DNA of 64,000 bases from Natronococcus amylolyticus DSM 10524. GTDB taxonomy: Archaea; Halobacteriota; Halobacteria; Halobacteriales; Natrialbaceae. Each line of letters begins with the position of its first letter. Position 1 is the stretch's first letter. A model generated the notes under the pieces. It was not told the DNA's origin. It saw nothing but the letters and a program-made list of their open reading frames with translations, and ran no database searches. Position numbers and translations under genes: made by a program. Below are positions 1 through 64,000 of this stretch, in pieces. The stretch covers positions 128,580 to 192,579 of the forward strand of contig NZ_AOIB01000026.1 of the NCBI RefSeq assembly GCF_000337675.1. The letters are read 5' to 3'.

Positions 1-505
1 CCTCGGCCGTGACGAGCGCCTCCATCTCGAGCCCCGCGTCTTCGACGTTCTCACGACCGCCCTCCTGGCGGTCGACGACGACCAGCGCGCGCTCGACGGT
101 CGCGCCCGCCTCGCGCAGCGCCTCGACGGCCTCGACCAGGCTCGTCCCGGTGGTGACGATGTCCTCGAGGACGACGACCTCCTCGCCCTCCTCGAGACGG
201 CCCTCGACCAGGTTCGACGTGCCGTACTCCTTGCGCTGCTTGCGGACGATCACGTAGGGGGCGCCCGCCGCGACGCTCGTGGCCGCGGCCAGGGGAACCG
301 CGCCGAGGGCGACGCCCGCGAGCTTGTCGTCGGGCTCGAGTCGCTCGGCGAACGCTTCGGCGATCGCCTCGAGACAGTCGGGATCGGTCTCGAAGAGGTA
401 CTTGTCGACGTAGTACTCGCTCGTGCCGCCGTGGGAGAGTTCGAACTCGCCGAACTGGACGGCGTCGGCCGCGCGCAGGGCGTCGATGAGCTCCTGGTTC
501 GTCAT
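1..505 (-). CDS. pyrE: Orotate phosphoribosyltransferase (3' end outside window)
   Basis: Cytosolic enzyme of pyrimidine synthesis: orotate plus PRPP gives OMP plus diphosphate. About 168 residues are visible from the ATG at 505, and the rest lies beyond the left edge. Seen: N-terminus [16 protein letters not shown], substrate-loop lysines in [10 protein letters not shown] (about residues 87-96), and the PRPP-binding signature EDIVTTGTS (114-122), the hallmark of class I phosphoribosyltransferases. The start is set by the in-frame ATG where the acidic coding signal begins. It is divergent from the amidohydrolase at 628 with about 120 bp between them. Family assignment is firm. Confidence 0.95.
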
Positions 506-627
506 TGCGAGAAGGGGCGCGTCCCACCGAAATAAGCGGTCTGGTCCCGAGCGCCCGACGGTCCGACTTACCCGCACCGAGTTCCGGTTCGCCGACGGTT
601 TTGTCGGCGGGTATCGTCGGTCGGGGT

Positions 628-2052
628 ATGGACCTCGCGATCACGAACGTCCTCGCGCTGACGATGCGCGACGATCGACTGGGAATTCTCGAGGACGCGA
701 CGATCGGAATCGACGACGGTCGGCTCGCGTACGTCGGCTCGAGCGACTCGTTCGACGACGAAGCGGAGCGAACGATCGACGGCGACGGCCGCGTCGCGAC
801 GCCCGGCCTGGTGAACGTCCACGCCCACACCGACCTGACGCTGCTGCGAGGTGGCGCACAGGACGTCCCCGAGATCGAGTGGATGAACCATGCCCTCGGG
901 CCGCTGTCGGCGGCGATGGAGCCGGAAGACCGCGTCGCGGGCGCCCGGCTGGGCGTGCTCGAGGCGCTTCGCTCGGGCGTGACGACCGTCGGCGAGTACG
1001 CCCACGACGTCGAACGGCTCGTCGACGAAGCTCACGAGCCGATGGGTGTCCGCACCGTCGCGACGGAGACGATCAACGCCGTCGACGGGCCGACCGACGA
1101 TCTGGGTCCGGACGAGCCGTATCCGCTCAGCGAGGAGCAGGGCTGGAGTGGGCTCGAGCGCAACGAGGCCCTGTTCGACGCCTGCGCCGACCGCGAGCGC
1201 GTCTCGGCGTTGTACGGGCCGCAGGCGCTGGACATGGTTCCCCAGGAACTGCTCGAGGAGATCCGCGAGCGCGCCGAACGCCACGATCGCGGGATCCACA
1301 TGCACGTCGCCCAGGGCGAGCGCGAGCAGCGCCAGATCGAAGCCCGGTACGGAACGGGCGAGACGACGGTGAGCGTCCTCGAGGAGCTCGAACTCGTTTC
1401 CGACCGATTGCTCGCGGCCCACCTCCACGGTGCGACTAACGAGGAGCGCGCCCGGCTGGCCGATGCGGGCGTCCGGATGGCCGCGAATCCGAGTTCGATC
1501 GCGGCGATCGACGGGATCACGCCACCGATCGTCGAGTACCGAAACTCGAGGGGCATCGCGGGCATCGGTACCGACCAGGCGCCCGGACCGGGTGGCCACG
1601 ACTTCCTCCGGGAGCTCCGGACGACGGCGCTGCTCGCGAAGACCAAGCGAACCGATCCGACGGCGTTTCCGGCCTGGGAGGCCCTTCGTGTCGGCACGAT
1701 CGAGGGCGCCCGCGCGCTGGGGATCGACGAGGAGGTGGGGTCGCTCGAGGAGGGAAAACGAGCCGATCTCGTCCTGTTCGACCTCGGCCACCCGTCGACG
1801 GCCCCCGTCGTCTCCGAACCGCTGCATACGGCCGTGCCGAACCTCGTCTACGGCGCAAACGGGGGCGTCGTCGACACCGTGCTGATCGAGGGCGAGGTCG
1901 TCCTCGAGGGCGGAGAGCTTCGGACCGCTGATGAGGGAGAGATCCTCGAGGAGGCGACCGAGCGCGCGACCGACGTGTTCGCTCGAGCCGGTGACGCGTG
2001 GCGGGACGCCGACTCGGAACTCGTCGGTGCGGTCGAGGGGGGCAGGCTATAG
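628..2052 (+). CDS. Amidohydrolase, chlorohydrolase/deaminase (SsnA/MtaD/AtzA-like) family
   Basis: Metal-dependent hydrolase of the TIM-barrel amidohydrolase superfamily, 474 residues, the usual length for the nucleobase/S-adenosylhomocysteine deaminase and chlorohydrolase branch. Seen: HAH at residues 65-67 and HMH at 224-226 (metal ligands), HLH at 265-267, and a metal aspartate in GTDQAP at about 316; the N- and C-terminal beta-sandwich portions are present. The open frame extends upstream, but the ATG at 628 starts the standard N-terminus ([13 protein letters not shown]). The substrate cannot be told from sequence; deamination of an aromatic or purine-like ring is the family norm. It stands alone, divergent from pyrE. 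Confidence 0.85.
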
Positions 2053-2354
2053 CAGTAGGTCGTAGCATGATTGCGCCGTTCGGCGTAACATGGCGGCGTG
2101 TCGGCGAACTGCGCCTCGCTACGGTCCAGTCAACTCAACGACCAGTAGTGCTCGAGTGTTTTTCTGTGAAAACCACACTCAGTACAGGTTAAGCAGGGAA
2201 CAGAGAGACAATCGACCCCTCCGGTAGTTGTCAAAAACCGCCTGCTGAATATAGAGAATATATCTACCAGTGAGTTTTCAGAGGGTGGCCCCAGTATCTT
2301 TTCCAGAACTCCTCCTGGACGTTTATCGTCGAGTGCCGCGTATCTCGCACCGTT
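2053..2354. other. Gene-free stretch holding one copy of a dispersed repeat
   Basis: About 300 bp without a supported gene and AT-richer than its flanks. It contains a T-loop hairpin (GAGTG at 2154, TTTTC/GAAAA, CACTC ending 2180) followed by the repeat at 2182-2236. Short ORFs here have no acidic haloarchaeal composition. Confidence 0.6.
2182..2236 (+). repeat. Dispersed intergenic repeat, family 1, copy A
   Basis: A 55-bp segment running from GTACAGGTTAAGCAGG to TTGTCAAAA aligns without gaps to 62655-62709; I count 41 identical positions of 55 (about 75%). Both copies are preceded by a hairpin with a TTTTTC-containing loop whose stem differs between copies. It may be a decayed IS or MITE end, or a mobile non-coding element. 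No terminal duplication is visible. Confidence 0.6.
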
Positions 2355-3155
2355 ATGCCGTACAGCCAGTGTAACGGAGCAGATCTTTACTACGAAGACC
2401 GTAGCGAGGGGCCACCGATCATCTTTCTGCACGGGGTCATGGCGAGCCACCGGTTCTTCGAGTCACAACTGACGGCCCTTTCGACCGAGTATCGAACGCT
2501 CGCGATCGATTTCAGGGGGCACGGTCGCTCCGAAAAGGCTGAACTGGGACACACGGTGGCGCAGTATGCCCGTGATTTGCACGCCTTTCTCGACCAGCAC
2601 GAACTCGACGACGTCGTCTTGATCGGATGGTCGATGGGTGCGCTTGTTTCCTGGGACTACGTCGATCAATTCGGAACTGGCAGGCTTCGAGGACTGGTGG
2701 ATGTCGATATGGAAGCCACCCGTTTTCAGTGGGACGACTACGACTACGGCATCACCGATCTGGAGGGACTCAAAGCCACGCTCGAACTAGTCCAGCAGGA
2801 TCAGACGAGTCTCATCGAACGGGGCACGGCGCAAGTCTTCAAGCACCCACCCAGTACCGAGATGAGAATTATGCAGTTCGACGAACTCTCGCGGACGCCC
2901 GCACCGATCAAAAGTGCAATCCTCTTCGACGCGCTCACGCGCGATTACCGGGATGTACTTCCCGAAATCGACGTTCCGATGTTGGTGTGTGCCGGCGCAG
3001 ACGAGAAACGAGGAACCGTCGCGTCTGTTCGTCACGTCACGGAACTCGTTCCAAATAGTCGTTTTGAACTCTTCGAAGACAGTGGCCACTGTCCACTCCT
3101 CGAAGAGCCCGAGCGATTCAATCGGGTAGTGAGTCAATTCGTCAACTCATTGTGA
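2355..3155 (+). CDS. Alpha/beta-fold hydrolase
   Basis: 266-residue serine hydrolase of the alpha/beta superfamily, full length for single-domain esterase or peroxidase-like members. Seen: oxyanion-hole motif FLHGV (24-28), nucleophile elbow GWSMGA with Ser93, a catalytic acid candidate in the GADEKRG stretch (about 217), and catalytic His245 in DSGHCPLLEEPERF. No signal peptide, so cytosolic. Reaction unknown; ester, lactone or non-heme haloperoxidase-type activity are all possible. The gene is less GC-biased than its neighbours and follows the repeat-bearing spacer, which could mean later arrival, but that is inference. Confidence 0.85.
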   Translation: MPYSQCNGADLYYEDRSEGPPIIFLHGVMASHRFFESQLTALSTEYRTLAIDFRGHGRSEKAELGHTVAQYARDLHAFLDQHELDDVVLIGWSMGALVSWDYVDQFGTGRLRGLVDVDMEATRFQWDDYDYGITDLEGLKATLELVQQDQTSLIERGTAQVFKHPPSTEMRIMQFDELSRTPAPIKSAILFDALTRDYRDVLPEIDVPMLVCAGADEKRGTVASVRHVTELVPNSRFELFEDSGHCPLLEEPERFNRVVSQFVNSL

Positions 3156-3304
3156 CCGATACGCGCTCTGTATTCAGCACGGCTCTCTCCATATCTCTAT
3201 TAGCTGACGGAAGCGTTCGGGCTAGGTTCGCCGCCCTACGTAACGAACCGGTCTCTTCAAATCGGCCCCAACTCAAAACAGCGAAATCGCAGTACAAACT
3301 GGCA

Positions 3305-3811
3305 CTACTCGAGCACGGTCTGGGGCCGCTTGAGGTACATCTCCTGGTCGACGACACGCTCGTAGACCTCGTAGAGGGTGTCGATCGCCGCCTCGTCGGG
3401 CGCGAACTGGATGTGCACCGCCGATCGGTAGGCCCGACAGGACGTCAGGAAGAAGTACAGCGTCTTGTGGTGTTTCGGTGTCGCGTCGACGACGCCGACC
3501 GCCTCGCCCGCGAGGTCGCCCGAGAACTCGTTGAGCATCGCCGCGATGTCGTCGACCAGTTGCTCGTCGGGGCGATACATCGGCGTGCCGAACGTCTGCT
3601 CGAGAAACCGCGTCGTCGACTTCAGAAACGGGTTCGAGTCGAGTCCGGTGGGGTCGACCGCGGCGAAGGTGTCGTACAGCTCGAGCAAGGTCCGTAGCTC
3701 CTCGCGGGTGACCGCGATCGGCATGACCGGATCGCCCTTGGGAAGCGAGTAGTCCGGGAAGCTGTGGCCCCCGGGGTCCGGGAGCGTCGAGAGCGTGTCG
3801 TCGATGCCCAT
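3305..3811 (-). CDS. Conserved haloarchaeal hypothetical protein
   Basis: 168 residues from the ATG at 3811 (MGIDDTLSTLPDPGG); the open frame continues upstream, but that extension is arginine-rich and non-acidic, so it is not coding. Soluble and mainly helical by composition, with no cysteines or obvious catalytic motif until a KHHKTLYFFLTSCRAYRSAVH stretch near residues 110-130. No membrane segment or signal. I do not recognise the family. It lies alone, tail-to-tail with the upstream hydrolase and 150 bp from it. Confidence 0.7.
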   Translation of the reverse strand: MGIDDTLSTLPDPGGHSFPDYSLPKGDPVMPIAVTREELRTLLELYDTFAAVDPTGLDSNPFLKSTTRFLEQTFGTPMYRPDEQLVDDIAAMLNEFSGDLAGEAVGVVDATPKHHKTLYFFLTSCRAYRSAVHIQFAPDEAAIDTLYEVYERVVDQEMYLKRPQTVLE

Positions 3812-3904
3812 ACTCGACCCACGACGCGCGCTCCCTAACCGTTTCCGGGGTCTTCGGCTCGAGCGACGGGATCGGTGCGACGGCTCCTGCTCACAGATTC
3901 TGTT

Positions 3905-4211
3905 TCCCGCGGTTTTCGCTCTCACTCACTTCGTGCTCGCGGGTCGCTTTCGCTCCCCGTCTGCTCGCGGACGCCAAGCGCCCGCTCGCACGGTCCACGG
4001 GACCGTTGGTCCCGCGCTACTCGCAGCCGCGATTCTCACTCACTTCGTTCGCTCACGGGTCGCATCCACTCCCCGTTCGCCTCGCGGTTCTCGCTCACAT
4101 CGTTCGCTCCGAACCGCGCTCGCTCCGAACCGCGCTACTCCGTGCTCACGGGTCGCGTCTGCTCCCCGTTCGCTCCGCGATTCTCACTCACTTCGTTCGT
4201 TCCGAATCGCG
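3905..4211. repeat. Degenerate TCACTCACTTCGTTCG-type repeat tract
   Basis: About 300 bp between two minus-strand genes built of imperfect copies of a 55-90 bp unit: a TTCTCACTCACTTCGTTCG-like start, then CACGGGTCGC, CTCCCCGTTCG and CTCCGCG. Starts are visible near 3909, 4033, 4088 and 4181. The last copy runs into the stop codon of the pterin dehydratase gene at 4212. The ORFs across it are low-complexity Arg/Ser/Leu and not credible proteins. CTCACTTCGTTCG-type tracts are common in haloarchaeal spacers (from memory); function unknown. Confidence 0.65.
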
Positions 4212-4565
4212 CTATTCGTCGTACTCCTCGTAGAACCGATCCATCCGTGCGGCCATAACGAAATCCGTCTCCCGGAGCCCGTCGATCTTGTGCGTCCACA
4301 GCTCGATCACGACTTCGCCCCACGAGAGATGGATGTCGGGGTGGTGAAACTCCTCCTCTGCGAGCTCGCCCACCTCCTTCGTGAACTCGAGGGCGTCCCG
4401 GAAGTCCGCGAACTCGTAGGTGCCCTCGAGGTGGTGTTCGTCGACGACCTCCCAGACGTCCCGGTCGAGGTCCTCGAAGAGGGGGATCAGTTCCTCGCCC
4501 TCGAGGGGGTCCTCGTCGCCGGTGCAGGCGGTACACTCTCGATCCGCGAGTTGGCTCTCCGTCAT
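4212..4565 (-). CDS. Pterin-4a-carbinolamine dehydratase
   Basis: Small cytosolic dehydratase (117 residues) of the PhhB/DCoH family, which recycles 4a-hydroxytetrahydropterin after aromatic hydroxylation. Seen: the family core EEFHHPDIHLSW (about 73-84), a second conserved block LWTHKIDGL (89-97), and ETDFVMAARMD near the end; the paired histidines and the later Trp/His are the expected active-site residues. The ATG at 4565 gives the normal family length and starts the acidic segment; the longer upstream frame is basic. An N-terminal CTAC motif is common in haloarchaeal versions (recalled). Divergent from the M24 gene at 4702. Confidence 0.88.
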   Translation of the reverse strand: MTESQLADRECTACTGDEDPLEGEELIPLFEDLDRDVWEVVDEHHLEGTYEFADFRDALEFTKEVGELAEEEFHHPDIHLSWGEVVIELWTHKIDGLRETDFVMAARMDRFYEEYDE

Positions 4566-4635
4566 ACGCCAACCTACGGGCTCCCCACCCATGTAACTGA
4601 TCGACACGACCGTTCGGCGCGAGCCGGGCCGTACA

Positions 4636-4668
4636 CAGTTACTGTAATCATTATACACAAATTTTTTA
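4636..4668 (+). promoter_or_regulatory. Promoter with overlapping palindromes upstream of the DoeA-like gene
   Basis: TATA-like ATTTTTTATC at 4661-4670 lies about 35 bp before the ATG at 4702. Just upstream are interleaved palindromes, CAGTTACTG (4636-4644) and TTACTGTAA (4639-4647), and a TTATACACAAATT element (4651-4663). A related TACACAATT sequence lies upstream of the AbgA-like gene at 12781. Operator function is inferred. Confidence 0.45.
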
Positions 4669-4701
4669 TCGCCACTGCACGACCTCCCGGGTAGAGCCCA
4701 C

Positions 4702-5880
4702 ATGTCCCAGGAGATCTTCGACGAACAGGAGTACGAACGCCGGCTGTCGCGGACCAGAGAACGGCTCCGCGAGGAGAACCTCGACGCGATCGTCGTCTCC
4801 GATCCGGCGAACATGAACTACCTCGCGGGGTACGACGGCTGGTCCTTTTACGTCCACCAGGCCGTCGTCGTCACGGCCGAGCGCGACGAACCGATCTGGG
4901 TCGGCCGCGAGATGGACGCCGGGGGCGCACGAGCGACGACGTGGCTCGCAGCGGAGAACATCCGATCCTACAGCGACGACCACGTCCACTCGCCCCACGA
5001 CCTGCATCCGATGGACTACCTCGCGGGCGTCCTCGAGGAACTGGACGTTGCCGACGGCCGGATCGGCCTCGAGATGGACGCCGCCTACTTCACTGCAAAG
5101 TCCTACACGCGCCTGCAGCAGAATCTCCCCGAGGCCGAGTTCGAGGACACCACCCTGCTCGTGGGCTGGGTCCGAATCAAGAAATCCGACCGGGAGCTCG
5201 AGTACATGCGCCAGGCCGCCGAAATTTCGGAGAACGCGATGCAGGCGGGGATCGACGCGATCGGCGAAGGGGTTCCGGAGTACGAGGTCGCGGCTGAGAT
5301 CTACGACGCCCTGATTCGAGGTACGGACGAGTTCGGCGGGGATTACCCCTCGATCGTCCCGCTGATGCCCTCGGGCGATCACACCGACACGCCCCACCTC
5401 ACCTGGACCGACCGCGAGTTCGAGGACGGTGACCCCGTCATCATCGAGCTCTCGGGCTGTCGCCACCGGTATCACTCCCCGCTGGCCCGGACGACGTTCG
5501 TCGGCGACCCGCCCGAAGAACTCGAGGAGGCCGCCGACATCGTCGTCGAGGGGATCGAGGCCGCCCTCGAGGTCGCGGAACCCGGCGTCACCTGCGAGGC
5601 CGTCGAGGAGGCCTGGCGCGAGACGATCGCCCAGTACGGTATCGAGAAGGAGGATCGGATCGGCTACTCGATGGGACTCGGCTACCCGCCGGACTGGGGC
5701 GAGCACACCGCGAGCATCCGGCCCGGCGACGAGACCGTCCTCGAGGAGAACATGACGTTCCACATGATTCCCGGCATCTGGACTGAGGAGATCGGGATGG
5801 AGATCAGCGAGACCTTCGTCGTCACCGATGACGGAGTCGAAACACTTGCGGAGTTCCCGCGAAAACTGTTCACAGCGTAA
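4702..5880 (+). CDS. M24-family protein, ectoine hydrolase (DoeA/EutD)-like
   Basis: 392 residues, pita-bread (creatinase/aminopeptidase P) fold with an N-terminal creatinase-like domain (1-165) and a C-terminal M24 domain. Its sequence pattern matches my memory of DoeA/EutD, which opens the ectoine ring to N-acetyl-diaminobutyrate: [19 protein letters not shown] (43-53), GGDYP (212-216), APHLTW-like PHLTW (231-235), RYHSPLART (256-264), YPPDWGE (328-334), MTFHMIPG (351-358), PRKLF at the C-terminus. The first canonical metal Asp is Glu249 and the second is absent (RYHSP region), as in DoeA-like rather than true Xaa-Pro peptidases. Gdh follows after 5 bp. Databases may label it simply Xaa-Pro peptidase; family certain, ectoine role probable but unproven. 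Confidence 0.8.
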
Positions 5881-5885
5881 GACTC

Positions 5886-7175
5886 ATGACGACCACACCA
5901 CCCCAGCAGGACGACGAATCGGGCGAGAGCGACCTCGACTCGGCGCTCGTGACGGCCCGCCGTCAGCTCGAGCGCGCCGCGGCCCACGTCGACGTCGACG
6001 ACGGCGTCATCGAACGACTCAAACACCCCACGCGAGTCGAGCAGGTCTCGGTACCGCTCGAGCGCGACGACGGCTCCGTCGACGTCTTCACCGGCTACCG
6101 CGCCCAGCACGACGACGTTCGCGGCCCGTACAAGGGCGGGCTGCGCTATCACCCGGAGGTCAACGCCGACGAGTGTACCGGGCTCTCGATGTGGATGACC
6201 TGGAAGTGCGCCGTGATGGATCTCCCCTTCGGCGGCGGGAAGGGCGGCATCTCGGTCAACCCCAAGTCGCTGAGCAACGACGAGAAGGAACGGCTCACCC
6301 GCCGGTTCGCGGAGGAGTTGCGGTACGTGATCGGCCCGACTCGGGACGTTCCGGCGCCCGACATGGGCACCGACGCCCAGACGATGGCCTGGTTCATGGA
6401 CGCCTACTCGATGCAACAGGGCGAGACGATCCCCGGCGTCGTCACCGGGAAACCGCCCGTCATCGGTGGCAGCTACGGCCGCCAGGAGGCGCCCGGGCGC
6501 TCGACGGCGATCGCCGCCCGCGAGGCCATCGATTACTACGACAAGGACCTCGAAGAGACCACGGTCGCAGTACAGGGGTTCGGCAGCGTCGGCGCCAACG
6601 CCGCCCGTCTGCTCGACGAGTGGGGCGCCGACGTCGTCGCCGTCAGTGACGTCAACGGCGCGATCTACGACCCCGATGGACTCGATATCGGCGCGATCCC
6701 GACTCACGAAGAGGAGCCCGAGGCCGTCCTCGAGCAGGACGCCCCCGAGAGCCTCTCGAACGAAGAGATCCTCGAGCTCGACGTCGACGTGCTGATCCCC
6801 GCGGCGATCGGGAACGTCATCACCGCCGACAACGCCGACGACATCGCGGCCGACATCGTCGTCGAGGGGGCGAACGGCCCGACGACGTTCGCTGCCGACA
6901 CGATCCTCGAGGAGCGCGGCGTCCACGTGATTCCTGACATTCTCGCCAACGCCGGCGGGGTGACGGTGAGCTACTTCGAGTGGCTCCAGGACATCAACCG
7001 CCGCAAGTGGAGCCTAGAGGAGGTCAACAAGGAACTCGAGTCGAAGATGCTCGACGCCTGGAAGGAGGTCCGAACCGAGGTCGAGGAGAAGGAGCTGTCG
7101 TGGCGGGACGCGGCCTACGTCGTCGCGCTCTCGCGGATCGCAGAGGCGAAGGCGACGCGCGGGCTCTGGCCCTGA
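5886..7175 (+). CDS. gdhA: Glutamate dehydrogenase
   Basis: 429-residue hexameric-type Glu/Leu/Phe/Val dehydrogenase: glutamate plus NAD(P)+ and water gives 2-oxoglutarate, ammonium and NAD(P)H, in the cytosol. Seen: glutamate-binding [11 protein letters not shown] (80-90), Lys107 and the GGGKGG loop (116-121, Lys119) of the catalytic domain, [10 protein letters not shown] (154-163), and the Rossmann GFGSVG motif (231-236). Full length for the family. It starts 5 bp after the DoeA-like gene, so the two are probably cotranscribed, which fits removal or capture of amino nitrogen. Haloarchaea often carry several paralogues; cofactor preference is not assigned here. Confidence 0.95.
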
Positions 7176-7778
7176 CTATCGGAAGCAGTCGACGAGCGAC
7201 CCCGTCGAGACGGGATCCGGCGTCTCCGTCTCGCTCGGAACGGAACCCGACGGTCCCAGCGAGAGACCCGTTCTGACGGCAGCCGTTTCGTCGACGGCGT
7301 AGACGGCGCCGCCGTAGCCGTCGGCCGCCGCCCACGGTTCACCGTCTTCATCCACGCCGCTCGGCGTCTCCGTGTACCGCACGCGGACGACGTGGATCTC
7401 GTCGTACCAGTCGAACCGCCTGACGTCGTCGAACTCGATCGAGTAGTCGACGATCTGTTCGGGTCGCTCGCGGGAGCAGAGCACGTCGTTCCTGGCGTAC
7501 GCACGCTCGTGGTCGCGGACGAACGAAACGACGTCGTCCGCACCGAAAGCGGTCGGCGGATCCGGATACGGTTCCGCCTCGGCACCGTCGACCGTCTCGG
7601 TGCTGTCGTCGGCTCGTTCGATTTCGACGCTCTCGAGGTCACACACCGGCCGCGACGCCTCCTTGCAATCGAAGCGCTCCGCCAGCGTGTCCTCGGCACC
7701 ACGTTCGTGCGGGTCTCCCAGCACGCCCGAGGAGACGGCGCCTACGCCGATCATCCCGAGGAGTACACGACGTTTCAT
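7176..7778 (-). CDS. Exported hypothetical protein
   Basis: 200 residues with an N-terminal export signal: KRR followed by a short hydrophobic stretch (LLGMIGVGAVSSGVLG, residues 6-21), consistent with Tat or Sec export. The mature part is acidic with two internal cysteine pairs (around FDCKEASRPVCD and near the C-terminal DCFR) that could form disulfides outside the cell. No known domain recognised. Its stop abuts the gdh stop on the other strand (convergent, zero spacing). Confidence 0.7.
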   Translation of the reverse strand: MKRRVLLGMIGVGAVSSGVLGDPHERGAEDTLAERFDCKEASRPVCDLESVEIERADDSTETVDGAEAEPYPDPPTAFGADDVVSFVRDHERAYARNDVLCSRERPEQIVDYSIEFDDVRRFDWYDEIHVVRVRYTETPSGVDEDGEPWAAADGYGGAVYAVDETAAVRTGLSLGPSGSVPSETETPDPVSTGSLVDCFR

Positions 7779-7867
7779 AGCGGTGTTCTGACGGAGTCAC
7801 GTAAATACTTTCTCCGTATCACCTCCGAAAATTTGCAATATCAGCGTCGTTGACGGGTGTAAGCCGA

Positions 7868-8263
7868 TCAGTCGTCCTTGTACCGACCGATCTCGACGAG
7901 GTTCTCGTCCGGGTCCCGGACGTACACCGACTCGAGGCGGCCGACGGTGCCGGTTCGCTCAACTGGTCCCTCGACGATCTCGATATTCTGCTCGTGGAGG
8001 CGCTCTTCGACCTCGGCGATCGGGGTCTCGGTCAGCAGACAGAAATCGCCCGCACCGGGGGTCGGCGCCGCGGCGACGTGCTCGACGTCGGTGTCGACGG
8101 GGTGGAGGTTGATCTTCTGCTCGCCGAACTGCAGGGCCCGCCGCTCGCCCGTCCGTCCGTCGTCGAAGGCGACGACCTCGGCACCGAGCGCCTCGTAGAA
8201 CGCGCAGGTTCGCTCGAGGTCCTCGACGGTGAGCACGAAGTGGTCGATCCCGGTGAGGTTCAC
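7868..8263 (-). CDS. VOC-family (glyoxalase/dioxygenase superfamily) protein
   Basis: 131 residues forming two beta-alpha-beta-beta-beta modules of the vicinal oxygen chelate fold. Seen: GIDHFVLTVEDLERTCAFYE at the N-terminus with metal-ligand candidate His8, a second His in NLHPVD (about 53), and the C-terminal RDPDENLVEIGRY with a ligand Glu (about 125). These match small VOC proteins annotated as fosfomycin-resistance-like or virulence-like; substrate unknown. It stands on the same strand as the D-LDH-type gene, but the 236-bp gap argues for its own promoter. Confidence 0.85.
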   Translation of the reverse strand: MNLTGIDHFVLTVEDLERTCAFYEALGAEVVAFDDGRTGERRALQFGEQKINLHPVDTDVEHVAAAPTPGAGDFCLLTETPIAEVEERLHEQNIEIVEGPVERTGTVGRLESVYVRDPDENLVEIGRYKDD

Positions 8264-8499
8264 AGTCTATCGCCCCCGGCTAGTTGATGCATACACTGCT
8301 TTTCGGCCCGATCATACTAATTCCCCGTACGCAGGGCTCGATCGAGAAACGTGATCAGCGGAGATACGCGAGCAACGTTTCAACCGCCACATCGAGCGGA
8401 TCAGAACGGATTCGACAGACGTAGTCCGTGATCAACGTCGGTTGGACTGACGCGATCGTATGCGGAACGATCGAGAGAATAGAATCGCTTGCGGTGAGG

Positions 8500-11400
8500 T
8501 TAGCGATCCGGATTACGCGACAGCGCCTCGGAGACCTTCTCTATCGGGTGGGGCGGTTCCTCGTGACCGTCGTAGCCCGCAATCTGACTCCGGCAGGAAG
8601 CACCGGGTGCGACGACGGTCTCGCCGTCGCTGCCGGCGATCTGCTCGAGGAGGACGTCGCCGATCTTCCGGCTCAGGGAGTAGTGCTCGGCCTCGTAGCC
8701 GAAGGAGCCAGCCATGCCACAACAGCCCGAGTCGAGCGCGTCGACCTCGTAGCCGACCGTCTCGAGGACGCCGGCTGCGTGGCCGTCCTTCTTCGTCGCC
8801 TTCTGGTGGCAGTGGCCGTGGTAGGTCAGGGACTCGCCGGACGCTGCGGTCGGGAGCCGATCGACCAGGTCGAACCGCTCGAGATACTCCATGACGCCGT
8901 AGGTGCTTTCGGCGACGGCTTCGACGTCGGGGCCAGAGAGCAGATCCAGATAGTCCGACTGGAGCATGACGGCGTCGGAGGGCTCGACGAGGACAACCTC
9001 CCAGTCCTCGGCGACGTATGGAGCGAGCGCCTCGACGTTCGTCCGCGCGCGCTCGCGCGAGATGTCGAGGAAGCCCTTCGAGTGGGCGGGCCGACCGGTC
9101 GACGTCACCTCGTCAGGGATCCGAACGTGGACGCCCGCGGTTTCGAGGACCTGCACCGTCGCCTTCCCCGCTCGCGGATGGTTGTAGTTGGTGTAGGCGT
9201 CGGGGACGAGCAGGACCTTGCGGTCGGTCTCTGCGGGGTCGACGCGCGACCCTCGAGCGTCGAACCAACCCTCGAGGCTCTCGTCGGCGAACGAGGGGAG
9301 CTCCCGCTCACGGGCGATTCCCAGTGTCTTCTCGGCGACGAGCCCGGAGCCCGGCAGCGACGCGGCCCAGTTCGAGACGGGCGCCAGCGCGGAGCCGACG
9401 GCGTTGAGCCGATCGACGTTGGCGAACAGTCGCTCGCGCAACCCGACGCCGTGTTCCTGGTGGGCGGCGTGTTCGACCTCGGCTTTGAGCTTGGCCATGT
9501 CGACCTCGCTCGGGCAGTCCCGCGCACAGCCCTTGCAGCCGATACAGAGATCCATGATCTCGGCGAGGAACTCCGTGTCCGTGGCCTCGGCCTCGAGATC
9601 GCCGCTCATCGCCTGGCGGAGCATGTTCGCTCGTCCGCGGGTGCTGAGACTCTCCTCTTCGGCCGCGCGGTAGGTCGGACACATCACGCCGCCGGTGGTC
9701 TCCTGGTCACTGCGACAGCCACCGCAGCCGTGACAGAGTTCGGCCATCCCCTGGAAGCCGTTCTCGTTCTCCCAGCGCAGGGCGGGGTCGAAGCCGGCCT
9801 CGAACTCGTAGTCGGGGTCGAACCGCAGGTGCTCGGTCATCCGGTGGTCGCCACAGACCGTTCCCGGATTGAGCAGCCAGTCGGGGTCGAACGTTGACTT
9901 CAGGTCGCGGAAGAGCTCCCAGACGTCCTCGCCGTACAGCTTGCGGTTCCACTGGGTGCGGGCGTGGCCGTCGCCGTGTTCGCCCGACACCGAGCCGCCG
10001 TACTCGACGACCAGATCCGTCACCGCGTCGGCGAGGGACTCGAACTCCTCGAGGCCGGCCTCGCTTTTGGTGTCGACCAGCGGCCGCATGTGCATACAGC
10101 CCGGCCCCGCGTGGGCGTAGAAGCTCGCGAACGTGTCGTGGTCGGCGAGCACCTCCTTGAAGTCGGCGACGTAGTCCGCGAGGTTCTCGGTCGGGACCGC
10201 GGTGTCCTCGATGAAGGAGATGTGCTTCGCGTCGGAGGTTCGCGAGAGCAGGATCGGCGCCGCGCTCTTGCGAAGCTTCCAGAGCTCGGCGCGCTCGTCG
10301 GGCGCGTGAGCCTCGAGCGCGTCGAAGGCGCGAACGGGGTCGCCGGAAGCGGTCGCGTTCCCCGCGGCGTCCGCGTCGCCCTCGTCCGCGGTCGGATCCG
10401 GAACCGTCTCGTCGGGCAGTCGATCGGCCAGCAGGTCGGCGACCTGCTCGCGACCGTGGTCGTCGTCCTCGGCGTAGAACTCCACGAGCAGCGCGGTTTC
10501 GGTGCCTGCGGGAAGCTGTGCGACGACGTCGGCGAACTCCTCGGTCCGTCCGGCGAGGTCGATCAGCACGTCGTCGATCGCCTCGATCGCCGCGGGGTCG
10601 TGGTTCCGGACGATAGTGTCGACGTCGGCCATCGCCTCGAGCAGGTCCTCGTAGGTCAGCAGGGCGACCGACGTGGTTTCGGGGATCGGCTCGAGGGAGA
10701 CCTCGACCTCGGTGAGCACGCCCAGCGTCCCCTCGCTGCCCGCGAAGACCCGCGCGAGGTTGACCGTCGCGTTGGGGTCGGGCTCGCCGTCGATCTCGAC
10801 GGAGTCACCGCTGTTCTCGTCGAAGGCGTCGGGGCGGCCGTAGGCTTCCGCGACGAGCCGATCGAGGTTGTACCCCGAGACGTTCCGTTTGAGCTGGGGG
10901 TACGCCTCGGCGATCGCCTCGCTCTCCTCGTCGATCACCCACCTGAGAGCCTCGTAGATGCGCTCGAGCGAATCGCCGTCGGGGTCGGCCCGCTCGCGCA
11001 GCGTCGCAACTGTGACCTCGCCGAACCGTTCGACGGAGCCGTCGGCGAGGACGACCTCGCAGGATTCGACGTAGGCGTCGGTTTTGCCGTACTGCAGCGA
11101 GTGGGCGCCCGTGGAGTTGTTGCCGACGGCGCCCCCGACCGCGCTGCGGTTTCCTGCGGCGGGGTCGGGCGCGAACTTCAGCCCGTGGGGCTCGAGCTCG
11201 TCGTTGAGTTCGGCGAGGACAGCCCCCGCCTGCGCGGTCGCCCGTCGCTCGTCGGGATCGATCTCGAGGAGGTCGCCCATATGCGTGGTAAAATCGAGGA
11301 CGACGGCCTCGTTGACCGCCTGGCCCGCGAGGCTCGTTCCCCCGCCCCGCGGCAACACCGGAATCTCCCGGTCGGCGCAGTAGGCGACGACGCTGGCGAC

Positions 11401-11721
11401 GTCCTCGGTCGATCGGGGGAGGACGACGCCGATCGGCGTCATCTCGTAGGCGCTGGCGTCGGTCGCGTACAGCTGGCGGCTGTACTCGTCGAAGCGGACC
11501 TCGCCGTCGATTCGTTGCCGGAGGTCGGAGACGAGCCTCGGGCGGTCGATTCGACCGCCGACGTAGTCGTAGTCCGCCCTCGAGTCGGCGGCAGGATCCT
11601 CGGCTCGCGGATCGTCGGGCGGCCCTAGCTGCACGTCCTCGGGCGCCGCCGTCTGATCGCTGTGGTCGGTCGTCGTTCGATCGCCGTGATCGGTCGTCGA
11701 CCGGGTGTCTTCGCTAGCCAT
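8500..11721 (-). CDS. FAD-linked oxidase / Fe-S oxidoreductase fusion (D-lactate dehydrogenase type)
   Basis: 1,073-residue two-part enzyme. The N-terminal half is a GlcD/DLD-type FAD oxidase: FAD-binding PRGGGTSLAGQ (about 123-133), GNRSAVGGAVGNNSTGAH, then the C-terminal FAD-oxidase domain. The second half resembles GlpC/LldE: cysteine clusters CHGCGGC...CP and CIGCKGCARDCP (two 4Fe-4S sites) and CCG-type motifs ending in HGHCHQKAT and GCCGMAGS. Such fusions oxidise D-2-hydroxyacids, typically D-lactate, and pass electrons to the membrane quinone pool; no membrane segment is visible, so attachment would be peripheral. It starts 9 bp after the D-2-hydroxyacid dehydrogenase stop, forming an operon with it. 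Confidence 0.9.
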   Translation of the reverse strand: MASEDTRSTTDHGDRTTTDHSDQTAAPEDVQLGPPDDPRAEDPAADSRADYDYVGGRIDRPRLVSDLRQRIDGEVRFDEYSRQLYATDASAYEMTPIGVVLPRSTEDVASVVAYCADREIPVLPRGGGTSLAGQAVNEAVVLDFTTHMGDLLEIDPDERRATAQAGAVLAELNDELEPHGLKFAPDPAAGNRSAVGGAVGNNSTGAHSLQYGKTDAYVESCEVVLADGSVERFGEVTVATLRERADPDGDSLERIYEALRWVIDEESEAIAEAYPQLKRNVSGYNLDRLVAEAYGRPDAFDENSGDSVEIDGEPDPNATVNLARVFAGSEGTLGVLTEVEVSLEPIPETTSVALLTYEDLLEAMADVDTIVRNHDPAAIEAIDDVLIDLAGRTEEFADVVAQLPAGTETALLVEFYAEDDDHGREQVADLLADRLPDETVPDPTADEGDADAAGNATASGDPVRAFDALEAHAPDERAELWKLRKSAAPILLSRTSDAKHISFIEDTAVPTENLADYVADFKEVLADHDTFASFYAHAGPGCMHMRPLVDTKSEAGLEEFESLADAVTDLVVEYGGSVSGEHGDGHARTQWNRKLYGEDVWELFRDLKSTFDPDWLLNPGTVCGDHRMTEHLRFDPDYEFEAGFDPALRWENENGFQGMAELCHGCGGCRSDQETTGGVMCPTYRAAEEESLSTRGRANMLRQAMSGDLEAEATDTEFLAEIMDLCIGCKGCARDCPSEVDMAKLKAEVEHAAHQEHGVGLRERLFANVDRLNAVGSALAPVSNWAASLPGSGLVAEKTLGIARERELPSFADESLEGWFDARGSRVDPAETDRKVLLVPDAYTNYNHPRAGKATVQVLETAGVHVRIPDEVTSTGRPAHSKGFLDISRERARTNVEALAPYVAEDWEVVLVEPSDAVMLQSDYLDLLSGPDVEAVAESTYGVMEYLERFDLVDRLPTAASGESLTYHGHCHQKATKKDGHAAGVLETVGYEVDALDSGCCGMAGSFGYEAEHYSLSRKIGDVLLEQIAGSDGETVVAPGASCRSQIAGYDGHEEPPHPIEKVSEALSRNPDR

Positions 11722-11730
11722 CGTGACGAC

Positions 11731-12699
11731 TCAACTCGAGTCCGGTCGGAACACGACGTTTTCGAATCCGCGCCCGTCCTCGAGCGCGTCGACGTTCGTC
11801 GCGACGATGTCGGCGAGCCGATCCCAGTGTTTCGGCGTGTGGCCCCCCGTGTGAGGCGTGATCAGGCAGTTCTCGAGGTCCCAGAGCTCGTGATCGTTGG
11901 GCAGGGGTTCGGGATCGGTGACGTCGAGGGCGGCGCCCCGAATCCCGTTGAACTGCAGCGCCGAGACGAGCGCGTCGGTGTCGATAATGCCGCCCCGTGC
12001 CGCGTTGACGATCACGGCCTCGGGCGCCAGCGTCGCCAGCGCGTTCTCGTCAACGAGGTTGCGCGTGAGGTCGTTCAGCGGGCAGGCGAGCACGACGTAC
12101 TCGCTTCGCGAGAACGCCTCGTGGACGTCGTCCTCCTCGAAGCTCAGGACCTCGTCGGTGGGCCCGCCCTTCGAGGGCGTGTATCGGATGCCGATCGTCT
12201 CCACGTCGAATCCCTCGAGTCGCTGGACGATCTCCTGGCCGATCGAGCCGAGGCCGACGACTGTCACCGTACTATCGGTGAACTCGTGTGACTGGAAGTG
12301 GCGCCACTCGCCGTTCGATTTGCGCCGCCACCCCTCGTGGAGGTTCCGCGCGAAGACGAGCATGTTCGCGATCGACTGCTCGGCGATCCCGGGGGCGTGG
12401 ATCCCGCCCGCGTTCGTGACGACGACGCCGTGTTCGGCCAGTGCGTCCATCGGCACGTGGTCGGTGCCGGCGAACGTACACGCGAACAGCTCGAGACGAT
12501 CCGCGTCCTCGAGCAGCTCCTCCTCGATCGTGACACCCGTCACGATCCGGGCCTGTGGGACGAGTTCGCGCTCCTGTTTCGGCGTGCGGGCGAGTTCGAC
12601 GGTCGCCTCGGGGAGGCGCTCGCGCAGCGTTTCGGCGTACGATTCCATCGAGAGTCCTTCCGTCCCCTCGCGGAGGACGACGATATCTGGCTTGCTCAT
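11731..12699 (-). CDS. D-2-hydroxyacid dehydrogenase (NAD-dependent)
   Basis: 322 residues, the family's normal length: substrate-binding lobes around a central NAD-binding Rossmann domain. Seen: VGLGSIGQEI (about 148-157) as the dinucleotide motif, catalytic Arg in NAARGGIID (about 232-240), and HTGGHTP near residue 285 with the catalytic His; a Glu is expected in the DPEPLP segment. It reduces a 2-oxoacid to the D-2-hydroxyacid or the reverse. First gene of a two-gene operon with the D-LDH-type enzyme 9 bp downstream, suggesting a soluble NAD-linked and a quinone-linked enzyme acting on the same substrate (inference). Divergent from the AbgA-like gene. Confidence 0.9.
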   Translation of the reverse strand: MSKPDIVVLREGTEGLSMESYAETLRERLPEATVELARTPKQERELVPQARIVTGVTIEEELLEDADRLELFACTFAGTDHVPMDALAEHGVVVTNAGGIHAPGIAEQSIANMLVFARNLHEGWRRKSNGEWRHFQSHEFTDSTVTVVGLGSIGQEIVQRLEGFDVETIGIRYTPSKGGPTDEVLSFEEDDVHEAFSRSEYVVLACPLNDLTRNLVDENALATLAPEAVIVNAARGGIIDTDALVSALQFNGIRGAALDVTDPEPLPNDHELWDLENCLITPHTGGHTPKHWDRLADIVATNVDALEDGRGFENVVFRPDSS

Positions 12700-12780
12700 G
12701 ATAGTTCACGCCTGAGCGACGCGTTGGCGTACGATTGTCACCATCTACCTTATCCTTTTTGTGTAGCCGACGTTAACGAC

Positions 12781-12794
12781 AATTGTGTACAATT
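12781..12794 (+). promoter_or_regulatory. Candidate operator upstream of the AbgA-like gene
   Basis: AATTGT and ACAATT form a perfect 6-bp inverted repeat with spacer GT, centred 36 bp before the ATG at 12823, in the 123-bp divergent region shared with the hydroxyacid dehydrogenase. Its minus-strand TGTACACAATT resembles TATACACAAATT upstream of the DoeA-like gene. Regulator unknown. Confidence 0.4.
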
Positions 12795-12822
12795 AAGTTC
12801 GTGGGGGGAGTCATCGACTCCC

Positions 12823-14145
12823 ATGAGCGAACCGATCCGGAACCGACTCTCCGCCGTTCGGCGGGACTTCCACCGTCACCCGGAGCCCGCTTGGCGGGAG
12901 TTCTACACCACGTACCGCCTCGTCGAGGAGCTCGAGCGCATCGGCGTCGACGAGCTGGCCGTCGGCGCCGACGCCTACGATCCTGCCGATCGGATGGCCG
13001 TTCCCGACGACGAGCGCCTCGAGGACTGGCTCGCCCGCGCCCGCGAGTGGGGGGCCGACGAGGACGTCCTCGAGTGCATGGCCGACGGAAACACCGGCGC
13101 GGTCGCGGTGCTCGACCGCGGCGAGGGGCCGTCGATCGGCCTGCGCGTCGACATCGACGGGCTGTTCATCGAGGAGGCGGACGACGACGCACACCGCCCG
13201 GCCGCCGGGGGCTTTCGCTCGAGGATCGACGGCGCGATGCACGCCTGCGGCCACGACGTCCACATGACCTGGGGGCTCGCGGCGCTGGAGGCGATCAAAG
13301 AGAGCGACTTCTCGGGCAGGCTCGTCGTCTTCTTCCAGCCCGCCGAGGAGGTCAGCGGCGGGGGCTGTCCAATGGCGAAGAGCCGCTTCGCCGACGACCT
13401 GGACTACCTGCTCGCGGCCCACGTCGGCCTCGACCATCCGACGGGTGAGGTCATCGCGGGGATCGAGAAACCCCTGGCGATGTGTCACCTCGACGTCCAC
13501 ATCGAAGGCGAGTCGGCCCACGCCGGGAAGGCACCCCAGGAGGGAGCAAACGCCATGCACGCGATGGGGACGGCGATCGAGAACATCTACGCGATCCCGC
13601 GCCACGCGGACGGGATGACCCGCGTCAACGTCGGGTACGCCGAGGCCGGCAGCGCGAGCAACGTTATCGCCGAAAAAGCGCGAATGGAGGCCGAGGCGCG
13701 CGGCGAGACGACCGAGCTGATGGAGTACGTCGAATCGCGGTTCGAGCGGGTCGTCCGCTCGGCGGCGAAACTGCACGACTGCGAGGCCGAGGTCGACGTC
13801 GTCAGCAGGTCCCCGCGGGCCGACAGCGATCCCGAACTCGCCGCCGTGGTCGCCGACGTCGCCCGCGGCGTCGACGGGATCGACCGCGTCATCGAGCAGG
13901 CCGACTTCGGCGCGAGCGAGGACGCGACCTTCCTGATGGAGCGGGTCCAGGAGGACGGCGGGCTCGCAACCTATCTGATCGTCGGGACCGACCACCCCGA
14001 TAGCCACCACACGCCCCACTTCGACGTCGACGAGCGCAGCCTCGAGCACGGCGCCGCCGTCCTCGTGGAGACGATCCGGGCGCTCGAGGATCGAGGGCCT
14101 CGAACGGGATCGCGGTCGTCACCGGCGACGGAGGGGACGCGGTGA
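12823..14145 (+). CDS. M20-family amidohydrolase, AbgA-like
   Basis: 440-residue zinc aminoacylase-type hydrolase that cleaves N-acyl or aminobenzoyl amide bonds. Seen: RRDFHRHPEPAWREF at the N-terminus, RVDIDGL (about 104), MHACGHDVH (about 140) with metal-binding His/Asp, FFQPAEE (about 168-174) with catalytic and metal Glu, and late metal His in SHHTPHFDVDE (about 395). The long segment between residues 45 and 90 and the SEDATFLM motif match E. coli AbgA (p-aminobenzoyl-glutamate hydrolase subunit A) better than ordinary IAA-amino-acid hydrolases. The ATG at 12823 starts the family N-terminus. Its stop overlaps the GTG start of the next gene by 4 bp, so the two are translationally coupled. 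Confidence 0.88.
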   Translation: MSEPIRNRLSAVRRDFHRHPEPAWREFYTTYRLVEELERIGVDELAVGADAYDPADRMAVPDDERLEDWLARAREWGADEDVLECMADGNTGAVAVLDRGEGPSIGLRVDIDGLFIEEADDDAHRPAAGGFRSRIDGAMHACGHDVHMTWGLAALEAIKESDFSGRLVVFFQPAEEVSGGGCPMAKSRFADDLDYLLAAHVGLDHPTGEVIAGIEKPLAMCHLDVHIEGESAHAGKAPQEGANAMHAMGTAIENIYAIPRHADGMTRVNVGYAEAGSASNVIAEKARMEAEARGETTELMEYVESRFERVVRSAAKLHDCEAEVDVVSRSPRADSDPELAAVVADVARGVDGIDRVIEQADFGASEDATFLMERVQEDGGLATYLIVGTDHPDSHHTPHFDVDERSLEHGAAVLVETIRALEDRGPRTGSRSSPATEGTR

Positions 14146-15374
14146 GCGATCGCCGGATCTCCCGCGAAGACGTCGAGGCCGCTCGCGATCGGATCGGCGA
14201 CGTCGTCCACCGCACCCCGCTGGACACCTCGCGGACGTTCGCCGAGCTGAGCGGGGCCGCGTCGGTCGGGCTCAAACTCGAGAACGTCCAGCGGGCGGGC
14301 TCGTTCAAGATCCGGGGCGCGTACAACCGGATGGCCCAGCTGTCCGAGCGCGAACGTGAGGCGGGCGTGATCGCCTCAAGCGCGGGCAACCACGCCCAGG
14401 GGGTCGCGCTGGCGGGCGACCTGCTCGGCATCGAGACGACCATCGTCGTCCCTGAGGTCACCCCCGCGGCGAAGATCGAGGCCACCCGCGGCTACGGTGC
14501 CGAGGTCATCGTCGAGGGCGAGATCTACGAGCGGTCCTACGAGTACGCCCTCGAGCGGGCCGAGGAGACCGGCGAGACGTTCGTCCACCCCTTCGACGAC
14601 GAGGCGATCATCGCGGGCCAGGGAACGGTCGGCCTCGAGCTGCTCGAGCAGTACCCCGAGCTCGACACCGTCCTCGTCGCCATCGGCGGCGGGGGGCTGA
14701 TCTCGGGGATCGGCACCGTCCTGAAGGCCGCCGACCCCGACGTTCGGGTGATCGGCGTCCAGCCCGAGGGGGCGCTCCACGCCAAACCCGCCCTCGAGAA
14801 CGACCACATCCACGAGCTCGCGGACGTCGACACCGTCGCGGAGGGGATCGCCGACACCCGGATGCTCGAGACCACCTTCGCGAACGCTCGCGAGGTCGTC
14901 GACGACGTCGTCGGCGTCACGGACCGCGAGCTCGCGACGGCCGTCACCCTCCTCGCCGAGCGGGCGAAGACGGTCGCCGAGACCGCGGGCGCGGCCCCGC
15001 TGGCCGCCGCGCTCTCCGAGGAGACTGACCTCGAGGACGAGGACGTCGCCATCGTCGTCTCCGGTGGGAACGTCAACCTCTCCGAGCACGCCGAGCTGAC
15101 CCGCACCGGACTCGGGGAGCTCGGCCGCTACGCCGAGGCCCGGCTGGCCGTCGCGGGCTGGCCGACGACCGTCGGCGACCTCGTCGAGACCGTCGAGGCC
15201 GAGGGCGCGGCGCTGGACGTCCTCGAGCGCGCCCGCCGCGGCCCCGACGATCACCCGAACCGGGTCCCCGTGACGGTCGGCCTCGAGGGCAGCGGCCCGC
15301 AGCACTTACGAGGTGTTCTCGAGTCCTTGGGAGAGCTCGAGGACGTTTCGGTCGTCGAGCGCGGGCTCGAGTAG
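14142..15374 (+). CDS. ilvA: Threonine ammonia-lyase (threonine dehydratase) with ACT domain
   Basis: 410 residues. PLP fold-type II lyase converting threonine (or serine) to 2-oxobutyrate (pyruvate) and ammonium. Seen: SFKIRGA (about 54-60) with the PLP-binding Lys, SSAGNHAQG (about 83-91), GGGGLISG (about 183-190) for phosphate binding, and SGGNVNLS (about 309-316). The C-terminal 75 residues have an ACT-like regulatory pattern (VPVTVGLEGSGPQ...LRGVLESL), as in TdcB/catabolic or short IlvA enzymes. GTG start, overlapping the AbgA-like stop by 4 bp. EutB of hydroxyectoine catabolism is a relative, but that branch usually lacks an ACT domain, so a general amino-acid role is likelier. Confidence 0.9.
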   Translation: MSDRRISREDVEAARDRIGDVVHRTPLDTSRTFAELSGAASVGLKLENVQRAGSFKIRGAYNRMAQLSEREREAGVIASSAGNHAQGVALAGDLLGIETTIVVPEVTPAAKIEATRGYGAEVIVEGEIYERSYEYALERAEETGETFVHPFDDEAIIAGQGTVGLELLEQYPELDTVLVAIGGGGLISGIGTVLKAADPDVRVIGVQPEGALHAKPALENDHIHELADVDTVAEGIADTRMLETTFANAREVVDDVVGVTDRELATAVTLLAERAKTVAETAGAAPLAAALSEETDLEDEDVAIVVSGGNVNLSEHAELTRTGLGELGRYAEARLAVAGWPTTVGDLVETVEAEGAALDVLERARRGPDDHPNRVPVTVGLEGSGPQHLRGVLESLGELEDVSVVERGLE

Positions 15375-15437
15375 GCGGGGACGTCGTCGCCGACTCGCGG
15401 CGATCGTAGTGGGCCGGCAGAATTATTCGTTGCTAAT

Positions 15438-15971
15438 ATGATTACCTGTATGAAAATTTGCGAGACGGGTGTGGCTGCGGCCCTCGCGGCCGTGCTGTTC
15501 ATCCTCCTCTCTCGAGCGACGGAGATCCTCGGCGGCCTCGTCCAGCGCGGCGACGCTCCGGGCGTGCTGCCGACGCTCGGCACTCACGAGGAGACCGTCG
15601 TAGCGTACGGGGCGGCAGTCGGTATCCTCGACCGGCTCGTGCTCGCCGCGATCGCGCTCGGGGTCGGCTACGCTCTCGGTCGGCGGATCGACCTGGTCCG
15701 GGAGTACCGCCGATTCGCCGTCGCAGTTGCGGTCGGCAGCGCCGTGGGAGTCGTCCTCGTCGGGACGGCAGCACAGCTGCTGTGGGGGGCTCGGTCGTTC
15801 GGCGATCCCGGCGTCTTCGTGCGCGTCCTCGAGGTCGCCTCCCTGACGGTGCGAGTCGCGCTCCCGATCACCGGTTACGTCTTCGCAGGTGCGGCTCTCG
15901 CACAGTTGGAGACGGCTCGAGGGGAGTCGGGGCCAGAAAGAAACGGCACTGATCGCCCGGCCGACGCGTAG
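15438..15971 (+). CDS. Four-helix membrane protein, unknown function
   Basis: 177 residues with four clear hydrophobic segments (about 9-26, 58-78, 92-114, 128-150) separated by short charged loops; an acidic hydrophilic tail follows. No conserved motif recognised. The ATG at 15438 is chosen because it lies just ahead of the first helix; upstream is AT-rich (AATTATTCGTTGC), suitable for a leaderless promoter. Convergent with the alcohol dehydrogenase gene. Confidence 0.65.
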   Translation: MITCMKICETGVAAALAAVLFILLSRATEILGGLVQRGDAPGVLPTLGTHEETVVAYGAAVGILDRLVLAAIALGVGYALGRRIDLVREYRRFAVAVAVGSAVGVVLVGTAAQLLWGARSFGDPGVFVRVLEVASLTVRVALPITGYVFAGAALAQLETARGESGPERNGTDRPADA

Positions 15972-15995
15972 CGTCGGCTCGAGTCGAACGCCGCG

Positions 15996-17156
15996 CTACG
16001 GCTCGAGGACGACCTTGACGCAGTCGTCCTCCTTGTCGTTGAACCGCTGGTACATCTCGGGGCCGTCGTCGAGATCGCCCGTGTGCGTGATGATTTCGGA
16101 GGGATCGATCTGTCCGTCCTCGATCGTCTCGAGCAGCTCGTCGAGGTAGGCCTGGACGTGGGTCTGTCCGGTGTTGATCGTCAGCGCCTTGTTCATGATC
16201 GGACCCATCGGCGCGTCGTCCATTCCGTCGATGTAGACGCCCGGGATCGAGAGCGTGCCGCCCTTGCGACAGGACTTGGCGGCCTGCTGGATCACGTAGG
16301 GACGGTCGGGCTCGTCGGGAACGGTGTCGACGCAGGTCGAGTGGGCCTCCGAGCCGACGGCGTCGATACACCGGTCGGGCCCGTAGTCGTCGGTCGCGTC
16401 CATCAGGCGGTCGTAGACGTCCTCCTCGGAGTAGTCGATCACCTGAGTGTCGGCGTGACCCTGGGCCATATCCAGCCGCTCGGGAATCCGATCGATCGCG
16501 ATCACTTGGTCGGCGCCCATCATCCAGGCGCTCTGGATGGCGAACTGGCCGACGGGGCCACAGCCCCAGACTGCGACCGTGTCGTTCTCCTCGATTTCGG
16601 CGTTCTCGGCGGCCATATATCCCGTCGGATAGATGTCCGAGAGGAACAGTACTTCCTCGTCGGAGAGGTTCGAGTCGATCTTGATCGGTCCGACGTCGGC
16701 GTGCGGTACTCGGAGATACTCGGCCTGCCCGCCGTCGTAGCCGCCCAGCGTGTGCGAGAAGCCGAACAGGCCGGCCGGCGAGTGACCCATCGACTCCGCG
16801 GCCATCTCGGCGTTGGGGTTGGTTTCGTCACACAGCGAGTACATGTCGTTCCCGCAGAACCAGCAGGAGCCGCAGCTGATCGTAAAGGGGATGACGACGC
16901 GGTCGCCCTCCCGCAGGTTGTCGACCTCCTCGCCGACCTCGACGACCTCGCCCATCGGCTCGTGGCCTAAGATGTCTCCCTCCTGCATCCCCGGCATAAA
17001 GTCGTTGTAGAGGTGGAGGTCCGAACCGCAGATCGCCGTCGCGGTGATCTCGACGATGGCGTCCGTCGGTTTCTCGATCTCGGGCTTCGGGACGTCGTCG
17101 ACGCGGACGTCCTGTTCACCGTGCCAGCGGAGTGCTTGCATTACGAGCACAGCCAT
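15996..17156 (-). CDS. Zinc-dependent alcohol dehydrogenase (formaldehyde-dehydrogenase-like)
   Basis: 386 residues from the ATG at 17156 (381 if the in-frame ATG at 17141 is used, which begins the family start MQALRWHG). MDR superfamily: GroES-like domain with catalytic-zinc CGSDLH and GHEPMGEV, structural-zinc loop reading [15 protein letters not shown], and Rossmann motif [11 protein letters not shown]. The insertion [19 protein letters not shown] and overall length match glutathione-independent formaldehyde dehydrogenase-like and threonine-dehydrogenase-like enzymes. The real substrate is unknown. The long open frame further upstream is antisense to the Gfo/Idh gene and was discarded. Confidence 0.9.
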
Positions 17157-17264
17157 GCTGACCGTTCGGGTAAGGGCGCGGCCTGTGTTCGCAACGGCCG
17201 CGCGACCGCCGAAAACCGCCGCGAGACGGAAACTTCTAACTACATCTGTGGTGAACGATCGCGC

Positions 17265-18389
17265 ATGACCCTCGAAGTCGGCGTACTCGGCTATCGGTTC
17301 ATGGGGAAAGCCCACGCGAACGCACTGGCGCGGCTGCCGATGTTCTTCTCGGACGCCCCGGACGTCGAACGCAAGGTCCTCGTCGGCCGCGACGAGGAGG
17401 CGCTCTCGGAGGCCGCGGATCAGCTTGGGTTCGCCGAGACGGCGACCGACTGGCGCGAGGTCGTCGACGATGTCGACGTCTTCTACAACCTCGGACCGAA
17501 CCACGTCCACGCCGAGCCGTCGATCGCCGCCCTCGAGGCCGGCACACCCGTCTTCTGCGAGAAGCCGCTGGCTCCGACCCTCGAGGAGGCTGCAGAGATG
17601 GCCGAGGCGGCCCGCGAGGCCGGCGTCCCCAATGGCTGTGCCTTCAACTACCGGTTCGTCCCCGCGATTCGGTACGCGAAGCGGCTGATCGACGACGGCG
17701 AGATCGGCGAGATCCGCCACGTCCGCGGGCGCTACCTCCAGGACTGGCTGGTCGATCCCGAGGCGCCGTGGGCCTGGCGCCTCGACGAGGAGATGGCCGG
17801 TTCGGGCGTGCTGGGCGATCTGGGCGCTCACACGGTCGACCTCGTACGCTTTTTGGTCGGAGGAGACGAGCACGCGGGCGAGATCGAGCGACTCAGCGGC
17901 CACCTGCAAACGTTCGTCGACGAGCGTCCCGTCGAAGGGGAAGACAGCGAGACGCGGCCGGTCACCGTCGACGACGCCTACTCGGCCCAACTCGAGTTCG
18001 CAAACGGCGCGATGGGCACGCTCGAGGCCACGCGGTACGCGACGGGCCACAAGAACGACCACACGATCGAGATCCAGGGCAGCGAGGGCAGCCTCCGGTT
18101 CTCCCTCGAGCGCCTGAACGAACTCGAGGTGCTTCGCCGGGGGGAGAACCGCGGCTACGAGACGATCCTCGTCACGGACGAGGACGACCCCTACGTCGAC
18201 CACTGGTGGCCGCCGGGCCACGTTATCGGCTGGGAGCACACGTTCGTCCACGAGAACTACGAGCTGCTCAGTGCCGTCGCGAACGACGGGACGTTCGAAC
18301 CCAGCTTCGAGGACGGGCTGGCCGCCCAGCGGATCCTCGCGGCGGTCGAGGACAGCGACGAGCGCGGCGAGTGGGTCGACCTCGGGTAA
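17265..18389 (+). CDS. Gfo/Idh/MocA-family oxidoreductase
   Basis: 374 residues. N-terminal NAD(P)-binding domain with [17 protein letters not shown] (5-21), then the family lysine motif EKPLAPT (about 98-104, catalytic Lys), and a C-terminal alpha/beta domain with [16 protein letters not shown] (about 184-199), where the His is a catalytic candidate. Such enzymes oxidise or isomerise sugars, inositols or sugar acids; here the substrate is unknown. The ATG at 17265 opens the Rossmann fold; the preceding 84 codons are basic and non-coding. It faces away from the alcohol dehydrogenase and precedes a CtBP-like dehydrogenase by 67 bp, suggesting a small carbohydrate or hydroxyacid oxidation group. 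Confidence 0.9.
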
Positions 18390-18456
18390 TCGCGGTTCGG
18401 TCTTCGTTGCAGACCGTACGCCTATCGGGGAGACGCCCGAACGTATCGACCGACCG

Positions 18457-19422
18457 ATGACCCACACGATTCTCGTCACGGATTTCGACTTTCCCGACCT
18501 CGAGATCGAACGCGACGTCCTGACCGACCGCGACGTCGAACTCGTCTCGGCCGACGCCGAAACCGCCGACGAGGTGATCGAGGCGGCCCGGGAGGTCGAC
18601 GCCGACGCGTTGCTCGTCCAGTACGCGCCGATCGACCGGGACGTCCTCGAGACCCTCGACGTCGCGGTCGTGGGCCGGTACGGGATCGGCGTCGACGCGG
18701 TCGACCTCGAGGCCGCGACCGAAAACGGGGTCGTCGTGGTCAACGTCCCCGACTACTGCGAGGACGAGGTGCCGACGCACACGATCGCGCTCCTGTTCGC
18801 CTGCGTGCGCAAGACCTCGCTGTACGACCGCGCGATCGCCGAGGGAACGTGGGACTGGACGGTCGGCGCGCCGATCCACCGGCTGGCGGGGAAGACCCTC
18901 GGCTTCGCGGCGTTCGGGAAGCTCCCGCGGGGGATCGCCGAGCGGCTCTCGGGGTTCGACCTCGAGTTCGTCGCGTACGACCCCCACCAGTCCGCCGACG
19001 AGCTCGCCGAGTACGGCGTCGAGAAGGTGTCGTTCGACGGGCTACTCGAGCGCTCCGATATCGTCTCGGTGCACACGCCGCTGACCGAGGAGACGCGGGA
19101 GCTGTTCGACGCCGAGGCGTTCGCGGCGATGGACGACAACGCCGTCCTGCTCAACACGGCCCGCGGCGCGGTCGTCGACGACGAGGCGCTGGCGACGGCT
19201 CTCGAGGACGACGAACTCGCCGCTGCGGGACTGGACGTGCTTCCGGCGGAACCTCCCGATGACTCGCCGCTGGTCGGCCGCGACGACGTCGTCTGTACGC
19301 CTCACGTCGCGTGGTACTCCGAGGAGTCGATCGTCGAGCTTCGAGAAACCGTGACTCGAGACGTTCTGCGCGTGTTAGGCGATGATCGGCCCGAGAACCC
19401 GGTCAACAAGAACGTTCTCTGA
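18457..19422 (+). CDS. D-isomer 2-hydroxyacid dehydrogenase, C-terminal-binding-protein type
   Basis: 321 residues. Same superfamily as the gene at 11731 but a different branch: [22 protein letters not shown] style N-terminal lobe and [13 protein letters not shown] (about 94-106), typical of phosphoglycerate-dehydrogenase-like and CtBP-like sequences. Catalytic Arg in NTARGAVVD (about 232-240), then a Glu in the AEPPDD segment and the His in [10 protein letters not shown] (about 285). The glycine-rich loop is degenerate: [12 protein letters not shown] where GxGxxG is usual, which may weaken or alter NAD binding. Start at the ATG preceding [14 protein letters not shown]. Probably cotranscribed with the Gfo/Idh gene. 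Confidence 0.87.
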
Positions 19423-19468
19423 GAACGGGGGTTCGAGCGAAGTCCGAAGCGATCGCTCGTCCGGACGG

Positions 19469-19720
19469 CTACTTCGAGTCGACCCGAACGACCGTGTGGA
19501 TTTCGTCGTACCGGACGCTGCCCTCGTCGGCGGGCTGGTCGTCGATCTCGAGGTAGCCGGGCTCGAAGCCCGTTACCGTCCCTTCGAGTTCGAAGTCCTG
19601 GCTGTCGTCGGCCCACTCCTTGCTCTGGACCTCGACGACGTCGCCGACCGCGACGTGTTCCTGTACTAGCTCCTGTGCACGGTCCCCGTCCGCGTCCGGC
19701 GGGATCGTCAGTTCCGTCAT
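19469..19720 (-). CDS. Small conserved hypothetical protein
   Basis: 83 residues, acidic, beta-rich, soluble: MTELTIPPDADGDRAQELV then a compact repeat-free body ending VRYDEIHTVVRVDSK. The pattern VGDVVEVQSKEW...VTGFEPGYLEID suggests a small SH3/OB-like barrel, but this is only a visual impression. The ATG at 19720 is preferred over upstream starts because the extension is basic. Convergent with the CtBP-type gene, divergent from the HD-domain gene. Confidence 0.65.
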   Translation of the reverse strand: MTELTIPPDADGDRAQELVQEHVAVGDVVEVQSKEWADDSQDFELEGTVTGFEPGYLEIDDQPADEGSVRYDEIHTVVRVDSK

Positions 19721-19843
19721 GTACTCGAATCGAACGGCGGCTACGCGTAAAGTGTTGCTGTCGTCGTATTCAGCGTGGACTTCGGCTCGTCGGGAGTCTC
19801 GTGGTCCGACGACTTTTGTACGAACGCGGCGAAAAACCCGGTA

Positions 19844-21076
19844 ATGAAGACGATAAAGGACAGCGTCCACGACCACATCCGGATCGACGGCGTGGCTCGA
19901 GCGCTGCTCGACACCCCCGAAGTTCAGCGCCTCCGTCGGATCGCCCAGCTAGGGACCGTCTCGCTCGTGTATCCCTCCGCGAACCACACTCGGTTCGAGC
20001 ACAGCCTCGGGGTCTACCACCTCGCCTGCGAGGCCCTCGAGGGGCTTGGTATCGAGGGGAAACAGGCCGAACGCGTCCACGCGGCGGCGATGCTCCACGA
20101 CGTCGGCCACGGGCCGTTCAGCCACAACCTCGAATCACTTACTTACCGCAGGACGGGGCGCTACCACGACGACGTCGGCGAGCTGCTCGCCGACGGGCAG
20201 GTCGGCGACGTCCTTCGAGAGCACGACCTCGAGCCCAAGGCGGTCGCCGGGCTGGTCGCCGGCGAGGGGCGGTTCGGCCAGCTCGTCTCGGGCGAGCTGG
20301 ACGTCGATCGGATGGACTACCTCGTCCGGGACGCCCACCACACGGGCGTTCCCTACGGAACGATCGATCACGGACGGCTGGTCCGGGAGCTGACGTTCAC
20401 CGACGACGAGCTCGTCCTCGACGAGGGGAACGTCCAGACGGCCGAGAGCCTGCTGGTCGCGCGGGCGCTGATGAATCCGACGGTGTACAGCCACAGCGTC
20501 GCCCGGATCAGCAAGGCGATGCTCCGGCGGGCCGCCGAACGCCTGCTCGAGGCGCCGGAGGCCGGCGTCGACGCCGAAACGCTCCAGCGGATGGACGACT
20601 ACGATTTGACGGTTGCGCTGCGCAACTGCGAGGCGACGAGCGCGTTCTCGCGGCGACTGGATCACCGCGACCTGTTCAAACGGGCCGTCTGGGCCGAGAT
20701 CGACGACGTGCCGGGCGGGATCATCGAGAGCGACCACGAGGCGATCCGGCAGTTCGAGCGCGAGATCGCCGACAGGGTGGACGTCGATCCGGCACACGTC
20801 ATCCTCGACGTGCCGGGACGCCCGTCGATGACCGAGTCGACGAGTCGCGTGCTGGTCAACGGCGACGTTCGACAGCTCGGCCAGCAGTCGCCGCTGGTCG
20901 AGGCGCTGCGAGCCGCCCAGTACTCCCAGTGGCGACTCGGCGTCTACTCGCCGACCGAGCTTCGCGAGCGGGTCGGGCGAGCTGCCGTCGAGGTGCTCGG
21001 ACTCGACATCGAGGGCACGCTCGTCACCGAGGTTCGGGACGGGCTCGAGACGACCCTCGACGAGTTCGTCGAGTGA
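19844..21076 (+). CDS. HD-domain phosphohydrolase (dGTPase/SAMHD1-like)
   Basis: 410 residues. Metal-dependent phosphohydrolase with the HD signature: RFEHSLG (about 49-55), MLHDVGHGPFSH (about 84-95) supplying His-Asp, and a distal Asp in LDVDRMDYLVRDA (about 149-161). PEVQRLRRIAQLG and the N-terminal DSVHDHI are shared with YwfO/SAMHD1-like dNTP triphosphohydrolases. Likely hydrolyses dNTPs or other nucleotides in the cytosol; exact substrate unassigned. The ATG at 19844 is the family-like start (MKTIKDSVHDHI). Amidohydrolase follows after 52 bp on the same strand. Confidence 0.9.
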   Translation: MKTIKDSVHDHIRIDGVARALLDTPEVQRLRRIAQLGTVSLVYPSANHTRFEHSLGVYHLACEALEGLGIEGKQAERVHAAAMLHDVGHGPFSHNLESLTYRRTGRYHDDVGELLADGQVGDVLREHDLEPKAVAGLVAGEGRFGQLVSGELDVDRMDYLVRDAHHTGVPYGTIDHGRLVRELTFTDDELVLDEGNVQTAESLLVARALMNPTVYSHSVARISKAMLRRAAERLLEAPEAGVDAETLQRMDDYDLTVALRNCEATSAFSRRLDHRDLFKRAVWAEIDDVPGGIIESDHEAIRQFEREIADRVDVDPAHVILDVPGRPSMTESTSRVLVNGDVRQLGQQSPLVEALRAAQYSQWRLGVYSPTELRERVGRAAVEVLGLDIEGTLVTEVRDGLETTLDEFVE

Positions 21077-21128
21077 CGTTCGGAGGCGAACGCAAACGGT
21101 TGAAGGGACGGGCCACGAAGAAGCGAGC

Positions 21129-22151
21129 ATGGAACGAACCGGGACGATCCTCCGCGGTAGAGACCTCGAGCCCGTCGAGGGACGCATCGTTATCGACGGC
21201 GAGGGACGCATCGAAGCCATCGAGGAGGAGTCGGTCGACAGCTCGGATATCATCCTCCCGCCGTTCGTCAACGCTCACACCCATATCGGCGACTCGATCG
21301 CCAAGGAAGCCGGCGGCGGGCTCTCGCTCGAGGAGCTGGTCGCCCCGCCCGACGGGTTGAAACACCGCCTCCTCCGCGAGGCCTCCCGCAAGGAGCTCGT
21401 CGACGCGATGGAGCGATCGCTTCGGTACATGCAACGCGGCGGGACCGCCGCCTGTCTCGACTTCAGGGAGGGCGACGTCGAGGGCGTCCGGATGCTCGAG
21501 GACGCGGCCGAGGGCCTCGAGCTCGAGGCCCTGTCGTTCGCCCGCGGCTCGGTGGCGGCGATGGAGGCGGGCGACGGGTTCGGTGCCAGCGGGGCCAACG
21601 ACGGCGACTTCGAGGATGAGCGGGCTGCGACCCGCGAGGCCGGCAAGCCGTTCGGCATCCACGCGGGCGAGGGGGATCCGAGCGACCTCGACGGCGCGCT
21701 CGCCCTCGAGCCCGACTTCCTCGTCCACGTCGTCCACCCCGAACCGGACCACCTCGAGCGAATCGCCGACGCCGAGATTCCGGTCGTGCTCTGCCCGCGG
21801 TCGAACCTCGTCACCGGCGTCGGCTTCCCGCCCGCGGCCGAACTGGCCGAGCGAACGACGCTCGCGCTCGGGACCGACAACGTGATGCTCAACTCGCCGT
21901 CGATGTTCCGGGAGATGGAGTTCCTCGCGAAGTGTTCCGAACTTCGGGCCGAGACGATTCTACGGATGGCGACGGTCAACGGCGCCGACCTCGCCGGTCT
22001 CGAGGGTGGCGCCCTCGAGCCGGGAGCGCCCGGACGGCTGCTCGTTCTCGACGGGGATTCGGATAACCTCACAGGTGCCCGGGATCCAATCCGGGCCACG
22101 GTGCGGCGAGCCGGCGTTGACGACGTCCGCGAGGTCGTCCTCGAGCCGTAG
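21129..22151 (+). CDS. Amidohydrolase-superfamily protein (second, short)
   Basis: 340 residues, shorter than the 474-residue amidohydrolase at 628. Seen: NAHTHIGD (about 48-55) with metal-binding His, IHAGEG (about 178), VHVVHPE (about 199) and GTDNVML (about 251), where the Asp is the metal ligand. These match the cytosine-deaminase/chlorohydrolase-like superfamily; the second position reads HAG rather than HxH. The C-terminal beta-sandwich ends VREVVLEP. Substrate unknown. Lies 52 bp after the HD gene, so possible cotranscription. Confidence 0.85.
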   Translation: MERTGTILRGRDLEPVEGRIVIDGEGRIEAIEEESVDSSDIILPPFVNAHTHIGDSIAKEAGGGLSLEELVAPPDGLKHRLLREASRKELVDAMERSLRYMQRGGTAACLDFREGDVEGVRMLEDAAEGLELEALSFARGSVAAMEAGDGFGASGANDGDFEDERAATREAGKPFGIHAGEGDPSDLDGALALEPDFLVHVVHPEPDHLERIADAEIPVVLCPRSNLVTGVGFPPAAELAERTTLALGTDNVMLNSPSMFREMEFLAKCSELRAETILRMATVNGADLAGLEGGALEPGAPGRLLVLDGDSDNLTGARDPIRATVRRAGVDDVREVVLEP

Positions 22152-22171
22152 CGTCCGCCTCGACGCGGACG
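22152..22171 (+). terminator. Hairpin directly after the amidohydrolase stop
   Basis: CGTCCGC (22152-22158) and GCGGACG (22165-22171) pair perfectly around a 6-nt loop, immediately after the TAG at 22149-22151. Archaeal termination usually relies on U-tracts rather than hairpins, so this may instead protect the 3' end. Confidence 0.35.
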
Positions 22172-22392
22172 GCCCCTCCGAACGGGCGGCTGTCGGTCGA
22201 GAGCCCTGATTCTCGTCCTCTCCTGGATAATACATAACTATTAGAGAGTGTTTTAATCACTACATTTTCTCCTCTTAGATGCCATATTAGGCACGTATTC
22301 GAAATCCACAACCATCAGTACTGAATTATATTTCCAGTAACTAGTGACTTATCTGAGTAGTAGTAATTCCGGGTAACCGATTAGTTCGATCC

Positions 22393-23205
22393 GTGACGCA
22401 AGACAACCGAACCAGACGGCGCGTACTTCAGGTCGGCAGTGGCGCGGCCATTGCCGGGCTCGCGGGATGTACCGATTTCCTCTCCAGCGACGACGACGAG
22501 GACGACGACGATCCGTCGAACGAAACCGACGGTGGTAACGGCGGTAACGGGGAAAACGGCGGCAACGGCGACGACCCCGACGGCGAGGAGGACAAGGACG
22601 AGATCGAGGAGCCGAAGGGCGTGCTCGATCCCGTCCCGACGCCGGACGACCCGAAATCCGCGTTCCCGATCGCCGGCACGGGCGACGCGCCCGTAACGAT
22701 CAAGCTGTTCGGCACCTGGAAGTCGACCGAGACCTCCGAGTTCATGCTCGAGGAGTTCACCGAACTGCTCGAGAAACACGTCAAGAAGGGCGAGGTCGAC
22801 CTCGAGGTCCACGCCGTCGCCTCCCTCGGCGGGGCGGCGCTCCACGGCGACGACGGGGAGCGACTGGCTCGAGCCGGACTGGCCGTCTGGGACCACGACC
22901 CCGGCCAGTTCTGGATGTTCGTCGAGTGTATCGCGATCAACATCGACCTCGAGGAAGAGTGGGCGACGCCGAAGCGACTCGAGCACGTCGCCGAGAAGTC
23001 TGACGTCGCCGACCCCGAGACGGTGTACGACGCCGCCAGCGGCGATGCGTACCAGGACGAACTCGACGAGACGATCGACGAGGTCGAGAAGATGGACGTC
23101 GACGACGTGCCCCGCGTCAGCGTCGACGACACGGTCTACTCGCCGACAGAGGAGACCGACGAGCTGTACGCGGCCATCGAGGCCGCCGTCGAGACGGAGA
23201 CGTAA
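22393..23205 (+). CDS. Tat-exported lipoprotein with thioredoxin-like (DsbA-type) fold, CxxC missing
   Basis: 270 residues from a GTG start. RTRRRVLQVGSGAAIAGLAGC is a twin-arginine signal ending in a lipobox (Cys about 27), so the protein should be anchored outside the membrane. Next is a Gly/Asn/Asp-rich linker (about 30-70). The domain begins GTGDAPVTIKLFGTW, the pattern that opens DsbA/thioredoxin_4 domains, but where a CPYC-type redox pair is expected it reads TWKSTETS: no cysteines. A late VPRVSVDDTVY resembles the cis-Pro segment. Possible binding or chaperone role rather than redox. The AT-rich 220 bp upstream hold no other gene and probably the promoter. Confidence 0.72.
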   Translation: MTQDNRTRRRVLQVGSGAAIAGLAGCTDFLSSDDDEDDDDPSNETDGGNGGNGENGGNGDDPDGEEDKDEIEEPKGVLDPVPTPDDPKSAFPIAGTGDAPVTIKLFGTWKSTETSEFMLEEFTELLEKHVKKGEVDLEVHAVASLGGAALHGDDGERLARAGLAVWDHDPGQFWMFVECIAINIDLEEEWATPKRLEHVAEKSDVADPETVYDAASGDAYQDELDETIDEVEKMDVDDVPRVSVDDTVYSPTEETDELYAAIEAAVETET

Positions 23206-23308
23206 CGGACCGGAGACAGTCGTCGATTGGGTCATTCACTTTTTCGATCGGAGTCAGGGTGCACGTGCCGACAGTACGGTTTAGTTGCTTCTGACCGCAG
23301 ATCGGGCT

Positions 23309-24034
23309 ATGACACTCTCCGTTACGGTTGCCGACGTCCACCGAATGACGCCGGACGTCAAGCAGTTCCGGCTCGTCGCCGACGATCACCGCTTCGAGTT
23401 CGATCCCGGCCAGCACACGTCAGTCCACTTCGAGGCCGACGGCGAGGATCAGGAACGGCCGTACACGGCGATCAACGCCCCCGGAACGAACCAGCTCGTG
23501 CTGACGATCAAGCGCTACGACGACGGCACCGGTTCGGTCTACATGCACGACCGGACGCCGGGCGACGAGATCGAGATCGACCCCGTCGACGGGAACCTCC
23601 ACCTCCGCGATCCCGAGCGCGACGCCCTCTTCGTCGCCACTGGAACGGGGATCACGCCGCTGTATCCGATGATCAGACAGTACGCCGACGAGGGCCAGGG
23701 AACGGCCACGCTCGTTTTCGGCGAGCGCGACCAGGAGCACCTGATCTTCCGCGAGAGTCTCGATCAGCTTCGGGCAGGGACCGACGCCGTCTCGGTCGAG
23801 TACGTCCTTTCGGATGCCGACGACGACGCGGCCTGGAACGGACGAACCGGCCACGTTCAGGACCACCTCCAGGAGTCGCTCGAGGGCCTCGAGGACCTCG
23901 CGAACGTCGACTGCTACGTCTGTGGCGTTCCGGAGATGGTCCTCGAGACCCAGGACCTGCTCGAGGACGCCGGCGTCGACGGCGATCGGGTCTTCACTGA
24001 GGGATGGGAGGCGGACGCGGCCGACGATGATTGA
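23309..24034 (+). CDS. Flavodoxin/ferredoxin-NADP reductase-like oxidoreductase
   Basis: 241 residues, FNR superfamily. FAD-binding barrel with RPYTAINAPG (about 50-59, RxYS/T-like), GSVYMHDRTPGDEIEI (about 75-90, FAD-phosphate region), and an NAD-binding domain starting FVATGTGITPLYPMI (about 110-124); C-terminal CGVPEMV (about 211-217) is the usual pyridine-nucleotide motif. No Fe-S cluster domain is attached, so it would pass electrons to a separate partner. Start at the ATG at 23309, the true MTLSVTVADVHRMTPDV N-terminus; an upstream in-frame ATG adds 8 atypical residues. No operon partner on the same strand. Confidence 0.88.
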   Translation: MTLSVTVADVHRMTPDVKQFRLVADDHRFEFDPGQHTSVHFEADGEDQERPYTAINAPGTNQLVLTIKRYDDGTGSVYMHDRTPGDEIEIDPVDGNLHLRDPERDALFVATGTGITPLYPMIRQYADEGQGTATLVFGERDQEHLIFRESLDQLRAGTDAVSVEYVLSDADDDAAWNGRTGHVQDHLQESLEGLEDLANVDCYVCGVPEMVLETQDLLEDAGVDGDRVFTEGWEADAADDD

Positions 24035-24114
24035 GTCCCTCGTGCGAGGTCCGTTCATCACGTACACATCGCCTGACAACGACGGGTCTCGACCGTTAAA
24101 AACATCGCAACAGG

Positions 24115-24130
24115 TGCGAAATTTTTATAC
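24115..24130 (+). promoter_or_regulatory. BRE/TATA promoter with no protein gene downstream
   Basis: TGCGAAATTTTTATACC matches an archaeal BRE plus box A (GAAA, then TTTATA-like). Transcription would start near 24150, at the base of the folded locus. A second match, GTGAAACGTTTATACACC, lies at 24354-24371; read on the minus strand it gives GTATAAAC. Confidence 0.5.
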
Positions 24131-24149
24131 CAATGGGGCCTGAAGCATC

Positions 24150-24300
24150 AGGTGCCGACGAACGTCGGCATCGATCACACTCCCCCTCAGAAACCAGCGC
24201 CACACCCGCTGTCTCTCATGGGGCGTGTCGTCGCCACTCCCCCCACCCCCCACCGCCCGAACTCCCCCCGTTCGGGCGGACTGCGACGACGCGCCTTCGT
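24150..24300 (+). ncRNA. Candidate structured RNA locus (strand uncertain)
   Basis: The 350-bp gap between two genes has no credible ORF but strong folding signals. TGCCGAC and GTCGGCA (24153-24159, 24164-24170) form a hairpin with GAAC loop. A 13-bp helix pairs GGCGTGTCGTCGC (24222-24234) with GCGACGACGCGCC (24283-24295), one G-U pair. Inside it CCGCCCGAAC and GTTCGGGCGG (24253-24262, 24270-24279) form a perfect 10-bp hairpin. The C-runs between make a G-quadruplex motif on the minus strand. It lacks recognisable SRP RNA or RNase P motifs. Transcription is inferred from the promoter at 24115. Confidence 0.4.
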
Positions 24301-24384
24301 GATCCCGCTTTTCCGCGATCGAACCGGCTCGTAGGGTTGACTCTGGTCGGCGCGTGAAACGTTTATACACCGGATAACGTCGGG

Positions 24385-25029
24385 TTAGCCGTCGATCGTC
24401 GCCTCGAGCTCGAGCAGCCCGAGATAGTCCGGGGCGGCACCGCTGGTTCGAAACTCCGTGACCGTCGAGTCGACGAACTCGTAGAACTCCGACTGCGTGC
24501 TCGGAATCATCGGCTGACCGTCCTCTCGCAGGAGATAGGCCGGGGCGTTCGTACTGCGGATCCGTTTCTGTTGTTCCGCCCAGGCGTCGCCGGCGTAGAG
24601 GAAGACGCCGAACGAGAAGCGACCGGCGGCGACCGCGTCACGTTTCGAGTCGAACTCGTCGGCCTCCTCGATCCGGTACTCCTCGTCGCTGAGCCAGGCG
24701 ATCGCGGCGGCTCCCTCAGCCCGGAGGAGGTAGACGTCCCAGGACAGCGTCTTGTCGAAGATCGCCCAGCCGTTTCGCGGGCCGATCGTGTCGATCTGGA
24801 CGCTGAAGGCCGGTCGGCCGCGAGAGCCGCTCGGCTCGTGGACGAACGTCGCGTCGTACCCCGGAATCCGGATCCCCCGATCGTGGTAGGCGACGCCCTC
24901 GACCGGAATCTCGACCTCGAGCTCGTCGATCAGCGCGCGGGCTGAGAGCCCGCCCGTCTGCTCGAGGCGCTCGAGAAACGACGGGAGTCGCGAGACTTCC
25001 GCCCAGACCGGGCGCTGGGGCGCGCTCAT
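24385..25029 (-). CDS. Hypothetical protein divergent from rqcH
   Basis: 214 residues from the ATG at 25029 (MSAPQRPVWAEV); the upstream open frame is basic and non-coding. Soluble, no cysteines or signal. A central block (about 60-140) reads GIRIPGYDATFVHEP...RPAFSVQIDTIG...GWAIFDKTLSWDVYLLRAEG, suggesting a compact mixed alpha/beta fold. I do not recognise the family. It shares the ~200-bp divergent region with rqcH and its 3' end faces the structured locus at 24.2 kb. Confidence 0.65.
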   Translation of the reverse strand: MSAPQRPVWAEVSRLPSFLERLEQTGGLSARALIDELEVEIPVEGVAYHDRGIRIPGYDATFVHEPSGSRGRPAFSVQIDTIGPRNGWAIFDKTLSWDVYLLRAEGAAAIAWLSDEEYRIEEADEFDSKRDAVAAGRFSFGVFLYAGDAWAEQQKRIRSTNAPAYLLREDGQPMIPSTQSEFYEFVDSTVTEFRTSGAAPDYLGLLELEATIDG

Positions 25030-25233
25030 CGGCCGCCTCCATCCCCGTGCGCTCGACGTTCGTCCGTACTCGCCCCGTCGGTTCCGCTCGCGAGCGAACC
25101 AGCCGTGTTCATGCTCGTGTGAGACGGGCTCGTCGCCGATGAGCCTTTCTGACTCGGAGCGAGCGCGCAGTCGTGAGACCCTCGCTCGAGCCGGAGCGAC
25201 ACGCCTTTTTGACCGGGCCGGACAGGTAGAGGT

Positions 25234-27387
25234 ATGGATCCAAAGCGGGAGCTTACGAGCGTCGATCTCGCGGCCCTCGTCGGGGAGTTCGGTACCTACG
25301 AGGGCGCGAAGGTCGACAAGGCCTACCTCTACGGCGACGACCTTCTGCGGCTCAAGATGCGGGATTTCGACCGCGGTCGCGTCGAGTTGCTGATCGAGGT
25401 CGGCGAGATCAAACGCGCCCACACGGTCGCCCCCGAGCGAGTGCCTGACGCCCCCGGGCGGCCGCCCCAGTTCGCGATGATGCTTCGCAACCGGCTGTCG
25501 GGAGCTGACTTCGTCGGCGTCGAACAGTTCGAGTTCGACCGCATCCTCGAGTTCGTCTTCGACCGCGACGACGGCACGACCCGTATCATCGTCGAGCTGT
25601 TCGGTCAGGGGAACGTTGCGGTCACCGACGGCGAGTACGAGGTGATCGACTGCCTCGAGACCGTTCGGCTGAAATCCAGAACGGTCGTCCCGGGCTCGCG
25701 CTACGAGTTTCCCGACTCGCGGACGAACCCGCTGTCGGTCTCGCGGGAGGCGTTCGACCGCGAGATGGACGATTCGGACACCGACGTCGTCCGGACGCTC
25801 GCCACACAGCTCAACATGGGCGGACTATACGCCGAGGAGGTCTGTACTCGCGCAGGCGTCGAGAAGGCGATGGACATCGAGGACGCCACCGAGGACGACT
25901 ACCGACGCGTCTACGAGGCGATCGAACGGCTCGCACTCGACGTCCGAAACGCGAACTTCGACCCGCGGCTGTACCGGGAGCCGGTCGAGGAGGACGGCGA
26001 GAACGAGGAGTCGGAGTCGCCCGACGACGGCCCGGTCGTCGACGCCACGCCGTTCCCCCTCGAGGAACACGAGGAGGCCGGCCTGGCTGCCGAGAGCGCC
26101 GACAGCTTCCTCGAGGCGCTCGACGACTACTTCTTCGAGCTCGAGCTGGAAGACGAGGAGGAGCCCGATCCGACCGAACAGCGCCCCGACTTCGAGGAGG
26201 AGATCGCCAAACACGAGCGAATCATCGAACAACAGGAGGGCGCGATCGAAGGGTTCGAACAGCAGGCCCAGTCCCAGCGGGAGAACGCCGAGTTGCTGTA
26301 CGCCGAGTACGGGGTCGTCGACGACATCCTCTCGACGGTCCAGGAGGCCCGCGCGCAGGATCGTCCGTGGGATGAGATCGAGGAGCGCTTCGAGGAGGGT
26401 AAAGAGCGCGGAATCGAGGCCGCCGAGGCCGTCGTCGGCGTCGACGGCACCGAGGGGATCGTCACCGTCGAGCTCGACGGGGAGGAGATCGACCTCCTCG
26501 CCCGGCAGGGCGTCGAGCAGAACGCCGATCGGCTCTACACCGAGGCCAAGCGCATCGCGGAGAAAAAGGAGGGCGCGCTGGCGGCCATCGAGGACACCCG
26601 CGAGGACCTCGAGGACGCCAAGCGACGCCGCGACGAGTGGGAGGCAACCGACGAGACAGACGACGACGACGAGGACGAAGCGCAGGAGGAGACGAACTGG
26701 CTCGAGCTGGCCTCGGTCCCGATCCGGGAGAACGAGCCCTGGTACGATCGGTTCCGCTGGTTCCACACCAGCGACGGCTACCTCGTGATCGGCGGGCGAA
26801 ACGCCGACCAGAACGAGGAGCTCGTCAAGAAGTACCTCGAGCCGGGCGATACGGTGCTTCACACCCAGGCCCACGGCGGCCCCGTCACGGTACTGAAGGC
26901 GACCGACCCGAGCGAGGCGTCCTCGTCGGACATCGAGCTGCCCGACTCGAGCATCGAGGAGGCCGCCCAGTTCGCCGTCACCTACTCGTCGGTCTGGAAG
27001 GACGGCCGCTACGCGGGCGACGTCTACGCCGTCGACTCGGATCAGGTCACCAAGACCCCCGAAAGTGGCGAGTACCTCGAGAAGGGTGGCTTTGCGATCC
27101 GCGGGGATCGAACCTACCACCGGGATACGCCCGTCGGCGTGGCGGTCGGCATCCAGTGTGAGCCCTACACCCGCGTGATCGGCGGCCCGCCGTCGGCCAT
27201 CGAGGGTCAGGCCGAGACGACGATCGAACTCGAGCCCGGCCGGTACGCCCAGGCCGACGCGGCAAAACGGATGTACCGGCAGTTCCGCGAGGAGTTCACC
27301 GACGAGTCGTTCGTCCGGAAGATCGCCAGTCCGGACCGCATCCAGCACTTCATGCCGCCGGGCGGGAGCCGAATCGCCGAGGAGTAG
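25234..27387 (+). CDS. rqcH: Ribosome-rescue NFACT protein (Rqc2/NEMF, RqcH family)
   Basis: 717 residues. NFACT proteins bind the large ribosomal subunit carrying a stalled nascent chain and recruit tRNA; in bacteria RqcH adds alanine tails. Seen: NFACT-N starting MDPKRELTSVDLAALVGEF, with PPQFAMMLRNRLSGA (about 80-94); a helix-hairpin-helix-like segment; a long charged coiled coil (about 320-480); then NFACT-R beginning YDRFRWFHTSDGYLVIGGR (about 508-526) with NADQNEELVKKYL. Typical length for archaeal NEMF. No DUF814-only truncation. The acidic insertion around residues 245-320 is typical of haloarchaeal adaptation. Confidence 0.93.
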   Translation: MDPKRELTSVDLAALVGEFGTYEGAKVDKAYLYGDDLLRLKMRDFDRGRVELLIEVGEIKRAHTVAPERVPDAPGRPPQFAMMLRNRLSGADFVGVEQFEFDRILEFVFDRDDGTTRIIVELFGQGNVAVTDGEYEVIDCLETVRLKSRTVVPGSRYEFPDSRTNPLSVSREAFDREMDDSDTDVVRTLATQLNMGGLYAEEVCTRAGVEKAMDIEDATEDDYRRVYEAIERLALDVRNANFDPRLYREPVEEDGENEESESPDDGPVVDATPFPLEEHEEAGLAAESADSFLEALDDYFFELELEDEEEPDPTEQRPDFEEEIAKHERIIEQQEGAIEGFEQQAQSQRENAELLYAEYGVVDDILSTVQEARAQDRPWDEIEERFEEGKERGIEAAEAVVGVDGTEGIVTVELDGEEIDLLARQGVEQNADRLYTEAKRIAEKKEGALAAIEDTREDLEDAKRRRDEWEATDETDDDDEDEAQEETNWLELASVPIRENEPWYDRFRWFHTSDGYLVIGGRNADQNEELVKKYLEPGDTVLHTQAHGGPVTVLKATDPSEASSSDIELPDSSIEEAAQFAVTYSSVWKDGRYAGDVYAVDSDQVTKTPESGEYLEKGGFAIRGDRTYHRDTPVGVAVGIQCEPYTRVIGGPPSAIEGQAETTIELEPGRYAQADAAKRMYRQFREEFTDESFVRKIASPDRIQHFMPPGGSRIAEE

Positions 27388-27474
27388 CAGGCTGCGTCCG
27401 CGAGGGTGCCCTCGTCGCCAACCGCGACCACCCTCGGTCCGTAACGAGCCGACGGGTTATCGTGGCTCGAGCAC

Positions 27475-27496
27475 GTGCCAGAATCGCATCTGGCAC
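27475..27496. promoter_or_regulatory. Perfect 8-bp inverted repeat in the rqcH-reductase spacer
   Basis: GTGCCAGA and TCTGGCAC pair around the 6-nt loop ATCGCA, 88 bp after the rqcH stop and about 100 bp before the reductase start. It may be an operator for the downstream gene or a 3'-end hairpin of rqcH. Confidence 0.35.
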
Positions 27497-27593
27497 CACA
27501 GATCCGACAGAACGAGCGACGTTCGACGGCCCACTGCTGGAGTGTCGCAACCCTAACCTATTCTTCGGCTCTCCTCGATAGCTGGTCCAGAGA

Positions 27594-28837
27594 ATGGTCG
27601 AGTTCGACGTCGTCGTCGCCGGCGCCGGACCCGCGGGGCTCCAGTTCGCACGCGAACTGGGGAAGCGATCGGATCGCTCGGTCGTCGTTCTGGAGCGCAA
27701 CGACGGGCTGGCCGACAACGACAAATCTACGGGCGGGACGTTCCGCCAGGTGATCGAGGGGTACGACATCCCGGATCGAGTCGTGATGGATTCCAGCCCC
27801 GACGTCGTGTTCGAGGGGCTGGAGACCCGCTCACGAGCGACGTCGTGTTCGAGGGGCCGGAGACCCGCTCACGAGTGGCGATTCCGAACTACGTCCTCGA
27901 CTTTCCGGCGTTCCTGGAGTATCTCGGCGAGGACGCACGGGAACACGGAGTCGAGGTCGTCACGGGAACCCGCGTTTCGGAACCGATTACCGAAGAGGGT
28001 GCCGTTACTGGAGTTCGAGCCCGTCGGGGCGGCGATTCGGCGGAATACTACGGAGCGCTGGTGGTCGACGCGACGGGGCCCGCCGGAGCGCTGACGGACG
28101 AGCTGGAGATGTGGGATCCGGACGCGGCACAGCGCGGGATCGGAAAGGAGTACCAGGTGACGGGAACCTTCGACTGCGACTCTATGCTGTTTCGGTTCGA
28201 CCACGAGTACGCCCCTGGAGGCTACGCGTGGGTGTTTCCGGGCGGCGATGGTGTCTTCAAGATTGGCGTCTGCTGGGTGAACGACTTCCACGAACGACAC
28301 GCGCCGCCGGACGGCGGGGGGATCGACGAGTACGTACAGCGGTGGATCGAGAGCGACGACCGGTGGACCGTCGACGGGATCGAGGCGGTCCACGCCGGCG
28401 AAGTCGTCTCGGACAATTCGATCAACGACCGAGCCGACGACGGAATAGTGGCGGTCGGCGACTCCGTTTCGAGCGTCAACCCGCTGTTCGGCGAGGGGAT
28501 TCGGCCGGGGATGGAGTCGGCGGAGATGGCGGCCGACGTCGTAATCGACGCCCTCGCTCGAGGGGACACCTCCAGGGAGACATTGCTCGAGTACGAGAGG
28601 CGCTGGAATCGCGAGAAGGGGCCGAAGTGGAAGATACAGCGGATGGTGGGCGAACTGCTGTACGATTTCGACGCCGACCAGCAGAACCGATTCGTGCGGA
28701 ACGCCGACCGACTGTCGGACGAGCAAGCCGACCGGTTACAACGGTACGAACTCACGCTTCCGGACTTGTTCACCCTCTATCCGTTCGATCCGAAGGATAT
28801 CCCGAAAGTGCCGACGCTCCTCCGCCACCTCCGGTAG
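27594..28837 (+). pseudogene. Geranylgeranyl-reductase-family flavoprotein, frameshifted by a 38-bp tandem duplication
   Basis: FAD-dependent reductase family that saturates isoprenoid chains of archaeal lipids or quinones. Frame 1 (27594-28094) carries the FAD motif VAGAGPAGLQFARELG and reads correctly to ETRSR at about 27836. The protein continues in another frame from VAIPNYVLDFPAF (27876) to 28837, with VVDATGP, GDSVSSVNPLFGEGIRPGM (the second FAD motif) and a C-terminal helical region. Removing either 38-bp copy gives one uninterrupted 401-codon protein of normal family length. As it stands, only truncated products can be made, so pseudogene unless slippage or reversal restores it. It could also be an assembly error. 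Confidence 0.8.
27800..27875 (+). repeat. 38-bp tandem direct duplication
   Basis: Copy 1 is 27800-27837 and copy 2 is 27838-27875, each starting CGACGTCGTGTTCGAGGGG and ending CCCGCTCACGAG. The two differ at one position only (CTGGAG versus CCGGAG). Since 38 is not a multiple of 3, it shifts the reading frame of the reductase gene. Confidence 0.95.
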
Positions 28838-28895
28838 TACTCGAAAGATCGCAGGGACGACGAGAACTCTCGACCGATCAAACCACACCACCCGC

Positions 28896-30074
28896 TCAGA
28901 CGGTTCGATCGATCGCGACGACGTGTGCGTCTTCGGCTTCGAAGCCGACCGCGACGTCCCCGGAGAGGGGATCACGAGTCCTGACGAGCAACTCCTGGCC
29001 GTGCCACTCGAGGTGGACCCGCGTCGTCTCGCCGAGAAACTCCGCGCTCCGGACGGTCGCCGTCGTCGCGTTTCGCTCGCTCGAGCCCGCTTCGTTCGCG
29101 CTGACCTGCAGGTTCTCGGGTCGCACACAGAACGTGACCGCGTCGCCGACCGCGGCCTCGCGAGCGAGGTCGACCGCGAACGTCTCCGGACCGACCTCGA
29201 GTTCGGCTCGCCGACCGCCGTTCGCTCGCTCCTCGAGCGATCGGACGGTTCCCTCGAAAACGTTGTTGTCGCCGACGAACTCCGCGACGAACCGCGTCTC
29301 CGGTCGCCGGTAGATCTCGCGGGGCGGGGCGACCTGTTCCGGCGCGCCAGCCCGCATCACCGCGACGCGATCCGAAATCGCCAGCGCCTCCTCCTGGTCG
29401 TGGGTGACGTAGATCGTCGTGATCCCGAGTTCCTTCTGGATCCCCTTCACCTGAATCCGGAGTCGCTCGCGCAGCTGGGCGTCGAGCGCGCTCATCGGCT
29501 CGTCGAGTAAGAGGACGTCGGGACCGGGTGCCAGCGCGCGAGCGATCGCGACCCGCTGTTGTTGCCCGCCGGAGAGTCGATCGGGCTCCCTGTCCTGCAT
29601 CCCCTCGAGGTCGACCAGCTCGAGCAGCTCTCGGACCCGTTCGTCGTCCGAGACGCCCCCTGGCGGGTCGGCGAAGTTGAGCCCGTAGGCGACGTTCTCG
29701 CCGACGCTCATGTGGGGAAACAGCGCGTAGTTCTGGAAGACGACGCCGACGTCGCGTTCCTCGGGCGGGACCCCCGTGACGTCCTCGCCGTGGAACCGAA
29801 CCGTGCCGTCGGTTGGGGACTCGAAGCCGGCGATCAGCCGAAGCGTCGTCGTCTTTCCACAACCCGAGGGGCCGACCAGCGTGAAGAACTCGCCCTCGCG
29901 GACCGACAGGGAGACGTCGTCGACGGCGGTCGTCTCGGCGTAGCGTTTCGTGACGTCGGCGAGGTCGACGGCGATCGGTCGATCTTCGGTCGGGGACTCC
30001 GCGCTCGAGGACCGGGATCGGGACTCGAGCGACTCGAGCGAGCGATCCGACTCCTCAGATGCCAAAGCTCTCAC
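28896..30074 (-). CDS. thiQ: ABC transporter ATP-binding protein, probable thiamine importer
   Basis: 392 residues. Cytosolic ATPase of a CUT/spermidine-iron-thiamine type importer. Walker A GPSGCGKTT (about 69-77), Q-loop in FQNYALFPHM, signature LSGGQQQR (about 169-176), Walker B VLLLDEP (about 189-195), H-loop in VTHDQEEAL, and a C-terminal TOBE-like regulatory domain (about 275-392). Starts inside the 3' end of the permease gene (20-bp overlap), so cotranscribed with it. A 35-residue Ser/Arg/Glu-rich N-terminal stretch precedes the ATPase domain; a later start is possible. Thiamine is inferred from the binding protein and the thiamine-binding neighbour, not from this subunit. Confidence 0.85.
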   Translation of the reverse strand: MRALASEESDRSLESLESRSRSSSAESPTEDRPIAVDLADVTKRYAETTAVDDVSLSVREGEFFTLVGPSGCGKTTTLRLIAGFESPTDGTVRFHGEDVTGVPPEERDVGVVFQNYALFPHMSVGENVAYGLNFADPPGGVSDDERVRELLELVDLEGMQDREPDRLSGGQQQRVAIARALAPGPDVLLLDEPMSALDAQLRERLRIQVKGIQKELGITTIYVTHDQEEALAISDRVAVMRAGAPEQVAPPREIYRRPETRFVAEFVGDNNVFEGTVRSLEERANGGRRAELEVGPETFAVDLAREAAVGDAVTFCVRPENLQVSANEAGSSERNATTATVRSAEFLGETTRVHLEWHGQELLVRTRDPLSGDVAVGFEAEDAHVVAIDRTV

Positions 30075-31947
30075 CCCCGAGGCGGTCGATGATCACGAAA
30101 CTGATGCTCGTGACGACCAGCAGGACGACACCCATTGCGGTTGCGGGTCCGAGCCGACGGCCGATGAAGCGTTCGATCGCGACCGGCATCGTATATTGGT
30201 CGGTGCCGGTCGCCAGAATGACCGTCGAGGAGAACTCGCCCATCGAGATGGCGACGACGAAGGCGGCGCCCGCAACGACGCCCGGCCAGACCAGCGGAAG
30301 CTCGACGTCGTACAGCGCCCGCGCTCGAGAAGCGCCGAGCGCGCGGGCCGACTCGACGAGCGAGCGGTCGACGGACTCGAGCCCCGGCGCGACGGTGCGG
30401 ACGACGAACGGGTAACACGAGACCGCGTGGGCGGCGACGATCGCCGCGGCGCCGCCCATCGTGATCTGCCAGCCCGCGAGCTCGATGCCGAAGACCGGGC
30501 CCCGCAGGAGGCCGATCCCGACGATGATCCCAGAGACGGCGAGCGGGGCCATCGCCACGGCGTCGACGAGCTTTCGGCCCCGGTATCGTCTGGTCGTCAG
30601 CACCGAGACGACGACCCCCATCGGCAGGGCGAGCGCGAGCGCGCCGGCGGCAAACAGCAGGGAGTTGCGGATCGCGGGCCAGGGTCGGACCTGAAACGCC
30701 GCGGCGGTCTGCTGGCGGTCTATCAGGAATCGGTAGTGATCCAGCGTGAGCCCGTTCGGCCCCGCGACGCTGGCGTAGAGCATGCTGACGATCGGCGAGA
30801 CGAAGACGACCAGCGCGACCGCGGCGTAGATGGCGATCCCCGCCCGCGGGACGAGTTCGCGGAGAGACAGGGACGGTGGGGAGAGCGGTCGGCGCGGGAG
30901 CGGACGAACCCCTCGAGAGCGGACGACGTGGTTTGCCTCGTAGCGCAGGTAGCCGTAGAGGATCCCCAGCGTGATGACGAGTTCGACGATCGCCAGCGCG
31001 GCCGCCTCGGCGTAGTTCAGGTCCTGGATCAGCCGGTAGACGAACACCTCGACGGTCGCCAGCTCGAACCCGCCCAACGCCAGCACGATCGGGAAGGTGC
31101 CGAACGTGAAGACGAACGTCAGCGCGGCCCCCATCAACACGGCCGGATATAGCTGGGGGGCAACGATGTCCCGAAACGCCCGAAACGGGCTCGCGCCGAG
31201 GCTGCGGGCCGTTTCGATCGCGCTCGCGTCGACGGACTCCCAGGCAGCGGTCGTCACCCGCGCCACCAGCGGCGCGTTGTAGAAGGCGTGGGCAATCAGG
31301 ATCGCCTCGAGCGTGAACATCAGCTCGATCGGACCGAGTCCGACGAGGCCGAGGGCGCGGTTGAGCGTCCCGTTCTCGCCGAACGTCGCGACGAAACCGA
31401 CCGCGACCATGATCGACGGGAGCACGAACGGGAGCACTGTCAGCGAGCGCAGCGTCCGCCGTCCGCGGAACTCGTAGCGCGCGAGAACGTACGCCGCGGG
31501 AACGCCGAGCGCGACGCTAAGTAGGGTCGAGAGGAACGCCTGGTAGGCCGTGAAGCCGACGATCCCGATCCGGCGGTCGCTCGAGAGCAGGTCGCTCGCA
31601 ACCGCGAGCGGGGACTCGCCGGCGAACAGGCGGGCGACGTCCCCGAAGTAGAACGGGTCCCGCAGGAGCTCGAGGAAGACCGCGAGCGTCACGGCTCCCT
31701 CGACGACGACGGCCTCGACGAACACCGTCGCGACGGGGTAGTAAAACAGCACGACCAGCAGGAGGATCGTTCCGAGGCCGAACAGCGCGATGGCCCGACG
31801 CTCGAGGCGGTTGCGGATTCCCCTCGCGTTCCGTCGCCCCGTCGGCTCGTCTTCCGCGCGGGGGTCCTCGGGGTCGGAACCCGAAGCGGGAACGTCGACG
31901 GGCGTGGTCGCTCCGCCATCGGCTTTCGGATCCGGGCGGTCGTTCAC
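30055..31947 (-). CDS. thiP: ABC transporter permease, fused two-domain (ThiP-like), probable thiamine importer
   Basis: 630 residues from a GTG at 31947 (an ATG at 32004 is possible but would add 19 basic residues). Integral membrane permease with two homologous halves, about 12 helices in total, each with an EAA loop: ETARSLGASPFRAFRDIVAPQLYPA-like in the first and ESARALGASRARALYDVELPLVWPG-like in the second (written as patterns; the key residues are Gly-Ala-Ser and Pro). This fused layout is that of ThiP/FbpB. The N-terminal 40 residues are an acidic cytoplasmic tail. Followed by the ATPase gene with a 20-bp overlap. Confidence 0.88.
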   Translation of the reverse strand: MNDRPDPKADGGATTPVDVPASGSDPEDPRAEDEPTGRRNARGIRNRLERRAIALFGLGTILLLVVLFYYPVATVFVEAVVVEGAVTLAVFLELLRDPFYFGDVARLFAGESPLAVASDLLSSDRRIGIVGFTAYQAFLSTLLSVALGVPAAYVLARYEFRGRRTLRSLTVLPFVLPSIMVAVGFVATFGENGTLNRALGLVGLGPIELMFTLEAILIAHAFYNAPLVARVTTAAWESVDASAIETARSLGASPFRAFRDIVAPQLYPAVLMGAALTFVFTFGTFPIVLALGGFELATVEVFVYRLIQDLNYAEAAALAIVELVITLGILYGYLRYEANHVVRSRGVRPLPRRPLSPPSLSLRELVPRAGIAIYAAVALVVFVSPIVSMLYASVAGPNGLTLDHYRFLIDRQQTAAAFQVRPWPAIRNSLLFAAGALALALPMGVVVSVLTTRRYRGRKLVDAVAMAPLAVSGIIVGIGLLRGPVFGIELAGWQITMGGAAAIVAAHAVSCYPFVVRTVAPGLESVDRSLVESARALGASRARALYDVELPLVWPGVVAGAAFVVAISMGEFSSTVILATGTDQYTMPVAIERFIGRRLGPATAMGVVLLVVTSISFVIIDRLGGESFGI

Positions 31948-32058
31948 GCGGCCACCTCCGCGCGGTCGCTCATCGCGTTTCGATCCGTCGAGCGCACCGA
32001 CCACCGGGTGGTACCGGCGATCGAAACCACTACGTGACGACCGCGAGAACGGTCGCCG

Positions 32059-32373
32059 ATGACAGTTTTCGCACTGCTTCGCGTAACCCCGATCACTGAC
32101 GACGACGCGACCGAGAACGTCGCGGCCGCGATCGACGCCCTCGAGGAGTACGACGTCGAGTACGAGACGACGCCGCTAGCGACGACGCTCGAGGCCGAGG
32201 ACGTCGAGGAGCTGTTCGCGGCCTGCGGGGCTGCCCACCGGGCGGTCGAGGGCAGCGAGGTCCAGACGCTGGTACAGGTCGACGACAGGCGCGAGAAGTC
32301 GATGACCGCGAGCGACAAGGTCGACGCCGTCGAGTCGGAGCTCGGACGCGACGCTCGGAGCGACGGCGACTGA
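32059..32373 (+). CDS. Thiamine-binding protein, MTH1187/YkoF-like family
   Basis: 104 residues of the MTH1187/YqgV fold (thiamine_BP, formerly DUF77), a ferredoxin-like beta-alpha-beta protein that binds thiamine in characterised members. Seen: MTVFALLRVTPIT, EYDVEYETTPLATTLEAED (about 28-46, the conserved YETTPxxTxxE element), and VQTLVQVDDRREK (about 68-80). Cytosolic, no signal. It lies between thiB and thiP on the opposite strand, sharing the divergent promoter region with thiPQ and converging on thiB, which strongly supports thiamine as the transported substrate. Confidence 0.88.
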   Translation: MTVFALLRVTPITDDDATENVAAAIDALEEYDVEYETTPLATTLEAEDVEELFAACGAAHRAVEGSEVQTLVQVDDRREKSMTASDKVDAVESELGRDARSDGD

Positions 32374-32448
32374 GGCGTCGCTCGCGGCGTTCGCCAATTC
32401 GCGACGCCCGCAGTCGGCTCGTTCGGAGCGCTCGAGGCCACGGCTCGC

Positions 32449-33534
32449 TCAGTAGTCGCCGGCGGCGACCTGTTCCCACTCGTCGAGCCAGCCGTCGAGG
32501 TTCGCCTCGAGGTCGTCGTAGTCGAAAAACGGCGTGTCGTCGGGCTGTTTGGCGTACTCCTCGTATACCTCCGGCAGCTCGGTCTCGTCGTTGACCGGCC
32601 CCGTCACGTTGCGTTCGGCGATCACCGCCTGAACTTCGGGATCGAGGATGAAGTCCATGAACTCGTGGGCGAGGTCGTCGTTCGTCCCGTCGGCGAAGCG
32701 GGCCATGCCGGCGACGTTGGCGTAGGCCTGATCGTGCAGCAGCGCGACCTGGTGTTTCTCGAGGTCGTTGTCGGCACGCTGGGCGTAGACGCGGTCGTTC
32801 GCGTAGGAGGCGACGACCGGAACCTCGCCCTCCTCGAACTGCGCGTAGACCTCGCTCCAGGAGTCGAGGACACGAGTGTCGTTGTCGAGCAGCTCATCCC
32901 AGTACTCGAGGTACTCGTCCTCGCCGAAGTGGTCGATCGTCCACAGCAAGAAGAGCAGCCCCGTCGTCCCGCGCTGGGGGTTCGAGACCGCGATCTGGCC
33001 CTCGTACTTCGGATCGAGCAGGTCGTCGAACGTCTCGGGAGTGTCGACGTTCCGGCCGTCGTAGACCATCGCACAGAAGCTCCGATAGGTCGGGATCACC
33101 CGTCCGTGCGGGTCGAAGTAGTGTTCCTCGTCGACGTTCGCGACGTGCTCGAGGGCGTCCTCGTCGGTCTCGACGAACAGCTCGTCGTCGGTATTCTGGT
33201 CGGCCCGGACGACCTCGTGGGGATTCAGCCCCAGGTAGAGTTCGGGTTCGATCTCGACGTCCTCGTTGTGGCGCTCGATGTAGTAGTTCAGCTCCTGTTC
33301 GGGCGTCTGCCACTCGAACTCGACGTCGTACCGGTCGGCGAACTCGTCGGCGATCCACTCGCCGGGGCTGTCGCTGGGCGCGTCGACGAACGACGTGTTC
33401 GCCGCGACCCGAAGCACGTCCTCGTCGTCGCCGTTTCCGGTCGTTCCGCCGTTCTCTCCTTCCTGTGAGATGCAGCCGGCCAGCCCGAGTCCGGCGACTG
33501 TCCCCCCGCTCGCGAGAAACGTCCGTCGTCTCAT
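32449..33534 (-). CDS. thiB: Thiamine ABC transporter substrate-binding lipoprotein
   Basis: 361 residues. RRRTFLASGGTVAGLGLAGC is a twin-arginine signal with lipobox (Cys about 21), so it is anchored on the outer face. The mature protein is a type II periplasmic-binding fold resembling TbpA/ThiB: DPKYEGQIAVSNPQRGTTGLLFLLW (about 140-165, written as a pattern), LDSWSEVYAQFEEGEVPVVASY (about 205-226), and a C-terminal tryptophan-rich tail. The start at 33534 gives the standard signal. A TATA-like CTTACG about 25 bp upstream suggests a leaderless message. Confidence 0.88.
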   Translation of the reverse strand: MRRRTFLASGGTVAGLGLAGCISQEGENGGTTGNGDDEDVLRVAANTSFVDAPSDSPGEWIADEFADRYDVEFEWQTPEQELNYYIERHNEDVEIEPELYLGLNPHEVVRADQNTDDELFVETDEDALEHVANVDEEHYFDPHGRVIPTYRSFCAMVYDGRNVDTPETFDDLLDPKYEGQIAVSNPQRGTTGLLFLLWTIDHFGEDEYLEYWDELLDNDTRVLDSWSEVYAQFEEGEVPVVASYANDRVYAQRADNDLEKHQVALLHDQAYANVAGMARFADGTNDDLAHEFMDFILDPEVQAVIAERNVTGPVNDETELPEVYEEYAKQPDDTPFFDYDDLEANLDGWLDEWEQVAAGDY

Positions 33535-33585
33535 TACCGAGTGATCACAACCGGTGGTACGTAAGGGTCGCGCTTTCGATCCGCA

Positions 33586-35337
33586 CTACTCGTCCGCGGT
33601 CGGCAGCCGAAGCGTCGGTCCGTCGGGAAACGATCCCGTCGCGTCCCCGAGATCGAGCCGACCCGTCGCGGCCAGCGTCCGCAGCGCGTAGAGGTTCCGA
33701 AACGCCGGGAGTGACTCGAGGACGTCGTCGTCGACGATGCCGTACCACGCCAGGGGATGGGAACCGGGCTCGCTCCAGGCCGACCGCGGCGCGAGAAACG
33801 GCGGCTCCCAGTCCCCGCCGCGCTCGGTGAACTGGCGAACCGGCGAGTGTCGAACCAGCGCGAGGTGGCGATCCGCGGCCGAGAGCGTCCGATCCGTCAG
33901 CCCCGCCCGTTCGTCGGGGACGTCGACAGCGCGTCGATACCGCTCTCGCGCGAGGTCGGCGTGGAGTCCCTTGCCCCGCCGCGCCTCGAGCGGAACCCGT
34001 TCCCACGCACGAACGTAGGCGGGGTCCCACAGCGGGAGCCACCAGTCGAGGTCGGCATCCTCGTAAACCCGGAGGTCGCCGTTCGTGAACGTCGCCATCC
34101 GACCGCGCCACTCCCAGCGCTCGTAGGCCGCGGCCGCGCTCGCGGGGTCCATGACGGTGCTCGGATCCCGCCTGCCACATAGTCCGCGACGGATTCGTTC
34201 CCGCGCGGCGTCCTCGAACCGCTCGTCGTCCCACTCCCACAGCACGTAGTGGCGCTCGAGGACGTAGTCGACGAGATCCTCGAGCGAGGGGGTGATCAGC
34301 TCTCGGTCGAGCGCGTCGTCGTCGGCGTCGACGGCCGGCCCGCAGCCGACGCTCGAGTGCTCTGACCGACGGCGCTCGCCGACGAACCGCGGCAGCCGCT
34401 CGCTTGGCGTCGCGACGGTGTGGCCCGGACAGTACAGCGCGTCGGTCGGCAGCCGCCCCTCGGCGACCAGTTCGCGGACGGCGGGCCACTCCGCGAGAAA
34501 CGGGAGCACGTCGCCGCCGAACGCCTCGCGCTCGTATTGTCGCCCCGCCGGACCGCGGTACCACTCGCGCCACGTCGACTCGTCGTAGTCACAGAACTCC
34601 CAGGGAATCCCGAGTCGACCCGCGATCTCCCTGCTCAGTTCGACGTCTGGGTGACCCGAGCGTCCGAAGGTGAACCCGATCACCTCCCGGTCGCGCTCGA
34701 CGAGCGCCGACGCGAGCAGCCGAGAGTCGTAACCGCCTGACAACGGGACGACGACGGGTCGGTCGCCGGCGACCCGCTCGAGCCGATCAAGCGCGGTCTC
34801 GAGGGCCGACTCGAGGCTCGCTCGAGCTGTCGCGGGATCGTTCGTGCGCTCGTCTTCGGGATCCGCGGGCCAGTACTCGCGGTAGGTTCGCCGTTCGATC
34901 TCGCCGCCGCGGATCCGAACCACCTCGCCGGGCTGAGTCGCGTAGACGCCCGACCAGATCGTCTCCGGACCGGTGACGTACCGCGTCAGGAGAAACTCGC
35001 TCTCGAGAACGGGATCCGTTGGCGCCTCGAGCGCCTCGCGAACCACGCGCCCGCGATCCGAGATCGGTCCCTCGGCACCGTAGTACAGCGGGATCGACCG
35101 GGCGCCGTCGGCGACGAGATAGGTGGCGTCGTCGGTATCGATGACGGCGGCGAAAAAGCCCTCGAAGGTGGCCGCGAGATCAGCGACGCCCTCGAGTCCG
35201 GCGTCGGCCCTCCTGGCGTCCGCAAAGCGGGCGGCGAGGGACGCCCCCTCGAGGAGCTGCCCGTCCTCGAACGCGCGACCCCGAACTGCGACGCCGTCGG
35301 TTCGCGTCCAGCCGTCGTGACTCAGCACCGTCTGCAT
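33586..35337 (-). CDS. Asparagine-synthase-related protein without the Ntn cysteine
   Basis: 583 residues. The C-terminal half is an asparagine-synthase ATP pyrophosphatase domain: PP-loop PLSGGYDSRLLAS (about 199-211), then GFTFGRSGHPDVELS and IPWEFCDYDE (about 227-260). The N-terminal half looks like a glutamine-amidotransferase class II remnant (GVYATQPGEVVRI, about 130-142) but begins MQTVLSHDGW, so the catalytic Cys2 of true AsnB is absent. It would not use glutamine as nitrogen donor; ammonia, or a different amide- or lactam-forming reaction, is likelier. No partner genes. Downstream of the small membrane protein gene and a 13-bp inverted repeat pair. Confidence 0.82.
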   Translation of the reverse strand: MQTVLSHDGWTRTDGVAVRGRAFEDGQLLEGASLAARFADARRADAGLEGVADLAATFEGFFAAVIDTDDATYLVADGARSIPLYYGAEGPISDRGRVVREALEAPTDPVLESEFLLTRYVTGPETIWSGVYATQPGEVVRIRGGEIERRTYREYWPADPEDERTNDPATARASLESALETALDRLERVAGDRPVVVPLSGGYDSRLLASALVERDREVIGFTFGRSGHPDVELSREIAGRLGIPWEFCDYDESTWREWYRGPAGRQYEREAFGGDVLPFLAEWPAVRELVAEGRLPTDALYCPGHTVATPSERLPRFVGERRRSEHSSVGCGPAVDADDDALDRELITPSLEDLVDYVLERHYVLWEWDDERFEDAARERIRRGLCGRRDPSTVMDPASAAAAYERWEWRGRMATFTNGDLRVYEDADLDWWLPLWDPAYVRAWERVPLEARRGKGLHADLARERYRRAVDVPDERAGLTDRTLSAADRHLALVRHSPVRQFTERGGDWEPPFLAPRSAWSEPGSHPLAWYGIVDDDVLESLPAFRNLYALRTLAATGRLDLGDATGSFPDGPTLRLPTADE

Positions 35338-35398
35338 ACTCGTTCGTTCGTCGAGGCGTACTTAGGTCCGCCGACGGGTGTCGACTCGACGGCTCATA

Positions 35399-35469
35399 CT
35401 GTCGGACAGAACTATTTGGAGATCGGTCGCGACTTCACGATCGACTTTACACTGACTTCTGTCCGACAG
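35399..35469. repeat. Small element bounded by exact 13-bp inverted repeats
   Basis: CTGTCGGACAGAA at 35399-35411 and its exact complement TTCTGTCCGACAG at 35457-35469 enclose 45 bp. Each arm is itself nearly palindromic (CTGTC around one base, then GACAG). It lies between the membrane-protein stop and the asparagine-synthase-like start, both on the minus strand. Operator pair or MITE remnant; no clear target duplication. Confidence 0.5.
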
Positions 35470-35470
35470 C

Positions 35471-36004
35471 TCACTCCCGGTTGTCGGCCAGCTCGCGGCG
35501 CCGTCGGTCGGCCGCCGCGTCCCACCGCTCGGTCGACTCGTCGTAGGCCGTCCCCAGCGAGATCAGGAAGCCGGTGATGGCGGTGACGAGTGCGATACTG
35601 CCGATCGCGACAACCGCGATCGAGAACAGCTGGCCGGCGAGAACCTGTGCCGAAGTCAGCAGCGAGACCGCCGTCACGAACGCGATCAGGGTTCCGAGCC
35701 GCGCTAACCGCCCGGTGTCGAGACCGCGCTCGGAGCCCGACTGCGTTTCGGTGCGCTCGAGCAGTTCGTCGAGGATCCCGCTGTACTCGCCGCCGTCTCG
35801 CGCGTGGCCCAGCGAGTGAATCGACTGGGCGATCCACAGTCCGGCCGTGAAGTTCAATAGCGCGACGAACGATACCAGTCCCAGTTCACCGCCGACAAAC
35901 AGTCCGGCGGTGATCGCGCTGACGAGCGAGAGCGCCATGATCGCGTGGGTAACGATCGATCGGGTACCGAAGTCGGCCAGCCGGTTTAGCTGAGTCGTTC
36001 TCAT
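35471..36004 (-). CDS. Four-helix membrane protein, unknown function
   Basis: 177 residues with hydrophobic segments at about 18-38, 44-62, 104-124 and 130-150. Between helices 2 and 3 is an acidic loop. The C-terminal tail (DAAADRRRRELADNRE) is basic and probably cytoplasmic. No motif recognised. Its stop codon directly touches the inverted-repeat element at 35399-35469. Confidence 0.65.
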   Translation of the reverse strand: MRTTQLNRLADFGTRSIVTHAIMALSLVSAITAGLFVGGELGLVSFVALLNFTAGLWIAQSIHSLGHARDGGEYSGILDELLERTETQSGSERGLDTGRLARLGTLIAFVTAVSLLTSAQVLAGQLFSIAVVAIGSIALVTAITGFLISLGTAYDESTERWDAAADRRRRELADNRE

Positions 36005-36055
36005 ACCATGTCATAGGTTCTCGTGGCGAAAGCCGGTGTGCCCTAACCATGATAG

Positions 36056-36094
36056 GTATTTACACACGTCCGTTGCAGCTGCCGGGCCAGCTGC
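36056..36094 (+). promoter_or_regulatory. TATA-like box with a following 7-bp inverted repeat
   Basis: TATTTA at 36056-36061, then GCAGCTG (36075-36081) and CAGCTGC (36088-36094) around CCGGGC, 28 bp before the ATG at 36122. The arms would sit near the transcription start. Operator or 5' leader hairpin. Confidence 0.35.
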
Positions 36095-36121
36095 TACCCG
36101 TCCGAGGGCGGTAGTGAGCGT

Positions 36122-36382
36122 ATGGCAGAACTCGGCACCGCGACGATCGTTTACAAGAACTCGACCGACGAGATCGAGGAGGTCACCGTCGACAACGACC
36201 ATATCGCCTACTTCCAGGACCACTGGCTGTTCGCGTACGGTACCGACGACGACGGCAACGACATGGTTCGGCGGGTGCCCAGCGAGCGAGTCTACCACGT
36301 CGAGCGCTCGGTCGAGGAACTCGAGAGTACGTTCGACACCGCGGTCGACAAGGCCAAGGACACCCTCGAGGATCTCAAGTAG
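36122..36382 (+). CDS. Small conserved acidic hypothetical protein
   Basis: 86 residues, acidic and soluble, opening MAELGTATIVYKNSTDEIEE and ending in a helical, Lys/Glu-rich tail (FDTAVDKAKDTLEDLK). The central YFQDHWLFAYGTDDDG resembles no domain I know. Convergent with the 94-residue gene, whose stop lies 1 bp away. Confidence 0.65.
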   Translation: MAELGTATIVYKNSTDEIEEVTVDNDHIAYFQDHWLFAYGTDDDGNDMVRRVPSERVYHVERSVEELESTFDTAVDKAKDTLEDLK

Positions 36383-36383
36383 G

Positions 36384-36668
36384 CTACTCGTCGGTCGCGT
36401 CCTCGACCCGGTCCGCGTGTTTCTCGAGGTCGCTCGCGATCGTTCGAGCCTGGTCGGGCGTCAGCTGCACCTCCTCCATGTGTGCGGGAAGGTGCTCCTC
36501 GGTCATGTTGTCGAGCTCGAGCTGCAGCCGGACGCAGTCGGGCTCCTCCCTATCGGCCGTCGCGTTCACGACGGCGAGCGATTCCGTCTCGAACTCGTGG
36601 CCCTTCGCGACGGCGTCGACGAGGTCGAGCGTCGTGTAGGCGTTGACTTTCATCAGACGGTCTGCCAT
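36384..36668 (-). CDS. Small conserved hypothetical protein
   Basis: 94 residues: MADRLMKVNAYTTLDLVDAV, then a beta-rich middle (HEFETESLAVVNATADREEP) and an acidic helical tail. Probably a small beta/alpha cytosolic protein of the kind common in haloarchaea; function not recognised. Its end is 1 bp from the stop of the convergent 86-residue gene. Confidence 0.65.
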   Translation of the reverse strand: MADRLMKVNAYTTLDLVDAVAKGHEFETESLAVVNATADREEPDCVRLQLELDNMTEEHLPAHMEEVQLTPDQARTIASDLEKHADRVEDATDE

Positions 36669-36802
36669 GGTTCTCGAGAGCAGCCGAACGTACTTAGGCG
36701 GCCCGACAGCGACGCGAAAACGGGTCCGCTAGAACGAACGGAGCGGCTCCGGGGACCGGCGCAAGGCGGCAGCCGAGAGCACAGCGCCGAGCGGAGACGT
36801 GG

Positions 36803-38581
36803 TCAGTCGTCAGACGGGATCGGCGTCCCGTCGGCCTGTGCGGGAGCGGGGCTCTCGTCCAGGTCGTCCTCCTCGGCGTAGGGGTACCACGTCCGCTTCG
36901 TGTTGTGCATGAAGGGGTCGTCGTAGTCGGTCTCCTCGGGCTCGATCAGGTCGGCGAGCTCCTCGTCCTCGCGCTCGGCGACGAACTCCCGGAAGCTCTG
37001 GGCCTCGCTGTCGCGCGCTTCCTCGAAGTTCTCGAGCAGGTTCGCGATCGCGCCGGGCACCTCGTCGGCGGGCACCCGCTCGGCGATCCAGGCGGCGAAC
37101 TGCGGGTCCTCGCCGAGACCGCCCCCGAGGCCGATATCCAGCGCCTCGACGGGTTCGCCGTCCTTGCGCGTCTTCATCCCGCGCAGGGAGACATCGGCGA
37201 TCTGGGGCTGGGCACAGGAGGCGGTACAGCCCGAGAGGTGGACGTGGAAGTTCTCGACGCCGTCTGGCAGCTCGACGTTGTCGACGAGCCAGCGGGCGTA
37301 GCGAACCTGTCGGTTCTTGGTCTCGACGATCGAGAGCGAGCAGAACTCGGTTCCGGTACAGGCGATCGACCCGCGCTGGAAGGGATGCGGGTCGGGGCTG
37401 TAGTGCTCGAGGACGTCCTCGGAGCGCAGGTCGTCGACGTTCTCCTCGGGGACGTCCGTGAAGACGATGTTCTGGCGCTGGGTGAGCCGAACCTCGCCCG
37501 AACCGTACTCGTCGGCTGCGTCCGCGAGGTCGTACGCCTCGTCGACGCCGATGCGACCGACAAGGACGTTCAGCCCGACGTAGTAGTTGCCGTCAGGCTG
37601 CTCGTGGACGCCGACGTGGTCGTGTTTGCCGTCGGCCTCGCCCGCGTTGTAGGAGTACGACTCCCGGAGGTCCTCGCCCGCCGTATGGAGTTCGAAGTCG
37701 ACGAACTCCTCCTGGAGGGTTTCGCGGAACTTCTCGGGACCCCACTCGTCCATGAGGAACTTGATTCGGGCGTTGTAGCGGTTCTCGCGGTCGCCGTTGT
37801 CCCGGAACAGCGCCGAGATGCCGCCGGCGACGTCGACGGCCTGCTCGGGCGTCGCGAAGACGTCGATATCCCGGGCGAAGCGGGGCTCGTTGCGCGAGAG
37901 GCCGCCACCGACGCGGATGTTGTAGCCCGTGACGGTCTCGCCGTCTATCTCCTTCTCGGCGGGCTCGAAGGCGAGGTCGTTGATGTCGCCCTGACCGCAG
38001 CCCTCGTCACAGCCCGTGACCGACACCTTCCACTTCCGGGGCAAGTTCGAGTGAGCCTCGTTTCGCTTGAACGTGTCGTGAAGCTCGGTCGCGAGCGCGT
38101 CGGCGTCGACGTGCTCGTGTTTGTCCTTGCCGGCGACCGGGCAGCCGACGATGTTGCGCCAGGAGTCCCCGCAGGCCTGGACCGTCGAGAGGCCGACCGA
38201 CTCGAGTCGATCGAAGATCTCGGGGACGTCCTCGAGGCGGATCCAGTGGAGCTGGATCGCCTGTCGGGTCGTCACGTCGATCCAGCCGTTACCGAACACC
38301 GGATTCTCGGCGGGGCCGCGGGAGAAGTCGTCGGCGATCTCGACGATCTCCCGGAACTGGCCGGGCTCGAGGACGCCGCCCGGTGGACCGATCCGCATCA
38401 TGAAGTACGACTCCTGGCCGGCGCGCTGGTGGTACAGGCCGTACCACTTGAAGCGCTCGAACCACGCGTCGTGCTCGTCGTCGGGGATCGCATCCCACCC
38501 CTCCTCCGCGAAGCGCTCGATCTCCGCGCGGATGTCGGTACCGTAGAGTTCGTCTTTCCACTGCTCGACGTCACTCGGCAT
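36803..38581 (-). CDS. Siroheme nitrite/sulfite reductase (ferredoxin-dependent, assimilatory)
   Basis: 592 residues. Reduces nitrite to ammonium, or sulfite to sulfide, with six electrons from ferredoxin. Two-fold repeated NiR/SiR architecture; the 4Fe-4S/siroheme ligands are CTGTEFC (about 395-401) and GCTASC (about 437-442), i.e. Cys-x5-Cys ... Cys-x3-Cys. An earlier CDEGCGQGD is the pseudo-symmetric counterpart. The arginines and lysines that bind the anion ([16 protein letters not shown]-like) are present. Nitrite versus sulfite cannot be settled here: no nasA, ferredoxin or cys gene is adjacent. Family assignment firm. Start at the ATG at 38581; a GTG 9 bp upstream is possible. Confidence 0.9.
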
Positions 38582-38657
38582 TGATATCACCGCTATGAAC
38601 TCCGCCTATAAGCCCCCCTGCGTGACGTCAGTTCTCCCCGCCTCTCGGGGATTCCGG

Positions 38658-38984
38658 CTACGCTTGCCGCCCGGCGTCGGACTCGAGGGTCGACTGGACG
38701 GCTTCGGGACTGTAGGGCTTGAACTCGCCGTCGACGATGCGGCCGACGGGGAGTCGATCGATCGAGTCGCGGGTGCCACACTCGAGACACTGGCCGACCG
38801 CGTCGGCGACGACGACCGAGCCGTCGACCCCGGTTCCGAAGAAGCCCTCGAGCAGAACGTACGCCGGCTCGCACTCGCAGAAGACGCCTCGAGAGAGCGT
38901 CCAGACGTCGCTGACGCTCACCCGGCGGCTGTCGTCGACGCTGATCCACGCCCCGTCGTCGAGCGTTCGCAGTGCAATCGCCAT
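38658..38984 (-). CDS. Small protein with Cys-x-Cys and Cys-x2-Cys pairs
   Basis: 108 residues from the ATG at 38984. CEC (about 36-38) and CLEC (about 67-70) are placed so as to bind one metal ion, likely zinc. The body reads [22 protein letters not shown] between the pairs, then [18 protein letters not shown] at the end. No recognised family. It ends about 76 bp before the siroheme reductase start on the same strand, so may share transcription with it, but no functional link is shown. Confidence 0.6.
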
Positions 38985-39272
38985 ACTCCCGATTCGAACC
39001 CGAGGGCACTCCGTTCGTCGCCCCGGGCAATGCTTACCGATCCCGTGACGCATCCTCGAGCGAAAACCGCAAGACACAGTCGGGAACGATCCAGGGCCGG
39101 CGTCATCGGTAGCGGTTCTTGTTGCCGATATAGACGAGATCTCCGTTTGCGGGACAACGGAAACCACCGCCCTGTTGACGAAGCGCGCGCTGACGGGCCC
39201 CCTCGAACGCCGGGCCGCTGCCTTAGCTCCCGGATCGCAGCCCACTTACCACCGCCCTGCGAACTCACGGCC

Positions 39273-40340
39273 ATGCAGATCAAAGACCGGGAGCGACTCG
39301 ACGGGGGTCGCGAGCGGCTCACCGTCGTCCCCGAGAGCGTGGACGACCTCTGGCATTTGCAGTACGTCCTCGAGCCCGGCGACCGCGTCGCGGGCGATAC
39401 GACCCGGCGGATCCAGCGCAACGACGACCAGATGCGGGACACTGGCGGCGAGCGCGAGCACATGTGGGTCGCCATCGCCGTCGACGATATCGAGTTCCAC
39501 AAGTTCGCCAACCGGCTTCGGGTCGGCGGCGAGATCGTCGCCTGCTCGCGGGAGGACCAGCTCGGCTTCCACCACACCTTGAACGTCGAGGAGCGCGAGG
39601 AGCTGTCGATCGAGAAGCGGTTCAAACCCGACCAGGAGGCCCGCCTCGAGGAGGCCGAGGAGGCGACCGAGAACCCGGACGTCGCCATCGCCACCGTCGA
39701 GGAGGGACAAGCCCACGTCCACACCGTCGCCCAGTACGGCACCGAGGAGCGGGCGGCGATCACGGGACCGACGGGCAAGGGCGACTTCGCCCGCGAGCGA
39801 TCGGAGCTGTTCGCGGAGCTAGCGACGGTCCTCGAGCGCCAGGACGCCGACGCGGTCATCCTCGCGGGACCCGGCTTTACGAAGCAGGACGCCTACAAGT
39901 ACATCGAACAGAACGCGCCCGACGTCGCCGAGAAGATCACGATGGTCGACGCGGCGGCCGTCGGCGACCGGGGCGTCCACGAGGTACTCAAACGCGGTGC
40001 CGTCGCGGACGTCCAACAGGAGACCCGCATCGAGAGTGAGGCCGAGTACATCGACGAGTTGACCCAGCGCATCGCCCAGGGCGCGAAGGCCGCCTACGGT
40101 CCCGACGAGGTCAAGCAGGCCGCCGAGTACGGCGCGATCGAACGCCTGCTGATCGTCGACGACCGGCTCCGACAGGAACGGGGGCCCGACGGCGAGTGGC
40201 GCCTCGACGTTGACGACGTCGTCCGCACGGCCGAGCAGAAAGGCGGCGAGGTAACGGTGTTCTCGAGCGAGTTTCCGCCCGGCGAGCAGCTCTCGAACCT
40301 CGGCGGGATCGCGGCGCTGTTGCGCTATCGGCTCGAGTGA
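39273..40340 (+). CDS. pelA: mRNA surveillance protein pelota (Dom34)
   Basis: 355 residues, the standard archaeal length. Pelota with aEF1A/ABCE1 splits stalled ribosomes. Seen: N-terminal Sm-like domain [21 protein letters not shown] and [10 protein letters not shown]; a central RNase-H-like eRF1_2 domain ([33 protein letters not shown], about 190-210); and C-terminal eRF1_3 domain ending [27 protein letters not shown]. The ATG at 39273 is the family start. Alone on its strand. Confidence 0.95.
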
Positions 40341-40444
40341 CCGGGCAGAACGCTGGCGGGCGACTCGAATGACCGAGAGCCGCTCGAGCCGACCCGACGA
40401 ACCGTCGACTGTTTTGATAACGTACGCCGGCGTAGGACCACGGA

Positions 40445-41125
40445 ATGCTCACCGAACGGGCCGATCGGCTGTGGACCGACGAGGAACCGCTGACGTTTTT
40501 CGGCGTCGAACTCGGGCGGATCATGACCGTTGTCGAACTCTCGAGCGGAGGGCTGTTCGTCCAGTCGCCGGCCGAACTGACGCCCGACCTGCAGCGTGCG
40601 CTCGAGGAACTCGGCGACGTCCGCTTCGTCGCGCCCGCGAGCAAGCTCCACGGCCACCTGTACATGGAGCAGTACCGGGCGGCGTTTCCGGGCGTCGAAC
40701 TGCTGGCCGCGCCGGGACTGGCTGCTCGGCGACTCGATCTGCAGTTCGACGGGCTGCTGGGCGACACCCCCGATCCACGCTGGAGCGCCGACATCGATCA
40801 GGTCGCGGTCGACGGCCACCGCTGGCTCACCGAGATCGCGTACTACCACCGGCAGAGCGGAACCGTGATCCTCGGCGATGTCGGCTTCCACATCGGGCCC
40901 TCGAGTCCTCCGAAGACCCGCCTCGTCGCGCGGCTGTTGCGGATCTATCGGCGGATCTCTCCGCCGATCGAGTTCAGACTCACGATCGCCAACGAGGACA
41001 CGTTTCGACGGTCGATCCGGGACGTCCTCGCCTGGGAGTTCGACCGACTGATCCCGGGCCACGGCGAGATCGTCGAGACGGGCGGAAAACAGGCCGTTGC
41101 GGATGGATTCGACTGGATTCTCTGA
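40445..41125 (+). CDS. DUF4336 (metallo-beta-lactamase-like) protein
   Basis: 226 residues. DUF4336 proteins have a metallo-beta-lactamase-like fold but divergent or missing metal motifs. Seen: MTVVELSSGGLFVQSP (about 27-42), APASKLHGHLYMEQYRAAFP (about 62-81), VILGDVGFHIGP (about 138-149) and a C-terminal LIPGHGEIVETGG (about 202-214), where the GHGE corresponds to the last MBL metal position. No HxHxDH. Substrate unknown. The TATA-like TTTTGATAACG upstream (40413-40423) suits a promoter. Confidence 0.78.
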   Translation: MLTERADRLWTDEEPLTFFGVELGRIMTVVELSSGGLFVQSPAELTPDLQRALEELGDVRFVAPASKLHGHLYMEQYRAAFPGVELLAAPGLAARRLDLQFDGLLGDTPDPRWSADIDQVAVDGHRWLTEIAYYHRQSGTVILGDVGFHIGPSSPPKTRLVARLLRIYRRISPPIEFRLTIANEDTFRRSIRDVLAWEFDRLIPGHGEIVETGGKQAVADGFDWIL

Positions 41126-41157
41126 GCCCGACGGTGACTCGAGCGAGCGCGGTCCGA

Positions 41158-41856
41158 TCAGGCGTCGTTCGCGGCCTCGACCGTCTCCCGCAGGGCGTCG
41201 ACCCCCTCGTCGTGGGCGAGGTCGCCGACGACGATCACGTCGGCGTACTGGGCCATCCCGTAGGCCGAATCGTAGTCGTGGATACCCCCGCCGTAGAACA
41301 GCGTCGACTCGTCGACGCCCCGGCTGGCGGCTTCGACGATCTCCTCGTCGCCGAGCATCCCCGAGTACTCGAGGTAGACGATCTCCTGGCCGAACATCCG
41401 TTCGGCGACCTTCGCGTAGGCCTCGACGTCGTCGGGCCCGAGGTCGCAGTCGGCCTCCGTCAGGGTCGCGACGTCGGCCTCGGGGTTCATTACGATGTAG
41501 GCCTCGGTGGTCGTTCGTTCCCAGTCGACGGTGTCGATCCGGACCCACTCCTTGTGGGCCTCGGTGATCCAGAACGGCGAGCCGGCGTTGAACACCGTCG
41601 GGATGAAGTAGCCCTCGAGGGCGTCGTTCCGGACGACGACGCTCGGGTTCGCGGGCTCCTGGTAGAGCGGCACGTCGTGTTCGGCGCAGGCGTCGATCAC
41701 CGCGGTCATGTTCTCCTCGGTCATTCCCATCGTCCCCCCGATCTCGATCGCGTCGGTGCCGGTCGCACAGAGATCGCCGAAGGTGACGCCGTCGGGAAGC
41801 TCCTTGTCGGGGTCGAGTTTGAGGATATGGTTCCAGTCGGTCCAGGGGGCAGTCAT
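41158..41856 (-). CDS. Geranylgeranylglyceryl phosphate synthase
   Basis: 232 residues, TIM-barrel prenyltransferase making the first ether bond of archaeal lipids: sn-glycerol-1-phosphate plus GGPP. Seen: [14 protein letters not shown] (about 6-19), [14 protein letters not shown] (about 33-46), PLYQEPANP (about 63-71), [13 protein letters not shown] (about 161-173) and [18 protein letters not shown] (about 190-207), the phosphate-binding and active-site loops. Group I-type archaeal length. The frame continues far upstream antisense to the kinase gene; the ATG at 41856 is the true start. Divergent from the histidine kinase. Confidence 0.93.
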
Positions 41857-42018
41857 ACCGCTCCGTTTCCCGACAACCGGGAAAAGCGCTACGAAACGGC
41901 CCCCAAGACGGCGGTCCGACAGTAGCCGACGACGGCGACCGCTGTCCCCTTCCGTGGCATCGAGGGGCGGGCCGACGAACGTCGGCTTTATTTTTCCACC
42001 GCCGAGAGTAGTCACCGT

Positions 42019-44709
42019 ATGAGCGATCGGGCGGAATCGACCGAGGAACTGCGGTGGTCGACCGGCAGCCCGGCCGTCGAACGACAGCGGTTTCGGGCGA
42101 TCGCCGACGCCCTCGACGGCGGCGTGCTTCAACTCGACGCCGACGGACGGATCGTTACGGTCACCGACGACCTGCTCGAGATCGCGGGCTACGCTCGCGA
42201 GCAACTGGTGGGCGCACGCGTCTCGGCGCTGTTCGACGACGATGTCCTCGAGCGCGAGGATGAGGGTGAGAGTGAGGACGACCCGGGTCACAGACGGGAC
42301 CTCGAGACGGTGATCGAGACCACCGACGGCCGAACCGTCGACTGTACGGTCCGTCTCGAGCGGCTCATCGAGGAGGGAGAGGAACGCGGTACCGTCTGCA
42401 TCGTCAGGCATTCGGGAGCGCCACCGCGGGCGGGTAGGGGAAGCGACGACCCGGATCCACGGACCCGGCGGCTCGAGCGCAGCGTCGAGCAGCTCTCGTC
42501 CGAGCTCGACGCGGTGTTCGACCGCATCTCCGACGCCTTCTGTGCCCTCGACGACGGCTGGCGAGTCACCTACGTCAACGACCGGGCCGCGGAGCTGCTC
42601 GGCCGGCCGGCCGAGGACCTGCACGGGGCGAACGTCTGGGAGGCGCTGCCGTCGCTCGTCGGCACCCACCTCGAGGAGCGACTCCGGACCGTGATGGCGA
42701 CGAAAAAGCCCCTCTCGTTCGAGCGTCGCGTCGAACCCCTCGACAGCTGGGTTCAGATGGACGTCTATCCGACCGAGGTCGGGATCTCGGTGTACTTCCG
42801 GGACGTGACCGAACAGGTCGAACGCGAACGTCAGCTGACGGTGTCGGAGCGTCGGTACCGAACCCTCGCCGAGCAGTTCCCGAACGGGATCGTCGCCCTC
42901 TTCGATCTCGACGGGGAGTACACGCTGGCAGCGGGTCGCGGCTTCGATCGGCTCGACGCCGACCCGGCCGACCTCGAGGGGAAACACTTCCGGGAGGTCT
43001 GGGACGAATCGGTCGCGGCGACGGTCGGTCCGGCCTACCAGCGCGCTCTCGAGGGCGAGGAACAGCGGATCGAACTCGAGCAGGACGGCCGAGCGTGGCT
43101 CGTCCACGTGGTTCCGGTTACCGACGACGGCGGGAACGTCGTCGCCGGGCTGACGATGGCCCAGGACGTTACCGACCAGCGGGAACGCGAGCGCTTCCTG
43201 CAGGACGCGAAAGCACAGCTCGAGGCCGCGACGGAAGCCGGCGCCGTCGGCACCTGGGAGTGGCGCGTCCAGGAAGATCAGTTTGTCGCGGGAGCGGCCT
43301 TCGCCAAGACGTTCGGGGTCGATCCCGACGAGGCTCGGGAGGGGGTCTCCCTCGAGCGTTTCGTCTCGTCGATCCACCCGGCCGACCGCGACCGGGTCGA
43401 GCGAAGCATCGAGGACGCCCTCGAGCACTGCAGCGAGTACGAGGAGGAGTACCGCGTCCGCAACGCCGACGGCGACCTCCGCTGGCTCGTCGTCCGCGGT
43501 CACGTCGAGTGCGACGAGGACGGAACCCCGCGTACGTTCCCCGGCGCGGTCGCCGACATCACCGAACGAAAGCGCGCCGAGCGGAAGCTCCAGACCCACA
43601 AGCGCCAGCTCGAGACGCTGTTCGAGGTGTTGCCCGTCGCGGTGATCGTCGGCGACGCCGACGGACGGCTCATCGAGGCCAACGAAACGGCGCGGGAGCT
43701 GTGGGGCGGGGACGTCTTCGACGCCGAAGCGATCGGTGACTACGAGCGCTACGACGGCTGGTGGGCCGACACCGGCGACCCGATCGAACCCGAAGAGTGG
43801 ACGATGACGCGCGTCCTCGAGGGCGAGGAGGTCACGGACCCCGACGTCCACGAGATCGAGACCGCCGACGGCGAGCGTCGGATCGTCATGACACACGGGA
43901 TGCCCGTGCGCGACGATCACGGCGAGGTTCGTCGCGGCGTGATCACCCAGACCGACGTCACCGAACGTCGGGAGTACCAGCGCCGGCTCGAGGAGACGAT
44001 CGAGAAGCTCGAAACGTCGAACCAGCGCCTCGAGCGCTTCGCCTACGCCGCCTCCCACGACCTCCAGGAGCCGCTGCGGATGGTCTCGAGCTACCTCCGC
44101 CTGCTCGAGGATCGCTACGGCGATCGACTCGACGGCGACGCCGAGGAGTTCCTGGCGTTCGCCGTCGACGGCGCCGACCGGATGCGCGAGATGATCGACG
44201 GCCTGCTCGCTTACTCCCGGATCGATACCGCGGGCGAGCCGCTCGAGCCCGTCGAGCTCGAGGCGGTGTTCGACGACGTCCTCGGGGGACTGGGCGGTCG
44301 TATCGAGGAGTCGAACGCCGAGATCGACGCCGAGTCGCTCCCGTGGGTCGAGGGCGACCCCAAGCAGCTCCGTCAGCTCCTCCGGAACCTCCTCTCGAAC
44401 GCGCTCACGTACTCACGGGAGAACGAGCCGCGGATCACCGTTTCGACCGAACGACAGGGGCCGATGTGGCGAATCTCGGTCCGCGACGAGGGGATCGGCA
44501 TCCACCCCGACGAGACCGAACGTATCTTCGAGGTGTTCCACCGGCTGCACACTCACGACGAGTACGCGGGCTCGGGGATCGGGCTCGCGCTCTGCCGGCG
44601 GATCGTCGAGCGCCACGGCGGCGAGATCTGGGTCGAATCGGAGCCCGGAGAGGGATCGACGTTCTCGTTTACGCTTCCGGCGGCCGACGAGGCGTACGGT
44701 AGCCGCTGA
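42019..44709 (+). CDS. Multi-PAS sensor histidine kinase
   Basis: 896 residues, cytoplasmic (no membrane segment). Probably five PAS domains (about 25-135, 165-275, 280-390, 395-510, 520-665), then HisKA with phospho-acceptor His680 in ASHDLQEP, and HATPase_c with N-box [11 protein letters not shown] (about 789-799), G1 DEGIGIHP (about 823-830) and G2 GSGIGLALC (about 851-859). The fourth PAS is a PAS_3 type (GTWEWRV...FGVDPDEA). Ligands unknown; redox, light or small-molecule sensing are family options. No response regulator adjoins, as is common in haloarchaea where kinases are orphan genes. Confidence 0.92.
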
Positions 44710-45270
44710 AAATCGGTGCGCACCCGATCGGACGACGGCTGGACGATCGGTGTCAATAATTTCAGTTATCGCTCGAGTAGACAGTAGTACAATTCCTTTA
44801 CTCAAGGGACGTATGAAAATATAGTCACGTACAGATGAACTATGTACCAGCTCGGTCCGACCATTCACCCGCGGTGGCGCGCGCTGTCGGCCGTCCGAAC
44901 GTCAGTGAGGACAGGCGACCACGCTGTGCGAGGGATGAGCGAACAACGTGAACGAATCGGCTGGGGAAGGTGTGGCGATTCCATGTATTCGTGCGAGTAG
45001 AACCAGGTACTTGTCAGTATCACCCCGAAAGCCCCTGGCGCGCTCGAGGGCTGTGGCTCGCTGTGCTCCTCGGTCGCGTTGCTCCCTGCGGTGCTTGCTT
45101 CGCCTCGCGCCTCCAGCGCGCTAGCCCCTTTCAGTTCCACCCAGTGGTGGTCAGTTGGGCTGCAGACACGATGTCGAACGGTCCATACGCACGCTTTGCG
45201 TGACGAATTTGACGGTTTAGATTCGCTACCCAGACTAAACAAAGAACCGCACTACCAACTGCTGCTACAG
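44710..45270. other. Gene-free stretch with an AT-rich start and a structured repeat
   Basis: 560 bp. The first 130 bp are AT-rich (ATAATTTCAGTTATC..., ATGAAAATATAGTC) and could hold promoters; the rest is repeat copy A of family 2. ORFs across it have no haloarchaeal protein character. Confidence 0.6.
44925..45192 (-). repeat. Dispersed structured repeat, family 2, copy A (inverted)
   Basis: Read on the minus strand it starts GTGCGTATGGACCGTTC (45192), reaches GGAACTGAAAGGGGCT, a stem arm (45109-45122), a loop with GAAGCAAGCACCGCAGGG, the second arm (45037-45051), CCAGGGGCTTTCGGGGT and ACTCGCACGAATAC. Aligned by eye to copy B at 48364. The first 70 bp match at roughly 80%; the two arms differ between copies but still pair. 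Confidence 0.75.
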
Positions 45271-46464
45271 TCAAACCCCCTTGCTCATCAGGTGGCTGCG
45301 CAACACGTCGGCTTCCTTGTTCCCCGTCCCAGTGTTGACCGCGACGACCGTCTCGTCGCCGTCGAAGGCGCCCCGGTCGGCCAGTTCGAAGAGGCCGCTG
45401 ACCGCCGCGGCACAGGTCGGCGCCATCTCGAGGCCCTCTCGCTTTGCGACCGCGATCGCGGCGTCGAGGATCTCCGGGTCGTCGGTCGCGACGGCGCCGC
45501 CGTCGCTCTCGCGGATCGCCTCGAGGATCCACGGGCTCGCGCCGGGGTCGGGAATTTCGATGCCGCCACAGATCGTGTCGGGGTGTTCGACCGGTTCGTG
45601 GACGTCCCGCCCCTCCTCGAACGCCTCGACGATCGGCGCACAGCCCGACGCCTGGGCGGCGTAGAAGGACGGAACGGCGTCGCTCAGGCCGAGCGTCTCG
45701 AGTTCGCGGGCGGCCTTGTACATCCCGACGAGACCGACCCCGCCGCCGGTCGGGTACGAGATCACGTCGGGGCTCTCCCACTCGAGCTGTTCGGCGATCT
45801 CGTAGAACATCGTCTTCTTCCCCTCGTGGCGGTACGGCGTGGCGAACGTTTGGAGGGAGTACCAGTCGTCGTGTTCCGCGAGTCCCTCCTCGAAGGCCGC
45901 GACGGCTTCGCCGATCCGTCCGCCGACGACGTTCATGTCGCCGCCGTGGACGTTGATCATCGCCTTGTTCGTAAAGCCAGAACGCGAGGGAACGTAGACG
46001 TGCGACTCCATCCCCGCCCGTCCCGCGTACGCTGCGGCCGCCTGGCCCGCGTTGCCGGCCGACGCCAGCGCCACCTCGCTCGCGTCGTGCCCGTCTGCGG
46101 CCGTCACAGCGACGGTCTGTCCCCGATCCTTGAACGTCCCCGTCGGGTTCCGCCCCTCGTCTTTGATCAGCAGCCGACCGACGCCCAGTTCGTCCGCCAG
46201 GGCCGGACACTCGACCAGCGGCGTCGCGCCTTCATCCATCGTCACGGCGTCCTCGCGGGGGAACGGGAGCAGTTCCTCGTAGCGCCACAGCGAGTCGAAC
46301 GGGCGCTCGGCGAGCGTCTCGCGATCCAGATCCACCGCGTCGTAGTCGTAGCTCGGATCGAGGATTCCACCGCAGTCCGGACACCGGTGGCTCTCCGCGC
46401 CGGCGTCGACCGTCGACTCGCAGTCGACGCACTCGAGGCCCTCGAAGGCGGCTGTCGTCTCCAT
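45271..46464 (-). CDS. thrC: Threonine synthase (zinc-ribbon, PLP fold-type II)
   Basis: 397 residues. Converts O-phosphohomoserine to threonine. Seen: N-terminal zinc ribbon CVDC...CPDC (residues 12-34), substrate region EGATPLVECPAL (about 78-89), PLP-lysine motif GTFKDRG (about 108-114), AGNAGQAAAAYAGRAG (about 132-147), phosphate-binding TGGGVGLVGM (about 239-248), and the C-terminal NTGTGNKEADVL. Haloarchaea often have two such paralogues; the zinc-ribbon form is typical. Dehydratase-like activity cannot be excluded. Alone on its strand. Confidence 0.88.
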   Translation of the reverse strand: METTAAFEGLECVDCESTVDAGAESHRCPDCGGILDPSYDYDAVDLDRETLAERPFDSLWRYEELLPFPREDAVTMDEGATPLVECPALADELGVGRLLIKDEGRNPTGTFKDRGQTVAVTAADGHDASEVALASAGNAGQAAAAYAGRAGMESHVYVPSRSGFTNKAMINVHGGDMNVVGGRIGEAVAAFEEGLAEHDDWYSLQTFATPYRHEGKKTMFYEIAEQLEWESPDVISYPTGGGVGLVGMYKAARELETLGLSDAVPSFYAAQASGCAPIVEAFEEGRDVHEPVEHPDTICGGIEIPDPGASPWILEAIRESDGGAVATDDPEILDAAIAVAKREGLEMAPTCAAAVSGLFELADRGAFDGDETVVAVNTGTGNKEADVLRSHLMSKGV

Positions 46465-46533
46465 AGAGGTGTGTTCGCGGCGCGGGACTAATGGCTGTTC
46501 ATCGGACTCGAGAGCGGGGTTTCGGTTCCGCGA

Positions 46534-47232
46534 TCAGACGGCGGGACGTTCGCTCGAGGGTCCGTCGTCGGACGTCTCGAGCGAGACGGGGTGGAGGTCG
46601 CCCCAGGTGTGCCCGATGACGTAGTAGGCCGCGACGAGCGCGTAGAACGCGACGATCGCGCCCAGCACGGTTCCGACGAGCGGGACGGCGTTGAGTACTC
46701 CCGAGACGAACGAGCCGACGACGACGATCCCGAACGCCAGTAGCCACCCCGTCGCGTACGTTCCCGTCGCGAGGACCGCGCGGAGTTCGTCGACGTCGAA
46801 CCCCGCGCCGAGGCGCCGCTCGCTCGCGAAGTTCGCGATCGCCGCGGGCGAGACGTACGCGGCTCCGACGAACGTCGCGAGGGTGACCATCCCGGCGAGG
46901 AAGAACCCAATCGCACCGATCGTCCCCGGCGTGCCGCCGGTGGCGAGCCAGACGCTCCCGAACAGGACGGCGCCGGCGGCCACGGGAACGAGCGAGTACG
47001 CGAGCAGGATCGCGAACGCCTTCGCGCCGTCGATCGTCAGGTCGCCCCAGTCCTCGAAGCCGGGGGCCTCGTCGTCGTCGCGGCTGGTCCGAGCCAGCAC
47101 GCGGACGACGTACCCCCAGACGAGAAAGAGCGGGATCAGCAGGAAGCCAAACAGCAGGCAGAGCCCGCCGATGATGCTCGTCTTCAACGCGTCGTCGCTG
47201 TCTTTCAGGTAGGTGACTGATTCGGATAGCAT
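46534..47232 (-). CDS. DUF4013 membrane protein
   Basis: 232 residues with about five to six hydrophobic segments (29-49, 77-97, 102-124, 125-150, 165-190, 190-212). The N-terminal MLSESVTYLKDSDDALKTSIIGGL and the loop VRVLARTSRDDDEAPGFEDWGDLTIDG are typical of DUF4013 proteins of haloarchaea and methanogens. Function unknown. Upstream 250-bp spacer (47233-47480) separates it from L37e; nothing recognised in it. Confidence 0.82.
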   Translation of the reverse strand: MLSESVTYLKDSDDALKTSIIGGLCLLFGFLLIPLFLVWGYVVRVLARTSRDDDEAPGFEDWGDLTIDGAKAFAILLAYSLVPVAAGAVLFGSVWLATGGTPGTIGAIGFFLAGMVTLATFVGAAYVSPAAIANFASERRLGAGFDVDELRAVLATGTYATGWLLAFGIVVVGSFVSGVLNAVPLVGTVLGAIVAFYALVAAYYVIGHTWGDLHPVSLETSDDGPSSERPAV

Positions 47233-47480
47233 GATTTCCTCGGCCGCAGGCGACTGCAGTCGCTCGCGGTCGATCGAGAGCTATACGCGCGACAGCTATA
47301 TCAAGCGATCGTCGACGCTCGGCTCGAGCGCCGGAGATCGACTCGAGCCCAGCGGTGAGGCCATCGGCTATCGGACACCTTGAAGAGCTATCGGCCGTCG
47401 ACACCTCGAGGACGGGATTCGAGCGACTCCGAACGAAGAGTCGCGTCGCTCGAGGGCAGCGAGTCCGAAGAGATAGAAGT

Positions 47481-47657
47481 TCAGTTGTCGCCCGTCTTGG
47501 ACTGCCACTCGTAGTCGCGGCGCTTGGCGGACTTGCCGAAGCCGCACGACGAGCAGACCTTCTTCCTTGTGTGGTAGGACTTCTCTCCGCAGCGACGGCA
47601 CTTCGTGTGGGTCGTCTTGTTCTTCTTTCCTTGGCTCGGGGTTCCTGCGCCAGTCAT
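47481..47657 (-). CDS. rpl37e: Ribosomal protein eL37 (L37e)
   Basis: 58 residues translated by eye. Large-subunit protein with a zinc finger: CRRCG (20-24) and CSSCG (35-39), plus Lys/Arg-rich ends [19 protein letters not shown] and [17 protein letters not shown]. Too short for standard ORF filters but unambiguous. Its ATG overlaps the TGA of the LSm gene by 4 bp (ATGA), so the two are translationally coupled, an arrangement widely conserved in archaea. Confidence 0.95.
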
Positions 47658-47881
47658 GGAGTGATCGAAACGACGTTATCGCCGCGTATAATCGTTGTGT
47701 CTTCGACCGGCGCCTCGTCGTCCACTTCTCGGTCGCCCGCCCTCGAGACGTCCTCGAGCACGAGATTCATGTGCTGATCGTAGCCCGTAAGATCGCCGAC
47801 GTACTCGTCGCCGCTCTTGAGCCGTACGGTGACGCGTTCGCCGAGCGACGCCTCGAGGACGTCAAGCGGTCGTCCACTCAT
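47654..47881 (-). CDS. lsm: LSm (Sm-like archaeal RNA-binding) protein
   Basis: 75 residues with Sm1 ([42 protein letters not shown] region, about 4-47; key residues Asp/His/Met/Asn of the uridine pocket in YDQHMN) and Sm2 ([10 protein letters not shown], about 65-74). Forms RNA-binding rings that bind U-rich RNA and small RNAs. The ATG at 47881 is the family start. First gene of the lsm-rpl37e pair. Confidence 0.93.
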
Positions 47882-48006
47882 ACAACACACCGCCAGTGAC
47901 GCGCACTTAATCGTACCGATCGAGACTCCCAAACCTCCGAGTCGACGGCCGTCGACGCGCTCGAACAAGCCAAACGGCTAAGTGACCGCTCGCCGACTCC
48001 CCCGAC

Positions 48007-48309
48007 ATGGGAGAGAAGAAGTTTACCCTCATCGAGCTGAACCTCCAGGGCGACCACCAGTTCGGGCCGCGAGCGATCGACGACGCGCTTCCGTTCGGCG
48101 AGAAACGGGAGGAAGCCGACCTCGAGGGCGAGGAGGAACTCGAGGGCGAAGCGGAAGCCGAGGAAGAGGGCGGCGGAAAGGGAGCGATCGGCGCCCTGAT
48201 CGCGCTGGTCGTGCTCGTCGCGCTCGGCGTCGCGGCGAAGAAGTACACTGAGGGCGACGAGGCCGAGGAGTTCCCCGAGGACGAACAGCCCGACGTCGTG
48301 GTCACGTAG
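48007..48309 (+). CDS. Single-helix acidic membrane protein
   Basis: 100 residues. MGEKKFTLIELNLQGDHQFGPRAIDDALPF, then an extremely acidic stretch (EGEEELEGEAEAEEEGGGKG, about 38-58), one transmembrane helix (about 60-77, AIGALIALVVLVALGVAA) and an acidic tail. Probably surface or membrane-associated; no recognised domain. Divergent from lsm. Confidence 0.65.
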   Translation: MGEKKFTLIELNLQGDHQFGPRAIDDALPFGEKREEADLEGEEELEGEAEAEEEGGGKGAIGALIALVVLVALGVAAKKYTEGDEAEEFPEDEQPDVVVT

Positions 48310-48873
48310 TCGGTACGGCACAGTTTTTCTGACGCGATCGGAAGACCTGTCCAGTAGTTGGGAGTGCGAGTGGACCGTCCGGCATCGAGTCTGCAGCCCT
48401 CCCCAACCACCGCCGGGTGGGACTGAAAGGGGCTGGCGTTCTGGGGCGTTCCGACGACGCAAGCACGCGACTGCAAGGAGGGCGCGCAGCGAGTCAGAAC
48501 GCCCCAGAACGCCAGGGGCTTTCGCGGTAATGACAGAAGCAGACGCTGCTCGCACGAACACAGGGATCGCCACGCCCTCCCCAGCCGACTCACTCGCTGC
48601 GCTCGTTCGTCCACTGGAAGACGCGCTGCGTCTTCCAAGCCGTTCGCTCGCATGGCTCGCGAAGACCTCGCACAGCATCGTCGACCGCCCTCGCTTTCGC
48701 TCGAGCGGTCGACAGCGCACGCCACCGCAGGAAGAACGGTCGGATCGAGCTGAGACGTCGTTCACCTGTACGTGACGCGAGTTTCGGATGGGGTTCCGAA
48801 CACCCAAACCGCGCTCTCGAACCGCGAGTGGGCGAGCCGAACCCTTTTGCGTTCGCTGCCCGTAGCTCACTCC
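48310..48873. other. Gene-free stretch carrying repeat copy B
   Basis: 564 bp between two plus-strand genes. It contains structured repeat copy B (48364-48683), including an 18-bp stem and a 10-bp hairpin (48615-48624 / 48628-48637, loop GCT). Remaining ORFs have arginine-rich, non-acidic composition. Confidence 0.65.
48364..48683 (+). repeat. Dispersed structured repeat, family 2, copy B
   Basis: Starts GTGCGAGTGGACCGTCC and runs through GGGACTGAAAGGGGCT, a perfect 18-bp stem (48434-48451 / 48497-48514) with a 45-nt loop, CCAGGGGCTTTCGCGGT, CTCGCACGAACACAGGG and CCCCAGCCGACTC. Copy A (44925-45192) is the opposite orientation. Compared with A, B carries an extra segment near its 3' end before CTCGCACAGC. 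Confidence 0.75.
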
Positions 48874-49830
48874 GTGAATCTCTATCGTAGTGCCCGCGCG
48901 GTCGCCGGCGCCTCCGGCGACAGCGTGATCGACTGGCAGTCGGCCGCCGAGGGTGCCAAGGCGGCGACCGACCCCGGATCGCTCGACCTCGAGCCCGGCG
49001 AGCGGGAGGCCTACGCCCGCGACGTTCGCGAGGCTCGCGCGGCCGTCCGGGCGGTCTCGGGCGCGGAGTTCGACGTCCCCGACACCGTCGAGATCCAGAA
49101 CCGCCACCACTGGATCGACGCCAACGTCGAAACGTTCGAACGGGTGATGGGCGCCCTCGAGACGCCCACGGGTGCCTTCCCGGGCGCTGCCCGGACGGTC
49201 AATACTGGAACGATGACCGTGTTGCTGGCGTTTCTGGGCCGGAACGTGCTCGGCCAGTACGACCCGCTGTTGCTCGCGGACACGCCCTCCGAGGACCATG
49301 CGCTGTACTTCGTTCGTCCGAACATCCACAAGGCGGCCGACGCCCTCGAGGTCGACGTCGACCGGTTCCGCCGCTGGATCGCCTTCCACGAGGTGACCCA
49401 CGCCGCCGAGTTCGGCGCGGCGCCGTGGCTCTCGGAGCACCTCGAGGAGCGAATGCAGGACGGAATCGCGGACCTCTCGACGGGGTCGTTCAACAAGGCG
49501 GCGTTCAAGGATCTCGACGCGGCGATGACGGTCGTCGAGGGGTATGCGGAGCTGCTGATGGACCACGCCTTCGACGACGAGTACGAGGACCTCCGACGGA
49601 AACTCGACGAGCGACGACAGGGTCGGAGCCCCCTGCAGCGGCTGTTCCGACGCCTGCTCGGGCTCGGCCTAAAGGAACGCCAGTACGAGCGCGGGAAGAA
49701 CTTCTTCGAACACGTCGTCGCGGTGCGGGACGTCGAGACCGCGAGCCGGGTCTGGGACCGACCCGAGAACCTCCCGACCCAGGACGAACTCGACTCGCCG
49801 GGGCTGTGGATCCAGCGAATGGGTCGCTGA
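48874..49830 (+). CDS. Zinc-metalloprotease-like protein (DUF2342 family)
   Basis: 318 residues from a GTG at 48874 (VNLYRSARAVAGASGDS is the family N-terminus; the upstream extension is non-acidic). DUF2342 proteins carry a zincin-like motif; here FHEVTH (about 170-175, HExxH) with AEFGAAPWL following, and VEGYAE (about 218-223), where the Glu could complete the metal site. In actinobacteria and haloarchaea such genes are sometimes labelled coenzyme F420 biosynthesis-associated, a link I cannot confirm. No membrane segment or signal. Confidence 0.8.
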   Translation: MNLYRSARAVAGASGDSVIDWQSAAEGAKAATDPGSLDLEPGEREAYARDVREARAAVRAVSGAEFDVPDTVEIQNRHHWIDANVETFERVMGALETPTGAFPGAARTVNTGTMTVLLAFLGRNVLGQYDPLLLADTPSEDHALYFVRPNIHKAADALEVDVDRFRRWIAFHEVTHAAEFGAAPWLSEHLEERMQDGIADLSTGSFNKAAFKDLDAAMTVVEGYAELLMDHAFDDEYEDLRRKLDERRQGRSPLQRLFRRLLGLGLKERQYERGKNFFEHVVAVRDVETASRVWDRPENLPTQDELDSPGLWIQRMGR

Positions 49831-49848
49831 CGACGCCGATCCGCTCTT

Positions 49849-50070
49849 CTACGCCAGGATCCAGTGGAGATACCAGAGCAGTCCGCTGCCGGCGACTAAC
49901 CCGACACCGATCGCCGTTCCGATTCCCGCGAGCGACGCCTCGCCGTGGATCGCGATCAGTCCACAGGAGAGCCCCACGAGCAGGACGAACGCGATCCCCA
50001 TTCGAGCCGATGGACTCGTCACCACGCTGGACTGCGGTGATCGACGGTCGGGGCCCCGCCGCCGACTCAT
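49849..50070 (-). CDS. Small two-helix membrane protein
   Basis: 73 residues. A basic N-terminus (MSRRRGPDRRSP), then hydrophobic segments at about 22-40 and 48-70 (ending LLWYLHWILA). Its ATG overlaps the TGA of the upstream NTF2-like gene by 4 bp, so the two are coupled. Function unknown. Confidence 0.65.
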   Translation of the reverse strand: MSRRRGPDRRSPQSSVVTSPSARMGIAFVLLVGLSCGLIAIHGEASLAGIGTAIGVGLVAGSGLLWYLHWILA

Positions 50071-50492
50071 AGCTCGTCGGCCGTGCTGACGTGCATCGTC
50101 CGGAACAGCCACGGGGGGGCATCGTCGCCCGCGTCGACGGCTTTGGATCCCGACTCGACGACCTCGGGACGAACCAGCGTTCCGCTCCAGCGAGTGTCGA
50201 ACCGACGATCGGTCCCGGCTTCGGTGTCGGTCCAGGCCATCGTCACCTCGTCGACGAACGTGGCGTACGCTCCGTCCTCGTTGATCGAGAGTCCATGGCT
50301 CTCGACGCTCCAGTCGGTGGTCGTCTCGGTCTGGCTCTCGAGGGCCTCGGCGACGGCATCGTACCCGAAGGCCGCCTCGCTGATCCCGAACTTCGTCGTC
50401 GAGGAGTCCTCGAGAAAGTACGGCGGCAGGGGCGTGCCTCGTCGGAGGGCCTCGTAGTACTCGCGGACGACGGCCGCAGCTTTGTCGCTCAT
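50067..50492 (-). CDS. NTF2-like (SnoaL/DUF4440-type) protein
   Basis: 141 residues. Cone-shaped alpha+beta barrel pattern: KAAAVVREYYEALRRGTPLP N-terminal helices, then strands with FGISEAAFGYDAVAEAL, DWSVESHGLSINEDGAYATFVDEVTMAW, and the final PPWLFRTMHVST. NTF2-like folds serve as enzymes or binding modules; catalytic residues not identifiable. First gene of a coupled pair with the small membrane protein. Confidence 0.72.
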   Translation of the reverse strand: MSDKAAAVVREYYEALRRGTPLPPYFLEDSSTTKFGISEAAFGYDAVAEALESQTETTTDWSVESHGLSINEDGAYATFVDEVTMAWTDTEAGTDRRFDTRWSGTLVRPEVVESGSKAVDAGDDAPPWLFRTMHVSTADEL

Positions 50493-50554
50493 ACCGTACG
50501 TTGTCGGAGTCGGTCGTCAAAGGCTCACTGGACGCAGTCGCAGGCGCCGCAACC

Positions 50555-51106
50555 TTACATAAAGCCGCGATCGACCTCGTCGGTCTCGATGAGGTCGTCG
50601 AGTTCGGCGCTCAGCAGCTCGTCGGCCTCCTCGAACCGATCCGAGAGGTCCTCGAGCTCGTCGGGTCGGTCGTACTGGTCGTACGCCATCGGTCCGAACG
50701 CGGGGCTCTCGAGGGCGTCCATCACGTCGTCGAACAGGTCCTGCGGTCGGGTCGGCGCGTCCGAGTGCGTCTCGAGGACGGTCTCGAGGCGCTTCGAGAC
50801 CGTCTTGGCGTGGTCTTCGTCTTCGGGCGGCGACTGGACCGCGAATCGCCCGTCCGACTCGCCGTCGGGCAGGAAGGAGCCGATCTCGTCGTCGAGGCTG
50901 CGGGCTACCTTCGTTCCGACGCCCCGGACCTCGAAGGGGTTTTTCGCGTACGTCTTGAGGAAGAACACTCCCGCCCGGGGGTGTGCGAGGTACATGTCCT
51001 CGCCGACGCCGCCCGCGCGGTCGCCGGCGACGGCTCGCCAGTCCTCGGGGTCGACGCTGCGCTCGGTAACGTCCTCGAGCACGTCCTGCCAGTCGCGAAT
51101 CCGCAT
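50555..51106 (-). CDS. Conserved haloarchaeal hypothetical protein
   Basis: 183 residues from the ATG at 51106 (MRIRDWQDVLEDVTERSVDPEDWRAV). Soluble, acidic. A core GGVGEDMYLAHPRAGVFFLKTYAKNPFEVRGVGTKVAR (about 34-70, described as a pattern) precedes an acidic helical C-terminal half. Function not recognised. Upstream frame to 51187 is possible but basic. Confidence 0.68.
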   Translation of the reverse strand: MRIRDWQDVLEDVTERSVDPEDWRAVAGDRAGGVGEDMYLAHPRAGVFFLKTYAKNPFEVRGVGTKVARSLDDEIGSFLPDGESDGRFAVQSPPEDEDHAKTVSKRLETVLETHSDAPTRPQDLFDDVMDALESPAFGPMAYDQYDRPDELEDLSDRFEEADELLSAELDDLIETDEVDRGFM

Positions 51107-51223
51107 AGGGAACGCTTGTCGCGCGGGCAGAATGAACGTATCGGTTACCTCGAACCTCGGATCGGCGGGAACCGAAAGGCATACCATCGCGCTCCCGACA
51201 GCACACGCAACCGCCGAGTTCCC

Positions 51224-51469
51224 ATGGCCTCACGCCGACGCCCGTCGTTTCGCGAACTGTTCCGTACCGAACCGGTAACCAGCGCCCTGCTTTCGGTCTG
51301 CCCGCTCGTTCTCGCGGCCGGCCAGCTCGCCAACGGCTACCTCAACGATCTCCCGCCGACGATCACCCTCTCGTTTGCCGTCGTCATGGTCGCGTTCGCG
51401 GTCGTCGCGACGGACCACCACGCCGCTCGCTTCCGTCGACGACGGCTCGAGGCAGATCTGGATCGCTGA
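51224..51469 (+). CDS. Small two-helix membrane protein
   Basis: 81 residues from the ATG at 51224. Basic N-terminus MASRRRPSFRELFRTEP, helices at about 18-37 and 45-63, basic C-terminal tail RFRRRRLEADLDR. A hairpin-type membrane protein; no family recognised. Divergent from the gene at 50555. Confidence 0.62.
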   Translation: MASRRRPSFRELFRTEPVTSALLSVCPLVLAAGQLANGYLNDLPPTITLSFAVVMVAFAVVATDHHAARFRRRRLEADLDR

Positions 51470-51516
51470 GACCGACCGACACCTATTCCTCCCGGGCGAC
51501 GGGATCTCGCTGCTAC

Positions 51517-51822
51517 ATGATCGGGACGGGGCCGACTCGAGAGATCGTCGACTGGGAGCGAACGACCGACGACGGGACGACGGTGTACGTCATCGAGTAC
51601 AGCGAACCGGTCCCCGAGCCCTCCCTTCGTTCGGCGTCGCTGTTCGGCGCCAGCAGCGGTGGAACGGTTCCGGAAGCCGACCGACGGATCACGCTACCCG
51701 ACGGGGAGCAGCTCCCCGCCGACGAGGTCGTTTTCGACGCGGACGGGACCGTTCTCGAGGTCCGACACGAGGGGCCGTCGCTGCTTCGCCGGATGCGGCG
51801 CGCGCTGTTTCCCTGGCTGTAG
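51517..51822 (+). CDS. Small hypothetical protein
   Basis: 101 residues, start MIGTGPTREIVDWERTTDDG; beta-rich with a YVIEYSEPVPEPS segment and a C-terminal basic amphipathic helix LLRRMRRALFPWL (about 89-101) that may contact membrane or nucleic acid. No recognised family. Composition is haloarchaeal, so probably real; coding evidence otherwise modest. Confidence 0.5.
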   Translation: MIGTGPTREIVDWERTTDDGTTVYVIEYSEPVPEPSLRSASLFGASSGGTVPEADRRITLPDGEQLPADEVVFDADGTVLEVRHEGPSLLRRMRRALFPWL

Positions 51823-51834
51823 GGCTCGTCCTCG

Positions 51835-51850
51835 GTGTGTGTGTGTGTGT
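51835..51850. repeat. (GT)8 dinucleotide run
   Basis: Eight perfect GT units just after a stop codon. Simple repeats of this length are rare in high-GC archaeal DNA and can form Z-DNA or slip during replication. Not within a gene. Confidence 0.8.
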
Positions 51851-51953
51851 CTCCCCGGTTTGTGACCTCGTCGGGCAGCGTTCCGCGATCGATCGTTCCG
51901 GACGGGCCGATGGGGTTCGACTCCCAGGAGACGCCCCGTACAGTATCCTCGTC

Positions 51954-51975
51954 CCGTAACCACACACGGTTACGG
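51954..51975 (+). promoter_or_regulatory. Candidate operator of the tungstate transporter
   Basis: CCGTAACC (51954-51961) and GGTTACGG (51968-51975) form a perfect 8-bp inverted repeat with spacer ACACAC, 55-76 bp upstream of the TATA box. The layout (CGTAACC, 6 bp, GGTTACG) resembles ModE-type molybdate or tungstate operators (CGnTAT...ATAnCG), but identity is inference. Confidence 0.45.
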
Positions 51976-52020
51976 AACGGTGTGCTTTTTGCGTATATAG
52001 AAGTTAAGTAAACCAACCTT

Positions 52021-52035
52021 CGAAATCCATTTATA
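52021..52035 (+). promoter_or_regulatory. Leaderless promoter of tupA
   Basis: BRE-like CGAAA (52021-52025) and TTTATA (52030-52035) lie 23-28 bp upstream of the tupA ATG at 52058, the spacing expected for an essentially leaderless message. Confidence 0.65.
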
Positions 52036-52057
52036 CTGGGCGTTCGACGAAGTATCC

Positions 52058-52987
52058 ATGCCGATACATCGCCGTGAGATGCTTGCGGGGATCGGCGGGG
52101 GCGCGACGATCGGTCTCGCTGGCTGTACCAGTAGTTCCGACGGCGGTGACGACGACGGACCGGAGATCAGCGGCGAGACGATTACGCTCACTACGACGAC
52201 GAGCACGTACGATACGGGCCTCATCGACGAACTCAACGCGCCGTTCGAGGATCGGTACGGCGTCACCGTCGACACCGTTTCGCAGGGAACGGGCGCCGCC
52301 CTCGAGACCGGACGGAGCGGCGACTCGGACGTCGTCATGGTCCACGCCCGCTCGCTCGAGGACGAGTTCATAGAAGAGGGGTACGGGGTGAACCGCCGCG
52401 ACGTTATGTTCAACGACTTCGTCGTCGTCGGGACATCCGACGATCCGGCCGGAATCGGCGGTGGGGACGACGTCGAAGCGGCGTTCGCCACGATCGCCGA
52501 GGAGGGCGCGACGTTCGTCTCGCGTGGCGACGACTCCGGAACCCACGCGAAGGAACTCGAGCTCTGGGACGCGGCCGGCGTCGACGAGTTCGGCGAGTGG
52601 TACCAGGAGGCCGGTCAGGGGATGAGTGAGGTGATAATGCAGGTCGGACAGACCGGCGACTACACGCTCGCCGACCGCGGAAGCTTCCTCTCGATGCAGT
52701 CGGAGATCGACCTCGAGATCCACGTCGAGGGGCCGATCGAGGGCGGGCCCGAACTGCTCGCGAACCCGTACGGGATCGTCGCGGTCAACCCCGGGGCTCA
52801 CGACGACGTCGAGTACGACCTGTCAATGGCCTACATCGGCTATCTGACGGGTCCCGAAGGCCGGGAGATCATCGAGGAGTACACCCTCGAGGGCGAGCAG
52901 CTGTTCTTCCCGGAAGCGATCTCGGAGGAACCGAACTTCCAGCAGTACGTCCCCGAAGACTGGGCTCCCTCGGAGGCCGACGACTGA
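52058..52987 (+). CDS. tupA: Tungstate ABC transporter substrate-binding lipoprotein
   Basis: 309 residues. [20 protein letters not shown] is a twin-arginine lipoprotein signal (lipobox Cys about 23). The mature domain has the TupA signature [20 protein letters not shown] (about 46-65) with the oxyanion-binding Thr/Ser, then [10 protein letters not shown] and [16 protein letters not shown] (about 161-176). TupA binds tungstate very tightly, molybdate less so. First gene of tupABC. Confidence 0.9.
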
Positions 52988-52996
52988 ACCAAACCG

Positions 52997-53713
52997 ATGC
53001 CACTCGAGTTAGCGACCGTCTCCCCGTTGTTTGCCGAGTTCCCCTTCGAGTGGAACTACATTCGAAGCATCGTTCGCGTCTCGCTGTACGTGAGCCTCGT
53101 CGCGGTGGCGCTGAGTACCCTGTGTAGCCTCCCGGTCGCACTCCTCGTCGGCTTCACGGAGTTCCGGGGAAAGACGCTGCTCACGTCGATCATCAACACC
53201 GGGATGGGGTTTCCAAGCGTCGTCGTCGGACTGATCGTGCTATTTGCGGTCTCGGGCCAGGGTCCGCTCGGGTCGCTGGACCTCGTCTTCACCCCGGAGG
53301 CGATGATCTTGTCACAGTTCGTCCTCGCGACGCCGGTAATTACGGGCGTAAGCCTCGCGGCGGTCAGCAGCGTCGAGCAGAACGTCCGCGACGCGGCGTA
53401 CGCGATGGGTGGAACGCGATTCGACGTCGCCCTCGTCACAATCAAGGAAGCCCGCTACGGAATCGCGACGGCGCTGCTCGCCGGCTTCGGCCGGGCGATC
53501 AGCGAGGTCGGCTCCGTGCTCATCGTCGGCGGAAACATCGCCGGCGCGGACGGCGAATCGTACACGCGAACGCTCACGACCGCGATCCAGCTCGAGGCCC
53601 GACAGGGTCGCTTCGAGACCGCGATGATCCTCGGAGCGATCCTCGTCGTGCTCGTGCTCCTCGTCAACGCGGTCGTGGTTCGACTGGGTAGCGGTAACGG
53701 AGGCTACCGATAA
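52997..53713 (+). CDS. tupB: Tungstate ABC transporter permease
   Basis: 238 residues with five to six helices. EAA-type loop around [25 protein letters not shown] (about 134-158, given as a pattern) and [18 protein letters not shown] (about 160-177), the typical TupB segment. Starts 9 bp after tupA and overlaps tupC by one base, so translated as an operon. Confidence 0.9.
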
Positions 53714-54477
53714 TGCTCGACGCACGAAACATCCACCACGGCTACGGTTCCGAGACGGTTTTCGAATCCGTCTCCCTGTCGGTCACGCCGGGCGAGGTCG
53801 TCGCGATCATCGGCCCGTCCGGCGTCGGGAAGTCGACGCTCCTTCGGCTGCTCGCGCTGTTCGACTCCCCCGATCGGGGAACGATCGAGTACGGCGACAC
53901 CGACGTGTGGGACGTCTCGGAACAGCGGCGACTCGAGTTCCGACGCCGGATCGGAATGGTCTTTCAGGAGGCGAGCCTGTTCGACGCGAGCGTCCGTCGC
54001 AACGCCGAGTACGGACTGCGCGTCCGCCAGCCCTGGACGGATCGGCTCCGTCACGAGTTCGCCAGCCTGGTCGGACGGACCAACGGCACCGGTGCCGAGA
54101 TCGAAGCGCTGGAGACGGTCGGGCTGGGCGAGAAGGTCGATCAGGATGTCTCGTCGCTCTCCGGCGGCGAGGCACAGCGCGTCGCGTTCGCTCGCGCGCT
54201 CGCGTACGATCCGGAGATCCTCCTGCTCGACGAGCCGACGTCGGACCTCGACCCGCGAAACACCGCGCTCATCGAGGACGCCGTTCTCGAGGCCCGCGAT
54301 CGGGACATCGGCGTCGTCGTCGCGACACACGACATGCACCAGGCCGAGCGCATCGCGGATCGGGTCGCGGTGTTTCTCGAGAACGATATCATCGAGGTCG
54401 GCCGTACCGAGGACGTTTTCGACGATCCGGACGACGAGCGGACCCGGAAGTTCATCGACGGCGAGCTGATCTACTGA
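53713..54477 (+). CDS. tupC: Tungstate ABC transporter ATP-binding protein
   Basis: 254 residues. Walker A GPSGVGKST (about 34-42), Q-loop FQEASLFDASV (about 87-97), signature LSGGEAQR (about 149-156), Walker B ILLLDEPTSDLD (about 170-181), H-loop ATHDMHQ (about 198-204). ATG overlaps the tupB stop by one base. Energises tungstate uptake; tungsten is used by aldehyde ferredoxin oxidoreductase-type enzymes. Confidence 0.9.
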   Translation: MLDARNIHHGYGSETVFESVSLSVTPGEVVAIIGPSGVGKSTLLRLLALFDSPDRGTIEYGDTDVWDVSEQRRLEFRRRIGMVFQEASLFDASVRRNAEYGLRVRQPWTDRLRHEFASLVGRTNGTGAEIEALETVGLGEKVDQDVSSLSGGEAQRVAFARALAYDPEILLLDEPTSDLDPRNTALIEDAVLEARDRDIGVVVATHDMHQAERIADRVAVFLENDIIEVGRTEDVFDDPDDERTRKFIDGELIY

Positions 54478-54544
54478 CCGACACTACCAACCGTTCGGAC
54501 GAGCCTCGAGGGGGAGCCGACGACCACCGGTCGGTTCGCGTCGG

Positions 54545-55066
54545 CTACGGCGCTCCGGCGTCGGGTTCCGTCGCGACCGTCCGCGCCTCTCGAGCCTCGT
54601 AGGCGTTGTAGCTCGCCAGCCCCGCGATGAGCAGGCCGGAGACGAGCGTGCTCCAGAACCCGCTTACCATCCCGAGCAGAGCCGGCGCGACGATCAGCCA
54701 GATTCCCAGGATCGCGACTAGCGAGCCGACGCCGATGCTCAGTGGGACGTCGTTGACCAGCCGGTAGTAGTTGTACGCACCCGCGACGAAGACGGCGCCG
54801 CCAACGAGGACGTTGTTCCAGAGGCCGGCCGCGCCGACGTCGTAGACGAGCGCCGAGAGCGCGACCCAGGCGCCGAGCGCGGCGACGATCGCGCTGATGA
54901 AGGGGGTGTGACGCCGTCGCTCCTCGTTCGCGATCTGGGTCGACTCGTCCCGCGGGTCGCGGCCGCGGTCGTCTCGGTCGCCCGCGCCGGTTCCCGAATC
55001 GGTCTCGGTGGGCGTGTGATCCTCCGGGGCATCGTGTCGAGCGTCGTCACTGCCGGAGTCGTTCAT
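54545..55066 (-). CDS. SPW-repeat membrane protein
   Basis: 173 residues. Acidic N-terminal 55 residues, then four helices (about 57-77, 79-97, 107-126, 130-150). GAWVALSALVYD...GLWNNVLVGGAVFVAGAYNYYRL and its echo WLIVAPALLG...FWSTLVSGLLIAGLASYNAYE match the tandem SPW repeat pattern. Function unknown. Start chosen at the ATG at 55066. Confidence 0.75.
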   Translation of the reverse strand: MNDSGSDDARHDAPEDHTPTETDSGTGAGDRDDRGRDPRDESTQIANEERRRHTPFISAIVAALGAWVALSALVYDVGAAGLWNNVLVGGAVFVAGAYNYYRLVNDVPLSIGVGSLVAILGIWLIVAPALLGMVSGFWSTLVSGLLIAGLASYNAYEAREARTVATEPDAGAP

Positions 55067-55186
55067 GGCGGCCAACGGTTCGCTTCGGAGCTGCAAAAGG
55101 ACCGCGACCGTTACGCCGTGTGAACGGCCCATCCCCGAGGTAATCCGGGGTTACGTCGGGACGAGCGGACGATCGCTCCTCGAGCC

Positions 55187-57988
55187 GTGACCGATAGCGT
55201 TTTTGACGCCTCGCGCCTGACGACAGGCGTGGACGTACGCGGAACCGTCGCGGACGACGTCGAGGTTCGCTCGGTATCGACCAGCTACGGCGAGAGCGAC
55301 CTCGCCGAGGTCCGGCTGGTAACTGACGACGGCCCGGCGGGCGAGGACGACCGCCCGGTCGAGGCCCACGAACCGATCACGGTGACGCTGTGGAATAAGT
55401 GGACCGAGTCGGCCGAGCTGCTCGAGCCCGGGATGGAACTGCTCGTTACCGACGCGGAAATCGACGAGTACCAGGGGGAAACGCGGTACAAGACGACGGG
55501 CGACTCGTACGTCGTCGTCGAACCGAGCTTTCTGGTGAACGTGACGGCGATCCGGAACTGGACCGAGTGCCCCCGGCTGTACTACCTGAACAAGCTCTCG
55601 GGCGTGCCGCTGAACTACCCCGTCGTGAAGGGGACGTTGGTCCACGAGGTGTTCGGGGACCTCCTTCGAGGCCGGGAACTCGAGGAGTCGATCGACGCCC
55701 GCGTCGAGGAGCGGGGCCTCCAGCTGGGGCTGCTCGGGGAGGACCCGGAGTCCGTCGCCGAGGACGTCAGACAGAACGCGTCGGCGATCGAGGGCTGGCT
55801 CGAGCAGGGTCGCCTGACCGAGGAGGATAGGGCGGCTACTGCCGCCGATAACTCGGAGCGGGCGTTCTCGCCCGCGAAGAGCAGCTGGCGCTCCGAGCAG
55901 CTGCTGATCAGCGAGACGTTCGGTATCCGCGGGCGGGCCGACGCCATCCGGCGGGGGGCGCCCGTCGAACTCAAGACGGGGAAGAACCTGAAGAAGGAGC
56001 CCCGGTTCAAGGACAAGGTCCAGGCCGCCTGTTATGCACTCCTGCTCGAGGAACACGGCGGCGACGTCGACACCGGGACGCTGCTTTATACGAAGAACTC
56101 GGCGCTGGACCGCAACGAGGAGACCGGCGACCTCACCCCCGCCAAGGAGTTCTCGATGGGCGCGGGGCTTCTGAAGTACGTCGTCCGGCTACGAAACGAG
56201 ATCGCGGCGGCCGAGGTCGCGGGCGACGTGCCGACGGGCTACGAGGGCAACGCCAAGTGCGAGTACTGCTTCGAGCAGGACACCTGCATGGTCGTCTCGG
56301 GTCGGCTCGATCAGGAGTCGAAGGCGGGCCAGATCGGCCAGCCCCTGCCCGCCGAGGAGCGCGAGTTCTTCGAGCGCTTCTCGCACGCGATCGAGGAGGA
56401 GCGACGCGAGGTCCACCGCGAGTACGCCAAGCTCTGGGAGCAGAGTCCAAAAGAGCGGGCCGACGACGACCGCGCGCTGATCGACCTCGAGTTCGCGGAG
56501 AAACGCCCGCTCGAGGAGGGCCGCTGGGAACTCCGGGCCCGTCGGACGAGCGGGGCGAACTCCAAGATTCGCGAGGGCGACCTGGTGCTCGCGAGCGACG
56601 GCCACCCGGTTCGGGGGCAGTCCGAACTCGCGCGGATCGAGCGGTTAGACGAGGACGAGGTGGTTCTGACGGCCGACGAACCCGTCGAGGTCACCCGGCT
56701 CGACGTCTATCCCTCCGAGCTGACGACCGACCGACTGCTCGTCGCGCTCCACGACACGCTCCTGAAGGGCAGCGAGCGACGCAAGGACGTACTGTTCGGT
56801 CGCGCCGAACCCGAGTTCGACGAGCCGGAGGAGACGTTCATCGGGAACAACGCGGCACAGGACGAGGCCGTCCGGAAGGCCGTCGGCGCCCGGGACTGCG
56901 CGCTGATCCACGGCCCGCCCGGGACGGGCAAGACGTACACCATCGCCCGAGCCATCCGCGCGATGGTCGAACGCGGCGAGCGCGTCCTGCTGTCGGCGTT
57001 TACCAACCGAGCGGTCGACAACGCCCTCGAGGCGCTGCTCGAGCAGCTCGAAGGCGTGATCGAGGAGGATCGGATCGTCCGCGTGGGCTCCGAGAGCGGC
57101 GTCCGCGAGGACATGGCGCCGTACCGCCTCGAGCGAGCCGGCGACCCCGAGGAGCGACTCGCGGAGCTCGAGAACGCACAGGTTGTCGCCGCGACGACGG
57201 CGACCTGTGGCTCCCGGATCATGAAGGAGCAGTCGTTCGACGCCGCGCTGGTCGACGAGGCGGCCCAACTCACCGAGCCCGGAACGTTCGCGGCGATCAA
57301 CCTCGCCGAGCGGTTCGTCCTCGTCGGCGACCACGAGCAGCTGCCGCCCGTCGTGCGCGCCGAAAACGAACTCACCGAGTCGCTGTTCGAACGGCTCGTC
57401 GAGCTTCACCCCGAGGCGGGCGTGATGCTCGATCGCCAGTACCGGATGAACCAGCGCATCCAGGCCTTCGCCTCCCGGGAGTTCTACGACGGGAAGCTCC
57501 GGCCCGCCGAGCCGGAGGTCGCCGCACGAACGCTCGACGACCTCGAGGGCGTCTCCCGCGACGACCTCCCCGCCGAATTCCGGGATCCCGTCGCGTTCGT
57601 CGACGTCGAGGGCGACGACGAGCGCTACACCGACAGCCTGGAAGCGGCCCGCATCGCCGAGCTGATCGCGGCCTACGAGGCCGCGGGCGTCGACCCAGCC
57701 GACGTCGGCGTCATCGCCCCCTTCCGCGCCCAGGTCTCGGAGATCTCGAGGCACGTCCCCGAGGGCGTCGCCGTCGACACCGTCGACCGCTTCCAGGGCT
57801 CGAGCAAGGAGGTGATCATCGTCTCCTTTACGGCGACGGGAACGCTCGAGGGGCCGATCTTCGAGGACTACCGGCGGATCAACGTCGCGCTCACCCGGCC
57901 GAAGCGCGCGCTCGTGCTCGTTGGCGACTCCGGAGCGCTGTCGTCCGATCCGGTGTACGGACGGATGCTCGAGTGGGCGCGCCGTTGA
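55187..57988 (+). CDS. Cas4-like nuclease fused to Dna2/Upf1-type helicase
   Basis: 933 residues from a GTG. N-terminal OB-like region, then a PD-(D/E)XK nuclease of Cas4/RecB type: NWTECPRLYYLNKL (about 124-137, first Fe-S Cys), KGTLVHEVF (about 147-155), GRADAIRRG...VELKTGKN (about 248-266, metal Asp, Glu and Lys), QAACYALLL, and CEYCFEQDTC (about 357-366, remaining Fe-S Cys). SF1B helicase: Walker A HGPPGTGKTYT (about 574-584), Walker B LVDEAAQ (about 688-694), motif V/VI VDTVDRFQGSSKEVIIVS and ALTRPKRALVLVG. Dna2-like: flap or DNA-end processing during replication and repair. Single gene; no CRISPR context in the window. Confidence 0.92.
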   Translation: MTDSVFDASRLTTGVDVRGTVADDVEVRSVSTSYGESDLAEVRLVTDDGPAGEDDRPVEAHEPITVTLWNKWTESAELLEPGMELLVTDAEIDEYQGETRYKTTGDSYVVVEPSFLVNVTAIRNWTECPRLYYLNKLSGVPLNYPVVKGTLVHEVFGDLLRGRELEESIDARVEERGLQLGLLGEDPESVAEDVRQNASAIEGWLEQGRLTEEDRAATAADNSERAFSPAKSSWRSEQLLISETFGIRGRADAIRRGAPVELKTGKNLKKEPRFKDKVQAACYALLLEEHGGDVDTGTLLYTKNSALDRNEETGDLTPAKEFSMGAGLLKYVVRLRNEIAAAEVAGDVPTGYEGNAKCEYCFEQDTCMVVSGRLDQESKAGQIGQPLPAEEREFFERFSHAIEEERREVHREYAKLWEQSPKERADDDRALIDLEFAEKRPLEEGRWELRARRTSGANSKIREGDLVLASDGHPVRGQSELARIERLDEDEVVLTADEPVEVTRLDVYPSELTTDRLLVALHDTLLKGSERRKDVLFGRAEPEFDEPEETFIGNNAAQDEAVRKAVGARDCALIHGPPGTGKTYTIARAIRAMVERGERVLLSAFTNRAVDNALEALLEQLEGVIEEDRIVRVGSESGVREDMAPYRLERAGDPEERLAELENAQVVAATTATCGSRIMKEQSFDAALVDEAAQLTEPGTFAAINLAERFVLVGDHEQLPPVVRAENELTESLFERLVELHPEAGVMLDRQYRMNQRIQAFASREFYDGKLRPAEPEVAARTLDDLEGVSRDDLPAEFRDPVAFVDVEGDDERYTDSLEAARIAELIAAYEAAGVDPADVGVIAPFRAQVSEISRHVPEGVAVDTVDRFQGSSKEVIIVSFTATGTLEGPIFEDYRRINVALTRPKRALVLVGDSGALSSDPVYGRMLEWARR

Positions 57989-58064
57989 GTCGTCGCTCGG
58001 AATCGCGCGGCGGCCGTCGATCGAAACCGCGCAGCGTTATGTATCCCCGTCCGCAAGTTCGGGT

Positions 58065-58292
58065 ATGTCAGAGGAGGTTCCGGTACACACGAACGATATC
58101 CTGGTCCTCATCGTCGTCTCGATACTCGGCGGATTCCTGCTCGCGGCCTGGACCCTGCCGCCCGCGCTCGCGTTCGACTTCGCGGTCTCGGTCCTGGCGG
58201 GGACGGTCCTGATGGCGTTCCTGCTCTTCATTCCGGTGATGGGCGTCCGGCTGTTCATCGACGACTACCGCGACGACGGATCGTCGGGGTAG
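58065..58292 (+). CDS. Small two-helix membrane protein
   Basis: 75 residues from the ATG at 58065. Helices at about 10-27 (ILVLIVVSILGGFLLAAW) and 35-60 (FDFAVSVLAGTVLMAFLLFI), short cytoplasmic or extracellular ends. Function unknown. Confidence 0.65.
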   Translation: MSEEVPVHTNDILVLIVVSILGGFLLAAWTLPPALAFDFAVSVLAGTVLMAFLLFIPVMGVRLFIDDYRDDGSSG

Positions 58293-58369
58293 CCACGACC
58301 GTCGCCTCCGGTCGATCGACGGAGTAACTGACCGAGGTGATTTTTGTCGCTCCGCTTCGAACGTGGTTC

Positions 58370-59665
58370 GTGAACGTTCCACTCGGAGACGGGTCGATCG
58401 ACGTCTCCCTTTCCGACTGCGACGTGACGGTTGCCGAGCCACCGGGCGGCGAGGCCGTCGACGTCAAAGCGGCCGCCCAGCGAGCGCTCGAGGAGCCGCT
58501 CGGAGCGCCGCTCGCCGAGCGGATCGACGCGAGCGACGACGTCGCGATCGTCGTCACCGACATGACGCGGGAGGCGCCCGACGACGTTCTGCTCGAGGTC
58601 CTCCTCGAATGCCTCGCCGACCTCGGCGTTGCCCGCGAACAGGTGACCGTCGTCGTCGGACTCGGCCTCCACCGTCCGATGACCGACGCGGAACTCGAGG
58701 CGATGCTCGGCCCGCATGCTGACCTGGCCGTGAACCACAATCCGGAGTCGGTCGTCGAGGTCGGAACGGTCGGCGGGAGCGAAGTGTACGGTGCTTCGGG
58801 CAACGCGAGCGACGGCGTCCCCGTCGAGATCGGGCTCCCGGTCGCGAACGCAGACGCCGTCCTCTCGACGGGTGTCGTCGAGCCCCACCAGTACGCGGGC
58901 TTCAGCGGCGGCGCGAAGACGGTCGTCATCGGCGCGGGCGGCGAGTCGCTGATCCGCCACACGCACGGCCCGGAGACGCTCGCCCGCGAGGGCGTTCGCC
59001 TCGGACGGCTCGAGGGAAACCCGTTTCGCGAGCTGCTCGACGAGGCGGGCGATCTCGTCGGGATCGACCTCTCGCTCAACCTGACCCACGGTCCGACCGG
59101 GGTCCTCGGCGTCCGGGCCGGCGACGGCAGGCGGATCGTCCGAGAGCTGGCAACGGTGGCTCGAGACGCCCTCTCGGTTCCGATCGAGCGCGAGTACGAC
59201 GCCGTCGTCTGTGGGGTCGGCGCGCCGAAGGACGCGAACCTCTACCAGGCGACTCGCGGTGCGACCTACGTCGCTCTCGGGGACCGAAACCCGCTGCGGG
59301 AGGGCGGCAAACTGGTCGTTCCCGCGGCGCTGCCGGAAGGTGCCGGCGAGGGCACTGGCGAGCGACGGTTCTACCGTCGACTGCGCGAGGTCGACGATGC
59401 CGAGTCGCTGTACGACGATCTCCGGGAAGGGTACGACCCCGGCGCCCAGCGGGCGTTCGTCGTCGCTCGGGTCCTGTGCGAACACGAGATCGTCGTGACG
59501 AACAGCGAGGCGCCCGACGTCGTCGAGGAGTGTCTGATGCGCGCCGAGCCCGACGTGTGCGACGCCGTCGAGTCCGGAAGCGACGTCCTCGTCGTTCCCG
59601 ACGCCCTGAACACGCTGCTCGTCGCGTGCTCTCGAGCCGACGGCGGCCTGCGAACGCGGATCTAG
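58370..59665 (+). CDS. larA: LarA-family nickel-pincer enzyme (lactate racemase-like)
   Basis: 431 residues from the GTG at 58370 (MNVPLGDGSIDVSLSD); a GTG at 58337 gives 11 extra atypical residues. LarA enzymes use a nickel-pincer (NPN) cofactor tethered to lysine to racemise lactate or other 2-hydroxyacids. Seen: VTDMTRE (about 61-67), GLGLHRPMTDAELEAMLG (about 92-109, catalytic His), EPHQYAGFSGGAK (about 167-179, His and the cofactor Lys) and HTHGPETL (about 190-197). No larB, larC or larE is visible in the window. The natural substrate may not be lactate; this family is broad. Confidence 0.85.
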   Translation: MNVPLGDGSIDVSLSDCDVTVAEPPGGEAVDVKAAAQRALEEPLGAPLAERIDASDDVAIVVTDMTREAPDDVLLEVLLECLADLGVAREQVTVVVGLGLHRPMTDAELEAMLGPHADLAVNHNPESVVEVGTVGGSEVYGASGNASDGVPVEIGLPVANADAVLSTGVVEPHQYAGFSGGAKTVVIGAGGESLIRHTHGPETLAREGVRLGRLEGNPFRELLDEAGDLVGIDLSLNLTHGPTGVLGVRAGDGRRIVRELATVARDALSVPIEREYDAVVCGVGAPKDANLYQATRGATYVALGDRNPLREGGKLVVPAALPEGAGEGTGERRFYRRLREVDDAESLYDDLREGYDPGAQRAFVVARVLCEHEIVVTNSEAPDVVEECLMRAEPDVCDAVESGSDVLVVPDALNTLLVACSRADGGLRTRI

Positions 59666-59695
59666 CTTTACCCCGCTCGAGGTGGTGTGAGCGGT

Positions 59696-60829
59696 ATGTT
59701 CGACCCTCTTAGCTACCGACCGACCGGTCGCGTCGCCGTTCGGATCGTTGCCGCGATCGCGCTCGTTTCCGTTGCGACCGGGATCCTCTCGATCCTCACG
59801 GATCCCACCCTCGAGGCGGCGGGGCCGCTCGCGGATCTCCAGGCCACGGCCGAGTTCAGCGGGACCGTCGTCGGGTTCGCGCTGCTCGTCGCCGCCTGGG
59901 GGATGCGTCGGGGCTACCGCATCGCCTACCTCACGGCTGGGGCGCTCGTCCTGCTCGCGGCCGCTCACGGGGTCGTCCAGCTTCGCCTCCTGTCGGTGCC
60001 CCTGATCGTGGTCTCGATCGGCGGGCTCGCGGTTCTGGCGCTGACTAGCACCCGGTTTACGCGCTCGAGTCGGCTCGACCTCTCGCCGACCCAGTTCGGG
60101 TCGTTCGTCGCCATCGTCGGCGTCTTCTGTTACGGCGTCGCGGGAGCGTACACGCTCCGGAACGGGTTCGCCGAACTCGAGACCGTCGTCGACGCCGTCT
60201 ACTTCACGCTCGCCACGGCGAGTACGGTCGGCTACGGTGACATCCACCCGACGACGGAGGCGGCGCGGCTGTTCGCCGTCTCGCTGCTTCTGCTCGGGCC
60301 GACGACGGTCGCGGTCGCCGTCGGCAGCCTGTTCGGTCCAGCCATCGAAACGCGACTCGCCAGGACCGGTCGTCGAGTGACGAACCATCATTCCGCCGAC
60401 ACCGACCGCGTCGCCGTCCTCGGACTCGACGAGATAACCGTCGCCGCGGTCGAACGGCTCGCCGATCAGACTGCCGTAACGGTCGCGGCGAGCGACGAGA
60501 AGCGTCTGCGGGCGCTCCCGGACTCGGTCGATGGAGTCGTCGGCGAGCCGACGGACGACGAGACGCTCGAGTGTGTCGACCTCGGCGCGTGCGATGCGGT
60601 GGTGATCGCCGCGAGCGACGAGCCGGCGCTCGCCGGCGTCGCACGGGCCACGACGGACGCTCGCGTGATCGCGATCGCAGACGGGTCGACGGCTCCGGAA
60701 GTCGAGAGGCGGGCCGACGTCGTGATCGATCCGCTGGCGGTCGCGGCCGACGCGACGACGGCTGCGACGCTCGGCGAACCCGATGCCGCGGCTCAGTCGT
60801 CCGCGTCGGCGGCTTCCCACAGCGGGTAG
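59696..60829 (+). CDS. Potassium channel with RCK/TrkA-N domain
   Basis: 377 residues from the ATG at 59696. About five to six helices; the pore loop ends in the selectivity filter TVGYGD (about 178-183). After a helix and a basic linker, a Rossmann-like TrkA-N/RCK domain starts RVAVLGLDEITVAAVERLA (about 237-255), with two GLGD-like positions; the glycine motif reads GLDEIT, not the canonical GxGxxG. The C-terminus is Ala/Ser-rich and its last 37 bp overlap the 3' end of the convergent gene at 60793. Confidence 0.87.
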   Translation: MFDPLSYRPTGRVAVRIVAAIALVSVATGILSILTDPTLEAAGPLADLQATAEFSGTVVGFALLVAAWGMRRGYRIAYLTAGALVLLAAAHGVVQLRLLSVPLIVVSIGGLAVLALTSTRFTRSSRLDLSPTQFGSFVAIVGVFCYGVAGAYTLRNGFAELETVVDAVYFTLATASTVGYGDIHPTTEAARLFAVSLLLLGPTTVAVAVGSLFGPAIETRLARTGRRVTNHHSADTDRVAVLGLDEITVAAVERLADQTAVTVAASDEKRLRALPDSVDGVVGEPTDDETLECVDLGACDAVVIAASDEPALAGVARATTDARVIAIADGSTAPEVERRADVVIDPLAVAADATTAATLGEPDAAAQSSASAASHSG

Positions 60830-61803
60830 AGATCGTCCTCGATCGGCTCGGTGATCATCTCGGCGCCGAGTTCGAGGGAGAACTCGTCGCCCTCGTCGTC
60901 GCTCAACCCCGCCTCCTCGACCGTTCCGATCGCCGCGGCTTCGAGCCCGGCGGACTCGAGTTCCGCGAGACAGTCGTCGAGCGCGTCGGCGGGAACGGTC
61001 GCGAGCAGGGCGCCGGAGCCGAAGATCCGGAGCGGGTCGACGTCCGCTGCCGTACACAGGGTCTCGGTTTCCGGACGAATCGGAACCGCGTCGCGGTCGA
61101 CTGCGAGTCGAACCCCGGAGGCGCGGGCGAGTTCGAGCAGCCCCGCCGCGACGCCGCCCTCCGTGGGGTCGTGCATCGCGGTCGCGTACTCCCGCAGGAC
61201 GCGACCGTCGGGAACGACGCTGATCTCCTCGAGGAAGTCGACTGCCCGCTCACGGACGGCAGGGTCGACGTCCAGCTCGCCGCCGAAGTCGGCCGCGAGG
61301 ATGGCCGTTCCCTCGATCCCCGCGGCTTTCGTAATGACGATCCGGTCGCCGGGCTCCGCGCCCCCGGTCGGAACGAAGGCGTCGGTCGATCCCATCGCGG
61401 TCAGCGAGACCAGCGGGCGCTCGAGCTGGTCGACGTACTCCGAGTGACCGCCGACGATCGACGCGCCGACCTCGCGGGCCGCGGCGTCGATGTCGGCCGT
61501 GATCTCCTCGAGGGGCGACTCCTCGTCGGGAAGCAGGATGACGGTCGTGAGCCAGCGCGGGTCGGCGCCGGATGCGGCGACGTCGTTGCAGGCGACGTGG
61601 ACGCCGAGGCGGCCGACCTGGGAGGCCGCGAGCGAGATCGGATCGGAGCTGACGACGAGCGTGCCCTCGCCCTCCGGCCAGGCGATGGCCGCGGCGTCCT
61701 CACCGTCGGCGGGCCCCTGGATCACCGACTCGTCGTCGCTCGCGGTCCCCGTGCGACCGAACACGTGCTCGAGCAGTTCCGCCGGCGGTACCTTTCCGGG
61801 CAT
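60793..61803 (-). CDS. PurM/HypE-like AIR-synthase-family protein
   Basis: 336 residues. AIR-synthase superfamily (PurM, ThiL, SelD, HypE): ADGEDAAAIAWPEGEG (about 32-47), SSDPISLAASQVGRLGVHVACNDVAASGADPRWLTTVILLP (described as a pattern, about 52-93), AASIVGGHSEYVDQ-like GGHSEYVD (about 118), and MHDPTEGGVAAGLLELA (about 211-227), the family's ATP-binding features. HypE-like sequences are found in organisms without hydrogenase; no hyp genes are near, so the acceptor substrate is unknown. Tail-to-tail overlap with the K+ channel. Confidence 0.8.
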   Translation of the reverse strand: MPGKVPPAELLEHVFGRTGTASDDESVIQGPADGEDAAAIAWPEGEGTLVVSSDPISLAASQVGRLGVHVACNDVAASGADPRWLTTVILLPDEESPLEEITADIDAAAREVGASIVGGHSEYVDQLERPLVSLTAMGSTDAFVPTGGAEPGDRIVITKAAGIEGTAILAADFGGELDVDPAVRERAVDFLEEISVVPDGRVLREYATAMHDPTEGGVAAGLLELARASGVRLAVDRDAVPIRPETETLCTAADVDPLRIFGSGALLATVPADALDDCLAELESAGLEAAAIGTVEEAGLSDDEGDEFSLELGAEMITEPIEDDLYPLWEAADADD

Positions 61804-61934
61804 ACCACGAACTGGGCGGATCGGCGGTTTGTAGCTGTCGACAGCACTCGGCGGCTCGAGGCAGACGGTTCTCGGGTGGGCTTTCGACGAACGTACCAGA
61901 GCGGACTTCGAGCAGGAGCCGCTGGAATCGGACG

Positions 61935-62543
61935 ATGAACCAGCGAACGATCCTCCTGGCCGTTGCGTTCGGACTCGCCGGCTTCTCGGCCGCGGTCCAC
62001 CTCGTCCTCGGGATCGGCGGCGTCCTCGAGTCCGTCACCGACGGCGCGAGCGTTCTCCTGCCGATCCTGTTTCTGATCGGCGCGGCGCTCGTCGTCGCCC
62101 TCGGCGTGAGCTACGCCACCGGGGTCGTCGCGCCGCCGACGGTGTACCTCGCGGGCGCGCTCCTGATGATCGCCCACGTCCTCGCATACGCCGACTGGCA
62201 CGTCTTTCAGGTCGCGGAGGGGATATTTGGGTTCGAGGGGCACGATCACTCCCACGACGATCACGGGCACAACGGAGACGATGACGGCCACAGTCACGAC
62301 GACGATCACAGCCACGACGATGATCACGGCCATGACGACGACCATGCGCACGACGATGACCACAGTCACGACGACGACCACGCCCACGGCGACGACGGAC
62401 ACGATCACGACCACGACCACGACGGACCGGCCCACGAGGTTCTGGTCGACCACCTCCGGGACGACCTGGCCGCACTCTCGACGAAGCTCGCCGAGATCGG
62501 CGCTGCGGTCGCGTTCGCGACGCTGTTCCTGCTCGAGCGGTAA
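61935..62543 (+). CDS. Membrane protein with a 65-residue histidine-aspartate-rich loop
   Basis: 202 residues. Three N-terminal helices (about 7-27, 40-60, 68-88), then a His/Asp-rich segment at 103-167 with 22 histidines, mostly repeats of the hexapeptide HxHDDD, and a final helix (about 184-200). Such segments bind Zn, Ni, Co or Cu; in transporters they buffer or sense metal. No transporter motifs are visible in the helices themselves. Downstream is the family-1 repeat spacer. Repeats in DNA of 18-bp period follow from the protein repeat. Confidence 0.8.
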   Translation: MNQRTILLAVAFGLAGFSAAVHLVLGIGGVLESVTDGASVLLPILFLIGAALVVALGVSYATGVVAPPTVYLAGALLMIAHVLAYADWHVFQVAEGIFGFEGHDHSHDDHGHNGDDDGHSHDDDHSHDDDHGHDDDHAHDDDHSHDDDHAHGDDGHDHDHDHDGPAHEVLVDHLRDDLAALSTKLAEIGAAVAFATLFLLER

Positions 62544-62654
62544 TCATCTCGTCAGCGAGACGGCCGTCACGGATACCGACAACGCCTTCGGAGGCGTTCC
62601 GTCCTCGCAGTAGAGAGCGGTGTTTTTCAGAACACCGCGTGAAAATCGCGTTCC

Positions 62655-62709
62655 GTACAGGTCAAGCAGGTAACGGAGCAGCTATTGATCTCTCCGGATA
62701 CTGTCAAAA
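62655..62709 (+). repeat. Dispersed intergenic repeat, family 1, copy B
   Basis: GTACAGGTCAAGCAGGTAAC... to CTGTCAAAA, 41/55 positions identical to 2182-2236 with no gaps and the same orientation. The preceding hairpin (GCGGTGTT / AACACCGC) differs in sequence from that of copy A but keeps the shape and the T-rich loop. Confidence 0.6.
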
Positions 62710-62876
62710 GGGATGTATACTGCATCTCTCGAACCAAACCGAGTAGCGGCTTGTCTCGATTGACGGCGGAAGTATCTTAGACAGCGCTTTCGAGAGTCAG
62801 TTCTCTTGCTAATAATATTGCCAGTATTCCGCATTTACTGAACTAGAACCGGAAAAGTTGAGTATCTAAGGAGCAT

Positions 62877-62905
62877 ACTTATATATCTCCGCCTGCTCTG
62901 GAGGG
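62877..62905 (+). promoter_or_regulatory. Promoter and ribosome-binding site of the Lrp/RCK gene
   Basis: ACTTATATATC (62877-62887) is a box A match. GGAGGG at 62900-62905 lies 13 bp before the ATG at 62919 and may serve as a Shine-Dalgarno. Confidence 0.5.
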
Positions 62906-62918
62906 TCAGTGATCAGTG

Positions 62919-63698
62919 ATGGGCAACGAAACCACTGAATCGACGTATCCGTTGGACGAGGTCGATCAGGGGATCATCTACGAGCTGATGACCGACGCTC
63001 GAAGGAGTTCGGCGCCAGCAATCGCCGAGAAGATCGGCGTGTCGCCGGGGACCGTCCGTAATCGAATCGAGGATCTGGAAGCCCACGGTATCGTCAAGGG
63101 CTATCACGCACACATCGATTTCGAGCGGCCGGATGGTCGATTGTCGACACTGTTCATGTGCAACGTACCGTTCGCTGAACGGGAAACGATCGCTCGTGCA
63201 GCCTACCAGATCCCGGGGGTCATCAACGTTCGAATGCTCATGGGCGGCCGTCGGAACTTCCACGTGCTCGCGGTCGGCGAAGACACGGACGACCTGCGGC
63301 GTATCGGGACGACATTGTCGGAGCTCGGTATTGAGATCGAGGATGAGATGCTGGTCGAGAACGACGAAATACGACCGTACGAAGCGTTCGGCCCCGACGA
63401 CTCGCGTAACCAGCACCCCGTCGATTTCATTAGCTCCTCGACCGGGTCCGAAGTCGTCGAGCTAACGGTCCGCGCCGACGCGCCCATCGAAGGCGAGACG
63501 CTCTCCGACGCCGTCGAGAACGGAATCCTCGTTGATAACCCGCTCGTTGTCTCAATCAGCCGCGACGGAGAGTTGCTCACGCCCCACGGCGACACCACGA
63601 TCCGCCGGGACGACGTCGTGACCGTCTTCTCCGACACGGGTGTGGGTGAGGAGACGGTCCGTTCGTTCGTCGGGGGCGAACGCGAGGGGATTCACTGA
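62919..63698 (+). CDS. Lrp/AsnC-type regulator with C-terminal RCK_C (TrkA-C) domain
   Basis: 259 residues. N-terminal winged helix (LDEVDQGIIYELMTDARRSS, then IAEKIGVSPGTVRNRIEDLEAHGIVKGYHAHID, about 14-68), an AsnC/RAM-like ligand-binding core (about 75-150), and a TrkA-C/RCK_C domain (about 170-250; DAPIEGETLSDAVENGILVDNPLVVSISR-like). This fusion is frequent in haloarchaea, often next to transporters and universal stress proteins. Ligand unknown, an amino acid or nucleotide. Its TGA overlaps the next ATG by one base. Confidence 0.85.
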   Translation: MGNETTESTYPLDEVDQGIIYELMTDARRSSAPAIAEKIGVSPGTVRNRIEDLEAHGIVKGYHAHIDFERPDGRLSTLFMCNVPFAERETIARAAYQIPGVINVRMLMGGRRNFHVLAVGEDTDDLRRIGTTLSELGIEIEDEMLVENDEIRPYEAFGPDDSRNQHPVDFISSSTGSEVVELTVRADAPIEGETLSDAVENGILVDNPLVVSISRDGELLTPHGDTTIRRDDVVTVFSDTGVGEETVRSFVGGEREGIH

Positions 63699-64000
63699 TG
63701 ACGCAACCGGTGTTCGACCGCATTCTGCTGCCGATCGCTGAGGAGAACCACGCCGTGGCAACGTGCGACGCGGTGAGGCCATACCTCACGCCGACGGGCG
63801 ACATCGTTGTCCTCCACGTCATCGAGAAGACGGAAGGCGGACCTGATAAGGCTCCGATCGGTGCGAGACAGGAGCAGGCCGACGCGATCTTCGAGATCGT
63901 TCGCGAGGAGTTGGCCGGGACCGGTCACGATGTCCGGACGGAACTCCGATACGGTACGGACGTGATCGACGAGATCCTTGCTGCCGCTGAGGAAGTAGAC
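63698..64000 (+). CDS. Universal stress protein A-family protein (3' end outside window)
   Basis: 101 residues visible, cut by the right edge. MTQPVFDRILLPIAEENHAVATCDAV is a typical UspA-family start, with IVVLHVIEKTEGG following (about 35-47) and a second helix EQADAIFEIVREELAG. The ATP-binding C-terminal half lies beyond the window. Overlaps the Lrp/RCK gene by one base, so the regulator and UspA are coupled. Confidence 0.85.
   Translation, partial: MTQPVFDRILLPIAEENHAVATCDAVRPYLTPTGDIVVLHVIEKTEGGPDKAPIGARQEQADAIFEIVREELAGTGHDVRTELRYGTDVIDEILAAAEEVD

Follow-up and report, generated by a model that had tools for sequence, protein, structure and literature searches.

Does the short tandem duplication that splits a geranylgeranyl reductase (GGR)-like gene of Natronococcus amylolyticus DSM 10524 represent a real mutation, a reversible genetic switch or an error of the draft assembly? 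The duplication lies within a 64,000-nucleotide stretch of contig NZ_AOIB01000026.1, referred to below as the window. Our analysis indicates that the probable explanation is an ordinary, recent loss-of-function mutation of an accessory FAD-dependent reductase, caused by the 38-bp duplication.

The duplication and the split reading frame

Two adjacent 38-bp copies differing at one base, first described in a sequence-only reading of this locus, were confirmed in the assembled sequence at positions 27800-27875; the copies are identical at 37 of the 38 positions, and the sole mismatch is at the 21st base (Table 1). Tandem Repeats Finder delimited exactly the same interval (period 38, 2.0 copies, 97% match) and assigned it a score of 145, the highest in the whole window. 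Because of this top score, and because complex duplications that contain no N are rare in the 2.46 Mb of host genome surveyed (see below), the repeat is not a chance occurrence. The junction between the copies shows no microhomology, so that the boundaries of the duplication cannot be slid.

Given that 38 leaves a remainder of two upon division by three, the duplication shifts the reading frame by two. The claims that it thereby frameshifts a GGR-like gene, and that removal of one copy restores 401 codons, both hold: the gene is divided between two overlapping frames, and the 1244-base span minus 38 bases makes 402 codons including the stop, in agreement with the length of intact orthologues (395-406 aa). 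The upstream frame includes the start codon and the FAD-binding motif (residues 10-15), exceeds the cut-offs of the Pfam profiles DAO and Thi4, and in tblastn searches is 56-74% identical to intact orthologues.

Table 1. Coordinates of the split gene, the duplication and the surrounding features (window positions)
Feature	Positions	Strand	Remarks
NFACT/NEMF (RqcH-type) gene, left flank	25234-27387	+	conserved, syntenic in congeners
Variable interval between the convergent flank genes	27388-28892	+	holds the split gene; other DNA in each congener
Upstream frame of the split gene	27594-28094	+	166 aa; native to about residue 81, last ~85 aa out of frame to the stop
Potential hairpin	27781-27836	+	stems 27781-27786/27831-27836 and 27792-27800/27815-27823
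Copy 1 of the duplication	27800-27837	+	T at 27820, giving Leu; the altered copy
Copy 2 of the duplication	27838-27875	+	C at 27858, giving the conserved Pro; the original sequence
Downstream frame of the split gene	27845-28837	+	330 aa; possible GTG start at 27845; motif PGGYAWVFP; undegraded
ABC transporter ATPase gene (ABC_tran + TOBE_2), right flank	28896-30074	-	conserved, syntenic in congeners

By shifting the frame by two, the duplication would disrupt an accessory, patchily distributed reductase of the GGR superfamily. The N-terminal piece retains the FAD-binding motif without the catalytic domain, and the catalytic motif is found in the C-terminal frame, which lacks the FAD-binding fold. 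Because the two motifs sit on different pieces, neither piece should be active.

A sparse branch of the GGR superfamily

Profile searches and phylogeny suggest that the split gene is a divergent paralogue within the GGR superfamily rather than the housekeeping lipid reductase. The C-terminal piece passes the Pfam cut-offs for GGR_cat (30.3, cut-off 27) and DAO (33.9, cut-off 27.9), and the profile that the downstream piece resembles best is that of the haloarchaeal digeranylgeranylglycerophospholipid reductase, yet its score is far under the cut-off of that profile. Two intact orthologues score just under the TIGR02032 cut-off (148.6 and 146.6 vs 158.8), and two reach 253 and 280.5 bits with the NF041385 equivalog, for which the cut-off is 700. 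The nearest solved structures are the geranylgeranyl reductases of Thermoplasma (3oz2) and Sulfolobus (3atq).

The superfamily motifs GxGxxG and PxxYxWxFP (catalytic cavity) that are named in a review (PMC10821996) are both present. The first reads GAGPAG in the upstream frame and GGGPAG or GAGPSG in the orthologues; the second reads PGGYAWVFP in the downstream frame, and its P, Y, W, F and P are invariant in an alignment of 13 orthologues. The catalytic Cys47 of the Sulfolobus enzyme is described in the review as shared by every archaeal GGR (PMC10821996); upon alignment to PDB 3oz2, the equivalent position is a Ser, in NDKSTGGTF. This Ser does not separate the branch from the canonical enzymes because the canonical reductases of the host genome and of two congeners read NKST(A/G)GTF at this motif as well. 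Where the review places a universal Cys, haloarchaeal reductases of the superfamily (L013 and the orthologues L034-L056) carry NKST(A/G)GTF.

The split gene shares with the digeranylgeranylglycerophospholipid reductase (NF041385) the superfamily, the fold as judged by profile, NKST(A/G)GTF, PxxYxWxFP and ~36% identity to the host homologue, but intact members of its branch score 253-280 bits against 700, and the branch forms a clade separate from the canonical enzymes (100/100). It appears to represent a separate, uncharacterised branch of the superfamily. An initial scan of the genome contigs with the 330-aa downstream piece gave no match, and the paralogue search proposed by the sequence-only reading yielded no second intact copy in the host genome; the only relative there is the canonical-type homologue, which is retained elsewhere (C3:34340-35251) and is 36% identical. 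Archaeal GGR paralogues (arCOG00570), for example, four in Haloferax volcanii, accompany the housekeeping gene, and saturation of quinones, polyprenols or carotenoids has been suggested as their role (PMC10821996). The split gene resembles these in being an extra GGR-like gene alongside the housekeeping one, but differs in that its branch is sparse among haloarchaea.

Orthologues were detected in 1 of the 124 other family genomes examined and in 22 of 392 sampled members of the order, and are absent from all eight congeners. Named holders include Halomicrobium, Halosimplex, Halomarina, Halosegnis, Haladaptatus, Halobium and a Haloplanus metagenome-assembled genome (MAG). In the tree, the split gene and the orthologue found within its family cluster with one MAG and a Haloplanus MAG, across families, a pattern that fits either transfer or frequent loss. 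A plasmid or phage origin was considered and set aside, no orthologue being found in either the plasmid or the phage collection. No conserved neighbour or operon partner was found in 13 orthologue regions annotated with a crude ORF caller.

The two flanking genes are conserved in all eight congeners (in congener G006, on different contigs), and homology to the congeners ends within a few bases of the two convergent stop codons. The cargo of the interval differs from one congener to the next, examples being a catalase-peroxidase, an FAD/BBE oxidase, a PAS-GAF-BAT-HTH_10 regulator, a GCV_T-like protein and a DUF7344 protein. The interval between the NFACT/RqcH-type and ABC-ATPase genes (27388-28892 in the window, and L100-L108) is a hot spot of gene turnover.

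Direction, age and consequences of the break

The 38-bp stretch is present once in each of the 21 intact orthologues examined. The mismatch falls in a codon for a Pro that is invariant in all 21. Because copy 2 encodes this Pro and copy 1 encodes Leu, copy 2 is the original sequence and copy 1 the altered one.

The suggestion that the event is recent was borne out by the state of the sequence downstream of the break, which is pristine. In the downstream frame, 1 of 111 invariant residues is changed, compared to 0-6 in intact orthologues and to 11 and 12 changed or lost in two broken orthologues; the end branch of the split gene (0.18) is the shortest among the four nearest relatives in the tree; and there is no surplus of lineage-specific changes at its codon positions 1 and 2. 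The two broken orthologues look older and were inactivated independently: that of G299 (L049:1301-2478; 12 residues affected) has a deletion that shifts the frame, lying a few codons before the corresponding place, and that of the MAG G126 (L048:1285-2472; 11 residues affected) carries a TGA nonsense codon. A third MAG copy (L122:3001-4074) shows an in-frame loss of ~42 residues. Such repeated loss points to a dispensable function and, because the canonical homologue is kept in the host genome while relatives repeatedly lose or break the gene, the gene is probably dispensable.

The same comparison bears on the proposal that the repeat is a reversible on/off switch (phase variation), driven by slippage between the copies or by their recombination. 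A near-perfect, out-of-frame tandem repeat within an otherwise intact gene is the structure that such a switch requires, and reversion by slippage between the copies would be possible in principle. In haloarchaea, which are polyploid, gene conversion equalises the genome copies (PMC4056108, PMC8223754), and mixed states could arise in this way. However, none of the intact orthologues examined carries a repeat at the equivalent place, the broken ones bear deletions or a nonsense codon instead, there are only two copies of the repeat, and none of the congeners has the gene. The phase-variation-like control put forward in the sequence-only reading was thus not borne out, and we consider a switch highly improbable. 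Marginally less credible still is its fuller form, in which the switch would act on an accessory isoprenoid reductase, and cells mixing chromosomes with one and two copies would adjust the saturation of lipids or quinones.

It is likewise very doubtful that the two frames are expressed as functional polypeptides, either separate or joined by frameshifting. Each frame is open, with the GTG codon as a possible start of the second, but the downstream piece has no FAD-binding motif, copy 1 is already altered at an invariant residue, and no split orthologue of the same design was seen among the orthologues examined.

The duplication and the base change might conceivably stem from one replication error, a template switch at a small hairpin whose foot lies one base short of the copy junction; a switch copying the other hairpin arm would, speculatively, yield the T in copy 1. 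This T perfects the inner 9-bp stem and is the only one of 114 possible changes to do so (noticed after the fact), and the fold at 27778-27839 has a z of -3.46, with 30% of random sites in the host genome folding equally well or better. In the events described as quasipalindrome-associated template-switch mutation, an inverted repeat becomes perfect, and no duplication of DNA is required (PMC7202029). The present case is similar in that one substitution completes a 9-bp inverted repeat, but differs in that 38 bp are duplicated and in that equally strong hairpins are common in the host genome. Because comparable folds are common and the 1 in 114 was found post hoc, we keep a hairpin-driven origin only as a possibility.

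A real mutation or an assembly error

The main rival to a loss-of-function mutation is an assembly error, whereby two contig ends with a 38-bp overlap, one of them with a read error, would have been abutted unmerged, the real gene being single-copy and intact. The pristine downstream frame and a mismatch that alters an invariant Pro are what such an error would leave behind, and a junction without microhomology is also what an assembly or read error would produce. The draft itself provides grounds for suspicion. It contains 51 exact copies of the Tn5 mosaic-end sequence, which we take to be the Nextera library adapter, whereas seven of the eight congeners contain none; among the drafts with untrimmed adapters, the host (G000) has 51 sites and congener G001 has 44. 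In 2.46 Mb of host genome sampled, 54 N-runs (51 of them a single base) mark joins, and 22 of these have unmerged overlaps of 29-269 bp, that is, false tandem duplications; adapter sequence lies near 22 of the 54. Examples of false duplications joined by one N are L151:17619-17772, L158:567-758, which falls inside a gene, and L164:3044-3223. Hairpins were considered as a cause of the contig breaks and rejected, the N sites showing no hairpin enrichment.

Against an assembly error, an N accompanies every overlap join and interior adapter that was sampled (for the adapters, 25 of 25 have an N within 100 bases), whereas the sequence of the 38-bp site contains no N, and a search of the window that tolerated up to 3 mismatches found no adapter. 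An overlap of 38 bp is also shorter than usual, all but one being at least 62 bp. Finally, 2.46 Mb held only one other complex duplication of at least 30 bp without N, and that one is in frame. Repeats recorded at other loci were L224:5113-5232, where an open frame holds an N-less 60-bp tandem repeat (58/60) that keeps the frame and is another candidate recent duplication, and L137:13365-13404, a perfect 20-bp tandem duplication that is seemingly intergenic.

A duplication without N inside a contig would normally need reads across its junction. Because every sampled unmerged-overlap join bears an N and this site bears none, we favour a real mutation as the likely origin of the duplication over an assembly error, which we regard as unlikely but still deserving of attention. 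The argument of the sequence-only reading that a mismatch between the copies speaks against an artefact is overstated, given a draft full of unmerged overlaps, and is weakened further because the mismatch may itself prevent the merging of an overlap. If real, the split gene resembles other recent pseudogenes produced by short tandem duplication, with adjacent, near-identical, out-of-frame copies and an intact remainder, and none of the features tested distinguishes it from them.

The locus is mainly a cautionary case, showing how a recent frameshift that is real can be told apart from a false tandem duplication when the genome is a draft. Were the switch to prove true, it would be a rare archaeal instance of phase-variable membrane chemistry. 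The comparison of orthologues documents a GGR-like branch of haloarchaea that is uncharacterised and has been lost recurrently.
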